DNA of 35,434 nt from a virus. The notes below the pieces were generated by a model that was not told the origin of the DNA, made no database searches, and saw nothing but the letters and a program-made list of their open reading frames with translations. Below, one piece after another: positions 1 through 35,434 of the stretch (position 1 is its first letter; every line of letters starts with the position of its first letter). Location: the IMG/VR virus record IMGVR_UViG_3300042485_000229, positions 1 to 35,434 of that record; one strand, given 5' to 3'. A program made the position numbers and the translations under genes.

Positions 1-528
1 AAAATCAGTTCCAGCACCTATCACTGGCACTTTATTCATTTCATAATAAGTAACACCGCCTATTGTACCTTGATTAATACTTCCATTTAAATAATAAGAA
101 ACAGAACTTCCACCACCTCCAGATGTAGGAAAGTTAGCCAAAGTACCATCTCCTCTAATATATTGCGAAGCGACACCTGCTCCTGTTACTGATAGCGTTC
201 CATTAGCCGTTAAAGGGCTATTAGCGACACTAAAAGCACTTGGCATAGATAATCCTACCGAAGTCAATCCTGTGTCTGTATCAGTCCCATTTACCCATTG
301 AGTGCCATTGTACTTTAGAACTTGATTGTTTGTAGGTGAGGTTATAGTTACATCCCCTAATTGAGTTAAGGTGTAATCGCCTTCTTGAGCTACTACGTTA
401 CCGACTCTACCAAATACGGAATTTACCGCATTAGGAAAAGGATAAGCACCAGTCGGTGCTTGTATGTTTATAACCTCTTCGGTTACATTTATTTCTATGA
501 TCTCGTCCGTTACGTTTATTATTTCCAT
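1..528 (-). CDS. Tail fibre protein, N-terminal half (cut by window end)
   Basis: The reading frame starts with ATG at 528 and stays open for 176 codons to base 1, so the gene continues beyond the window edge. The N-terminus is an acidic beta-rich segment, followed by phrases typical of fibre and host-recognition proteins of Bacteroidota phages, such as GDYTLTQLGDV, QVLKYNGTQWVNG and YIRGDGTLANFPTSGGGG. The text just before the edge (YYEMNKVPVIGAGTDF) is naturally continued by the protein that enters at the right edge (RGSNGYIASFLTDANDP), so both pieces are very probably one gene of about 900 codons. It follows the 122-aa structural protein at 534-902 with only five bases between them. The role, distal fibre and receptor binding, is inferred from sequence style and context. 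Confidence 0.8.
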   Translation of the reverse strand, partial: MEIINVTDEIIEINVTEEVINIQAPTGAYPFPNAVNSVFGRVGNVVAQEGDYTLTQLGDVTITSPTNNQVLKYNGTQWVNGTDTDTGLTSVGLSMPSAFSVANSPLTANGTLSVTGAGVASQYIRGDGTLANFPTSGGGGSSVSYYLNGSINQGTIGGVTYYEMNKVPVIGAGTDF

Positions 529-533
529 TTTTT

Positions 534-902
534 TTACACTTTAGATATATCCTCTTGAACAATAAAATTACCCCAAAGATATGTTTTGACCTCGCCGCTA
601 GGGAATGTCACATTCATATCATAGACATAAGTGCCAGCAGCCACATCTACAATTTTGTTTAAAGTAATTTGATTGCGATTTATACCTCCAATGCTTATGC
701 TACTATTTGCAGTAGATAAGGTTAAAGCCACCACGCTACTTGTTGGCGTTGGTCTTACTTGTATTAAAATAGTGCAACCGCTCAAGTCAATAGGCGTAGT
801 GTCTGCTAGTAAAGCAAAGGTCTGCGCCCAGCTATCATTGCGCCAAATCTTTACATTGTATTGCGCCGGCCTTAAGTCAGCGCTTGTAGAATTACAACTC
901 AT
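534..902 (-). CDS. Small beta-rich structural protein upstream of fibre
   Basis: This 122-aa protein has an ATG start. It looks like a single immunoglobulin-like beta sandwich, with alternating hydrophobic strands and the phrase DTTPIDLSGCTILIQVR around residues 34-50. That phrase resembles the N-terminal attachment domain of baseplate/upper-fibre (BppU-like) proteins and related proteins that precede fibre genes in Bacteroidota phages. It lies directly upstream of the fibre gene and downstream of the 145-aa head-tail protein, in the same transcription unit. I infer that it is an adaptor anchoring the fibre to the tail. There is no catalytic motif, signal peptide or membrane segment. Confidence 0.6.
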   Translation of the reverse strand: MSCNSTSADLRPAQYNVKIWRNDSWAQTFALLADTTPIDLSGCTILIQVRPTPTSSVVALTLSTANSSISIGGINRNQITLNKIVDVAAGTYVYDMNVTFPSGEVKTYLWGNFIVQEDISKV

Positions 903-907
903 TTTTA

Positions 908-1345
908 TTATGGGTTTAATGGTATATCACAAGCATCGTAATCGGAATAAGTGATCATGTTAAAGCTTACCTCAACACCGCTCAAATAGTCCTCAAACTT
1001 ATCTAGTATTAAATTATATGTTATATTGTCATCAATCTGCCAGTTGTTTGCACCATTCCTTAACTTGCTAATAATGTCAGCGCATATTTGCAACTGATCG
1101 CTAGTTACATCTTGTTCAAATTCACCCTCAACTCCAGCCTTATCTAGAAACCATAAAGTGATATTATAGACTTGCTCACGGCCTACGTTAAGAGATCCGT
1201 TGTTAATTGCTAAGCAAGCAATAGGAAACACTGGCTGACTATCTGCGAATAGCCACTCTCTTGGCGTTGCATTCTTTATGCTTTTTATCATCGCATGCGT
1301 TGCCAGTATTGCTTTTAGTTCCGTTATTACTTGATTGTATGTCAT
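908..1345 (-). CDS. Probable tail completion / head-tail joining protein
   Basis: This 145-aa protein starts at an ATG preceded by the A-rich leader usual in this window. It has an alpha/beta composition with a helical N-terminus (about residues 3-25), the central phrase YNITLWFLDKAGVEGE (about 80-95) and a C-terminus ending in DYDACDIPLNP. That pattern recurs in short proteins placed between connector and fibre genes in Bacteroidota siphophages. Tail-terminator proteins of siphophages have a similar size and neighbourhood. The assignment rests on position between the 196-aa connector-like protein and the small beta protein, plus this general resemblance. No enzyme motif is visible. Confidence 0.5.
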   Translation of the reverse strand: MTYNQVITELKAILATHAMIKSIKNATPREWLFADSQPVFPIACLAINNGSLNVGREQVYNITLWFLDKAGVEGEFEQDVTSDQLQICADIISKLRNGANNWQIDDNITYNLILDKFEDYLSGVEVSFNMITYSDYDACDIPLNP

Positions 1346-1380
1346 TAAATTTCATTTTTACTCGCTCAACAAACTCGCGT

Positions 1381-1971
1381 TTATAACTGCGTATCTTCAT
1401 AAGGATTGTTAAAATTATAAGGCAAATCAAGATTGCTTACTTTGCGTGTAGTACCTCTTCTGCCTAAAAATATAGGAGATGTGTAAGCTTGTATCTGTGG
1501 TGCAATAGCATCAAAGCCGTTGCCATATTGTAAGTATTGCTCAAACATGGTGCTATTCTCTCTCAAATAGTCAATCAATCTTTGCTTGTAAAATTCACCA
1601 TTGCTCATGTACTTGCGCTCTAATAACTCAAGCTGGCCCTTAGATGGGTTGTTGCTCTCTTCTGCACCTTTCTGCAACACGCCTTTGCTAAAGAATTGAA
1701 AGCTAGTGCTGATCACCATCTCTCCAATTGTAAACCATAACAAAGTATCTGTGATGTAATTGTCAAGCAAGTTCTTTTCATTTTGACTTAAATTGCCAAT
1801 ATCAATACCCTCTTGCAAGCGGTTGTAAAGTCCAGATCCTAAAGCCGGCAATATAAACTTATCTTGAGCAAGCTTGATCACTGGCAAGATTTGCTTGCCA
1901 TCAATCGCATCACTTATAGCGGTGCGACTTTTGACAAGTGTTTCTGTTATAAAAAGTATGTTTAAACTCAT
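1381..1971 (-). CDS. Head-tail connector protein (DUF6712-like)
   Basis: This 196-aa, mostly helical protein begins MSLNILFITETLVKSRTAI. The N-terminal text with KLAQDKFILPALGSGLYNRL (about residues 33-52) matches the style of the DUF6712 phage proteins, which sit next to portal genes and are thought to be head-tail connectors of the gp6/gp15 type. It follows the portal gene by three bases in the same operon, the standard place for an adaptor that attaches to the portal ring. The C-terminal 40 residues are polar and rich in Asn, Arg and Pro, as expected for an extended arm. The family call comes from memory of the motif and was not confirmed by a search. Confidence 0.6.
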   Translation of the reverse strand: MSLNILFITETLVKSRTAISDAIDGKQILPVIKLAQDKFILPALGSGLYNRLQEGIDIGNLSQNEKNLLDNYITDTLLWFTIGEMVISTSFQFFSKGVLQKGAEESNNPSKGQLELLERKYMSNGEFYKQRLIDYLRENSTMFEQYLQYGNGFDAIAPQIQAYTSPIFLGRRGTTRKVSNLDLPYNFNNPYEDTQL

Positions 1972-1974
1972 TTT

Positions 1975-3951
1975 TTATTTTTTTCTAGTTACTATTTTAA
2001 CTTGCCATCTATGTCTGCAATATGGTCTATGGTTGCCATTTGGCTCTGTAAACCATCCGCCTCTACGATCCCAAACTGAATAACCTAAACGCTCACTAAT
2101 ATTCTCTATGTCGCTACGGCTCCAAAGTTTAGTCTTAGCCAGTTGCAACATTCTTGCGCAAAATGGTCTATTTTTACTATCCTCTGGCCCAGAGTAAGTA
2201 TATCTTAGCAACACCTCGGTCTTAGTTGTCTTGTCACCGCCCGGAATCTTGCTTAAAGGCTGAGTCAATTTTCTCACTACTGGTGTGTAATTAGGGGCTA
2301 AAATACTTATTTCCATTCCAGTCTGGACTAAGTACCCCTCAAGCTTTAGCGCCTCAAGCGCATTATCTATTTGCTCAACACTTTTATTTAATACCTTTGC
2401 CATCACCTCTGGTGTCACACGCTTGTCTTTGCTAATTAAATCTAAGACATTTGCTTTAAGTACATTGATTTCCTCATCTGCAAAAGCTTGATAACCTTTA
2501 GCGTCATGCGTTTCTACTACCTCAAAATCTTCTACATTATCACCACATGATGCAAACTCATTCAATAATAAGTCATCTTGCATAGATGCAAAAGCTTGCT
2601 CTGTTGACGGATCATCATCAATGCCTAAGAAAGTGTCAACATCTGCGTCTGTAAAGCCAAAGCCATTCTTTAACATTAACGCTGCTTGCGCTTTGTTGAT
2701 CTTACCAGATCCAAATTGACGCACAATGCGCATCACGTTTTGGTGCTGGCGTCCGCTTAAGTTAGTCAAAGTTGCGTTTGCTTGTACTGGTTGTGTAGTT
2801 ACACCACTAGCATCTGTTACAACCGAACTTTGCAATCCTAATTTCTCACGGATCTCATCTCTTGTCATGTTAGCTGACATAACTGCCTCGCTAAATTCAA
2901 AGCTTAACGGCTCAACTGGTACGATCTTAAACTCGCCCTCTATGCCGGCTAAATTCATTAATTTAGTAAATGTTTGCTCATGCTCTTGCTGGCGCTCATT
3001 TACATAAGTATTTTGGAATATCTGGTAAGCATCGCGGATCTCGCTTCTGCCACCTAATTGGCCCTCTGTCTTGATACCGAATAACATAGGACTTGTAACT
3101 TGATGACAAGAAAAAATCTCTTGCATGATTAAATTATTGACATTGGTAAAATCTTCTTTTGTTAAGCTTGTCTCACCTAAGTTTACAATGTCAACTGCAT
3201 TCTCTCTTGATGGGTTAAATGCAATCACCACACGATCGCCGTCATGGTTTGCAAACTTACGTTTTAAGTCTGTCTCAACTTCTTGCTGCTCCTCTTCTTG
3301 AGGTAGTCCGTTATTAAAGTTAATCAATTTAGTAGCTACAAAGTTGTGCTTTGCATTTCCTAAAATGTGTCTGCTTACTTGGATGTCACTCTCAATATAG
3401 TTCAAGCCTTGGAAATAACTCGGCAAAGGATATACATCGCTTTTAGGGTTGTATTGCTTTACAAAAAATATTTGTGGGCCACTAGGATCGTTTGGATTGA
3501 ATGCTGGGTACTCTCTTGCTTTTTCTTTAAAGTCGCTAGCAGTCCAGTCATTTTTAACATAGAATGTTTGCAAGTCTTTACTTGCTCTTACCTTTTGAAA
3601 TTCAATATGAAATACATCTTTGATCTTACCCAAAGCATTGTAAATGATTTGTAAGTAATAGCCACCTTGTAACTCATCATCTAAGATTGAGCGCTTCATG
3701 ATTTGATTCCAAGTCTCACCTTGAGAATTAGCTTTTTGCTCAACACCCTCAAAGCCTTTGCCAAATATATAATTGACTTTGCCTTTTACAATTGCTCCAT
3801 GCTTAGGTGACTCACCATACAACTCAATTAAGTAGTTTGGATAATTGTTTTTTGCACCAAACTCAACATAATTTTTGCCTTTTTTCTCTTCAAATCTAGG
3901 CTGCTGCGCTTGATCAAACTGAATGTTTATTAATTGATATTTATTGCTCAC
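1975..3951 (-). CDS. Portal protein with C-terminal MuF-like extension
   Basis: The portal forms the ring at the capsid vertex through which DNA enters and leaves. The first 400 or so residues are portal-like: KGKNYVEFGAKNNYPNYLIE near the start, then HGAIVKGKVNYIFGKG, then the helical region with SPMLFGIKTEGQLGGRSEIR. Residues of about 498-545 look like a small winged-helix segment. The last 90 or so residues carry RPFCARM, GYSVWDRRGGWF and PYCRHRW, the Cys/His/Trp pattern seen at the end of MuF-type minor head proteins. I prefer the GTG at 3951 (658 aa) because it overlaps the upstream gene by only 11 bases. An in-frame ATG at 4017 would add 22 residues and overlap by 77 bases. The fusion is discussed in the findings. 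Confidence 0.85.
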   Translation of the reverse strand: MSNKYQLINIQFDQAQQPRFEEKKGKNYVEFGAKNNYPNYLIELYGESPKHGAIVKGKVNYIFGKGFEGVEQKANSQGETWNQIMKRSILDDELQGGYYLQIIYNALGKIKDVFHIEFQKVRASKDLQTFYVKNDWTASDFKEKAREYPAFNPNDPSGPQIFFVKQYNPKSDVYPLPSYFQGLNYIESDIQVSRHILGNAKHNFVATKLINFNNGLPQEEEQQEVETDLKRKFANHDGDRVVIAFNPSRENAVDIVNLGETSLTKEDFTNVNNLIMQEIFSCHQVTSPMLFGIKTEGQLGGRSEIRDAYQIFQNTYVNERQQEHEQTFTKLMNLAGIEGEFKIVPVEPLSFEFSEAVMSANMTRDEIREKLGLQSSVVTDASGVTTQPVQANATLTNLSGRQHQNVMRIVRQFGSGKINKAQAALMLKNGFGFTDADVDTFLGIDDDPSTEQAFASMQDDLLLNEFASCGDNVEDFEVVETHDAKGYQAFADEEINVLKANVLDLISKDKRVTPEVMAKVLNKSVEQIDNALEALKLEGYLVQTGMEISILAPNYTPVVRKLTQPLSKIPGGDKTTKTEVLLRYTYSGPEDSKNRPFCARMLQLAKTKLWSRSDIENISERLGYSVWDRRGGWFTEPNGNHRPYCRHRWQVKIVTRKK

Positions 3952-4315
3952 TTGTATAAGTTTTAAATTCGTTATCTTGCTCGTTGTACTCTGGTTGAGG
4001 ACAATCGGTTTCGTCATGTAAATACATAAATCCCTCTTCTACTATCGCACCGCTCAAACTCTCTTTAGTGTTAGTTGCGCTTGCTTGCTCTCTTATCTTA
4101 TACCTCCAAGTGCCACTCTCTTTGCAATCAAATACAGACTTTAAAACAAGTACCTTCTGGTATCTTGCATCTGTGCTTATGTTTGTTCCTACAAATGTAA
4201 CACAATTATCTGTCGCACTTGTGAAAATAAACAAGTATTTCGGGTTGGAAATTGTTGCCAATTCTAAGCCGGTGAATATTAAATTATTGTCAATGCCTTT
4301 GTATATATGCAACAT
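3941..4315 (-). CDS. Virion structural protein between tail tube and portal genes
   Basis: This 124-aa protein starts MLHIYKGIDNNLIFTG. An ATG ten codons earlier (4345) exists but lies inside the preceding terminator hairpin, so 4315 is the likelier start. The sequence is beta-rich, with a tandem-strand pattern and a phrase near residues 88-110 (GTWRYKIREQASATNTKESL), followed by a polar acidic tail. Proteins starting with M-hIYKG..N and having this fold pattern recur beside portal and tail tube genes of Bacteroidota phages. Their exact role is not known to me; a neck or tail-accessory subunit is a reasonable inference. Its 3' end overlaps the portal start. Confidence 0.55.
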   Translation of the reverse strand: MLHIYKGIDNNLIFTGLELATISNPKYLFIFTSATDNCVTFVGTNISTDARYQKVLVLKSVFDCKESGTWRYKIREQASATNTKESLSGAIVEEGFMYLHDETDCPQPEYNEQDNEFKTYTSEQ

Positions 4316-4320
4316 GTTAT

Positions 4321-4361
4321 TAAAATTAAAATGCCCTACCCACACAAAGTAGGTAGGGCAT
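4321..4361 (-). terminator. Intrinsic terminator after tail tube gene
   Basis: A perfect 10-bp inverted repeat, ATGCCCTACC at 4331-4340 and GGTAGGGCAT at 4352-4361, encloses an 11-base loop. Read leftward, the hairpin is followed by TTTTAATTTTA. It lies 24 bases beyond the stop codon of the tail tube gene and before the start of the next gene, so it would end or reduce transcription after the tail tube gene. Confidence 0.8.
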
Positions 4362-4384
4362 AATTAAGTACTACTATGGTAAAA

Positions 4385-4903
4385 TTACCCAGCAGTCTCA
4401 AGAGCCAATCCTACTGCATTGGACACTTGTAAAAAATCATCTTTTTCAACACCAGTCAATGTGATGTTGTAGCCGTTACGATCGCCGGCAGCAGTACCAG
4501 ATCCACTTTCAGTAGATGCTAAGTAAAGGCCATTTGCTTGTCCGTACATTCTATAAACTCCATCCATATCTAAAGTAACTGCAACTAGCTTATTTTTAGC
4601 TAATGTTCTCACAATGTTTGCAGTTGTAGAGTCTCTCTTGTTTAAAGGGAATACTACTTGATGGGTATAGAATACTGATCCATTCTCTTCGGATGCAGTT
4701 GCATTTGAACTTGTATTTGCGGTTGCTCTTGGCACCTCAAACTTGTAAAAACGTTTTCCAGCTACTTTAGTAATGCCGGTAACTAAACCGCTTACTTCCG
4801 TAACGCCAGAAATATTGCCGAACTCGGCTAAAAATACGGCTTGTAAGCCTCCGATATTTTCGCGGCAGTCGATTACGAAACCGCTAGTGATTGCGCATGG
4901 CAT
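4385..4903 (-). CDS. Major tail tube protein
   Basis: This 172-aa protein begins MPCAITSGFVIDCRENIGG, an opening I associate with tail tube proteins of Bacteroidota siphophages. The rest is beta-rich with Gly/Ser/Ala loops and a repeated hydrophobic alternation, in keeping with the beta-sandwich tube fold. There is no signal peptide or membrane segment. It is isolated between two intrinsic terminators and follows the capsid gene, an arrangement that suits a protein needed in hundreds of copies. The start ATG lies in an A/T-rich leader. The assignment is by resemblance and context; a minor capsid or decoration protein is the main alternative. Confidence 0.7.
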   Translation of the reverse strand: MPCAITSGFVIDCRENIGGLQAVFLAEFGNISGVTEVSGLVTGITKVAGKRFYKFEVPRATANTSSNATASEENGSVFYTHQVVFPLNKRDSTTANIVRTLAKNKLVAVTLDMDGVYRMYGQANGLYLASTESGSGTAAGDRNGYNITLTGVEKDDFLQVSNAVGLALETAG

Positions 4904-4916
4904 AGTAAAAAAGTTT

Positions 4917-4948
4917 AAAAAAAAGGCGGCGTTTATTGCACCGCCTTT
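4917..4948 (-). terminator. Intrinsic terminator after capsid gene
   Basis: An 8-bp perfect stem (AAAGGCGG at 4922-4929 and CCGCCTTT at 4941-4948 on the plus strand) has an 11-base loop. Read leftward, the stem runs into eight consecutive T residues. It sits 19 bases after the capsid stop codon and ahead of the tail tube gene, and is one of the clearest terminators in the window. Confidence 0.88.
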
Positions 4949-4966
4949 CTTTGGTTATTTATTTAA

Positions 4967-5926
4967 TTAGATTGCTGACTTAAACTTAACACATAAAGTT
5001 GTGTAAGCTACGTTCACACCTAATTTGAAAGCTACTCTGTAACGAACTTCATTGTTATCTTTAGAGTACCAGATCATGTAGTTTTCCTCTTCTGCTTCTA
5101 AGTCAAACGCCATTGCGATGTTAGACAAAGTTGTTGCGTAGATGTCACCAGTACCATTTAAACCATTAACCGCTACTAATTCAACATTTGTACCCGGGAT
5201 AATAAAAGTTTGATTTGCATCACCATCTACTTTGTAGTTGTAAAGGTTTAATGCTTGATAAGCTAAAACTGCTAATCTGTAAACATCATTACCTACCATC
5301 ACTTTTAAATCTTCTGCATCAATGATTTCAACTGGGATAGCTTTGTAAACTGCATTCAATACGCTTACTACGTTAGCAGCAGTGATTGTTGCAATAGGGC
5401 CACCAGATACATAACCAGATACGTTTGCGTCAACTGGAGAACCAGCATCGATCAACTTAATAAGGCCATCAAATGGAGAAAGATTCGGGTTGCTACTAGC
5501 AGTATTTCCTTGCCAGATTCCAACTTCTAATTGCTTAGCGATCATCTTATTCTTTTGCTCTGTGAACTTAGTTTGAAACTCTGCCCATCCGAAATCTTCA
5601 TAAGTAGATCCAGCTTTTAAAGCTTCTTGAGAGAAATAAGCTTCAAAATCTTTAGGACAGATTGTCTCTTCGATTTTGATCTTACCAACTACTACCTCAG
5701 CTTGAGACAAAGTAGTTGTACCACTTGGATTCCATCCGCAAGAATCTGTTTGGAAATTTGCGTTTGTAGCCAATTTAGGTACTTTAACGCTTGATTTTGT
5801 TTTAGGTAATAAGATACCACCAGCCTTGATGTAAGACTGAGTCTTTGCAGAGAAAACTGCTTCTGTTAACAATGGAGCAATCTCTTGTTTAGTGTATGCT
5901 GCAATGCTTGAAAATGCTAATGCCAT
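4967..5926 (-). CDS. Major capsid protein
   Basis: This 319-aa protein starts MALAFSSIAAYTKQEIAPLL, a helical N-arm, followed by a beta-rich E-loop-like segment and long alpha/beta parts. Phrases such as SSVKVPKLATNANFQ, KIKIEETICPKDFEAYFSQ and LKVMVGNDVYRLAVLAYQAL match the HK97-fold capsid proteins of Bacteroidota phages. Size is right for this fold without a fused scaffold. It lies directly after the prohead protease and a scaffold-like gene, the classical order protease, scaffold, capsid. An intrinsic terminator follows. The assignment is strong by context and good by sequence style. Confidence 0.85.
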   Translation of the reverse strand: MALAFSSIAAYTKQEIAPLLTEAVFSAKTQSYIKAGGILLPKTKSSVKVPKLATNANFQTDSCGWNPSGTTTLSQAEVVVGKIKIEETICPKDFEAYFSQEALKAGSTYEDFGWAEFQTKFTEQKNKMIAKQLEVGIWQGNTASSNPNLSPFDGLIKLIDAGSPVDANVSGYVSGGPIATITAANVVSVLNAVYKAIPVEIIDAEDLKVMVGNDVYRLAVLAYQALNLYNYKVDGDANQTFIIPGTNVELVAVNGLNGTGDIYATTLSNIAMAFDLEAEEENYMIWYSKDNNEVRYRVAFKLGVNVAYTTLCVKFKSAI

Positions 5927-5942
5927 TTTATTTAATTTTTAG

Positions 5943-6527
5943 TTATGAACAAATTGATTTTGAAAATTTATCAAACTCTGCTTTAGCATCTGTTTTAGCT
6001 TCTGCAAAGTTGTTGCTTGTTTTAACACCAGCGTCAGGTGCTGACTGAGGCGCTTCAACCAACATCTTGCTGATCTGCATTAAGCCTTCAATCACTTTGT
6101 TTGCTTGGCCTAATTTAGCCTCATATTGTGCAAACTTGTTTTCGTATGCGCTGAATTTTTCATTCGTTGCAGATTCAAAAGCAGCAAATTTTGCGCTCAT
6201 ATCTTCAACTTCTGGTACTTCAACTTCTACTGATACCTCGTCTTGTTTCTTTGGTTTGATTTCCATGATCGCTCCATTATCGCCTAAAACGATAACATCA
6301 CCGCTTTCAAGTTCATGCTCACCTACTGGTGCTGGTACTCCAGCAATTGTTACAATGCCACCAACTGCTAACTCAGTAACTTCAACAATAGTGCCGTCTT
6401 TCAACTTAGCTTCCATCATCTTAACTTCTGCTTTAGGCTCGCCGCTTGGCATTGGCATATCTTCATTGTTCACTAATTCAGCGAAAAACAAAGATACTTT
6501 CTCTAGAATGTTTTGTGCGTCTTTCAT
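5943..6527 (-). CDS. Probable capsid scaffolding protein
   Basis: This 194-aa acidic protein has two parts. Residues of about 35-95 form a small Gly/Val-rich beta region with DGTIVEVTELAVGG and SGDVIVLGDNGAIMEI. Residues of about 108-150 are a predicted coiled coil (MSAKFAAFESATNEKFSAYE onward), followed by an Ala/Lys-rich tail. Coiled-coil proteins of this size between prohead protease and capsid genes usually act as internal scaffold and are removed by the protease. The beta region could also be a decoration-like or lipoyl-like domain. The function is inferred from position and architecture. Confidence 0.6.
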   Translation of the reverse strand: MKDAQNILEKVSLFFAELVNNEDMPMPSGEPKAEVKMMEAKLKDGTIVEVTELAVGGIVTIAGVPAPVGEHELESGDVIVLGDNGAIMEIKPKKQDEVSVEVEVPEVEDMSAKFAAFESATNEKFSAYENKFAQYEAKLGQANKVIEGLMQISKMLVEAPQSAPDAGVKTSNNFAEAKTDAKAEFDKFSKSICS

Positions 6528-6539
6528 ACTTTATATATA

Positions 6540-7289
6540 TTATTTAATTGATAAAGGTACTTTTAATAACTCCGCCAACTCTGCAAGCTTTTGCTCTGCA
6601 TAGGTTGGCTCCTTTTTTTCTATTGGATATTCAAAAAATCCCTCAACTGAAAATCCTTTTACTTTGCCTTGTTTTATAAGCTGCCATGCTTGTTCATTCT
6701 CAACATAAAAGCTACCAAACCAACTGCCATCTTTTGCATCTTCAAATCCTTTCATTGGTTGTATGCCACGCTCTTTGTCAACTATAAATGATTCAAACAT
6801 AATTAAACCATCCAAAGTCATTGACTTGTCATGCATCAAATTAACTTTGTCTTGATACCCTTTTTTGCTAAACTTGATCGCAATATCTTTAATTGTGTCT
6901 GCTGGGAATGTCACAAAATGCTCGCCAAACTTTTTATTGTTGCGATATATTGGCTTATCTGCTAGCATGATCGGGCCAGATATGATATGCTTATCTTCAT
7001 CTTGGATTGCAAAATTTAACTTTGGCTTATCATTTGCAAAGTGTTGATCCCAGATTGAATTGCAAATTGCAACTGCTTGCTCACTATCTTTACCTTCATT
7101 GATCACATAGCTAATACATCTAGGCAAAAACTCATCTTGTCTTTCGCCTTTACTTGGATCAATAAAATCTTGACTAAAAGCTACAAAGTCACGCTGAATT
7201 GCTGGCTTATCTACAAGAGCAATAAATGATACCTCAGCATCATCTTGTAGATCCTCTTGTATTCTTAATTCGTATATAGGTAAGTTCAT
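6540..7289 (-). CDS. Prohead protease with XkdF-like N-terminus
   Basis: This is a 249-aa maturation protease for the procapsid. The N-terminus carries AEVSFIALVDKPAIQRDF, the signature of XkdF-like phage proteins. The segment at 53-84 (EFLPRCISYVINEGKD and onward) is a helical insertion also seen in relatives. The likely catalytic region follows: H153 in VNLMHDKS and S214 in GKVKGFSVEGFF, preceded by GSWFGSFYVENEQAW, which fits the herpesvirus-type assembly protease fold. It precedes scaffold and capsid genes as expected. Catalytic residue assignment is by pattern, not by alignment. Confidence 0.82.
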   Translation of the reverse strand: MNLPIYELRIQEDLQDDAEVSFIALVDKPAIQRDFVAFSQDFIDPSKGERQDEFLPRCISYVINEGKDSEQAVAICNSIWDQHFANDKPKLNFAIQDEDKHIISGPIMLADKPIYRNNKKFGEHFVTFPADTIKDIAIKFSKKGYQDKVNLMHDKSMTLDGLIMFESFIVDKERGIQPMKGFEDAKDGSWFGSFYVENEQAWQLIKQGKVKGFSVEGFFEYPIEKKEPTYAEQKLAELAELLKVPLSIK

Positions 7290-7324
7290 ACTTAATAAAT
7301 ATTTTTAATGCCGTTTAGGTACTT

Positions 7325-9130
7325 TTAGCTGATCCTAGCGGCTCTGTTTAATCTTGTGATCCTTTCTTGATTGCCGCTTATGTCACTTTCTATAACATAC
7401 GCTCTTGCAGCCATGTTACCCATTTGGTTTACTTGTGCTTGATTTAAGGTTGTTGTTGACGCGCTTGGCATTAATGGTGCAGATGGTGATATTGATACAT
7501 TGTTATTGCTATCACCACCACCGCCAACACTACCAGATGATACTGATTTTTTACTTGCTAAGATTGCTGCTATTTGTGCAGCACCAGCAACACCGGCTGC
7601 AATAACTTGTGCTGCCGTGTTTGTTTTAGATATTGCTTTACCAGCAATTGCCGATCCTACTGCTGCTTTACCAGATAATATCTGGCCGGCTGCTAGACCT
7701 TGCATGCCCGGAATAAATGCATTTGCAATACCTATTCCGATTGTTGCATTACCGGCTGCAATAGCTTTATTGTATTCTGCTTGTTGTTGCTTGCCACTTA
7801 GTAAAATTGATCCTATTGATGCAGCAGTAGATATTGCAACTTGAGCAATACCAAAAGCCTTAGCCAAGTCGCTGCCATCTTTTAAAGCGCCACTAAGATT
7901 GCCAATAGTATTCGCAATGCTAGTTCCTAAATTTGCCCAGCTTTGCTGAATTGCTATATTTGTTGCAAAAGTTGTATCCTCTCTTTGTTGCTCTAATTCT
8001 TTTATTTTTACAAGTTGATCATTGTAAAATTTGTTAAATAATTCTTGACTTGCTAATAGTTCCTCTGTTCGTTTTTTTGCCTTTTCTTTTCTTTCATCAT
8101 CAAGTTCAATAAGTCTTTGTTGTAAAGCAGTGTCAAAATCTTCATAAGCCTTTGCATCTGCTTTTGCTTTCTCAAGTCTTGCTTTCTCTTCTGCGTCTCT
8201 TTTTTCTTTTGCTGCTTTTCTTTCGGCTGCTGCCTTTTCATTTGCTGCTTTTTGATCAGCTAATCTTTTAGCTTGCTCTGCCTTTTCTGTGTCAGTTAAC
8301 TCTTTAGCGCCAGCAATAAATCCTTTGTTTGCTTGTTCATATCTGGTACCAAATTCTGTGACAGATTTTTTAGCATCATCCCACGCACCGGCAAAGTCAC
8401 CACTTATAAACTTTTTAACTGCCGATCCAACCATGCCAATACCTTGCAAGAATGAACTTAAAGCAGAATAAGCCACTCTAAATGCATCTGCGACATAAGG
8501 CAATGCCTTAGTTGCTAGATTAATAAAGCCATCTATTATAGGCTGCATTGCACCTAAAATGCCATTTAAGATCCTACCAAACTGAGTCATAATAGGCTCA
8601 AGTTTTTTCATTGCATCTTCATTCTTTGCAAATGCAGCAGCAAGACCAGCTACCAACGCAACAAGCAATCCAATCCCACTCGCTTTTAATGCAGCACCCC
8701 ATGAAGATGTTGCAATCTCTAATTGCCTTATGCCCTTTCCAAGCATACCAACTGGGCCGTCTGCATTCTCTAATGCACCAGCAAAGTCATTCGCACCAGC
8801 TTTTGCATTTTCCAATCCATCCTCAACATCTCTAATTTGTGCAGATAACTTTTTAAATTCATCCGATCCGGCGGCAGTTTCTTTTAATTGTTTTTTAAGT
8901 TCTTTTAATTCCTTAACAGATCCGGCAGCAGCTTTTGTTGTGCCGTTTAAATGACCTTGCAGTTCATCAATCTCTTTATTTAGTCTATTAAACTCTTGAG
9001 ATCCAAACTCTGCATTTTCAAGATCATCTTTTAAACCTTTTAAGTCTGTCCTTAAATCCTTTAAAGTCTTACCCGAATACTTAGTATTTATTTGTATCTC
9101 GGCCGCAATTGTTGTGTTTTTACTTGCCAT
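7325..9130 (-). CDS. Tail tape measure protein
   Basis: This 601-aa protein sets tail length and is probably ejected with the DNA. Residues 1-120 are heptad-rich coiled coil (LKDLRTDLKGLKDDLENAEF). A hydrophobic segment follows at about 145-170 (SGIGLLVALVAGLAAAFA). A highly charged Ala/Lys/Glu helix covers about 285-330, and a second Ala/Ile/Gly-rich hydrophobic region about 430-530. The C-terminus is Ser/Asn-rich. This architecture is standard for tape measure proteins. At about 0.15 nm per residue it predicts a tail near 90 nm. It is unusual that the gene lies upstream of the protease and capsid genes. Confidence 0.85.
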   Translation of the reverse strand: MASKNTTIAAEIQINTKYSGKTLKDLRTDLKGLKDDLENAEFGSQEFNRLNKEIDELQGHLNGTTKAAAGSVKELKELKKQLKETAAGSDEFKKLSAQIRDVEDGLENAKAGANDFAGALENADGPVGMLGKGIRQLEIATSSWGAALKASGIGLLVALVAGLAAAFAKNEDAMKKLEPIMTQFGRILNGILGAMQPIIDGFINLATKALPYVADAFRVAYSALSSFLQGIGMVGSAVKKFISGDFAGAWDDAKKSVTEFGTRYEQANKGFIAGAKELTDTEKAEQAKRLADQKAANEKAAAERKAAKEKRDAEEKARLEKAKADAKAYEDFDTALQQRLIELDDERKEKAKKRTEELLASQELFNKFYNDQLVKIKELEQQREDTTFATNIAIQQSWANLGTSIANTIGNLSGALKDGSDLAKAFGIAQVAISTAASIGSILLSGKQQQAEYNKAIAAGNATIGIGIANAFIPGMQGLAAGQILSGKAAVGSAIAGKAISKTNTAAQVIAAGVAGAAQIAAILASKKSVSSGSVGGGGDSNNNVSISPSAPLMPSASTTTLNQAQVNQMGNMAARAYVIESDISGNQERITRLNRAARIS

Positions 9131-9136
9131 TCTATA

Positions 9137-10102
9137 TTATTTTAAACAAGTGTTTTGTGCAACTTGTCTTATTAGGTTAGTATAATTAAATGATCCAAAG
9201 GTCTCATTGTATTCCGTATTCATCACATCTTCATAAGGCAACTTGTCTGTGTATGCGCCTTTGTAAAATATATTATGATTTTTCCCGATGTCATAAGTGA
9301 CACCAGAATTGTGAAAAATGTCGCACTTGCTCCATTTCTCAATTGGATCAGTACCCCAGCAAAAATCAAGCCTATCTGTTATTTTTACATCAAGATCATG
9401 ATACCAGCAATTCCAAAGCATACCCCACATGCCGGCAGTAAACTGCTGGATGCCGTAATAACTAGGATTTTTTTGCACTCTTAATGGCTCACTCTTTTGG
9501 AAATAATCAAACAAAGCCACACTATCGCTCTCAACTTTTTGCCAGAATTTATAGTCAGTATTTTTAAAAATGTATTGAGATCCGCCGCTATGTAATCTGT
9601 GCTTTATTGGTATGCTATAATCTAAGCCAACAATGTCGCACATATCCTCATAAAGGTCTTGGCCTTTCTCTAAGATATAATCGCTCCAAATAAAGCTTTT
9701 TGAGTCGCTAACATAGCAACTATCATCTTGCTCAAGATCGCTAAAATCTACCGGCTTTGTGAATATCATATCGCAGTCATGCAGAAATACATTTTCCATC
9801 TGCAAATAAGGATAAGCTTGATAGTGCTGCTTGACTGCATTCATAATCACACTAGGGATGTAAGTAGGCATCACACGAGTATCCTTGTACTCAAAAAAAG
9901 CTATTGTGTTAAATTTCTCTTTTAATCTTTCATACATAGCAGTAGTCTCTGGCCAGTTAGTTTTATCGTTTTGATCTTTACTAACAGATAACAAGACATG
10001 TATCTTATCATCTGGTATGCCCACCGACTTAAAGTTGGTGAGCATAACTTCTAAATGCCATGCGTAATAAACTATCTTAGGTTGCGTGCAAATGTATATC
10101 AT
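9137..10102 (-). CDS. Glycosyltransferase next to the Thr-rich tail protein
   Basis: I prefer the ATG at 10102 (321 aa), 13 bases after the preceding stop; a TTG ten codons earlier would overlap it. The protein opens MIYICTQPKIVYYAWHLEV. It has a DxD-type metal-nucleotide motif in FLHDCDMIFTKPVDF (HDCD at about 108-111), then HSGGSQYIFKNTDY (from about 169) and a late IFHNSG. This layout fits a GT-A-type glycosyltransferase and loosely recalls the peptidyl hydroxyproline/serine glycosyltransferases. No signal peptide is seen, so it would act in the host cytoplasm. Its place directly behind the gene for a protein with long Ser/Thr tracts suggests that protein as a substrate. The family is probable; the substrate is inference. 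Confidence 0.7.
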   Translation of the reverse strand: MIYICTQPKIVYYAWHLEVMLTNFKSVGIPDDKIHVLLSVSKDQNDKTNWPETTAMYERLKEKFNTIAFFEYKDTRVMPTYIPSVIMNAVKQHYQAYPYLQMENVFLHDCDMIFTKPVDFSDLEQDDSCYVSDSKSFIWSDYILEKGQDLYEDMCDIVGLDYSIPIKHRLHSGGSQYIFKNTDYKFWQKVESDSVALFDYFQKSEPLRVQKNPSYYGIQQFTAGMWGMLWNCWYHDLDVKITDRLDFCWGTDPIEKWSKCDIFHNSGVTYDIGKNHNIFYKGAYTDKLPYEDVMNTEYNETFGSFNYTNLIRQVAQNTCLK

Positions 10103-10115
10103 ATTGTTTTTTTTA

Positions 10116-13100
10116 TTAGCATGATCCGTCAAACATTTGGATTGATAATGTACCGCCGTCGCTTACAACTTGTCCAGCAAAGGATCTACTTGTTGACGTT
10201 GCACTAATACAAGTAAGATTAGAATCAGTATCTATAACCTCAACAGAATCGTTGCTTATATTTGTGTAAGATACAACTATGGTTTTAGATGCACCGGTTT
10301 CAGTTGTTGTAGCACTTGCGCCGTCACCCGCTACTATTGGGAATGTTGCTCCGTCTACTTGCACTCCGCCAACAGTTATATTTGTAATGTCAGTACCAGC
10401 CGTGTTGTTAGCAATATCAACAAAAGCATAACCTAAAGTAGTTGTAGTAGTTGTTGTACTTGTAGTTGTTGTAGTTGCAGCCGTTGTTGTAGTAGTTGTT
10501 GTACTTGTTGTTGTAGGCGCAGCCGTTGTAGTTGTTGTAGTTGTACTAGTTGTTGTTGTAGTAGTAGTAACACAATTTACAACCGCTCCGGAGCTTACAC
10601 CTTTATTTCCTAGATCATCCATAATTGCCACATAATATGTTGCATTTGCAAGCATATTATATGTATATTCAGTAGCACCTCCTAAAAAGTCTCTAGTTGC
10701 TGAATTGTCTAATCTACTAAGCGCATCACTACTTGAACTAGAACTTATTGCAATATACTCAAAACTCTCAGTGCCTCCGCTAAACCCATTAGCAGTTATT
10801 GTACCTGTACCCTCACCACCACTACAACCCGGTGTTGCACTTAATGTAATTGCAGCATAAGTAGTAGTAGTTGTTGTTGTACTTGTTGTTGTAGTAGTTG
10901 TTGTTGGCGGAGCCGTTGTTGTAGTAGTTGTTGTACTAGTTGTTGTTGTAGGCGGAGCCGTTGTAGTAGTTGTTGTTGTACTAGTAGTTGTTGTTGTTGG
11001 CGGAGCCGTTGTAGTAGTTGTTGTTGTACTAGTAGTTGTTGTAGTTGTTGTTGTAGTAACATCTGGGCATGTTTGACATGTCTCTTCTGTCCATACTGCT
11101 ACAAATTGACCACCTTCAATAATAATAGTAAATCCTCTGCTAGTGCCAGTACATTCGCTTAACCAGAAATTGCCAGTTATTGTACCATTTGCAATTAAAG
11201 TACTTGTCAATTTAGTTGCAGTACATAAAGTGTTACCACCAGCCAAAATAGTAAATGTTTCAACTGGACGCGCTGGATTTGGACATACTACATTACATAC
11301 ATCATAAGCACTTGTCATGCTATAAGAAGCGACAAAAGTAGCTAAAGTTGTAGTTGTAGTTGTTGTACTAGTTGTAGTAGTTGTTGTTGTTGTAGATGGT
11401 ACAAAATCAGTACCAACTGCATCAATGACTCTTAACAAATCAACCTTTGTAGTATCATAATTTTCTGGACTATAATCATACACTTTTATAAGTCTATAAA
11501 GTCCGCCATCAATAAAATAATACTTTGCAAAATCTATATTGTAAATGTCTAATTCCGTTAAATCAAAAAAGCCAGTTAATAAACGGCTATCTTTATCGGT
11601 GATCTCTGCCATATATGGCGAGTAATAAACATTGAATAAGTTATAACTTAAATCACCACTTGTCAAGTTAAAAAACAATTGCTGAGGCGCTCCAAAATTT
11701 ATGTCAATAGTTGGTGTTGTTGGGTTGTTTAAATGCCCAGCAAATAAATACGCAGTGTTTGATCCTAAGTTAGTGGCTCCGTTTAAGATGCTCCAACTTG
11801 TAATGCTGCTAATTTTGTTAATCTGCATAATACGCACAACGTGATCCATAGGATCCTCTTTGCTATTATTGTCGGATTTTTTATAAATAGCTGGGAAAAC
11901 TTTGTCAGTTGATGCAGTACCAAATAAAGGCGATGATGCAAATATTATTTCAACGCTTTCAGTATCTTTTGCAAATTCAAGGCCATTATCATAAATAATA
12001 TCACCATATCCTTCATTAAATTTTTTACGATAGTCCTCATTGTAAAAATCATTATCTTGTTTATATTTAAAATTGTAATATCTAGCATTGATCTCACTCA
12101 TTGGTTTGATCTTAATTGCTTTGCTATGATCTAGCTTTTCACTCCAATCAACAATCGTACCAGTATAAAAGTCAACATAAGGCTTGATTACTAGATGATT
12201 TGTTTTAAATTTATCTTCAATAATCAATAAGTTAAACATTTTCATGATTGATGTCACAAAGTCTTTTTGAAATATACCTTTTGGAATTGTATCATTGATC
12301 ACCATAGCATCGCCTAATTCTACATTTGATAAAGTTGCTACGTTATTAATTACATTTACAAAGCTTGTATCTACATCAATAAAATCGCCAGATTCAAGTG
12401 ATCCAGTTGATCTTACCCTTAATACATCATTTGTTACAAGACTTACTGATAATGTTTTATTGTAATATAAGCTATCAGTATCATCATAAATTTGATTAGA
12501 TCCAGAAATTGCAACTCCGTTTTTTGTTACTGATAATGAAAACGCACCTCTTGCTAAAGAATATTCACCTAATATTTCTACTGACAAAGTTGTTGTTAAA
12601 GGGTTTGTGCCATTATATATAAATGCAGTATCACCACTAGCAGCAGTAAATAAAGAGCCATTTTTATTTTCATAGCTTACAAAATCAACACTGGTAGACT
12701 CGTTTAAAGATTGACCTACATTTGTTGTTAATCTTAAAACTTCGCTTGTTTCTTTTGTAAGTTGCTTTGAATTATTTGGCACAATTAGCTTTCTAAAATC
12801 GCTAGTATTAAACAAATCGCATTCGTAAGTATAGCCACTGCCAGTGAAAATTTTATCTAGATATTCACGCACAAATAATGCTGGCTTAAATGTCTTATAT
12901 TGGAAATTTACTTTGTCAGTGCTTACATTGCCATAGTCAATCAAAGGATAGCAATAACCAGTGCTGCCACTAGTATCCCAGCTTGCCACAATATTTGCAT
13001 AAGAGTATGTGTGATCATAAGCACTAAAATCTAATTTCTCAAGTCTTTTATTGCCAAGCGCATTTATAAATCCGCCTAATTCACCAAATAATGCGCACTC

Positions 13101-13439
13101 ATACTCAATTGCTCCGTCAATATGTACAATCTCAAGTAAGCGCAAAACACCTTTCATGATCTGCAATCCGTCAATCTCTATTCTTGCAGATGCATTACGC
13201 GCTGCATTAAAGTTTGCCAGCACATTTGGATCAAGAGGATTGTCAAAGTTAGCATTGTTAAAATCAAAGATATTGCCTAGCAATTTATTATTGTTAGCAG
13301 TGCCGGGCAATACTATTGTCTTTGTAAAGCTGGTGCTTTTGCTATCTAGGTTTTGTAGATCATCAATGGCATAAGTAATCTGGTTGCTTAAGCCTTGCGT
13401 CAAATCAAGTTCATATCCTTCAATAAATATTCTAGTCAT
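10116..13439 (-). CDS. Large tail-tip protein with Ser/Thr tracts
   Basis: This 1107-aa protein begins MTRIFIEGYELDLTQGL. The first 660 or so residues form a large mixed domain typical of baseplate/tail-tip proteins in Bacteroidota phages (STSFTKTIVLPGTANNNKLL near residue 34). From about residue 685 the chain becomes modular: Thr tract, a Cys-containing domain, long Thr tract, a second domain with TPGCSGGEGTGTITANGFSG, third tract, and a terminal beta domain ending in FDGSC. The tracts contain eight copies of Ser followed by exactly seven Thr. The three end domains look like interchangeable adhesion modules on stiff stalks. A glycosyltransferase gene follows. The role at the tail tip is inferred from neighbours. 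Confidence 0.72.
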   Translation of the reverse strand: MTRIFIEGYELDLTQGLSNQITYAIDDLQNLDSKSTSFTKTIVLPGTANNNKLLGNIFDFNNANFDNPLDPNVLANFNAARNASARIEIDGLQIMKGVLRLLEIVHIDGAIEYECALFGELGGFINALGNKRLEKLDFSAYDHTYSYANIVASWDTSGSTGYCYPLIDYGNVSTDKVNFQYKTFKPALFVREYLDKIFTGSGYTYECDLFNTSDFRKLIVPNNSKQLTKETSEVLRLTTNVGQSLNESTSVDFVSYENKNGSLFTAASGDTAFIYNGTNPLTTTLSVEILGEYSLARGAFSLSVTKNGVAISGSNQIYDDTDSLYYNKTLSVSLVTNDVLRVRSTGSLESGDFIDVDTSFVNVINNVATLSNVELGDAMVINDTIPKGIFQKDFVTSIMKMFNLLIIEDKFKTNHLVIKPYVDFYTGTIVDWSEKLDHSKAIKIKPMSEINARYYNFKYKQDNDFYNEDYRKKFNEGYGDIIYDNGLEFAKDTESVEIIFASSPLFGTASTDKVFPAIYKKSDNNSKEDPMDHVVRIMQINKISSITSWSILNGATNLGSNTAYLFAGHLNNPTTPTIDINFGAPQQLFFNLTSGDLSYNLFNVYYSPYMAEITDKDSRLLTGFFDLTELDIYNIDFAKYYFIDGGLYRLIKVYDYSPENYDTTKVDLLRVIDAVGTDFVPSTTTTTTTTSTTTTTTTLATFVASYSMTSAYDVCNVVCPNPARPVETFTILAGGNTLCTATKLTSTLIANGTITGNFWLSECTGTSRGFTIIIEGGQFVAVWTEETCQTCPDVTTTTTTTTTSTTTTTTTAPPTTTTTSTTTTTTTAPPTTTTSTTTTTTTAPPTTTTTTTSTTTTTTTYAAITLSATPGCSGGEGTGTITANGFSGGTESFEYIAISSSSSSDALSRLDNSATRDFLGGATEYTYNMLANATYYVAIMDDLGNKGVSSGAVVNCVTTTTTTTSTTTTTTTAAPTTTSTTTTTTTAATTTTTSTTTTTTTLGYAFVDIANNTAGTDITNITVGGVQVDGATFPIVAGDGASATTTETGASKTIVVSYTNISNDSVEVIDTDSNLTCISATSTSRSFAGQVVSDGGTLSIQMFDGSC
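10438..10572 (-). repeat. Threonine-codon microsatellite, tract 3
   Basis: A run of ACT/ACA/ACG triplets (GTT/GTA on the plus strand) encodes the last Thr tract of the 1107-aa protein. It holds three Ser-Thr7 units separated by AAP-like and AAT-like joints. It separates the second and third C-terminal domains. Confidence 0.9.
10861..11072 (-). repeat. Threonine-codon microsatellite, tract 2
   Basis: This is the longest tract. It encodes four Ser-Thr7 units, the first three closed by Ala-Pro-Pro. At the DNA level it is a tandem array of near-identical blocks of about 40-50 bases, so it could recombine unequally. Confidence 0.9.
11346..11397 (-). repeat. Threonine-codon microsatellite, tract 1
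   Basis: A short tract with one Ser-Thr7 unit preceded by about eight Thr. It joins the large N-terminal part of the 1107-aa protein to the first C-terminal module. Confidence 0.88.
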
Positions 13440-13440
13440 G

Positions 13441-14571
13441 TTATCTTAATTGGCTAAAGCGTGTTTGATTGATGTCAATATCTACCTCAAAAACTCTTAA
13501 TCTATTATTGACATATTTGCTATATTCAAAATTTGTATTCTTAATGCTTACTGGATAAAAATAACCATCCAACTCAAAGTAAACTTGCGGTGAGTCAATT
13601 AACTCTGCAAGCCATTCAAATTGACTATCTGTCGGTGCATTCATTGTAAGCTTATAGGCATGATCCTTTTTATTTAGATAGTTCACCTTGCTATCAACAT
13701 ACTTTTTATTGGCATCATAATAAGTAACAGATGACGCGCCTAAAGTGTAGTCTCTTTTTTCATAAGACTTTCTTTGCACGTCCATTGTTAGCCTTGATGC
13801 TAGATCAAATTTAGCAGTGTCAAACATGCCTAGGTGATTCATAAAGTGTAGGTTGTAGCTAGTGTATTTAGGATTGCATTCCAAATTAACTCTATATGTG
13901 CTAGTGCCTAAAGTAATCGTGTAGTATTTAACAGATGATGTGATCACGGCAGTAGGGTTGTTTAAAGCCGGCGATCCTACGTTAAGCTGCGCAAAAGCCT
14001 TAGTGCCTCCAAGGGAATAAGTAGTATCTGCAATCTTAACATTGCTATAATTGTAAGTTGACACAACCAGTCCGCTCACATCCTTTGCGCCAATGTATAT
14101 ATTTTCACCTAGTTTTGCATTTATTTCCTCTGGCCTATTGCTTAATGCTTTTCCATTGTAAACGCTTAAGTCTGTGACTTTACGCTCAAATGTAGGAGCC
14201 ACAAAATTATAAGCAGTAACATTGCCACTGGCTAAGTTTAAATAAGTCACGCCGCTATATTCCTCACCGATCCTATATTGATAAGATTGTGCTATTTGTC
14301 CGCTCACATTTGGCTCGCACATTAATACGTTTGTATTTGGTGTTAGCCACTGGTAAGTCATTGTATTTCTTATGATAGACCCAGCATCAAAATACCCGAT
14401 GCCGTTTGATGGATCTGGGTAAAGCTTAACTCTTACTTGTTGCGATCCGCCAACGTAAAGATCAACAACATACTTTAAGTCTGCGCTTGTTATGTTTGAG
14501 TCAAAAATATGCCAAAGAGTGTCTTGCACCGATGGACTGCCACTTGGATAACCTAAGTTTGTTATTGCCAT
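13441..14571 (-). CDS. Tail protein, distal-tail-like
   Basis: This 376-aa beta-rich protein begins MAITNLGYPSGSPSVQDTLW. It shows no enzyme motif. The alternating strand pattern throughout, together with the late phrase VYFELDGYFYPVSIKNTNFEY (split around residues 329-349), suggests a tail-tip or distal-tail hub. The start codon overlaps the stop of the 218-aa gene by one base (TAATG), implying coupled translation. The gene precedes the large Thr-rich tail-tip gene by one base. The exact role is inferred from this position. Confidence 0.55.
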   Translation of the reverse strand: MAITNLGYPSGSPSVQDTLWHIFDSNITSADLKYVVDLYVGGSQQVRVKLYPDPSNGIGYFDAGSIIRNTMTYQWLTPNTNVLMCEPNVSGQIAQSYQYRIGEEYSGVTYLNLASGNVTAYNFVAPTFERKVTDLSVYNGKALSNRPEEINAKLGENIYIGAKDVSGLVVSTYNYSNVKIADTTYSLGGTKAFAQLNVGSPALNNPTAVITSSVKYYTITLGTSTYRVNLECNPKYTSYNLHFMNHLGMFDTAKFDLASRLTMDVQRKSYEKRDYTLGASSVTYYDANKKYVDSKVNYLNKKDHAYKLTMNAPTDSQFEWLAELIDSPQVYFELDGYFYPVSIKNTNFEYSKYVNNRLRVFEVDIDINQTRFSQLR

Positions 14572-15227
14572 TATTTATTACTTTTATTCAAATTAATTCT
14601 CTCAAATGTGATCACAATGTCCGATTCTATTGCCTCCGCCATCTTAACCTCAAAATTCTCAAATGTCTTGTTAAAGGCATCCGTGAAATAGTTAGTTGTT
14701 TTTATACCAAACTTTTTAATTAAGTAAGATAAAGTCTCAACTTGCCTATCAATTAAAGATCCTTTTTTGCTAAAGCTTACGCCTATTCTTTCGCCACCTT
14801 TACCTAGCGCCTTGTCATTTGTTACGCTTGTAATCTTTGCTTTCCCACTCTGTATGTATTTTTTTAGCGATGCTCGGCCGCTTGCTGGCATGCCATAGTT
14901 CTTGTATTGATATGGTGACTTAGGTGCATTTGTTGAACTATCGACACCTTTTACCCCCTCATTGGGATAGTCATAATAGTCAAGCATCCTTAGTCTAAAG
15001 ATAGTTGCACCATTTTGCTCAACTATCTCTGGGATCATATTAGCAAGCAAATCACCGCTAGCAGCAACCTTTTTATTGTTAGCAAAATAGCTAATGTTTT
15101 TTAGAAATTCCTCACCATATTGCTCAAGCACGCCATTTACCACACCGAACTCTATGATGTCAGTACCACCAAAATCGCCGCCTTCCCTAAGAAAGTCCGC
15201 TTGTGCTTTGTTTATATTGATGCTCAT
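14571..15227 (-). CDS. Tail-associated protein of unknown role
   Basis: This 218-aa, mixed-charge protein begins MSININKAQADFLREGGDFG. Residues of about 130-160 are Lys/Gly-rich (ISVTNDKALGKGGERIGVSF in style) and the C-terminal third is helical (FTDAFNKTFENFEVKMAEAI). I do not recognise a domain with confidence. The gene overlaps the downstream frame of the tail chaperone pair by 41 bases and is coupled to the following tail gene. A minor tail or tail completion protein of the HK97 gp10 type is possible, but the evidence is position only. Confidence 0.45.
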   Translation of the reverse strand: MSININKAQADFLREGGDFGGTDIIEFGVVNGVLEQYGEEFLKNISYFANNKKVAASGDLLANMIPEIVEQNGATIFRLRMLDYYDYPNEGVKGVDSSTNAPKSPYQYKNYGMPASGRASLKKYIQSGKAKITSVTNDKALGKGGERIGVSFSKKGSLIDRQVETLSYLIKKFGIKTTNYFTDAFNKTFENFEVKMAEAIESDIVITFERINLNKSNK

Positions 15228-15505
15228 CTAGTTGCTTTTTACTTTTTAAATAGGACAAATCGTTAAGAAACTGAATGACTGATAAGTCATAAACTTGATC
15301 TAAAGGTATTGCCTCAAACTCACTTACTTGCTTTGCATTGAATACCCACCCCCAATTGCTTGCAAAACTTTCCTCAATTGTTGCACTCTTTTTTTGTCTA
15401 GTTTCCTCAAGTTCATCTCCGCCGTCAAACAATCCATCGTATTGTTGGTTGAAGCTTTTAAGACTTGATAAAAAAAAACCATTGCGAAATATCCGTGCTT
15501 AAAGT
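15187..15505 (-). CDS. Tail chaperone extension (T-like part), reached by -1 frameshift
   Basis: This frame is -1 relative to the 212-aa frame and is open from about 15500 to the stop at 15187. It has no ATG; the only internal candidate start is a TTG at 15432. Its C-terminal text (SNWGWVFNAKQVSEFEAIP, then DLSVIQFLNDLSYLKSKK) is a helical unit that resembles the T part of tail chaperones in Bacteroidota phages. Two slip sites lie in the overlap: nine T (15470-15478, in phase as T_TTT_TTT) and seven A near 15388-15394. The natural product would be a G-T fusion of about 255 residues. Independent initiation at the TTG, or an assembly indel, are alternatives. Confidence 0.55.
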
Positions 15506-15962
15506 TTGCTTGTTTCATATCGTTTGCATATTCCTCATGCTTAGACACATCGTACTTTTGTTTGACAAAGTTAAGCTTGCGCCAGCTCCATCTCATAGGA
15601 GTACAAATGCTGGCAAGTATATTGTGCATGTTGATAATAGGATCATCTTTACTAAATGTCAAGACCTCAATATATCGCCCAGTGTTAAATGGAGGCTTTA
15701 TGTCAAAATTTAAATGATACACCTTATTGTTGCAATATATGATCTGCTTAGGCTTTGCCATTGTTGCCTCGTTTACTTTTATATCAAAGGCGTTGTGTAG
15801 CTTTTGACATAATACTGCAAACTTTTTAATTGGCATAGCGTCAATCTCTGCCTCGCTTTTATCAAGCAATACTTGGACTAGCCTAGTTGCCTTTAAAAAT
15901 TCATCTGTCTCAAGTGTTGCTATTGATTGTAGCTTTTGGAATTTGTCAATCGTTAACTTCAT
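15324..15962 (-). CDS. Tail assembly chaperone, G-like
   Basis: This 212-aa, mainly helical protein begins MKLTIDKFQKLQSIATLETD. It contains FKHGYFAMVFFYQVLKAS (about 152-169) and ends near LRKVLQAIGGGYSM, a pattern I associate with G-type tail chaperones of Bacteroidota phages. These bind the tape measure during tail assembly. It lies between terminase and tail genes. Its 3' part overlaps an open -1 frame, as expected for a chaperone that is also made as a longer frameshift product. The gene starts 18 bases after the terminase stop. The function is inferred from architecture and position. Confidence 0.6.
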   Translation of the reverse strand: MKLTIDKFQKLQSIATLETDEFLKATRLVQVLLDKSEAEIDAMPIKKFAVLCQKLHNAFDIKVNEATMAKPKQIIYCNNKVYHLNFDIKPPFNTGRYIEVLTFSKDDPIINMHNILASICTPMRWSWRKLNFVKQKYDVSKHEEYANDMKQANFKHGYFAMVFFYQVLKASTNNTMDCLTAEMNLRKLDKKRVQQLRKVLQAIGGGYSMQSK

Positions 15963-15980
15963 AAATAGTAAGTATAAATT

Positions 15981-17147
15981 TTATATAACATGGTATTTAC
16001 CAACTTGCTTGTGATCAATACGGCATTTATTTGCCAGAGCCAAAGCGATTACGCAGTCATCATGAAAGCCTTGCGGTGCAGAGTAACGCACGCCAGTTGG
16101 CGTAAATGTGTACTCAAAAACCTCCAACTCTTGCTTGATCGGGCCATCTGGATAGCTAATTGACTTAGTTTGAATAGCACTGCTTAAAGACTCAAGCAAT
16201 TGCTGCTTGCTTGTAGCCGTAAACTTAAAGCCGTGCATCTGTGTAAATTTCTTTTGTAACTCTTCAACTATGGCATCACCAACACCAGTGCTATCAATTA
16301 CGATCGGTAGATTCTTTGGCAATCTTAAGATTGTCTCTTTGGTTTGCATCCAGTCTTTTTGAAAGCGCTCAAAATGTACTACATTACCTTGCTTGTCCAT
16401 CCCTATGATTACTGACCAGTCAACAGACTTAGCTAAGTCAATACCATAATAAGCAGCTACACCTTTTGTTTCTTTTGTGCATGCATAGATGAAATCGCTA
16501 CCAAAAGGGTTGGCTGCATTTTCCATAGGATCTGCCATGTACTCTTGCTTGAATACCACTGCTGGTAGTTGTGCTGCTGCTGCGTCAATTTCAGTGGGAT
16601 CGATGTGAGGGTTATCATAAGTAGTAAATTTAAACGATTCCCAGTTAGGTTCACCGCCACGCATAAACATGCTATAAAAATAGTTCTTACCTCTTGGCGT
16701 GCTTAAAAATATAGCCTTGCCTTTGTAGTCAGTAAGCGTTGGCCTTATTGAATTATTCCAGCCATCCTCTAGATTTGGAATGTAGGATGCCTCATCTATG
16801 ATCACCAGATGATACTTAGTACCACGCATTGCGTCAAGCCTCTCACCAGTATAAAAGCGAACTGATCCGCCAGTGACAAAGTCAATAAGCAAATCAGTCT
16901 CATTCTTTTTATAAACCTTGTCTGGTAATATCTTGCATATTTCCTTAAAGAACATCTTGCCAAGCTGGTAGGTTGGTGTGATGTATGCAACATGTTGTCT
17001 CTTTAAGCCAGTCTCAATAGATATGTTTTGACTGATCAATGACTTGCCAAATCTTCGACCACACATCATTACCCTAAACCTTGCCTCCGAGTCAAGCACT
17101 TGCTTTTGCGCTGGGTGTGGCTTAGGTAGTTTTATATCAAGATTCAT
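15981..17147 (-). CDS. terL: Terminase large subunit
   Basis: This 388-aa ATPase-nuclease pumps and cuts DNA during packaging. Walker A is GRRFGKS (30-36), Walker B is HLVIIDEASYI (D118, E119), and the coupling motif is LSTPRG (149-153). The RNase H-like nuclease has acidic residues in YGIDLAKSVDW (D237), VIDSTGVGD (D285) and GFHDDCVIALALA (D363, D364). Domain order and length are normal, so the gene looks intact. It overlaps the putative small subunit by 11 bases. This is one of the most secure calls in the window. Confidence 0.96.
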   Translation of the reverse strand: MNLDIKLPKPHPAQKQVLDSEARFRVMMCGRRFGKSLISQNISIETGLKRQHVAYITPTYQLGKMFFKEICKILPDKVYKKNETDLLIDFVTGGSVRFYTGERLDAMRGTKYHLVIIDEASYIPNLEDGWNNSIRPTLTDYKGKAIFLSTPRGKNYFYSMFMRGGEPNWESFKFTTYDNPHIDPTEIDAAAAQLPAVVFKQEYMADPMENAANPFGSDFIYACTKETKGVAAYYGIDLAKSVDWSVIIGMDKQGNVVHFERFQKDWMQTKETILRLPKNLPIVIDSTGVGDAIVEELQKKFTQMHGFKFTATSKQQLLESLSSAIQTKSISYPDGPIKQELEVFEYTFTPTGVRYSAPQGFHDDCVIALALANKCRIDHKQVGKYHVI

Positions 17148-17565
17148 ACTTGATTGTAATTGTATCTATGTTTGTATTTTCAGTAGTTGCGCGATCAGTC
17201 ATGCCAAGTGCATTCTTTGCGTAGAAAATTGCTTTGCCTTCATTTGCTACTATGTCAATAGCTAATGACTTAAACATAAATACAATCCTATTAGCAACCT
17301 CATGATAAGGATGCGTAGGATCTTGCCTTACTTTCCAAAGGCCCATCTTAGTGTAAAATTCAAAGTCATGCTTTCTTAACCAATGATCCAAGAAATAGTC
17401 AATCGTTGGCACAAAGCGATCTCTAATCTCAACAATCTTGCCCGATCCAGTTGCCACTTGCTTTTGGCCCTCCATGCAATTGTCGCAATATGCAAAGGCC
17501 AACTCCATCAATTTCTCTTCATCTATGTCCTTAAACTTTCTAGTCACGCTTTCTCTTATTTCCAT
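17137..17565 (-). CDS. Terminase small subunit (probable)
   Basis: This 142-aa helical protein lies immediately upstream of the large terminase and overlaps it by 11 bases. The late phrase EGKAIFYAKNALGMTDRATT (about 109-128) matches the conserved end of small terminases of the DNA-packaging type, where a residue stretch like IFYLKN.hG..D is common. The N-terminal half contains a Cys pair (YCDNCMEGQ). The small subunit recognises the phage DNA and regulates the large subunit. The call is good on position and motif, but no helix-turn-helix is obvious to the eye. Confidence 0.75.
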   Translation of the reverse strand: MEIRESVTRKFKDIDEEKLMELAFAYCDNCMEGQKQVATGSGKIVEIRDRFVPTIDYFLDHWLRKHDFEFYTKMGLWKVRQDPTHPYHEVANRIVFMFKSLAIDIVANEGKAIFYAKNALGMTDRATTENTNIDTITIKYES

Positions 17566-18155
17566 AGTTTTATATTTTTAGTGCCATCGCGATAGCCTCT
17601 TATGTCAGCTTCATGCTTGGCCCAGTTCTTTTGTAATAGTTCGGTCTTATTGTACCCATACTCGTCACCCGATGCATGTCCGCCTATATGCTCTGCAAGG
17701 CAGTCCATCACATAGTAAGTATTAAATCCAGCTATGTTGGCCCTCTCACAATAGTCCAGATCAATAGGCCCATAAGGAAACATGGACTCATTAAAGATGC
17801 CGATCTTATCAACTACCTTCATACTAAGTAGCCAATTGCTTATGATATGCTGACTCTTTATGCCACGCCTTTCTCTGTCCAAGCTGCTTGCTACAATGCC
17901 GGCATCTGGGTAAGTCTGCAATGCCTCAACCTTTTTAGCAAGCCAATTGTCCGGCTCAATGATGTCATTTGCTAGATAAGCAATTGCATCATAGCCATCC
18001 ACACCAGCAATGTCAATAGCTTCATTCATTGCGTTGGCTATGCCTTCTGTATCAATTAAGATAGTTTCAGCATGATAGCCAGTCTTTGTGCAATTATCTA
18101 TAATGACTGATCTAGGTCTTTTGCCATAAATCAAGCCAGCTATTAATACTCTCAT
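17556..18155 (-). CDS. Glycosyltransferase family 2-like protein
   Basis: This 199-aa protein begins MRVLIAGLIYGKRPRSV, a Rossmann-type beta strand and loop. Residues of about 58-66 (IAYLANDII) look like the nucleotide-sugar/metal motif of GT-A enzymes, with N63-D64 in place of a plain DxD. Residues 126-138 (FPYGPIDLDYCER) match the late acidic motif of family 2 enzymes, followed by FNTYYV and AEHIGGHASG. It is shorter than most family 2 enzymes (230-300 aa), so it may be a minimal version. It abuts the hexapeptide transferase gene and lies in a three-gene sugar block. The substrate is unknown. Confidence 0.72.
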   Translation of the reverse strand: MRVLIAGLIYGKRPRSVIIDNCTKTGYHAETILIDTEGIANAMNEAIDIAGVDGYDAIAYLANDIIEPDNWLAKKVEALQTYPDAGIVASSLDRERRGIKSQHIISNWLLSMKVVDKIGIFNESMFPYGPIDLDYCERANIAGFNTYYVMDCLAEHIGGHASGDEYGYNKTELLQKNWAKHEADIRGYRDGTKNIKLWK

Positions 18156-18641
18156 TTAAAATATATTTTTGCCTATTTCTTTTGCTGGGTTGCCAGCATA
18201 CTTTGTCGAATGTGTAGTGTGTAGCTTTCTTGTCACCACGGCACCCATACCGATCATGCATCCTTTAGCAATGATTTGCTTTTGATGGATCACTGCATTA
18301 AGTCCAATGTTGCAGCCATCACCGACAATCGTATGGCCACCAACCTTTGCACCGCAACTGATCGTCACATTGTTACCGATCACGCAGTCATGACCTACAT
18401 GTGAATGCTTAAGCATCCAGACACCAGCACCGATTATTGTCTTGTCAATTGTGCCGGCATCAATAGTCACATGACCAGTGATCACGCAATCATCACCGAT
18501 CACAACTTCGCCTATTGGCGCATTCCAGAATAGTTTATGCTCTGCTGGCTCACCGATCACACAATATGGCCCGATGTAAACATTGTCACCTAGTGTGACA
18601 TTTGGCCCTACTATGGCCGTTTTATGAATGAATGTACTCAT
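18156..18641 (-). CDS. Left-handed beta-helix acyl/acetyltransferase (LpxA-like)
   Basis: This 161-aa protein consists of repeated hexapeptides: AIVGPNVTLGDNVYIGPYCVIG near the start (split here in sense), then VVIGDDCVITGHVTID, then VGHDCVIGNNVTISCGAKVG. These form a left-handed parallel beta helix. The closing STKYAGNPAKEIG is typical of sugar acyl- and acetyltransferases. The opening recalls LpxA/LpxD, which acylate UDP-sugars, but a phage enzyme may acetylate a sugar used by the neighbouring glycosyltransferases. H83 and nearby His residues in LKHSHVGHD are candidates for catalysis. Family confidence is high; the substrate is unknown. Confidence 0.88.
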   Translation of the reverse strand: MSTFIHKTAIVGPNVTLGDNVYIGPYCVIGEPAEHKLFWNAPIGEVVIGDDCVITGHVTIDAGTIDKTIIGAGVWMLKHSHVGHDCVIGNNVTISCGAKVGGHTIVGDGCNIGLNAVIHQKQIIAKGCMIGMGAVVTRKLHTTHSTKYAGNPAKEIGKNIF

Positions 18642-18864
18642 TATATGTTTTATAAACGTTAACTAAAAATGATCCCACGCATGCACCACATCTGCCGTTG
18701 TATGTGTAGTACGGATCTTTTATGCGCATGATTTCTACCAGTTCATTTTGGATCTCATGTGTAAATCCAACCAGTTCACCAGTTGTCTTGAATAGATCAT
18801 AAAAATGCTTATGCCTTAACAAGGTCTGCAAATGCCGATCGTCTAGCTTCATTAATTCGCTCAT
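18622..18864 (-). CDS. Small protein with CGAC motif in sugar gene block
   Basis: This 80-aa protein starts MSELMKLDDRHLQTLLRHKH. A longer frame reaches 18921, but ATG 18864 gives the more natural start. The N-terminal half is helical. The C-terminal half contains YNGRCGACVGSFLVNVYKTY (about 56-75), where the Cys-Gly-Ala-Cys pair could bind metal or form a disulfide. It overlaps the upstream glycosyltransferase by 56 bases and the downstream acyltransferase by 20 bases, so it belongs to the same unit. I do not recognise a named family. Confidence 0.55.
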   Translation of the reverse strand: MSELMKLDDRHLQTLLRHKHFYDLFKTTGELVGFTHEIQNELVEIMRIKDPYYTYNGRCGACVGSFLVNVYKTYNEYIHS

Positions 18865-19834
18865 GATTGTATTTGTTTTTTGCCCACTCAAAAAGATTAT
18901 TGCCCATCTTGATTCTTTCATCTGGGTTGTTTACTAAATATGATAAATGCTTAAACCAGTCTGCTTGATTTTTTACCCATAGCACTGGTGCATCTTTGTC
19001 TAGGTTGTATGGCTCAACATCGCTCACTATCACTGCCACTCTTTTAGCTGCCGCCTCAAGTAGCTTTAAATTACTTTTGCTCGCATGCCATGGTGACTCT
19101 TGCAAAGGTACAACCATAATGTCTGCATGTTTAAAATGCTCCATGTAATTGCTTGGCAGTTCGCTAACAAGTTTTCTATTAGCTAACTTGCCGCCATTCG
19201 TAAACATTGAGTGTATCTTATCCCAGTATGATTTGCTCACTGGATCTGTGTCAGTATATCCGCCAAGCACCATCTCAATTTCTTTTAATGCAGTCAGTCT
19301 TTTAAAAGGATTTGCAAGCAACTTGATGTCCTCAAGGTGTGTAGATCCGCCGGCCCAAAAGATACGAGTCTTGTCGCTTTCGTATTTGTCACCATTGTAT
19401 TGATGCTCACCATAAGGTATGCAGTTAGGCAGCACTAATACTTTCTTGTTGTACTTGCTCACCTTGTCAGCGATCCTTTCGTTTGTGCATGTCACAAGAT
19501 CAGCATTAAAGATGTTGTTAATGATCCGCTTTTTGTGTGCCTCGTATCCATAATACAACGGATGGTTGTATGGCAATTCCCAGTCATCATCCAAATCCAT
19601 CACTACTTTAAAGTGCTGCTTTGTTTCATCCCAATCAATATCAAATTGACTGAATCTGTTGTACAATAAAATATCAAACTGCCTCTCTTCAAGTATTTCT
19701 TTTGTAGGCACATTGCACACATGGTTGTATGAATCTGGCAAGAATGATAAAGGCAGCATAACTCTATGCCATCCGCAACCGCTTAGCTTTTGTGTGATGC
19801 CAAGTACTTGTATAATCTTATCTGCCTTGTCCAC
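18809..19834 (-). CDS. Glycosyltransferase, GT-B (group 1-like)
   Basis: This 341-aa protein starts with GTG. It has the two-domain GT-B look. The N-terminal domain includes GCGWHRVMLPLSFLP and VVMDLDDDWELP (78-88), and the C-terminal domain includes RIFWAGGSTHLEDI and then SNLKLLEAAAKRVAVIVSDV, which matches the donor-binding E-x7-E-like region of group 1 enzymes. There is no signal peptide. The length is close to normal for the family. It is the first gene of the sugar block with the CGAC protein, acyltransferase and GT2-like enzyme. The product may decorate virion proteins or alter host surface sugars; the sequence does not decide. Confidence 0.8.
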   Translation of the reverse strand: MDKADKIIQVLGITQKLSGCGWHRVMLPLSFLPDSYNHVCNVPTKEILEERQFDILLYNRFSQFDIDWDETKQHFKVVMDLDDDWELPYNHPLYYGYEAHKKRIINNIFNADLVTCTNERIADKVSKYNKKVLVLPNCIPYGEHQYNGDKYESDKTRIFWAGGSTHLEDIKLLANPFKRLTALKEIEMVLGGYTDTDPVSKSYWDKIHSMFTNGGKLANRKLVSELPSNYMEHFKHADIMVVPLQESPWHASKSNLKLLEAAAKRVAVIVSDVEPYNLDKDAPVLWVKNQADWFKHLSYLVNNPDERIKMGNNLFEWAKNKYNHERINEARRSAFADLVKA

Positions 19835-19940
19835 GATATTTCTTAGGTTTGGGTGAGTGCTTGTTATAGCTTTTTTTTGCCGATCCTATTTTGCGTTTGC
19901 CAAATGTGACCTTGCGCGCATCGCTAGTTACTTTTGCCAT
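19818..19940 (-). CDS. 40-aa basic microprotein
   Basis: A 40-codon frame from ATG 19940 to TAA at 19818-19820 encodes MAKVTSDARKVTFGKRKIGS and then a Lys/Arg-rich tail ending KKYRGQGR. About a third of the residues are Lys or Arg. It fills what would otherwise be a gap between the 81-aa protein and the glycosyltransferase, overlapping the latter's GTG start by 17 bases. I recall very similar short basic proteins from other Bacteroidota phage genomes, which supports a real conserved gene. A nucleic-acid-binding role is suggested only by charge. Confidence 0.65.
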   Translation of the reverse strand: MAKVTSDARKVTFGKRKIGSAKKSYNKHSPKPKKYRGQGR

Positions 19941-20173
19941 GATATAAATAGTTGTTTAAATTGATCAAAAGTTAAATTGACAACATAAGCATCGCCATCA
20001 CACACAATCTCTGTGTACTCTTTGCCTTGCTTAAAATTGCCACATGCATAGTCTATGCTAAAAAATAAAAACTCAACCTCTTCTAGATCACTGAATTTGT
20101 AATCGACACCCAGTTCACTAAATAAGATTGTATCACTATTGTGACAAAGGATCGGCAAAAGTACTGGTTGCAT
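19928..20173 (-). CDS. Hypothetical protein, 81 aa
   Basis: This acidic protein begins MQPVLLPILCHNSDTILFSE and has alternating beta-type stretches (VEFLFFSIDYACG, AYVVNLTFDQFKQLF). There is no membrane segment, signal peptide or known motif. It lies two bases after the small membrane protein gene and overlaps the start of the 40-aa basic microprotein, so it is part of the same unit. I do not recognise a family. Confidence 0.5.
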   Translation of the reverse strand: MQPVLLPILCHNSDTILFSELGVDYKFSDLEEVEFLFFSIDYACGNFKQGKEYTEIVCDGDAYVVNLTFDQFKQLFISWQK

Positions 20174-20175
20174 AA

Positions 20176-20415
20176 TTATTTAATTTTTTGTCCAATAAAT
20201 CCAGCACCAAATATAACACAAATAAATTGCACAAACTCAAAAGGCAAGAAATAAAATAAGACTGCCATCCATACGCTTAAGCATGTCACGCAGTCAAAAG
20301 GCTTGATCCTTTTCTCAAAAGGAATCTGCCATACCTTTTTAATAAAGTAAATTATCCGTGCCACGTTCACGAAATAATAAGCAAAGAAAAAAGCAGCTAA
20401 AATGATTGTAAGCAT
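20176..20415 (-). CDS. Small integral membrane protein with CVTC motif
   Basis: This 79-aa protein has a long hydrophobic N-terminal segment (LTIILAAFFFAYYFVNV, about 2-25), a basic loop (KKVWQIPFEKRIKP), then a Cys-x-x-Cys in FDCVTCLSVWMAVLFYF (from about 40) and a third hydrophobic stretch to the end. It probably spans the host inner membrane two or three times. The CxxC near a membrane entry is reminiscent of small DUF-type phage membrane proteins, but I cannot name the family. A role in host takeover is only a guess. Confidence 0.55.
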   Translation of the reverse strand: MLTIILAAFFFAYYFVNVARIIYFIKKVWQIPFEKRIKPFDCVTCLSVWMAVLFYFLPFEFVQFICVIFGAGFIGQKIK

Positions 20416-20419
20416 AATG

Positions 20420-20656
20420 TTATTTGTTTTGGTTATGTTCAGTTATTGTTATTTTTTCAATTTTATACATTGAAAAATAATAATCTTCTGCATCTTGTTC
20501 CGAACAAGGAATTCTATCACTTATATATGCATCCATTATCTGCTCTTTTTCTTTTTCTTGTAATAGTTCTAAATTATAGAATAAAACCTTCATTGGTATT
20601 TCTCTATTGTCATATTTTTTTACAAGTTCTATTGCTTCTTGCATTGCTGTTTTCAT
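20420..20656 (-). CDS. Hypothetical protein, 78 aa, of a type common in Bacteroidota phages
   Basis: This acidic helical protein begins MKTAMQEAIELVKKYDNREI. It contains EKEQIMDAYISDRIPCSEQD and AEDYYFSMYKIEK. Short proteins with an initial MKTAMQE helix, a central EQI-(M/I)-DA motif and an acidic YY motif recur in Bacteroidota phages, and I recognise the pattern but know no function for it. It lies four bases after the regulator gene in the direction of transcription. Confidence 0.6.
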   Translation of the reverse strand: MKTAMQEAIELVKKYDNREIPMKVLFYNLELLQEKEKEQIMDAYISDRIPCSEQDAEDYYFSMYKIEKITITEHNQNK

Positions 20657-20660
20657 AATC

Positions 20661-21185
20661 TTAATTATTAGTGTTAAGACATAAATGCTTTAACTCAAGT
20701 TTTGTTTTACGAATAATATCTTTGACATGTTTTTCTGGTATGTTATAAAACTCCGCTACCTTTTTACATGATCTAAACTCAACATATTTATTGAAAAGTA
20801 TTGCCTCGTGTGCTTGCATCTCATCTTCACCATACTTGTCAATCAATCTTTGATTTGCTATCTTAGCAAAGGTAGGATTTAATTCTGGTAACTTTAGCTG
20901 GCTTTTTAGGTACATGATCGCTTTCTCATATTCATTTTTCCTAAACTTCTTATAAAATTGGCTTGTGCTGCTAAAGGCCATATTTGTAATAATCTTAATA
21001 GAAAATCCTAAAAGGCCATTAGAGGCCCATATTTCGTTTATCTTTTCACAATCGATGCCGAGTAAGGCTAAAGCCATTTCTTGCCTTAAATCGTCTTGCA
21101 ATGACTCTGGACGCACACTTTTGATCAGTTGATTAATCTGTGGTGAGCGATAGATGCTTTCAATATGTTTATAGCAATCTTTCAT
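20661..21185 (-). CDS. Sigma-like / helix-turn-helix transcription regulator
   Basis: The C-terminal 40 residues, with VEFRSCKKVAEFYNIPEKHV and then KDIIRKTKLELKHL, look like a sigma region 4 or related helix-turn-helix. The N-terminal 110 residues, with SLQDDLRQEMALALLG and GFSIKIITNMAFSS, look like sigma region 2 (short helical segments preceding a conserved N-M-A). I prefer the ATG at 21185 (174 aa). A TTG four codons upstream lies within the -7 box TACATTTG (minus strand, 21202-21195) and is unlikely to be used. The gene is preceded by paired GTAC-rich repeats, which suggests autoregulation. It could direct late transcription of the structural genes. Confidence 0.68.
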   Translation of the reverse strand: MKDCYKHIESIYRSPQINQLIKSVRPESLQDDLRQEMALALLGIDCEKINEIWASNGLLGFSIKIITNMAFSSTSQFYKKFRKNEYEKAIMYLKSQLKLPELNPTFAKIANQRLIDKYGEDEMQAHEAILFNKYVEFRSCKKVAEFYNIPEKHVKDIIRKTKLELKHLCLNTNN

Positions 21186-21198
21186 GGCTTTGTACAAA

Positions 21199-21306
21199 TG
21201 TACTCAATGTACTCGGTTTTTGCGTGTTTTTTTCTTCCTATACTATTCTTTTTTATTTTTATACCCCCCCCTAAGAAAATCAAAAAAATAGAGTACATCG
21301 AGTACA
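21199..21306. promoter_or_regulatory. Paired GTAC-rich inverted repeats upstream of regulator (operator or origin)
   Basis: TGTACTCAATGTACTC lies at 21199-21214. The reverse complement of 21291-21306 is TGTACTCGATGTACTC, with one mismatch, so two 16-base blocks face each other across 76 bases. Each block is itself two direct copies of an ATGTACTC-type octamer. The left block overlaps a -7 box TACATTTG on the minus strand just before the regulator gene. The spacer contains T-rich runs and eight consecutive C. Likely uses are an operator for the regulator or iterons of an origin. No coding frame is visible in the gap 21186-21335. Confidence 0.75.
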
Positions 21307-21335
21307 AATATTATATTCTATTGTAAATCAATGAT

Positions 21336-21518
21336 TTAAGTAGTTTCAAAATTGTGCGAAAATTGTGCAACATGCACATTTTTGATTGTTTTTGCACAAT
21401 TTTGACGCTTTTCTACCTTCACTTTTTGTCCATCCCACTCAAAAATGCCACCTTCTGGGTTATCCTTTAGCCATTTTTCAAATGCTGCTATCGGACTTAG
21501 ATAAGATTTTAAACTCAT
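21336..21518 (-). CDS. Hypothetical protein, 60 aa
   Basis: It starts MSLKSYLSPIAAFEKWLKDN at ATG 21518; a TTG at 21581 would extend it but lies deep in the previous gene. It overlaps the 3' end of the primase-helicase by 41 bases. The text GGIFEWDGQKVKVEKRQ (about 25-41) suggests a small beta hairpin. The C-terminus is polar and His/Asn-rich. No family is recognised. It is the last gene before the GTAC repeat region. Confidence 0.5.
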   Translation of the reverse strand: MSLKSYLSPIAAFEKWLKDNPEGGIFEWDGQKVKVEKRQNCAKTIKNVHVAQFSHNFETT

Positions 21519-23973
21519 GTTTGTTGTTATTTTGACGATTTCGTCTTGTTTCAATAATATATCCAAACAGATCACTGGCAACTTGTATGCCCTTTTTAAA
21601 TCTTATTTGGGTGTAGTCTTTTTTGTCAAGATCGTTGGTGTTTAAAAATGATGTGTACTCAATGCCAAACTCCATCCACTTGTCACCTTCTAAGCTATCA
21701 TAGTAGTCTAAGAAATCCTCTGTGAAATTAAGCTTTACATTCTTACGGATGATGGTATCACTATTGTCCAGTGCTGGGATGCCGGCCTCAAGATATATCT
21801 GGACGCACTCAATCATGTAATTGTAAAAGCGATTCCACTCGTCATGATCCCAGTCATTAAATAAAGCTTTGCCTCCAAAGAAATCAAGCGGTGTGTTCTT
21901 ATGATTAAAGAAACTGCTAAACTCAATCACCTTAACTCTTCTTTTGCCATGACCACCAGAGTAGTTGATTGTGTAGTTGGTAGTGAATCCAAACTTCGGT
22001 GAGTCCTCGTAGGAAATATAAACCTCGTCTTTGTTTTTCTTTTCTATTGTCACACCTTCTGTGATCTTAGAGTAGAATCCTTCAAAGTCTACATTCTTAC
22101 GGCAATCCTCAATGACTATCAATTGCGTGCTTAACTCAACTCTTTGGAATGCAAAGGACTTGTCAAGCTTAAAGTTTTTGCCATCAATAGATACTAAATT
22201 GATCAGTTTGCCAATAGCTTTAAAGAATAGACCTTTGCCGGCGCCACCACCTTGTGCCTCATCTTCTGTCTCTTCTGCTAGGATCACTGCAAAAGATTTG
22301 GTAGGATCTTTGTAAGTATGCAAAAGATAACCAATCAAACTAATTGCATAAGCTTCACGCTCTTTGTCCGAATTGCTGATCTTGTTAATGAATTTAGTGT
22401 ACTGCACATTCTCATAGTCGATGTCATGATCAATGTCAATCTTGTACTGGATCACTTGATCGCGCCACACATGCATATTGATAGCGCCATACTTAAGCAA
22501 TTCCTTTTTATCTTTTGTGACATGCACCACGCCGTTAAGGAATGGATAATATGCAGAGTCTTTGGTATGCTTTAAAAACTTTAATTCTATGTTAGGCATA
22601 AACTCAAAGAGTGCTTTATTAAAATAAGCATCTGCGCCTTTGTAGATCACTTCACGCAGTCGCATCTTATTGATGCCGTCAAAGTTATCATAAGGGATAG
22701 CATCTATGTAATTGATCAAATACTTTTTAATCTGCTCAATGTTAGTCTCGCTGACAAAGTTATCTACTACACGCACCAGTTGATAGTTTAACTTTTTATC
22801 ATAGTAGTAAAGATAAAAGCCACCTTCATTTGATAATAGACTAATCAGTTTATAACGATCAATTGTGATCTGTCCTTTTGTTACTGACCAGAATGTTAGC
22901 AGTTGCGTGTCATTATCCGAGTCCATGTCTTGCACTAGCTTTTTAGCTTGCTTGATGTCAAGCTTATGCTTTTGTGATAAAAATGCTGCGATGTTTTCAT
23001 TGTCAATGCCTTCATCTTTTTTGTTGACAAAGTCTTTTTTTATGTTGCCTCCGATCCTATTTCGTTGCTCACCATAGCCATCCTTTACCAGTTGCTTTGC
23101 AGCTTCGCTAAAGTTACCATTATGCTCTAGTGTCGCATAGATAGCGAATGGCTTATATCCTTTGCCAGTGTCAAACTCTGTGCTTGTGCTAAATACTTTA
23201 AATAGTCCAAGGCCTTTGTGATAATCGGCCGAGATGTGCGAGTCAGTCTTGCCGGGCCTTTTAAGAAAGTCACGCTCACCACGCGACTCTATGTAAGTCC
23301 AGCCATGCGCCTCAAGTAGTGCCACCACATCACATTTGCTATTGTAGTCATCCCACGGCGTTGTTTGGTAAGTGTCCGAGTCAGCCACTACTTGCGTGCG
23401 CACCTCTTTGACCACTTCATTGAATGATCTGCAAATTGAGAGGATACTATCTCTCTGTTCCAGAGAGATTATATTCACCTTAAATTCTTTCTCTTTTGTG
23501 TAGCCTTCGGATGGCGGCGCTAATACATAGCCACCCTCACCGCGCGTCTCAATTAACACAATCTCTTTTGCGTGTGGTGTTTCTTTTAGTTCATCTTTTG
23601 TTGCGTTCCGCATGGCAAGCTTTTGATTGCCTTGCACCTCTTCGCATCGGTAGTACAAATGATAACCGCCGGACTTTGTGCGCACTACATAAAGTAGCGG
23701 CATAAGATCAGCCAGTGCATCTTGTAGTCTTTGCCAAAGGTTGCCGCTCACATCATATTTAAGATCAACATCTATAATCTCAAGTCCGCCAGATACGGCA
23801 CCACCTATGATCGCAATGTTCTTGCAACGATCATTTGTGAACTGGTGTTGTATTGTTGCATCATCCATGATGCTTGACTGAAATTCCGTCCAAGGAAAAA
23901 CGGCACGCTTATTTTCTCCGATTGGTATAACAGAGAATCCTTGCTTTGCATAGTAGTTGGCTGCTTTTATCAT
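21478..23973 (-). CDS. Primase-polymerase / SF3-like replicative helicase
   Basis: This 831-aa protein combines two replication enzymes. The N-terminus is a prim-pol domain: KQGFSVIPIGENKR (10-23), GGLEIIDVDLKYD with the catalytic D68-x-D70, and RTKSGGYHLYYR (98-109). The C-terminal half is a D5/SF3-type helicase: Walker A GGGAGKGLFFKA near residue 580, Walker B LIVIEDCRK near 618, sensor FGFTTNY and arginine finger GKRRVKVIEF near 680. It primes DNA synthesis and unwinds the phage genome. Length and motif order are normal for phage enzymes of this kind. It overlaps the VRR-NUC gene by four bases. Confidence 0.9.
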   Translation of the reverse strand: MIKAANYYAKQGFSVIPIGENKRAVFPWTEFQSSIMDDATIQHQFTNDRCKNIAIIGGAVSGGLEIIDVDLKYDVSGNLWQRLQDALADLMPLLYVVRTKSGGYHLYYRCEEVQGNQKLAMRNATKDELKETPHAKEIVLIETRGEGGYVLAPPSEGYTKEKEFKVNIISLEQRDSILSICRSFNEVVKEVRTQVVADSDTYQTTPWDDYNSKCDVVALLEAHGWTYIESRGERDFLKRPGKTDSHISADYHKGLGLFKVFSTSTEFDTGKGYKPFAIYATLEHNGNFSEAAKQLVKDGYGEQRNRIGGNIKKDFVNKKDEGIDNENIAAFLSQKHKLDIKQAKKLVQDMDSDNDTQLLTFWSVTKGQITIDRYKLISLLSNEGGFYLYYYDKKLNYQLVRVVDNFVSETNIEQIKKYLINYIDAIPYDNFDGINKMRLREVIYKGADAYFNKALFEFMPNIELKFLKHTKDSAYYPFLNGVVHVTKDKKELLKYGAINMHVWRDQVIQYKIDIDHDIDYENVQYTKFINKISNSDKEREAYAISLIGYLLHTYKDPTKSFAVILAEETEDEAQGGGAGKGLFFKAIGKLINLVSIDGKNFKLDKSFAFQRVELSTQLIVIEDCRKNVDFEGFYSKITEGVTIEKKNKDEVYISYEDSPKFGFTTNYTINYSGGHGKRRVKVIEFSSFFNHKNTPLDFFGGKALFNDWDHDEWNRFYNYMIECVQIYLEAGIPALDNSDTIIRKNVKLNFTEDFLDYYDSLEGDKWMEFGIEYTSFLNTNDLDKKDYTQIRFKKGIQVASDLFGYIIETRRNRQNNNKHEFKILSKSDSSI

Positions 23974-24224
23974 TGGTTAATTTCTTGCATTTTATAAATT
24001 GTTCTCACTTCAAATCCTAGTTCTTGTAGTTGCTCATGCCGGTACTTTTGCAATTCACTAAGCCGGCCTTTTTCGGCCTTGCACTCTATAAAGAATGTCT
24101 TGCCATCTTTTAAAAGCATAAGGTCGGGCATCCCGTTTTTATTGCATTGTATTATTTTTACAACGTACCAGCCTAGCAATTCAAAATGTCGGATCACTTT
24201 ACTTTGTAGAATACTCTCTCTCAA
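23970..24224 (-). CDS. VRR-NUC domain nuclease
   Basis: This 84-aa single-domain nuclease is of the PD-(D/E)xK superfamily. Catalytic residues are visible as GMPDLMLL (D34), FFIECKAEKG (E47, K49) and LSELQKYRHEQ (Q59). The VRR-NUC family acts on branched DNA; phage members are often next to replication helicases, as here. The start is a TTG at 24224, since no ATG is available upstream in an open frame, and it lies within the last codons of the 46-aa gene. The call is confident on motifs. The exact DNA substrate is not known. Confidence 0.9.
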   Translation of the reverse strand: MRESILQSKVIRHFELLGWYVVKIIQCNKNGMPDLMLLKDGKTFFIECKAEKGRLSELQKYRHEQLQELGFEVRTIYKMQEINQ

Positions 24225-24339
24225 GTTCTTTAAGTTTTGGGTTAACTTCTTTAATAAATTTCTGCTTGACCATTATGTATAATGGTTGCTTTTTTTCTTT
24301 TGCGGGTAATGCCTTACGGCCTCGTGTTTCTTTTTTCAT
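24199..24339 (-). CDS. 46-aa basic microprotein between methyltransferase and VRR-NUC
   Basis: The ATG at 24339 follows the methyltransferase stop directly (TAAATG) and the frame ends with TAA at 24199-24201. The product begins MKKETRGRKALPAKEKKQPL and continues into a helical part with KQKFIKEVNPKLKELEREY. It is strongly basic at the N-terminus. It overlaps the TTG start of VRR-NUC by 26 bases. The R-G-R-K-x-L-P motif resembles an AT-hook-like or small DNA-binding tail. I believe the gene is real because of the tight coupling and clean codon pattern. Confidence 0.65.
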   Translation of the reverse strand: MKKETRGRKALPAKEKKQPLYIMVKQKFIKEVNPKLKELEREYSTK

Positions 24340-24993
24340 TTAGAATAGTTTTTGTTGTTTTGTATGATTGTTAATGCGATCCATTGCTTTGTTATAGTAT
24401 TCAGCATCAAGCTCGCACGCGGTTAAATCAAATTTGTAATCGTGGCAAGCTATTGCTATTGATCCGGAGCCTAGGTGCGTGTCTATAATCTTATCACCTG
24501 GCTTTGCGTATTTATCAAGTAGCCATTTGTAAAGAGCTACCGGCTTTTGAGTTGGGTGTATTCTTAACTCTTTATTTTTCATATTTTCTTGAAGCATCCC
24601 TTGCCATTTAAATTTATATTTTCTAACTGAAGTTTTAAAACTTGTCCAAGCTAACTCACAATCTGCAAAATCTGTATTGCCGTTATCTTTATCCCAAACT
24701 ATCCAACAAGATGAATCAAAAGGTATTTTACTTATAAAATGATTAGCACCAAAAATAATTTGGTTTTTACTTACTCTTATTAATTCGTTAAAATATTCAA
24801 TATTTGGAGAACTAATATCATTTCCTGCAAAAGCTTTATAATCTTTAGGCTTAGCAAGGCCTCCGGTTCTAGTTTTATTTTTAGATCCGTCTTCGCCTAT
24901 CCCATATGGCGGATCAACTATGGCCAAATCAAAGTGCTTATCCGGGTAGCGGGCCATTAAGGTCATGTTATCTTCGTTGGTTATTGTTAGCAT
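24340..24993 (-). CDS. DNA methyltransferase (beta-class, N6-adenine or N4-cytosine)
   Basis: This 217-aa enzyme transfers a methyl group from S-adenosylmethionine to DNA bases. Catalytic motif IV is DPPY (27-30) in LAIVDPPYGIGEDG. The SAM-binding motif I is DTHLGSGSIAIA (171-182), preceded by HPTQKP (146-151). The order IV then I makes it a beta-class enzyme. No restriction endonuclease lies beside it, so it probably protects phage DNA or marks it for regulation. It is the first gene of the leftward arm. A -7 promoter box ends only four bases before the ATG, so the message may be almost leaderless. Confidence 0.9.
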   Translation of the reverse strand: MLTITNEDNMTLMARYPDKHFDLAIVDPPYGIGEDGSKNKTRTGGLAKPKDYKAFAGNDISSPNIEYFNELIRVSKNQIIFGANHFISKIPFDSSCWIVWDKDNGNTDFADCELAWTSFKTSVRKYKFKWQGMLQENMKNKELRIHPTQKPVALYKWLLDKYAKPGDKIIDTHLGSGSIAIACHDYKFDLTACELDAEYYNKAMDRINNHTKQQKLF

Positions 24994-25094
24994 GCTGCAA
25001 ACATAATCTAAATAAATTTAAAAAAAAAGTTTTTTTATTTAAAATAAATACTTTAGTTTTGTCTTATCGTTATAAAACAAACGATATTTAATTT
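24994..25094. promoter_or_regulatory. Divergent control region
   Basis: This 101-base AT-rich gap separates the leftward and rightward arms. On the minus strand TATGTTTG (plus 24998-25005) fits the Bacteroidota -7 box TAnnTTTG. On the plus strand TAGTTTTG (25054-25061) fits the same box, with a T7 run at 25030-25036. An inverted repeat (TATCGTT 25065-25071, AACGATA 25080-25086) lies just downstream, where it could be an operator or a leader hairpin. No coding frame is visible. Confidence 0.72.
25030..25062 (+). promoter_or_regulatory. Early promoter, copy 1
   Basis: A T7-A block at 25030-25037, then the -7 box TAGTTTTG at 25054-25061. It shares its spacing exactly with the promoter at 29450-29482: T7-A, 13 bases, then CTTTAGnTTTGT. 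It drives the SSB-like gene. Confidence 0.75.
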
Positions 25095-25688
25095 ATGGCT
25101 TTATCAAATTTAGGAGGTGTTAACACAACTTACCTCAGTGTTGCGGACGGCAACTTAGTACGCCAACACAAACAAGCAACCGAGCGCACAACGGAGCGCT
25201 TAACAAAAACCGGCAAGCTAGTATATGAAGAGAGATTTAAGGATCTCACTGCAACACTAGAGAACATCACCACGCGCACCAATGACTATGGCACGCAGTG
25301 GCAATTGCATTTTAAGGATGGTGATGCTAGCTATGTAGTTAGCTTGCCTTATTCCAGTCGCTATGCATCAAGCTTTTTAAAAGCATTGCCAAATCTAGAC
25401 ACATCTAAAGATGTACGTTTTATGCCTTGGGCAATGAAGGACAAGCTTGACGCTACAAAGATCATCACTGGTGTAACTTTGTATCAAGATGGCGAGAAAA
25501 TTGCACCAGCTTATACCAGAGAGGATCCAAACGGATTGCCACAAATGGTGAAGATCAAGGTCAAAGGCAAAGAGCAGTGGGATGATTCCGACATGATGCA
25601 ATTCCTAGAGCAAATGGCATTTAAACTTTTTGCAGATGCAAATGATAACAATCCAGTGCTTGACGCTGAGGATGAAACACCTTTTTAG
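25095..25688 (+). CDS. Single-stranded DNA-binding protein, phage type
   Basis: This 197-aa protein has a beta-rich core compatible with an OB fold (LENITTRTNDYGTQWQLHF and ASYVVSLPYSSRYASSF) and an acidic C-terminus ending DAEDETPF. The terminal acidic-Pro-Phe tip is the hallmark by which SSB proteins recruit partner replication enzymes. The gene stands alone between a strong promoter and its own terminator, as expected for a protein made in large amounts. The family is not the bacterial SSB by sequence, so the assignment rests on fold impression, tip and context. Confidence 0.72.
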   Translation: MALSNLGGVNTTYLSVADGNLVRQHKQATERTTERLTKTGKLVYEERFKDLTATLENITTRTNDYGTQWQLHFKDGDASYVVSLPYSSRYASSFLKALPNLDTSKDVRFMPWAMKDKLDATKIITGVTLYQDGEKIAPAYTREDPNGLPQMVKIKVKGKEQWDDSDMMQFLEQMAFKLFADANDNNPVLDAEDETPF

Positions 25689-25711
25689 TTGGTGATTATT
25701 GGTTAGCGGTT

Positions 25712-25743
25712 TGCAGCTTCCGTACAAAAAGCTGCACTTTTTT
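25712..25743 (+). terminator. Intrinsic terminator after SSB-like gene
   Basis: TGCAGCTT (25712-25719) and AAGCTGCA (25729-25736) form a perfect 8-bp stem with a 9-base loop, followed by CTTTTTT. It lies 23 bases after the SSB-like stop codon and would limit transcription of the rest of the rightward arm. Confidence 0.85.
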
Positions 25744-25762
25744 AAACCAATAAATATTTTTT

Positions 25763-25954
25763 ATGCCAGTTGTAAAAATTACAAAAGAAACAGATTTGAT
25801 CTTTAATGAAGATAGATACTTTATTAGAGTAGATGGAAAATTTATAAAAGGCTTTGCTACTTTAGAGCAAGCCGAAGAGATAGCAAACCAGATCGCCAAG
25901 AACGGCGGCAGAGAAAAAACAGATGAGATCACCATTAAAGAAATTATATGCTAA
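25763..25954 (+). CDS. Hypothetical protein, 63 aa
   Basis: It begins MPVVKITKETDLIFNEDRYF and contains RVDGKFIKGFATLEQAEEIA, a beta hairpin followed by a helix. The pattern of a short beta-beta-alpha unit with an E-Q-A-E-x-I-A helix resembles small phage proteins of unknown role. The stop overlaps the start of the RecB-like nuclease by seven bases, so both are in one unit. No family is assigned. Confidence 0.5.
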   Translation: MPVVKITKETDLIFNEDRYFIRVDGKFIKGFATLEQAEEIANQIAKNGGREKTDEITIKEIIC

Positions 25955-26697
25955 TCAAAAATCAAACATCAAACCAGCTAACATTTAAAGACGGCCGATT
26001 CTACACAGATGAAAACGGCAACTATTTCCCTAGTGCCACCACTTTGCTTGAGGCATACCCAAAGCCAGCACAACTTATCATGTGGATGAAAGAGGTAGGC
26101 AGCAAAGCGGATGAGATCCGTGACGCAGCCGGCAAGCGCGGATCAAGTGTGCATCAACTGACTGAGGACTATGATCAAGGCATTGAGTGTACTTTGCTTG
26201 ACGAATATGGCAAGCCTAAATACTCACTTGAGGAATGGTCAATGTTTGAGCGCTATGTTGAGTTCAGCGTAAACCATAAGCCAGAGCATCATTTAGTTGA
26301 ACAAACATTTATCAGCAGTGGCTTAGGCTTTGCTGGCACTATTGATCGTGTATGCACTATTGATAGCAAGACTTATGTGCTTGACATTAAGACCAGTAAC
26401 GGCATTTACAATTCGTACTGGTTGCAGTTGGCTGCATATCGTGAATTATATAATGCAGCATTAGATCACACAGAGGCCATGCCGAGGATTGATGGCGTGG
26501 CTATCTTATGGCTAAATGCTAAGACTAGGACTGCCGGCAAAGGCGATGCCATACAAGGCAAAGGATGGCAGATGGTGACTGAGATGGACACCACAAAGCA
26601 GTGGTCATTATTCCAAGCCGTCCAGCAATTGTGGCACGCAGAGCATGAGAATGATAGGCCAAAAGAATTTAGTTATCAACTTTCTCACAAAAAGTAA
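25948..26697 (+). CDS. RecB/lambda exonuclease-like PD-(D/E)xK nuclease
   Basis: This 249-aa nuclease has the ordered motifs of the RecB-like family: H69 in RGSSVHQLTED, D133 in GFAGTIDRVC, D146-x-K148 in YVLDIKTSNG, and Q160 in YWLQLAAYREL. Such enzymes resect double-stranded DNA ends for recombination or repair during phage replication. The N-terminal 30 residues (YTDENGNYFPSATTLL) are typical of the phage branch. It sits between an unknown small gene and the DnaQ-like exonuclease in the replication arm. Confidence 0.88.
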   Translation: MLIKNQTSNQLTFKDGRFYTDENGNYFPSATTLLEAYPKPAQLIMWMKEVGSKADEIRDAAGKRGSSVHQLTEDYDQGIECTLLDEYGKPKYSLEEWSMFERYVEFSVNHKPEHHLVEQTFISSGLGFAGTIDRVCTIDSKTYVLDIKTSNGIYNSYWLQLAAYRELYNAALDHTEAMPRIDGVAILWLNAKTRTAGKGDAIQGKGWQMVTEMDTTKQWSLFQAVQQLWHAEHENDRPKEFSYQLSHKK

Positions 26698-26709
26698 TAA
26701 CTTTATCCC

Positions 26710-27441
26710 ATGACTACCAAAAGAAAACGATTATATTTTGACATTGAGACCAGTGCAAACATCGGTTTCTTTTGGCAAAGTGGGTTTAAATTAAACATTG
26801 GGCCACAAAATATTATTAAAGAGCGTGCAATCATTTGCATTTGCTATAAGTGGGAAGATGAGAAAGAGACACATGCTTTGACTTGGGATAGCAAGCAGAA
26901 TGATAAAAAGATGCTCAATGATTTTATCAAAGTGCTTAACACGGCAGATGAGATCATTGGACATAATGGTGACAAGTTTGATCTTGCATGGGTGCGCACT
27001 AGATGTTTGTTTCACGGCATTGACATGTTCCCAAAATACACAACGATTGATACTTTGAAAGTGGCGCGCTCAAAGTTTAAGTTCAACTCAAATAAACTTA
27101 ACTACATTGCTACGTTTTTAGGGATCGGCCAAAAGATTAAAACAGAGTTTGATCTTTGGAAAGACATCGCATTAAAAAATGACAAGGTAGCACTTGCTAA
27201 GATGGTGAAATATTGCAAGATGGATGTTGTATTACTTGAGAAAGTACACAAGCTTTTAAATAATCACATAGATGCCAAGACGCACTATGGTGTTATCTTT
27301 GGCGAGTATAAAGGCACATGTCCAGAATGTGGATCGGATGATTTGCATAAACATAGCAGACAAATTTTATCTAGCGGCACAATTAAAATAATTTATAAAT
27401 GCAAGACATGTGGGAAATTTCACCGAAAGACGGACAAGTAG
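26710..27441 (+). CDS. DnaQ-like 3'-5' exonuclease with C-terminal zinc ribbon
   Basis: This 243-aa protein has the DEDDy exonuclease motifs: YFDIETS (D11, E13), GHNGDKFDLAW (D91) and YCKMDVVLL (Y168, D172). After a linker, a zinc ribbon is formed by CPEC (204-207) and CKTC (231-234). There is no polymerase domain, so it is a free exonuclease, perhaps a proofreading partner or a nucleotide-recycling enzyme. The zinc ribbon may target it to DNA or a partner protein. Its last codons overlap the start of the DUF3310 gene. Confidence 0.87.
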   Translation: MTTKRKRLYFDIETSANIGFFWQSGFKLNIGPQNIIKERAIICICYKWEDEKETHALTWDSKQNDKKMLNDFIKVLNTADEIIGHNGDKFDLAWVRTRCLFHGIDMFPKYTTIDTLKVARSKFKFNSNKLNYIATFLGIGQKIKTEFDLWKDIALKNDKVALAKMVKYCKMDVVLLEKVHKLLNNHIDAKTHYGVIFGEYKGTCPECGSDDLHKHSRQILSSGTIKIIYKCKTCGKFHRKTDK

Positions 27442-27638
27442 GCGGATCGCATTATAAGGATTGCAAGATCCAGCCAACTGAATTTATACATGCAAATAAT
27501 ATACCTTTTATTGAGGGCAACATTATCAAGTATGTGATAAGACATCGCAACAAAAATGGCATTGAAGATTTAAAAAAGGCAAAGCACTACATTGATCTAT
27601 TAATACAATTTGAATATGAGACTACCAAAGTTATTTAA
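27399..27638 (+). CDS. DUF3310 protein
   Basis: This 79-aa protein includes GGSHYKDCKIQPTEFIHANN and then IIKYVIRHRNKNGIEDLKKA, the recognisable core of DUF3310 (small phage proteins once described as nucleotide-kinase-like). The biochemical function is unsettled. The ATG at 27399 overlaps the exonuclease gene by 43 bases; a second ATG at 27408 is equally possible. The gene lies in the replication arm, as DUF3310 genes usually do. Confidence 0.85.
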   Translation: MQDMWEISPKDGQVGGSHYKDCKIQPTEFIHANNIPFIEGNIIKYVIRHRNKNGIEDLKKAKHYIDLLIQFEYETTKVI

Positions 27639-27642
27639 TAAA

Positions 27643-27813
27643 ATGAAACTATCCGAGCAAGAGACATGGCTTACTAATAAGCTGGCAGAGGTGCATGGCA
27701 TTGAACAAGAAATAAGACGTTATCTTGCTAAGGTACGCGGCGGCCAAATTATTTTCACGCCTAGTGATCAATTAGATCGTTTGGATGAAATAGAATTAAA
27801 GAAAGATGCTTAA
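27643..27813 (+). CDS. Hypothetical protein, 56 aa
   Basis: It starts MKLSEQETWLTNKLAEVHGI at ATG 27643, five bases after the DUF3310 stop. A TTG at 27610 would extend the frame but lies within the previous gene. The protein is a helical hairpin with a basic middle (IRRYLAKVRGGQ) and an acidic end. It overlaps the next start by eight bases. No known family is recognised. Confidence 0.5.
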   Translation: MKLSEQETWLTNKLAEVHGIEQEIRRYLAKVRGGQIIFTPSDQLDRLDEIELKKDA

Positions 27814-28078
27814 GATCAAAATCATATATCGCAAACTTGGCAGAGAGCAAGCACACGGCCTTGCCAGTAGCGATGGTGTTATTGAAATTGACGAGCGATT
27901 AAAAGGCAAAAAGCATCTAGAAATATTAATACATGAGGTATTGCATTTGCTTTATCCTCGTAATTCCGAGGCTACCATAGTAAAAAATTCAGTCATGCTT
28001 ACACGCATTCTCTGGAAAGAGGGTTACAGACGTGTGGATCAAAAAGAGGACGAGCCGCTACAAGACGGCTTAATATAA
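27806..28078 (+). CDS. Mini zinc-metalloprotease-like protein (HExxH)
   Basis: This 90-aa protein has a beta-rich start (MLKIKIIYRKLGREQAHGLA), then GVIEIDERLKGKKHLEILIH and the zinc motif H43-E44-V-L-H47 in LIHEVLHLLYP, followed by a helical end with LTRILWKEGYRRVD. The layout is a cut-down zincin reminiscent of SprT-like or ImmA-like folds. A third zinc ligand is not clear. It may be an active protease against a host factor or a structural zinc protein. Similar short proteins occur in other Bacteroidota phages to my recollection. Confidence 0.65.
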   Translation: MLKIKIIYRKLGREQAHGLASSDGVIEIDERLKGKKHLEILIHEVLHLLYPRNSEATIVKNSVMLTRILWKEGYRRVDQKEDEPLQDGLI

Positions 28079-28228
28079 CATTGCATAGCCTTTGAGCAAT
28101 TAAATATGATTAGGCAAAAGGCCGGCAAAAATAACAATAATAGAAATAATTATAGTAATTAGGGAATGCCGGCCTTATCTTTTTGACACATATTACATTA
28201 ACATAAGTCAATATTTTAACTTTTTGAC
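28079..28228 (+). promoter_or_regulatory. Intergenic region with long inverted repeat and direct repeats
   Basis: A perfect inverted repeat, AAGGCCGGCA (28118-28127) and TGCCGGCCTT (28167-28176), flanks 39 bases that are almost all A/T. It is followed by ATCTTTTT. Two direct copies of TTAnCTTTTTGACA lie at 28175-28188 and 28216-28229, 41 bases apart; the second runs into the helicase ATG. The structure could be a terminator for the upstream genes, a promoter/operator for the helicase, or an origin. No coding frame is seen. Confidence 0.62.
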
Positions 28229-29458
28229 ATGCAACTAAGAGACTATCAAGTAGACATAGCAGAGCAAGCAATTGACATCTTAAGAGAATTTAAGCTTGTT
28301 TATTTGGCGATGCAAGTGCGCACTGGTAAGACGATCACCAGCTTGCATATTGCTAGTTTATATGGTGCAAAGAAAGTATTGTTTGTAACTAAAAAAAAAG
28401 CAATCTCAAGCATAGAGGATGACTTTAAGCAGTCCAATTGTTTATATGATTTACTGATCATTAATTATGAAAGCGTACATAAATGCGTACAGAATTATGA
28501 TTTTATCATTATAGATGAGGCGCATGCATTGGGCCAATACCCACAACCATCGGAGCGAACTAAAGCATTAATGATTTTATGCATAGGCAAACCGATCATT
28601 TATTTAAGCGGCACACCTAGTCCAGAGACTTATGCGCAGTTTTATCATCAATTCTGGGTGAGTAGTTTTAGTCCATTTAAAGACTTTAAAAACTTTTATG
28701 CATGGCACAAAGAGTATGGCATTCCGGCCAAGAAATATGTTTATAACAGAGAATTGGCAGATTATAGCAAAGTGAAGCAAGAGCGCATCCAGTCGGACAT
28801 CCAGCATTTAATGTTGACTTATACGCAAGAAGAGGCTGGATTTGAGTCTTTAGTGCAAGAGACGATCTTATATGTAAAAATGAGTGATAAGGTTAAGTGG
28901 GCAGTTGATAAGATTAAAAAAGATAAATTGTTCAAGACTAAAGATGGACAAGTTGTGCTTGCAGATACGGCGGTCAAAGAGATGCAAAAGATCCATCAAA
29001 TTTGTAGCGGATCAGTCAAGACTGAGGATGGCAATGCGGTAATCTTTGATGACACAAAAGCTACATTTATTAAAGAGCGATTTAAAGGCCAAAAGATAGC
29101 CATATTTTACAAGTATATTGCAGAGGGCATGCAGCTAAGATACACATTTGCTGGGCGTATTATAGAGGATCCAATGGCCTTTAATGAGGCAGATGGTGAC
29201 GCAGTGTTTATTTCCCAGATCCAGTCGGGCCGTGAAGGCATAAATCTAAGCAGCGCAGAGGCGCTTGTCATGTATAACATTGACTTTAGCGCCGTAAGTT
29301 ATTGGCAATCAAGAGCCAGAATGCAGACAAAAGACCGCAAATCCGCCTCACATGTGTACTGGATATTCACTAGTGGCGGCATTGAAGATCGCATTTTTGG
29401 GATGGTACAGAATAAAAAAGACTTTACTTTAAGTCATTTTAAAAAAATATTTTTTTAA
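28229..29458 (+). CDS. SF2 DEAD/DEAH-type helicase
   Basis: This 409-aa ATP-dependent helicase begins MQLRDYQVDIAEQAIDIL, the Q-like opening of the family. Walker A is MQVRTGKT (28-35), Walker B is IIIDEAHAL (DEAH at 96-99), motif III is LSGTPSP (126-132), and motifs V and VI are in QSGREGINLSSAEA and SYWQSRARMQTKDR. It is compact compared with Snf2-type relatives but complete. A role in DNA replication or recombination fits its neighbours. The start codon overlaps the second direct repeat, so the message may have a very short leader. Confidence 0.9.
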   Translation: MQLRDYQVDIAEQAIDILREFKLVYLAMQVRTGKTITSLHIASLYGAKKVLFVTKKKAISSIEDDFKQSNCLYDLLIINYESVHKCVQNYDFIIIDEAHALGQYPQPSERTKALMILCIGKPIIYLSGTPSPETYAQFYHQFWVSSFSPFKDFKNFYAWHKEYGIPAKKYVYNRELADYSKVKQERIQSDIQHLMLTYTQEEAGFESLVQETILYVKMSDKVKWAVDKIKKDKLFKTKDGQVVLADTAVKEMQKIHQICSGSVKTEDGNAVIFDDTKATFIKERFKGQKIAIFYKYIAEGMQLRYTFAGRIIEDPMAFNEADGDAVFISQIQSGREGINLSSAEALVMYNIDFSAVSYWQSRARMQTKDRKSASHVYWIFTSGGIEDRIFGMVQNKKDFTLSHFKKIFF

Positions 29459-29482
29459 TAAATAAAAATACTTTAGCTTTGT
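29450..29482 (+). promoter_or_regulatory. Early promoter, copy 2
   Basis: T7-A at 29450-29457 and the -7 box TAGCTTTG at 29474-29481, with the same spacing and the same flanking ATACTTTAGnTTTGT as the promoter before the SSB-like gene. It overlaps the helicase stop and drives the last group of rightward genes. Confidence 0.75.
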
Positions 29483-29504
29483 TTCATAATCAAAAACATC
29501 AATT

Positions 29505-29633
29505 ATGAACAAGTTAAAAAGTCCTCAACAAAAAGCAAACGAGCGCTACGCTCAAGAGTCAATCAAGCCAATGTATGCATTTATCATTGTATGCGTTGCA
29601 TTTTTAATCACCGCTATAATGCAAAATTTATGA
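29505..29633 (+). CDS. 42-aa single-pass membrane peptide
   Basis: It starts at ATG 29505, the first ATG after promoter copy 2, and ends with TGA at 29631-29633. The first 20 residues are polar and basic (MNKLKSPQQKANERYAQESI); residues of about 23-39 form one membrane span (MYAFIIVCVAFLITAIM). It is coupled to the next frame through ATGA. Such peptides may bind or inhibit a host membrane complex. No family is recognised. Confidence 0.6.
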   Translation: MNKLKSPQQKANERYAQESIKPMYAFIIVCVAFLITAIMQNL

Positions 29634-29746
29634 GGCCTTATTTGATTTTCATTTATGAATTGACATTTTTTATGGTAGTGTCAATTCCTTTAGCAATCAC
29701 GTTGTATTTAACCGCAACGCTTATTTCAAAAATTAAAAACTTTTAA
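29630..29746 (+). CDS. 38-aa membrane peptide
   Basis: The ATG at 29630 overlaps the previous stop (ATGA), typical of translational coupling; the stop is at 29744-29746. Nearly the whole product is hydrophobic (LIFIYELTFFMVVSIPLAIT) with a basic end (KIKNF). One membrane-spanning helix, perhaps with a kink at Pro20, is likely. It is followed within two bases by the next gene. Confidence 0.57.
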   Translation: MRPYLIFIYELTFFMVVSIPLAITLYLTATLISKIKNF

Positions 29747-29747
29747 C

Positions 29748-29930
29748 ATGGCGAATCACCAACAATGGCAAGACCTTACGATCATAGAAAAAATTGATCT
29801 GGTAGGCAAAGTTACACACCTTTTACAAAATGACGAGGATAGCTTTAATGCTTTTAAAAGCTGGGTAGGAGCAAGTGAATTGCTTGGATTGTTTAACGAG
29901 GTAAAAATCAACAATGAAGGAAATTCTTAA
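29748..29930 (+). CDS. Hypothetical protein, 60 aa
   Basis: It begins MANHQQWQDLTIIEKIDLVG and is helical and acidic throughout (LLQNDEDSFNAFKSWVGASE). No motif or membrane segment is seen. It overlaps the DnaA-like gene by 17 bases. The tight packing between two genes of the same unit supports a real gene. I do not recognise the family. Confidence 0.55.
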   Translation: MANHQQWQDLTIIEKIDLVGKVTHLLQNDEDSFNAFKSWVGASELLGLFNEVKINNEGNS

Positions 29931-30276
29931 TTACATTAAATTGTACACTGGATGCAATGAACACGCTTTAAAGCGTATTGAGGCAATGCTAGAGCCTAGA
30001 CTACAACCGGTAGTTGTAGAAAAAATAGTAAAAGTTGAGAAAATTGTGCATCGTAAATTAAAGCCAAAAGTAGTCATTGAAAAATGGGCAGAGACTTACC
30101 TTGCAGAAAATGGCTTAACATACAAGCAAATGCTGGACAGATCACGCAAGCAAGAGATCGTTGATCTAAGGTATGACTTTATAAAAGCTGCTTATTTTAA
30201 CGGCTATAATTGTACCTCAATTGCTAGGTTTCTAAAGCGCGATCACTCAACTATTATTTATGCAATAAATAGCTAG
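29914..30276 (+). CDS. DnaA domain IV-like DNA-binding protein
   Basis: This 120-aa protein has a charged N-terminal helix and a repetitive VEKIVKVEKIVHRKLKP linker (35-51). The C-terminal third (RKQEIVDLRYDFIKAAYFNG and then SIARFLKRDHSTIIYAI) matches the helix-turn-helix and signature of DnaA domain IV, where the basic loop before R-D-H-S-T contacts DnaA boxes. No AAA+ domain is present, so it would bind DNA but not melt it alone. It may recruit replication proteins to a phage origin or compete with host DnaA. The gene ends the rightward arm, and its stop lies in the terminal hairpin. Confidence 0.75.
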   Translation: MKEILNYIKLYTGCNEHALKRIEAMLEPRLQPVVVEKIVKVEKIVHRKLKPKVVIEKWAETYLAENGLTYKQMLDRSRKQEIVDLRYDFIKAAYFNGYNCTSIARFLKRDHSTIIYAINS

Positions 30277-30330
30277 TTTCCCCACTAGCATTTCGCACGG
30301 CTCGCAAAGATTGTTTTCTTTGTGGGCCGT
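30272..30330. terminator. Bidirectional terminator between the converging arms
   Basis: Two hairpins lie in tandem. The first is GCTAGT / ACTAGC (30272-30277, 30284-30289) with a TTCCCC loop. The second pairs 30297-30310 with 30317-30330 over 14 positions, including two G-T wobbles, with a six-base loop. It separates the stop of the DnaA-like gene from the stop of the endolysin. T tracts are weak, but position and symmetry suit two-way termination. Confidence 0.75.
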
Positions 30331-30342
30331 TTGCTTTAAAGC

Positions 30343-30849
30343 TTAGATTAAAACAAAACCATTCTTGTCAACTTTGCCCGCATTATGTAACGCTTTTAAT
30401 TCTGCAATAGACTTGCCAAATGTTTTTTGAAAATGTGGAGCGTCTACGAATTTCCAGTCGCCACCCCACTCGTAGCCATATCTTTTAAAAATAGCTACAA
30501 TCTCTTGCCAATCACTTTTACCATCGCCATCAAAGTCAGTCTTTAAATCCCAACTTGCAGTCTCAAAAGTGCCATTCTTATCTTTGTCAACTAACAAAAC
30601 AATATCAATAGCTAATCCGTAATTATGGTATGAAGAACCGCCACGTGCGTTTGTAACTATTGAACCAGGCTTTGTTCTACCTTGTGCAAATAATGCATCT
30701 TGCTCGGCAAATGTTCTAAGCGTATAAGCAAAGCGACAAGCTGCCGTGCCAGTTAAAGCTGCAACGATTTCATCGTACATAGTTAACGCTTCGTCTCTTA
30801 ATTTAGGGTGGAGCAATTGGATTCGCTCTAATGTTTTTTGGTCTCTCAT
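30343..30849 (-). CDS. M15-family endolysin with EF-hand-like loops
   Basis: This 168-aa peptidoglycan peptidase (VanY / L-alanyl-D-glutamate type) has the zinc motifs SYHNYGLAID (H75, D82) and FVDAPHFQK (H139). Between them lies an insertion with two acidic loops, DKDKNGTFE (88-96) and DFDGDGKSDWQE (105-116), which look like calcium-binding EF-hand-type loops. There is no signal peptide, so release needs a holin. It is the last gene of the leftward arm, behind the holin-like gene. The catalytic call is strong; calcium binding is an inference from the D-x-D-x-D/N-G pattern. Confidence 0.9.
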   Translation of the reverse strand: MRDQKTLERIQLLHPKLRDEALTMYDEIVAALTGTAACRFAYTLRTFAEQDALFAQGRTKPGSIVTNARGGSSYHNYGLAIDIVLLVDKDKNGTFETASWDLKTDFDGDGKSDWQEIVAIFKRYGYEWGGDWKFVDAPHFQKTFGKSIAELKALHNAGKVDKNGFVLI

Positions 30850-30851
30850 TG

Positions 30852-30938
30852 TTATAACATTTTAATTATAAAATATGTCAATAACACCACCCATAAGATT
30901 GCTCCTATAAGTAATGCTCTTTTTTCGTTATTCGGCAT
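30852..30938 (-). CDS. 28-aa membrane micropeptide in lysis cassette
   Basis: A complete frame from ATG 30938 to TAA at 30852-30854 encodes a polar start (MPNNEKR) followed by a continuous hydrophobic helix (ALLIGAILWVVLLTYFIIKM). It fills the gap between holin-like and endolysin genes and overlaps the holin-like stop by 11 bases. The size is just one membrane span. It could tune holin timing or be a small accessory. Short frames can be chance, but the hydrophobic pattern and position are persuasive. Confidence 0.5.
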   Translation of the reverse strand: MPNNEKRALLIGAILWVVLLTYFIIKML

Positions 30939-31152
30939 TTTCTTTCTTTTTAAAAATCTTTTCGACACTAGTAAGGCCTAAAGTACCAAAGGCAAGCATC
31001 GCCACCGCCTCAACTAAGATAGCACTGGGAGCCGTATGCTCTTCGCTAAATTGATTATGGTACATAGTCACACAAAGTGCTATTGTGCAAAGTAAACCGC
31101 AAAGGCGCTTCATACTAAAGCGGCCGTTCTCTTCTTGGAAAAATTGTTTCAT
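30928..31152 (-). CDS. Holin-like membrane protein
   Basis: This 74-aa protein has a polar N-terminus (MKQFFQEENGRFSMKRL), two predicted membrane spans (about 17-33 and 42-62) and a Lys-rich C-terminus (KIFKKKENAE). This is the class II holin plan, and the gene lies just upstream of the endolysin. Holins form lesions in the inner membrane that release the endolysin. Small proteins of this form are common in the lysis cassettes of Bacteroidota phages. The assignment is by topology and context. Confidence 0.7.
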   Translation of the reverse strand: MKQFFQEENGRFSMKRLCGLLCTIALCVTMYHNQFSEEHTAPSAILVEAVAMLAFGTLGLTSVEKIFKKKENAE

Positions 31153-31155
31153 ATA

Positions 31156-31536
31156 TTATAATTGACTGAATTGAAAAACTACTAAAAAGATTAATATTAT
31201 TTTTTGCCAAGCATGGTATTTATCCATTTTTTCAAGTTCTCGCTCTCTTGCTTGATAAGTTTCCATGTTAGCCTCGTAGCGATATTTGTAATTCTCAAGC
31301 TTGCTAGCTTTATAAATGTAGACATTGAGTAAAGAGTCATCTTTTATGCTTTTATTTTTTAAAGAATCTATTGTCTTATTGTATCCGATATACAAAGCAT
31401 TGATTTCTTTGCCTTGATCTATGGTCATTATTACAACAGAGTCATCCTTAATTTTCTTTATTTGCGGATATTGCGAAAAGCTTGAAACTGACACCAGTAT
31501 CATTGCTAACACTATCCAAAGTCGCTTTAACATCAT
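31156..31536 (-). CDS. Secreted/membrane lysis-cassette protein, 126 aa
   Basis: The N-terminus is a signal peptide or anchor (MMLKRLWIVLAMILVSVSSF, then SQ). The middle is a long charged helix with heptad spacing (INALYIGYNKTIDSLKNKS; YEANMETYQARERELEKMD). A second hydrophobic segment ends the protein (IILIFLVVFQFSQL). It could span the periplasm as a hairpin anchored at both ends, similar to a unimolecular spanin, though no lipobox is seen. It overlaps the preceding gene by 89 bases. The function is inferred from topology and place. Confidence 0.5.
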   Translation of the reverse strand: MMLKRLWIVLAMILVSVSSFSQYPQIKKIKDDSVVIMTIDQGKEINALYIGYNKTIDSLKNKSIKDDSLLNVYIYKASKLENYKYRYEANMETYQARERELEKMDKYHAWQKIILIFLVVFQFSQL

Positions 31537-31774
31537 TTAACTCTGTTTTTAATATTGTCACCTCTTGTTTTAATTCAGTAATTTTTGCAACTGCTTGCTG
31601 CACCAGTTCGGCCTCTTTTTTAGATGCCTTTGCTTGCACCTCAACAGACTTAGCATTGGTTGCGCTTACTTGCTCCATAAGCTTTGCAAACTCAATATCC
31701 TCTTTTGTCTCTATGCTTGGCTGCTGGGCCGTTGCCGTGCATCCAAATATAAATATAAAAAATATGTACCTCAT
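31448..31774 (-). CDS. Putative lipoprotein with coiled coil (o-spanin-like)
   Basis: This 108-aa protein starts with a short hydrophobic signal, MRYIFFIFIFGC, in which FIFG-C12 resembles a lipobox, although the hydrophobic part is short. A long coiled coil follows (VEVQAKASKKEAELVQQAVA; ITELKQEVTILKTELNDVKA). An outer-membrane spanin subunit would have a lipid anchor and coiled coil. It is coupled to the 89-aa inner-membrane coiled-coil protein, which could be its partner. The pairing is an inference from topology. Confidence 0.5.
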   Translation of the reverse strand: MRYIFFIFIFGCTATAQQPSIETKEDIEFAKLMEQVSATNAKSVEVQAKASKKEAELVQQAVAKITELKQEVTILKTELNDVKATLDSVSNDTGVSFKLFAISANKEN

Positions 31775-32043
31775 TACTTAATATTTTGAATTTTGCCTAG
31801 GCTTTCAAGTGTGCTAAGTTTAGCCGTTGCCGCAGCCAATGATGAGTCACATCTTCTTAAGGCCACTTGCATCACATCAACTTTATCATCTAGCTTTTCG
31901 ACCTTTACATTTTGTGTGGTGATCTGGTCTTTGAACGTAGTACGGACGTCAATGTATAAATATGATATTGCAAGCAATACTAAAAAAAGCGTTGCAACTA
32001 TTGGATTTTTTGCAAAATCCTTAAATGTCATTGGTAGTGTCAT
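31774..32043 (-). CDS. Inner-membrane coiled-coil protein (i-spanin-like)
   Basis: This 89-aa protein has a cytoplasmic start (MTLPMTFKDFAKNP), one span (IVATLFLVLLAISYLYI, about 15-31) and a periplasmic coiled coil (QNVKVEKLDDKVDVMQVALR and onward). This is the Rz-like plan. It overlaps neighbours on both sides by one to four bases, showing a tight lysis cassette. With the lipoprotein-like partner downstream, it could fuse inner and outer membranes at lysis. The sequence family was not recognised. Confidence 0.55.
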   Translation of the reverse strand: MTLPMTFKDFAKNPIVATLFLVLLAISYLYIDVRTTFKDQITTQNVKVEKLDDKVDVMQVALRRCDSSLAAATAKLSTLESLGKIQNIK

Positions 32044-32576
32044 AAAATCTTTTTAAAATATCCTATTTGAAATTCTTTGTTAGTATTGATGTTTAGTTGG
32101 ATCTGGCCTTTGTATGGAGTCTTGTAAATAAGTCCGGCTCCTAGTGTGCCTTTAGTTGTGGCATTGCCACCTATATAAAGTTCACCTTTAGGCTGGTAAG
32201 GTATGCGCAGTTCACGCACCTCTTTAATGATCTTATGTGTAATGCTTGCGCTTACTGATCTGCCAAAGATTGCATTTTTGCTGATCGTGTCAGTGATGGC
32301 GATTGTGCCATCTTGTATGCTTATTGTGTCCTTATAGATATGCTTAGCGAAATACTCTTTAAGTATCGCCATGGTGTCAACTGGTGTGCTTACGGATATT
32401 GTATCGTATATTGTAGTATCTTTTCGGATATCTTTGCCTTTACGATATATAAGCGAGTCATGCTTTATTTCAAGCGTGTCGGTTGTAATGACAACGATAG
32501 GATCGCTTGCCTTGTAAGACTTGCTTAAAAGTAGTGCAATGACTAAAAGTGATATGAGTAAGAAAAACCTAGTCAT
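32040..32576 (-). CDS. Membrane-anchored periplasmic protein, 178 aa
   Basis: An N-terminal hydrophobic anchor (MTRFFLLISLLVIALLLSKS) is followed by a Thr/Ile/Asp-rich stretch (about 25-110) with repeated D-T-I units, then a beta-rich end with GNATTKGTLGAGLIYKTPYK, which reads like one or two outer-membrane-type strands. It has no enzyme motif. It overlaps its neighbours by four to eight bases within the lysis cassette. It might bridge the periplasm. A role as lysis accessory is inferred only from position. Confidence 0.5.
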   Translation of the reverse strand: MTRFFLLISLLVIALLLSKSYKASDPIVVITTDTLEIKHDSLIYRKGKDIRKDTTIYDTISVSTPVDTMAILKEYFAKHIYKDTISIQDGTIAITDTISKNAIFGRSVSASITHKIIKEVRELRIPYQPKGELYIGGNATTKGTLGAGLIYKTPYKGQIQLNINTNKEFQIGYFKKIL

Positions 32577-32742
32577 ATTTTTTAGTTGCTTTATAGTAAT
32601 ATCTTATTGCCATAAAACCGGAAATAATAGCAACCAAGCCGGCCACTAAAGTCACAAAAGGTTGTGCTTGGGTTACTGACAATGTCGCGGCGGTCATTGA
32701 GACGCCGGTATTGATTAAAGCTTGGCTGCTATCTTGAGTCAT
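32569..32742 (-). CDS. 57-aa single-pass membrane protein, second holin candidate
   Basis: A complete frame from ATG 32742 to TAG at 32569-32571 encodes a polar start (MTQDSSQALINTGVSM) with one hydrophobic helix (about 28-46: QPFVTLVAGLVAIISGFMAI) and a Tyr/Lys-rich end (RYYYKATKKYD). It abuts the 48-aa gene (TAAATG) and overlaps the next by eight bases. I recall closely similar small membrane proteins in other Bacteroidota phages. It may be a holin, antiholin or accessory. Confidence 0.65.
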   Translation of the reverse strand: MTQDSSQALINTGVSMTAATLSVTQAQPFVTLVAGLVAIISGFMAIRYYYKATKKYD

Positions 32743-32889
32743 TTAGTCTTCGTTTTTAGGTTCCTCTTTAGGCTTTTGATCTTCTGCTAACTTACCAAAG
32801 AAGTTTAACAATGGCAACCCGAACTCAGTTGGGATTTTGTTGATGAATGCTTGAAGCTCGTTCAAGTCTTTTTCGCTTAATTGTAACAT
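32743..32889 (-). CDS. 48-aa acidic microprotein opening the lysis cassette
   Basis: It starts at ATG 32889 and ends with TAA at 32743-32745. The product begins MLQLSEKDLNELQAFINKIP and ends in an acidic/Lys-rich tail (KPKEEPKNED). It is soluble and helical with no membrane segment. A -7 promoter box lies just upstream, so this is probably the first gene of a lysis transcript. The stop directly abuts the next ATG. I do not recognise a family. Confidence 0.62.
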   Translation of the reverse strand: MLQLSEKDLNELQAFINKIPTEFGLPLLNFFGKLAEDQKPKEEPKNED

Positions 32890-32905
32890 AAAATTTAAAT
32901 TTTTA

Positions 32906-32913
32906 CAAATATA
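32906..32913 (-). promoter_or_regulatory. Candidate lysis-cassette promoter
   Basis: On the minus strand TATATTTG fits the Bacteroidota -7 box TAnnTTTG. It is in the AT-rich gap between the 103-aa gene and the 48-aa gene, 17 bases before the latter's ATG. The upstream -33 element is not clear. Confidence 0.5.
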
Positions 32914-32926
32914 GTTAAATATCTAA

Positions 32927-33238
32927 TTAAATACCTTCTTCAATAGATTCCTCAACAATTGGTTCTGGTTGAGGAGGTACTGGAGGCACATAATCACCTG
33001 TGATTGTTACATCAATTTGTTCTGCTACCCAATTGTAAGCATACTCGTTTGTTGCCCAATTATCGTAATCTTCTCCTGTCATTGTTAAGTTACCTTGTTG
33101 TAACTGACTTTGAGTATCACTTAAAAGTGCATAATAGAAAGTAGCAGATGTGCTTAGATTGTCATTGATGCAATAAGCGTTAAGTATTACTGCCGTTCCT
33201 AAGTTTAGTGGGAATACCACAGGTTGAATTTGTTTCAT
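32927..33238 (-). CDS. Hypothetical protein after the fibre gene, 103 aa
   Basis: It begins MKQIQPVVFPLNLGTAVILN and has a beta-rich core with ATFYYALLSDTQSQLQQGNL and YDNWATNEYAYNWVAEQI, then a Pro/Glu-rich tail (PPVPPQPEPIVEESIEEG). Short proteins with this opening often follow fibre genes in Bacteroidota phages, possibly as a fibre chaperone or tail accessory. It starts 20 bases after the fibre stop. No enzyme motif is visible. The role is inferred only from its position. Confidence 0.6.
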   Translation of the reverse strand: MKQIQPVVFPLNLGTAVILNAYCINDNLSTSATFYYALLSDTQSQLQQGNLTMTGEDYDNWATNEYAYNWVAEQIDVTITGDYVPPVPPQPEPIVEESIEEGI

Positions 33239-33258
33239 TTTTATTTTATTTTAAATTG

Positions 33259-35433
33259 TTATGTCATTGTAAGGCTCTTCCACCCGCTTGATGTATAAAT
33301 ATAAAGACCTTCTGTTGCATCAGTACAATAGAATATCAATCCTACCGCAGGACTTGATATTGCATTTCTTTGTGCATTAGTTCCTCTTGGTGGTAGGAAG
33401 CCACGAGTTGTGCTATCTACTTGTAATTGAGCAGAAGCGTTTGGAGCTGTGGGTGCTGCATTTCCTCCATTAGTTGCAGTAGTTACAAAAAATTGACCAT
33501 AATTATTTGAAAATCCATTTCTAATTTCAAAATAATAAGTATTATTAGATTGTCTACCAAATGCAAATCCTCCCATTCCTAATTGGTCAGCACTCATAAA
33601 TCTATTTGCTGAACTAGCGCCACCACTTGTATCTATATTTAACAGATTAAAATTAAAAGTTACCACATTACGAAATCTTGTAGTACCATTTACATCTAAC
33701 CTAAAGCCTGCGTCTGTAAAAGTACCACCTGATTGTAGTAGTAAATTACCTGTACTATTAAATAAATATAATCTTTGAGTTGGACTTGCAATAGCTCCAG
33801 CCGTTCCACTTACCGCTGTTTGAATAAGAACACCACCATTTGCGTCTAAACCAATTGTAGCACCAGCACTTGTTGTTCTATAAATACTATTTGTACCATT
33901 ATAATAAAAATTGCTTGATAAATATAAATCATTATTATTAGTATTATTTGATGCAGTTATTAATGCCGCATTACCTACAAATAAAAATGTACTACTTGCA
34001 TATAAAGGAGAGGGTACTGTTATTGTATTTTGAGAATTAAATGCACTATTACCTCTTACGCTTAACGCAGTATTACTTACCCCCGTAAACGCACCATTAG
34101 TAAACGTAGGGTTAATATCTAATCCTACTAATACATCATTGTTTGCTGCTGCTACTAAAGTAGACGTAAGGTTTGCACCACGAGCGATAGCACTTGCAGC
34201 CGTTGTTGAACCTGTAATAGTAGTTGTCCCCTGTACTCTTGCAGTACCATTAACGTCAAGACGGAAACCTGCGTCTGTGGTTGTTCCGATAAGTACGTTA
34301 CCTGCTACAGGATTTAATTCAATATTACTATTATTTAATATCCTAAATGCATTGTTGCTGTTATTATGAGTAAATCTAATAAAAGCCTGTCCTACTGTTC
34401 CTGTATTTGATGTAATCCCTAATGTACCTCCACTAATAAAGTTGCTTCCATTTTGAGCGCCAAGCCAAAGAGTATTAGTTAAAAGAGCATCACCAACATC
34501 TCTTATATAAAAAATATTACTACCTGCTGTATTTAATGCTTGAAATACATAGCCAAATTGAGTTGTATTTCCTCTTACTTGAGCATTTGCATTTGCTCTT
34601 AAACTCCAATTCGTTACCCCTGTAAATGCACCATTAGTGAATGTAGGTGTTATATCCAATCCTACAAGCACATCACTATTAGCCGCAGCCGTTAATGTAG
34701 GAGTAAGGTTAGTACCTCTTGCTATTGCAGATGCAGCCGTAACACTATTATTAACTAATAGTTGTGATGTAGGAGTAAAGGCAAATGCAGCATTACTTGT
34801 AATACTTGATGTACCATTAAAGTAAGCTACCTGTCCACTTGTACCTGTACCTGTTACAGGGTTAGTTAAAGCATTCTGCTTGTTATTAAAAGTTGTCCAA
34901 TCCGTTGAACTTAACTTACCTGTATTTGATGCCGAAGCAATAGGTAGATTAAAAGTATGTGTAGCCGTTGCACTTGAAATATTAAAATCCGTTCCACTTG
35001 TTCCTGTTGCTAAGTATTGTACTTGTGCAGTCAAACCATTTAAAGCCGTTAAGCCTGTTGTGAACGTAGTAATAACTTGACATAAATGGCTATTTTCTGT
35101 GTGTAAAGTAATTGTCCTACCAGCCGTTGTTACATAAATACGAACTGCTAATCTATCAGTTAAAGTTAAACTTGTTTGAGGAACGGCTAAAGCACTAAAG
35201 TAAGCCTCAATACTTGTTCCATCATTAATTAATTTAGGGAATGCACTATTAGAAGCAATTAACGTAAAAGTAGTTCCATCGTATTTATACAACTCAATGT
35301 AAAAAGTTGGACTACCACCACCGCTTGATGCATTTAAATATGTTTCAAAATTCCAATTACCAGCTGGGATTTCTAATAAAGCTGGGTCATTAGCATCCGT
35401 TAAAAAAGATGCAATATATCCATTACTACCTCT
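33259..35433 (-). CDS. Tail fibre protein, C-terminal part (cut by window end)
   Basis: The frame is open from the right edge to the stop at 33259 (about 724 codons). It contains beta-rich repeats: twin segments with AASAIARGTNLTPTL or AASAIARGANLTSTL followed by DVLVGLDI(T/N)PTFTNGAFTG, and twin TDAGFRLDVNGT motifs. The end, with STTRGFLPPRGTNAQRNAIS and a final YIYTSSGWKSL, is the standard C-terminus of fibre proteins in Bacteroidota phages. It should mediate host recognition. The first visible residues (RGSNGYIASFLTDANDP) continue the protein cut at base 1. Confidence 0.82.
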   Translation of the reverse strand, partial: RGSNGYIASFLTDANDPALLEIPAGNWNFETYLNASSGGGSPTFYIELYKYDGTTFTLIASNSAFPKLINDGTSIEAYFSALAVPQTSLTLTDRLAVRIYVTTAGRTITLHTENSHLCQVITTFTTGLTALNGLTAQVQYLATGTSGTDFNISSATATHTFNLPIASASNTGKLSSTDWTTFNNKQNALTNPVTGTGTSGQVAYFNGTSSITSNAAFAFTPTSQLLVNNSVTAASAIARGTNLTPTLTAAANSDVLVGLDITPTFTNGAFTGVTNWSLRANANAQVRGNTTQFGYVFQALNTAGSNIFYIRDVGDALLTNTLWLGAQNGSNFISGGTLGITSNTGTVGQAFIRFTHNNSNNAFRILNNSNIELNPVAGNVLIGTTTDAGFRLDVNGTARVQGTTTITGSTTAASAIARGANLTSTLVAAANNDVLVGLDINPTFTNGAFTGVSNTALSVRGNSAFNSQNTITVPSPLYASSTFLFVGNAALITASNNTNNNDLYLSSNFYYNGTNSIYRTTSAGATIGLDANGGVLIQTAVSGTAGAIASPTQRLYLFNSTGNLLLQSGGTFTDAGFRLDVNGTTRFRNVVTFNFNLLNIDTSGGASSANRFMSADQLGMGGFAFGRQSNNTYYFEIRNGFSNNYGQFFVTTATNGGNAAPTAPNASAQLQVDSTTRGFLPPRGTNAQRNAISSPAVGLIFYCTDATEGLYIYTSSGWKSLTMT
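34081..34202 (-). repeat. Fibre internal repeat, copy B
   Basis: About 120 bases encoding AASAIARG...TFTNGAFTGV. It is closely similar to 34618-34741. The copies differ at scattered, mostly third-codon positions, which points to an older duplication under protein-level selection. Confidence 0.8.
34618..34741 (-). repeat. Fibre internal repeat, copy A
   Basis: Partner of the repeat at 34081-34202; the offset between copies is about 538 bases. Both lie in the same reading frame of the fibre gene. Confidence 0.8.
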
Positions 35434-35434
35434 T

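Follow-up and report, generated by a model that had tools for sequence, protein, structure and literature searches.

The C-terminal domain of the SaPI Rep protein is expected to read iterons that lie directly downstream of its gene, and the isolated C-terminal domain of SCCmec Cch2 binds the iterons directly downstream (PMC7581432). The origins of the E. coli PICIs always have two sets of iterons placed around an AT-rich region (PMC6092414). The essential region of the pRN1 plasmid was described by its authors as a stem-loop, without iterons, and they found no specific binding of the pRN1 protein to its origin region; the primase of P4 alpha is of the TOPRIM type (PMC4234260). The architecture that we describe here is known from PICI/SaPI origins.

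The window is the whole stretch of DNA that we analysed, 35,434 nucleotides from the IMG/VR virus record IMGVR_UViG_3300042485_000229. Going down from 24993, every gene as far as the regulator is on the minus strand, the order being methylase, VRR-NUC, Prim-Pol/helicase, 60-aa ORF, repeats and sigma-like gene; the repeats closely follow the helicase gene and immediately precede the regulator gene (Table 1). These facing repeats are very probably the replication-origin iterons of a Bacteroidota phage, read by the C-terminal end of its own primase-helicase.

Table 1. Features at the proposed origin, in window coordinates
Feature	Position	Strand	Remarks
Prim-Pol/D5-type helicase, 831 aa, proposed initiator	21478..23973	-	Prim-Pol 8.4e-18; proposed origin directly downstream
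Winged-helix-like C-terminal domain, about residues 735-831, proposed iteron reader	21481..21771	-	
Arg813 codon, wing tip in the model, predictor of TGTA iterons	21535..21537	-	
Small ORF, 60 aa, overlapping the end of the helicase gene	21336..21518	-	
Sigma-like regulator, downstream of the proposed origin	20661..21185	-	Sigma70_r4 0.028, below cut-off
-7-type promoter box of the regulator, TACATTTG, overlapping the outer iteron	21195..21202	-	
Regulator-side arm, two iterons and inward T-run	21199..21216	+	TGTACTCAA (21199-21207), TGTACTCGG (21208-21216)
Helicase-side arm, two iterons and inward T-run	21289..21306	-	TGTACTCGA (21306-21298), TGTACTCTA (21297-21289)
Outer third copy, partial, TGTACAAA	21191..21198	+	GTAC at 21192
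Core between the arms, T-, G8- and A-rich	21217..21288	.	

The two facing 16-base blocks that an earlier sequence-only reading had pointed out are indeed present: TGTACTCAATGTACTC (21199-21214) stands opposite the inverted GAGTACATCGAGTACA (21291-21306), with 76 bp between them. The GTAC cores are at 21192, 21200 and 21209 in the left block and at 21293 and 21302 in the right one. The repeat unit is 9 bp long and of the type TGTACTCRA, and two tandem pairs of it face each other round a T/G/A-rich core, which in the window's clade contains a G-run as well. On the plus strand the arms read TGTACTCAATGTACTCGG (21199-21216) and TAGAGTACATCGAGTACA (21289-21306), and divided into 9-mers each consists of two iterons followed by a T-run on its inner side. 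The core is presumed to be the melting region. We searched for an exact tandem 7-mer with a period of 9 and an inverted copy matching at least 14/16 bases within 40-150 bp. This structure occurs once in the window and in 0/200 dinucleotide-preserving shuffles, so that a chance structure in the window is excluded. No second copy of the doublet was found elsewhere in the record when up to 2 mismatches were allowed.

The close relatives were taken from 34 IMG/VR loci that carry the regulator. In L001-L012 the blocks are kept almost letter for letter, and this is the conservation whose absence had been named in advance as the result that would count against the repeats. The window has its partial outer copy in common with L005/L006, and in most of L001-L012 this copy is altered. 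The length of the G-run differs among these twelve loci (8 to 11), yet the 16-bp blocks are always 74-76 bp apart. In the window the run is at 21264-21271 (C on the plus strand); its length varies in relatives and the total core length is nearly constant. A second inverted-repeat cluster, TCAAAATTGTGC / GCACAATTTTGA, lies at 21346-21405 within the small ORF; it is present in L001-L012 (L007 not covered) and absent from L013-L015. Two rearranged loci, L026 and L052, have an SSB-like gene after the helicase, keep the -7 box, and carry direct blocks of ACTTTTGTACAACTTTTGTACAT ahead of the regulator in place of facing arms.

L013/L014 and L015 keep the same layout and the G-run/TATA-like core and have different repeats in both arms (TATACACAC/ATACATACT in L013/L014 and TTACTCACT/TTACTTACT in L015). 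Every gene of the window was compared with six complete relatives. The complete relatives, of about 35 kb, have most genes in common with the record, and a few genes at 25948-28078 found no match in L013/L014. The clearest separator of the repeat groups among the window genes is the stretch of the helicase from residue 720 to 831, which is 65% identical between the window and L013/L014 and 95-96% identical within the group that shares the repeats, as compared with 98% identity between the window and L013/L014 over residues 400-720. A layout that is conserved while the helicase C-terminal domain changes with the repeat supports the suggestion, also made by the sequence-only reading, that these are iterons of an origin. 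The methylase gene (24340-24993) is missing from the six complete close relatives and present in L024/L025 and L033; it is mobile or often lost.

The helicase itself was characterized by domain searches and structural modeling. Its N-terminus matches PF09250 (Prim-Pol, 8.4e-18, above the cut-off), which identifies an AEP/Prim-Pol protein, and residues 575-581 form an invariant GGGxGKG motif. The full-length AlphaFold model (mean pLDDT 81, pTM 0.53) was matched by Foldseek to SaPI5 Rep (7ola) with an E-value of 2.5e-11 and a target-normalised TM of 0.53-0.63, which together with the motif indicates a D5/SF3-type AAA+ helicase fold; it also resembles AsfvPrimPol (8iqi) and MPXV E5 (poxvirus E5). 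Sequence searches against solved structures gave no significant match, and a phage database yielded only partial Prim-Pol or helicase matches and no relative of the regulator. DUF5906 was found in 33/43 relatives. Modeled alone (pLDDT 84), the C-terminal part consists of helices followed by a beta-hairpin, the wing, and its best Foldseek matches are mostly winged-helix proteins, none of them significant. The C-terminal 100 or so residues are thus predicted to form a winged helix, with residue 813 at the tip of the modeled hairpin. This model, together with the covariation with the repeats, supports the C-terminal domain as the putative iteron reader.

A wider set of 76 helicase relatives was collected, down to about 41% identity. 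Most of them have facing arms downstream, and the repeats are specific to the lineage (TGTACTC, TATACAC, TTTACTC, TGTAACC, AGTATCG and CTAACGTAT), with arm sequences that include TATACTCAA, TGTACGCGG, TGTAACCGA and AGTATCGAT. The spacing of the inner iterons is 86-90 bp in the clade of the window, as against 81-84 bp in a distant clade with TGTAACC/AGTATCG repeats. Arms were detected by an inverted Smith-Waterman alignment and the iteron register by regular expressions, in place of a noisy k-mer arm finder. About half of the 28 loci tested had an inverted alignment score above all 60 shuffles, five further loci exceeded all shuffles but one, and the remainder were weak; by this automatic score the arms of L045, L047, L060, L063, L052, L080 and L082 are not significant. 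A relative of the helicase, L259, has CGGTACAAC repeats and comes from the genome of Chitinophaga japonensis, where it is probably a prophage.

A single position of the helicase has predictive value. In the first set of sequences, residue 813 is Arg where the iterons contain TGTA, and Pro, His, Thr, Asn or Ser where they contain TATA, TTTA or similar. A first rule, in which Arg goes with any G before TA, was set down ahead of new scans and was broken by L222 (His, AGTATCG). The revised rule, in which Arg goes with TGTA, was set down before a second, small held-out set was read. In that set L275 and L280 have Arg and TGTA iterons, L274, L276, L277 and L279 have Trp and CTAACGTAT, and L278 has Gln and ATATACTCG; L272 (Ile, TGAAGCGAT) is an ambiguous case, as it lacks TGTA but retains the TG. 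L259 and L273 (both Ser, CGGTACAAC) agree with the revised rule but are outside the held-out set. When Arg at 813 is set against TGTA iterons, 24/24 and 19/19, or 43/43 sequences, are concordant. L048 (Arg) has ATAC in place of GTAC in one of its four iterons. On a tree built from helicase residues 1-700, with the iteron registers assigned by hand, residue 813 and the repeat each change 8 times, and jointly. All 7/7 independent pairs switch together (p=0.016, a value that ignores the choice of column and rule), and in a scan of columns 813 alone predicts perfectly, with the runner-up at 81%. A single-residue code read from these alignments is a strong, partly post hoc lead. Neither lineage-specific repeats nor a one-residue predictor was found in the literature searched. 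A broader proposal, which we put forward tentatively and would not quite call probable, is that D5-type initiators follow a readable code for iteron recognition, with the wing-tip residue as a switch: Arg reads 5'-TG before TA, and A, T, C or a shifted G is accepted when another residue stands there. This proposal would also make the architecture of two iterons per arm at a fixed spacing general to AEP-SF3-winged-helix initiators, including those of archaeal pRN1 plasmids, and have the origin specificity of these phages change repeatedly by few substitutions.

Other explanations of the repeats have to be weighed against these findings. The one that survives best, while still improbable, is a cruciform or hairpin origin recognized by its shape, as proposed for pRN1. 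The arms are complementary and their single-stranded folding is better than that of shuffles (z -3.7), and AEP-SF3-winged-helix proteins of the pRN1 type reportedly have a downstream stem-loop. However, the tandem iterons are still there in L045, L047 and L048, whose arms show poor pairing or differ in copy number, and recognition by shape has no need for a wing residue that tracks the identity of a base. Slightly less can be said for operator pairs of the sigma-like regulator, which would regulate its own promoter by looping. Paired sites do suit cooperative binding, and it is true, as had been noted, that the left block overlaps the -7 box, here 17 nt ahead of the regulator gene; a TANNTTTG box precedes the regulator start by 16-18 nt in the closest fifteen loci (L001-L015) as well as in L024-L026. 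Still, the repeats cannot be read by the regulator, because it is 96% identical between the window and L013/L014, where the repeat is completely different, and so the motif does not follow it. Additionally, L026 has the -7 box but not these arms, and in the distant clade the arms precede a gene of another kind, which leaves operators very unlikely. The same low probability applies to the product of the small ORF as the reader in place of the helicase. This ORF does diverge together with the arms (74% identity over 65% of its length in L013), but its product has no recognizable DNA-binding domain, and in the distant clade the helicase stop and the first arm are no more than about 60-90 nt apart, which leaves little room for it while the Arg rule still holds. 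The further suggestion that the phage methyltransferase, whose gene is 3 kb from the repeats, targets the GTAC cores can be set aside with near certainty, since complete relatives that keep the arms have no methylase, GTAC is not enriched genome-wide (111 seen vs 101.5 expected), and the arms of other lineages lack GTAC.

Two more proteins of the window were considered as readers and rejected. A 120-aa protein (29914-30276) has a weak match to the DnaA C-terminal HTH; in phages whose arms are the same its sequence identity lies anywhere between about 60 and 98%, so it does not track the arms. The SSB-like protein (25095-25688) has a similarly wide range of identity among same-arm phages.

Returning to the origin reading, the phage Prim-Pol/D5-type helicase would bind the iterons through its C-terminal winged helix, with Arg813 contacting the TG step. 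Two helicase oligomers would flank the T/G/A-rich core in head-to-head orientation and at a set distance, a double hexamer would be loaded at the arms, the core between them would melt, and the same enzyme would then unwind and prime. Binding of the initiator to the arm that contains the -7 box may also repress the regulator promoter, and given this overlap a conflict between replication and transcription is possible there. Part of the covariation of the arms with the C-terminal domain could stem from joint recombination, because the coding region of this domain physically adjoins the origin. The GC skew analysis that had been recommended does give a minimum, near 25 kb, but this is where the gene direction flips and the skew follows gene direction, so the check does not decide the origin.

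These findings name a probable origin and its presumed initiator for an uncultured Bacteroidota phage family, and they provide a natural series of origin-specificity changes for which a partner residue can be pointed out. L054 and L070 carry different iterons (TGTACGC in L054, TTTACTC/ATACTT in L070), yet from residue 735 on only 10/93 aligned residues distinguish them. This opens the recognition step of self-loading D5-type helicases to testing with a small number of mutations. Having private iterons may, in addition, stop co-infecting relatives from using each other's initiator.

Looking at the known systems again, P4 alpha resembles our proposal in being a primase-helicase with a C-terminal winged-helix domain that binds the origin (ori/crr), and its structure (1ka8) has a weak fold similarity to the window's C-terminal model (Foldseek rank 47, E 0.71). 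It differs in its TOPRIM-type primase, in place of which the window has a Prim-Pol (AEP). The pRN1 protein ORF904 shares AEP, SF3 and winged helix with the window helicase, although pRN1 is an archaeal plasmid. The 100-bp region downstream of its gene has 21-nt inverted arms with 58 nt between them and an inward T-run, and each arm contains TGTCCATAG-TGTCCAACT; that of pHEN7 contains TGTCACCAC-TGTCACAAC. Both thus show two 9-bp repeats per facing arm (L354:5084-5183 for pRN1, L356:385-488 for pHEN7). The paired-repeat pattern is weaker in pDL10 and pSSVx, and no clear tandem arms were found in BIP-1. From these repeats the pRN1 origin may share the paired-iteron architecture of the window. SCCmec Cch2 is, like the proposed initiator, a self-loading D5-type helicase with a putative origin directly downstream, but it works with a separate primase and only three iterons (AAGTG), on a mobile cassette and not a phage. 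The PICI/SaPI systems have, as the window does, an AEP primase with a D5-type helicase, the origin directly downstream of the gene and two iteron sets on either side of an AT-rich region (PMC6092414). The resemblance to SaPI5 Rep (7ola) is one of fold but not of sequence. Here there are two iterons per arm at a fixed spacing, and the carrier is not a satellite but a 35-kb phage that has a terminase and structural genes of its own: judged by eye, both terminase-like and structural-like ORFs are present on the record of about 35 kb. One ORF, at 10116-13439, is predicted to encode a large structural protein in which threonine forms long runs.
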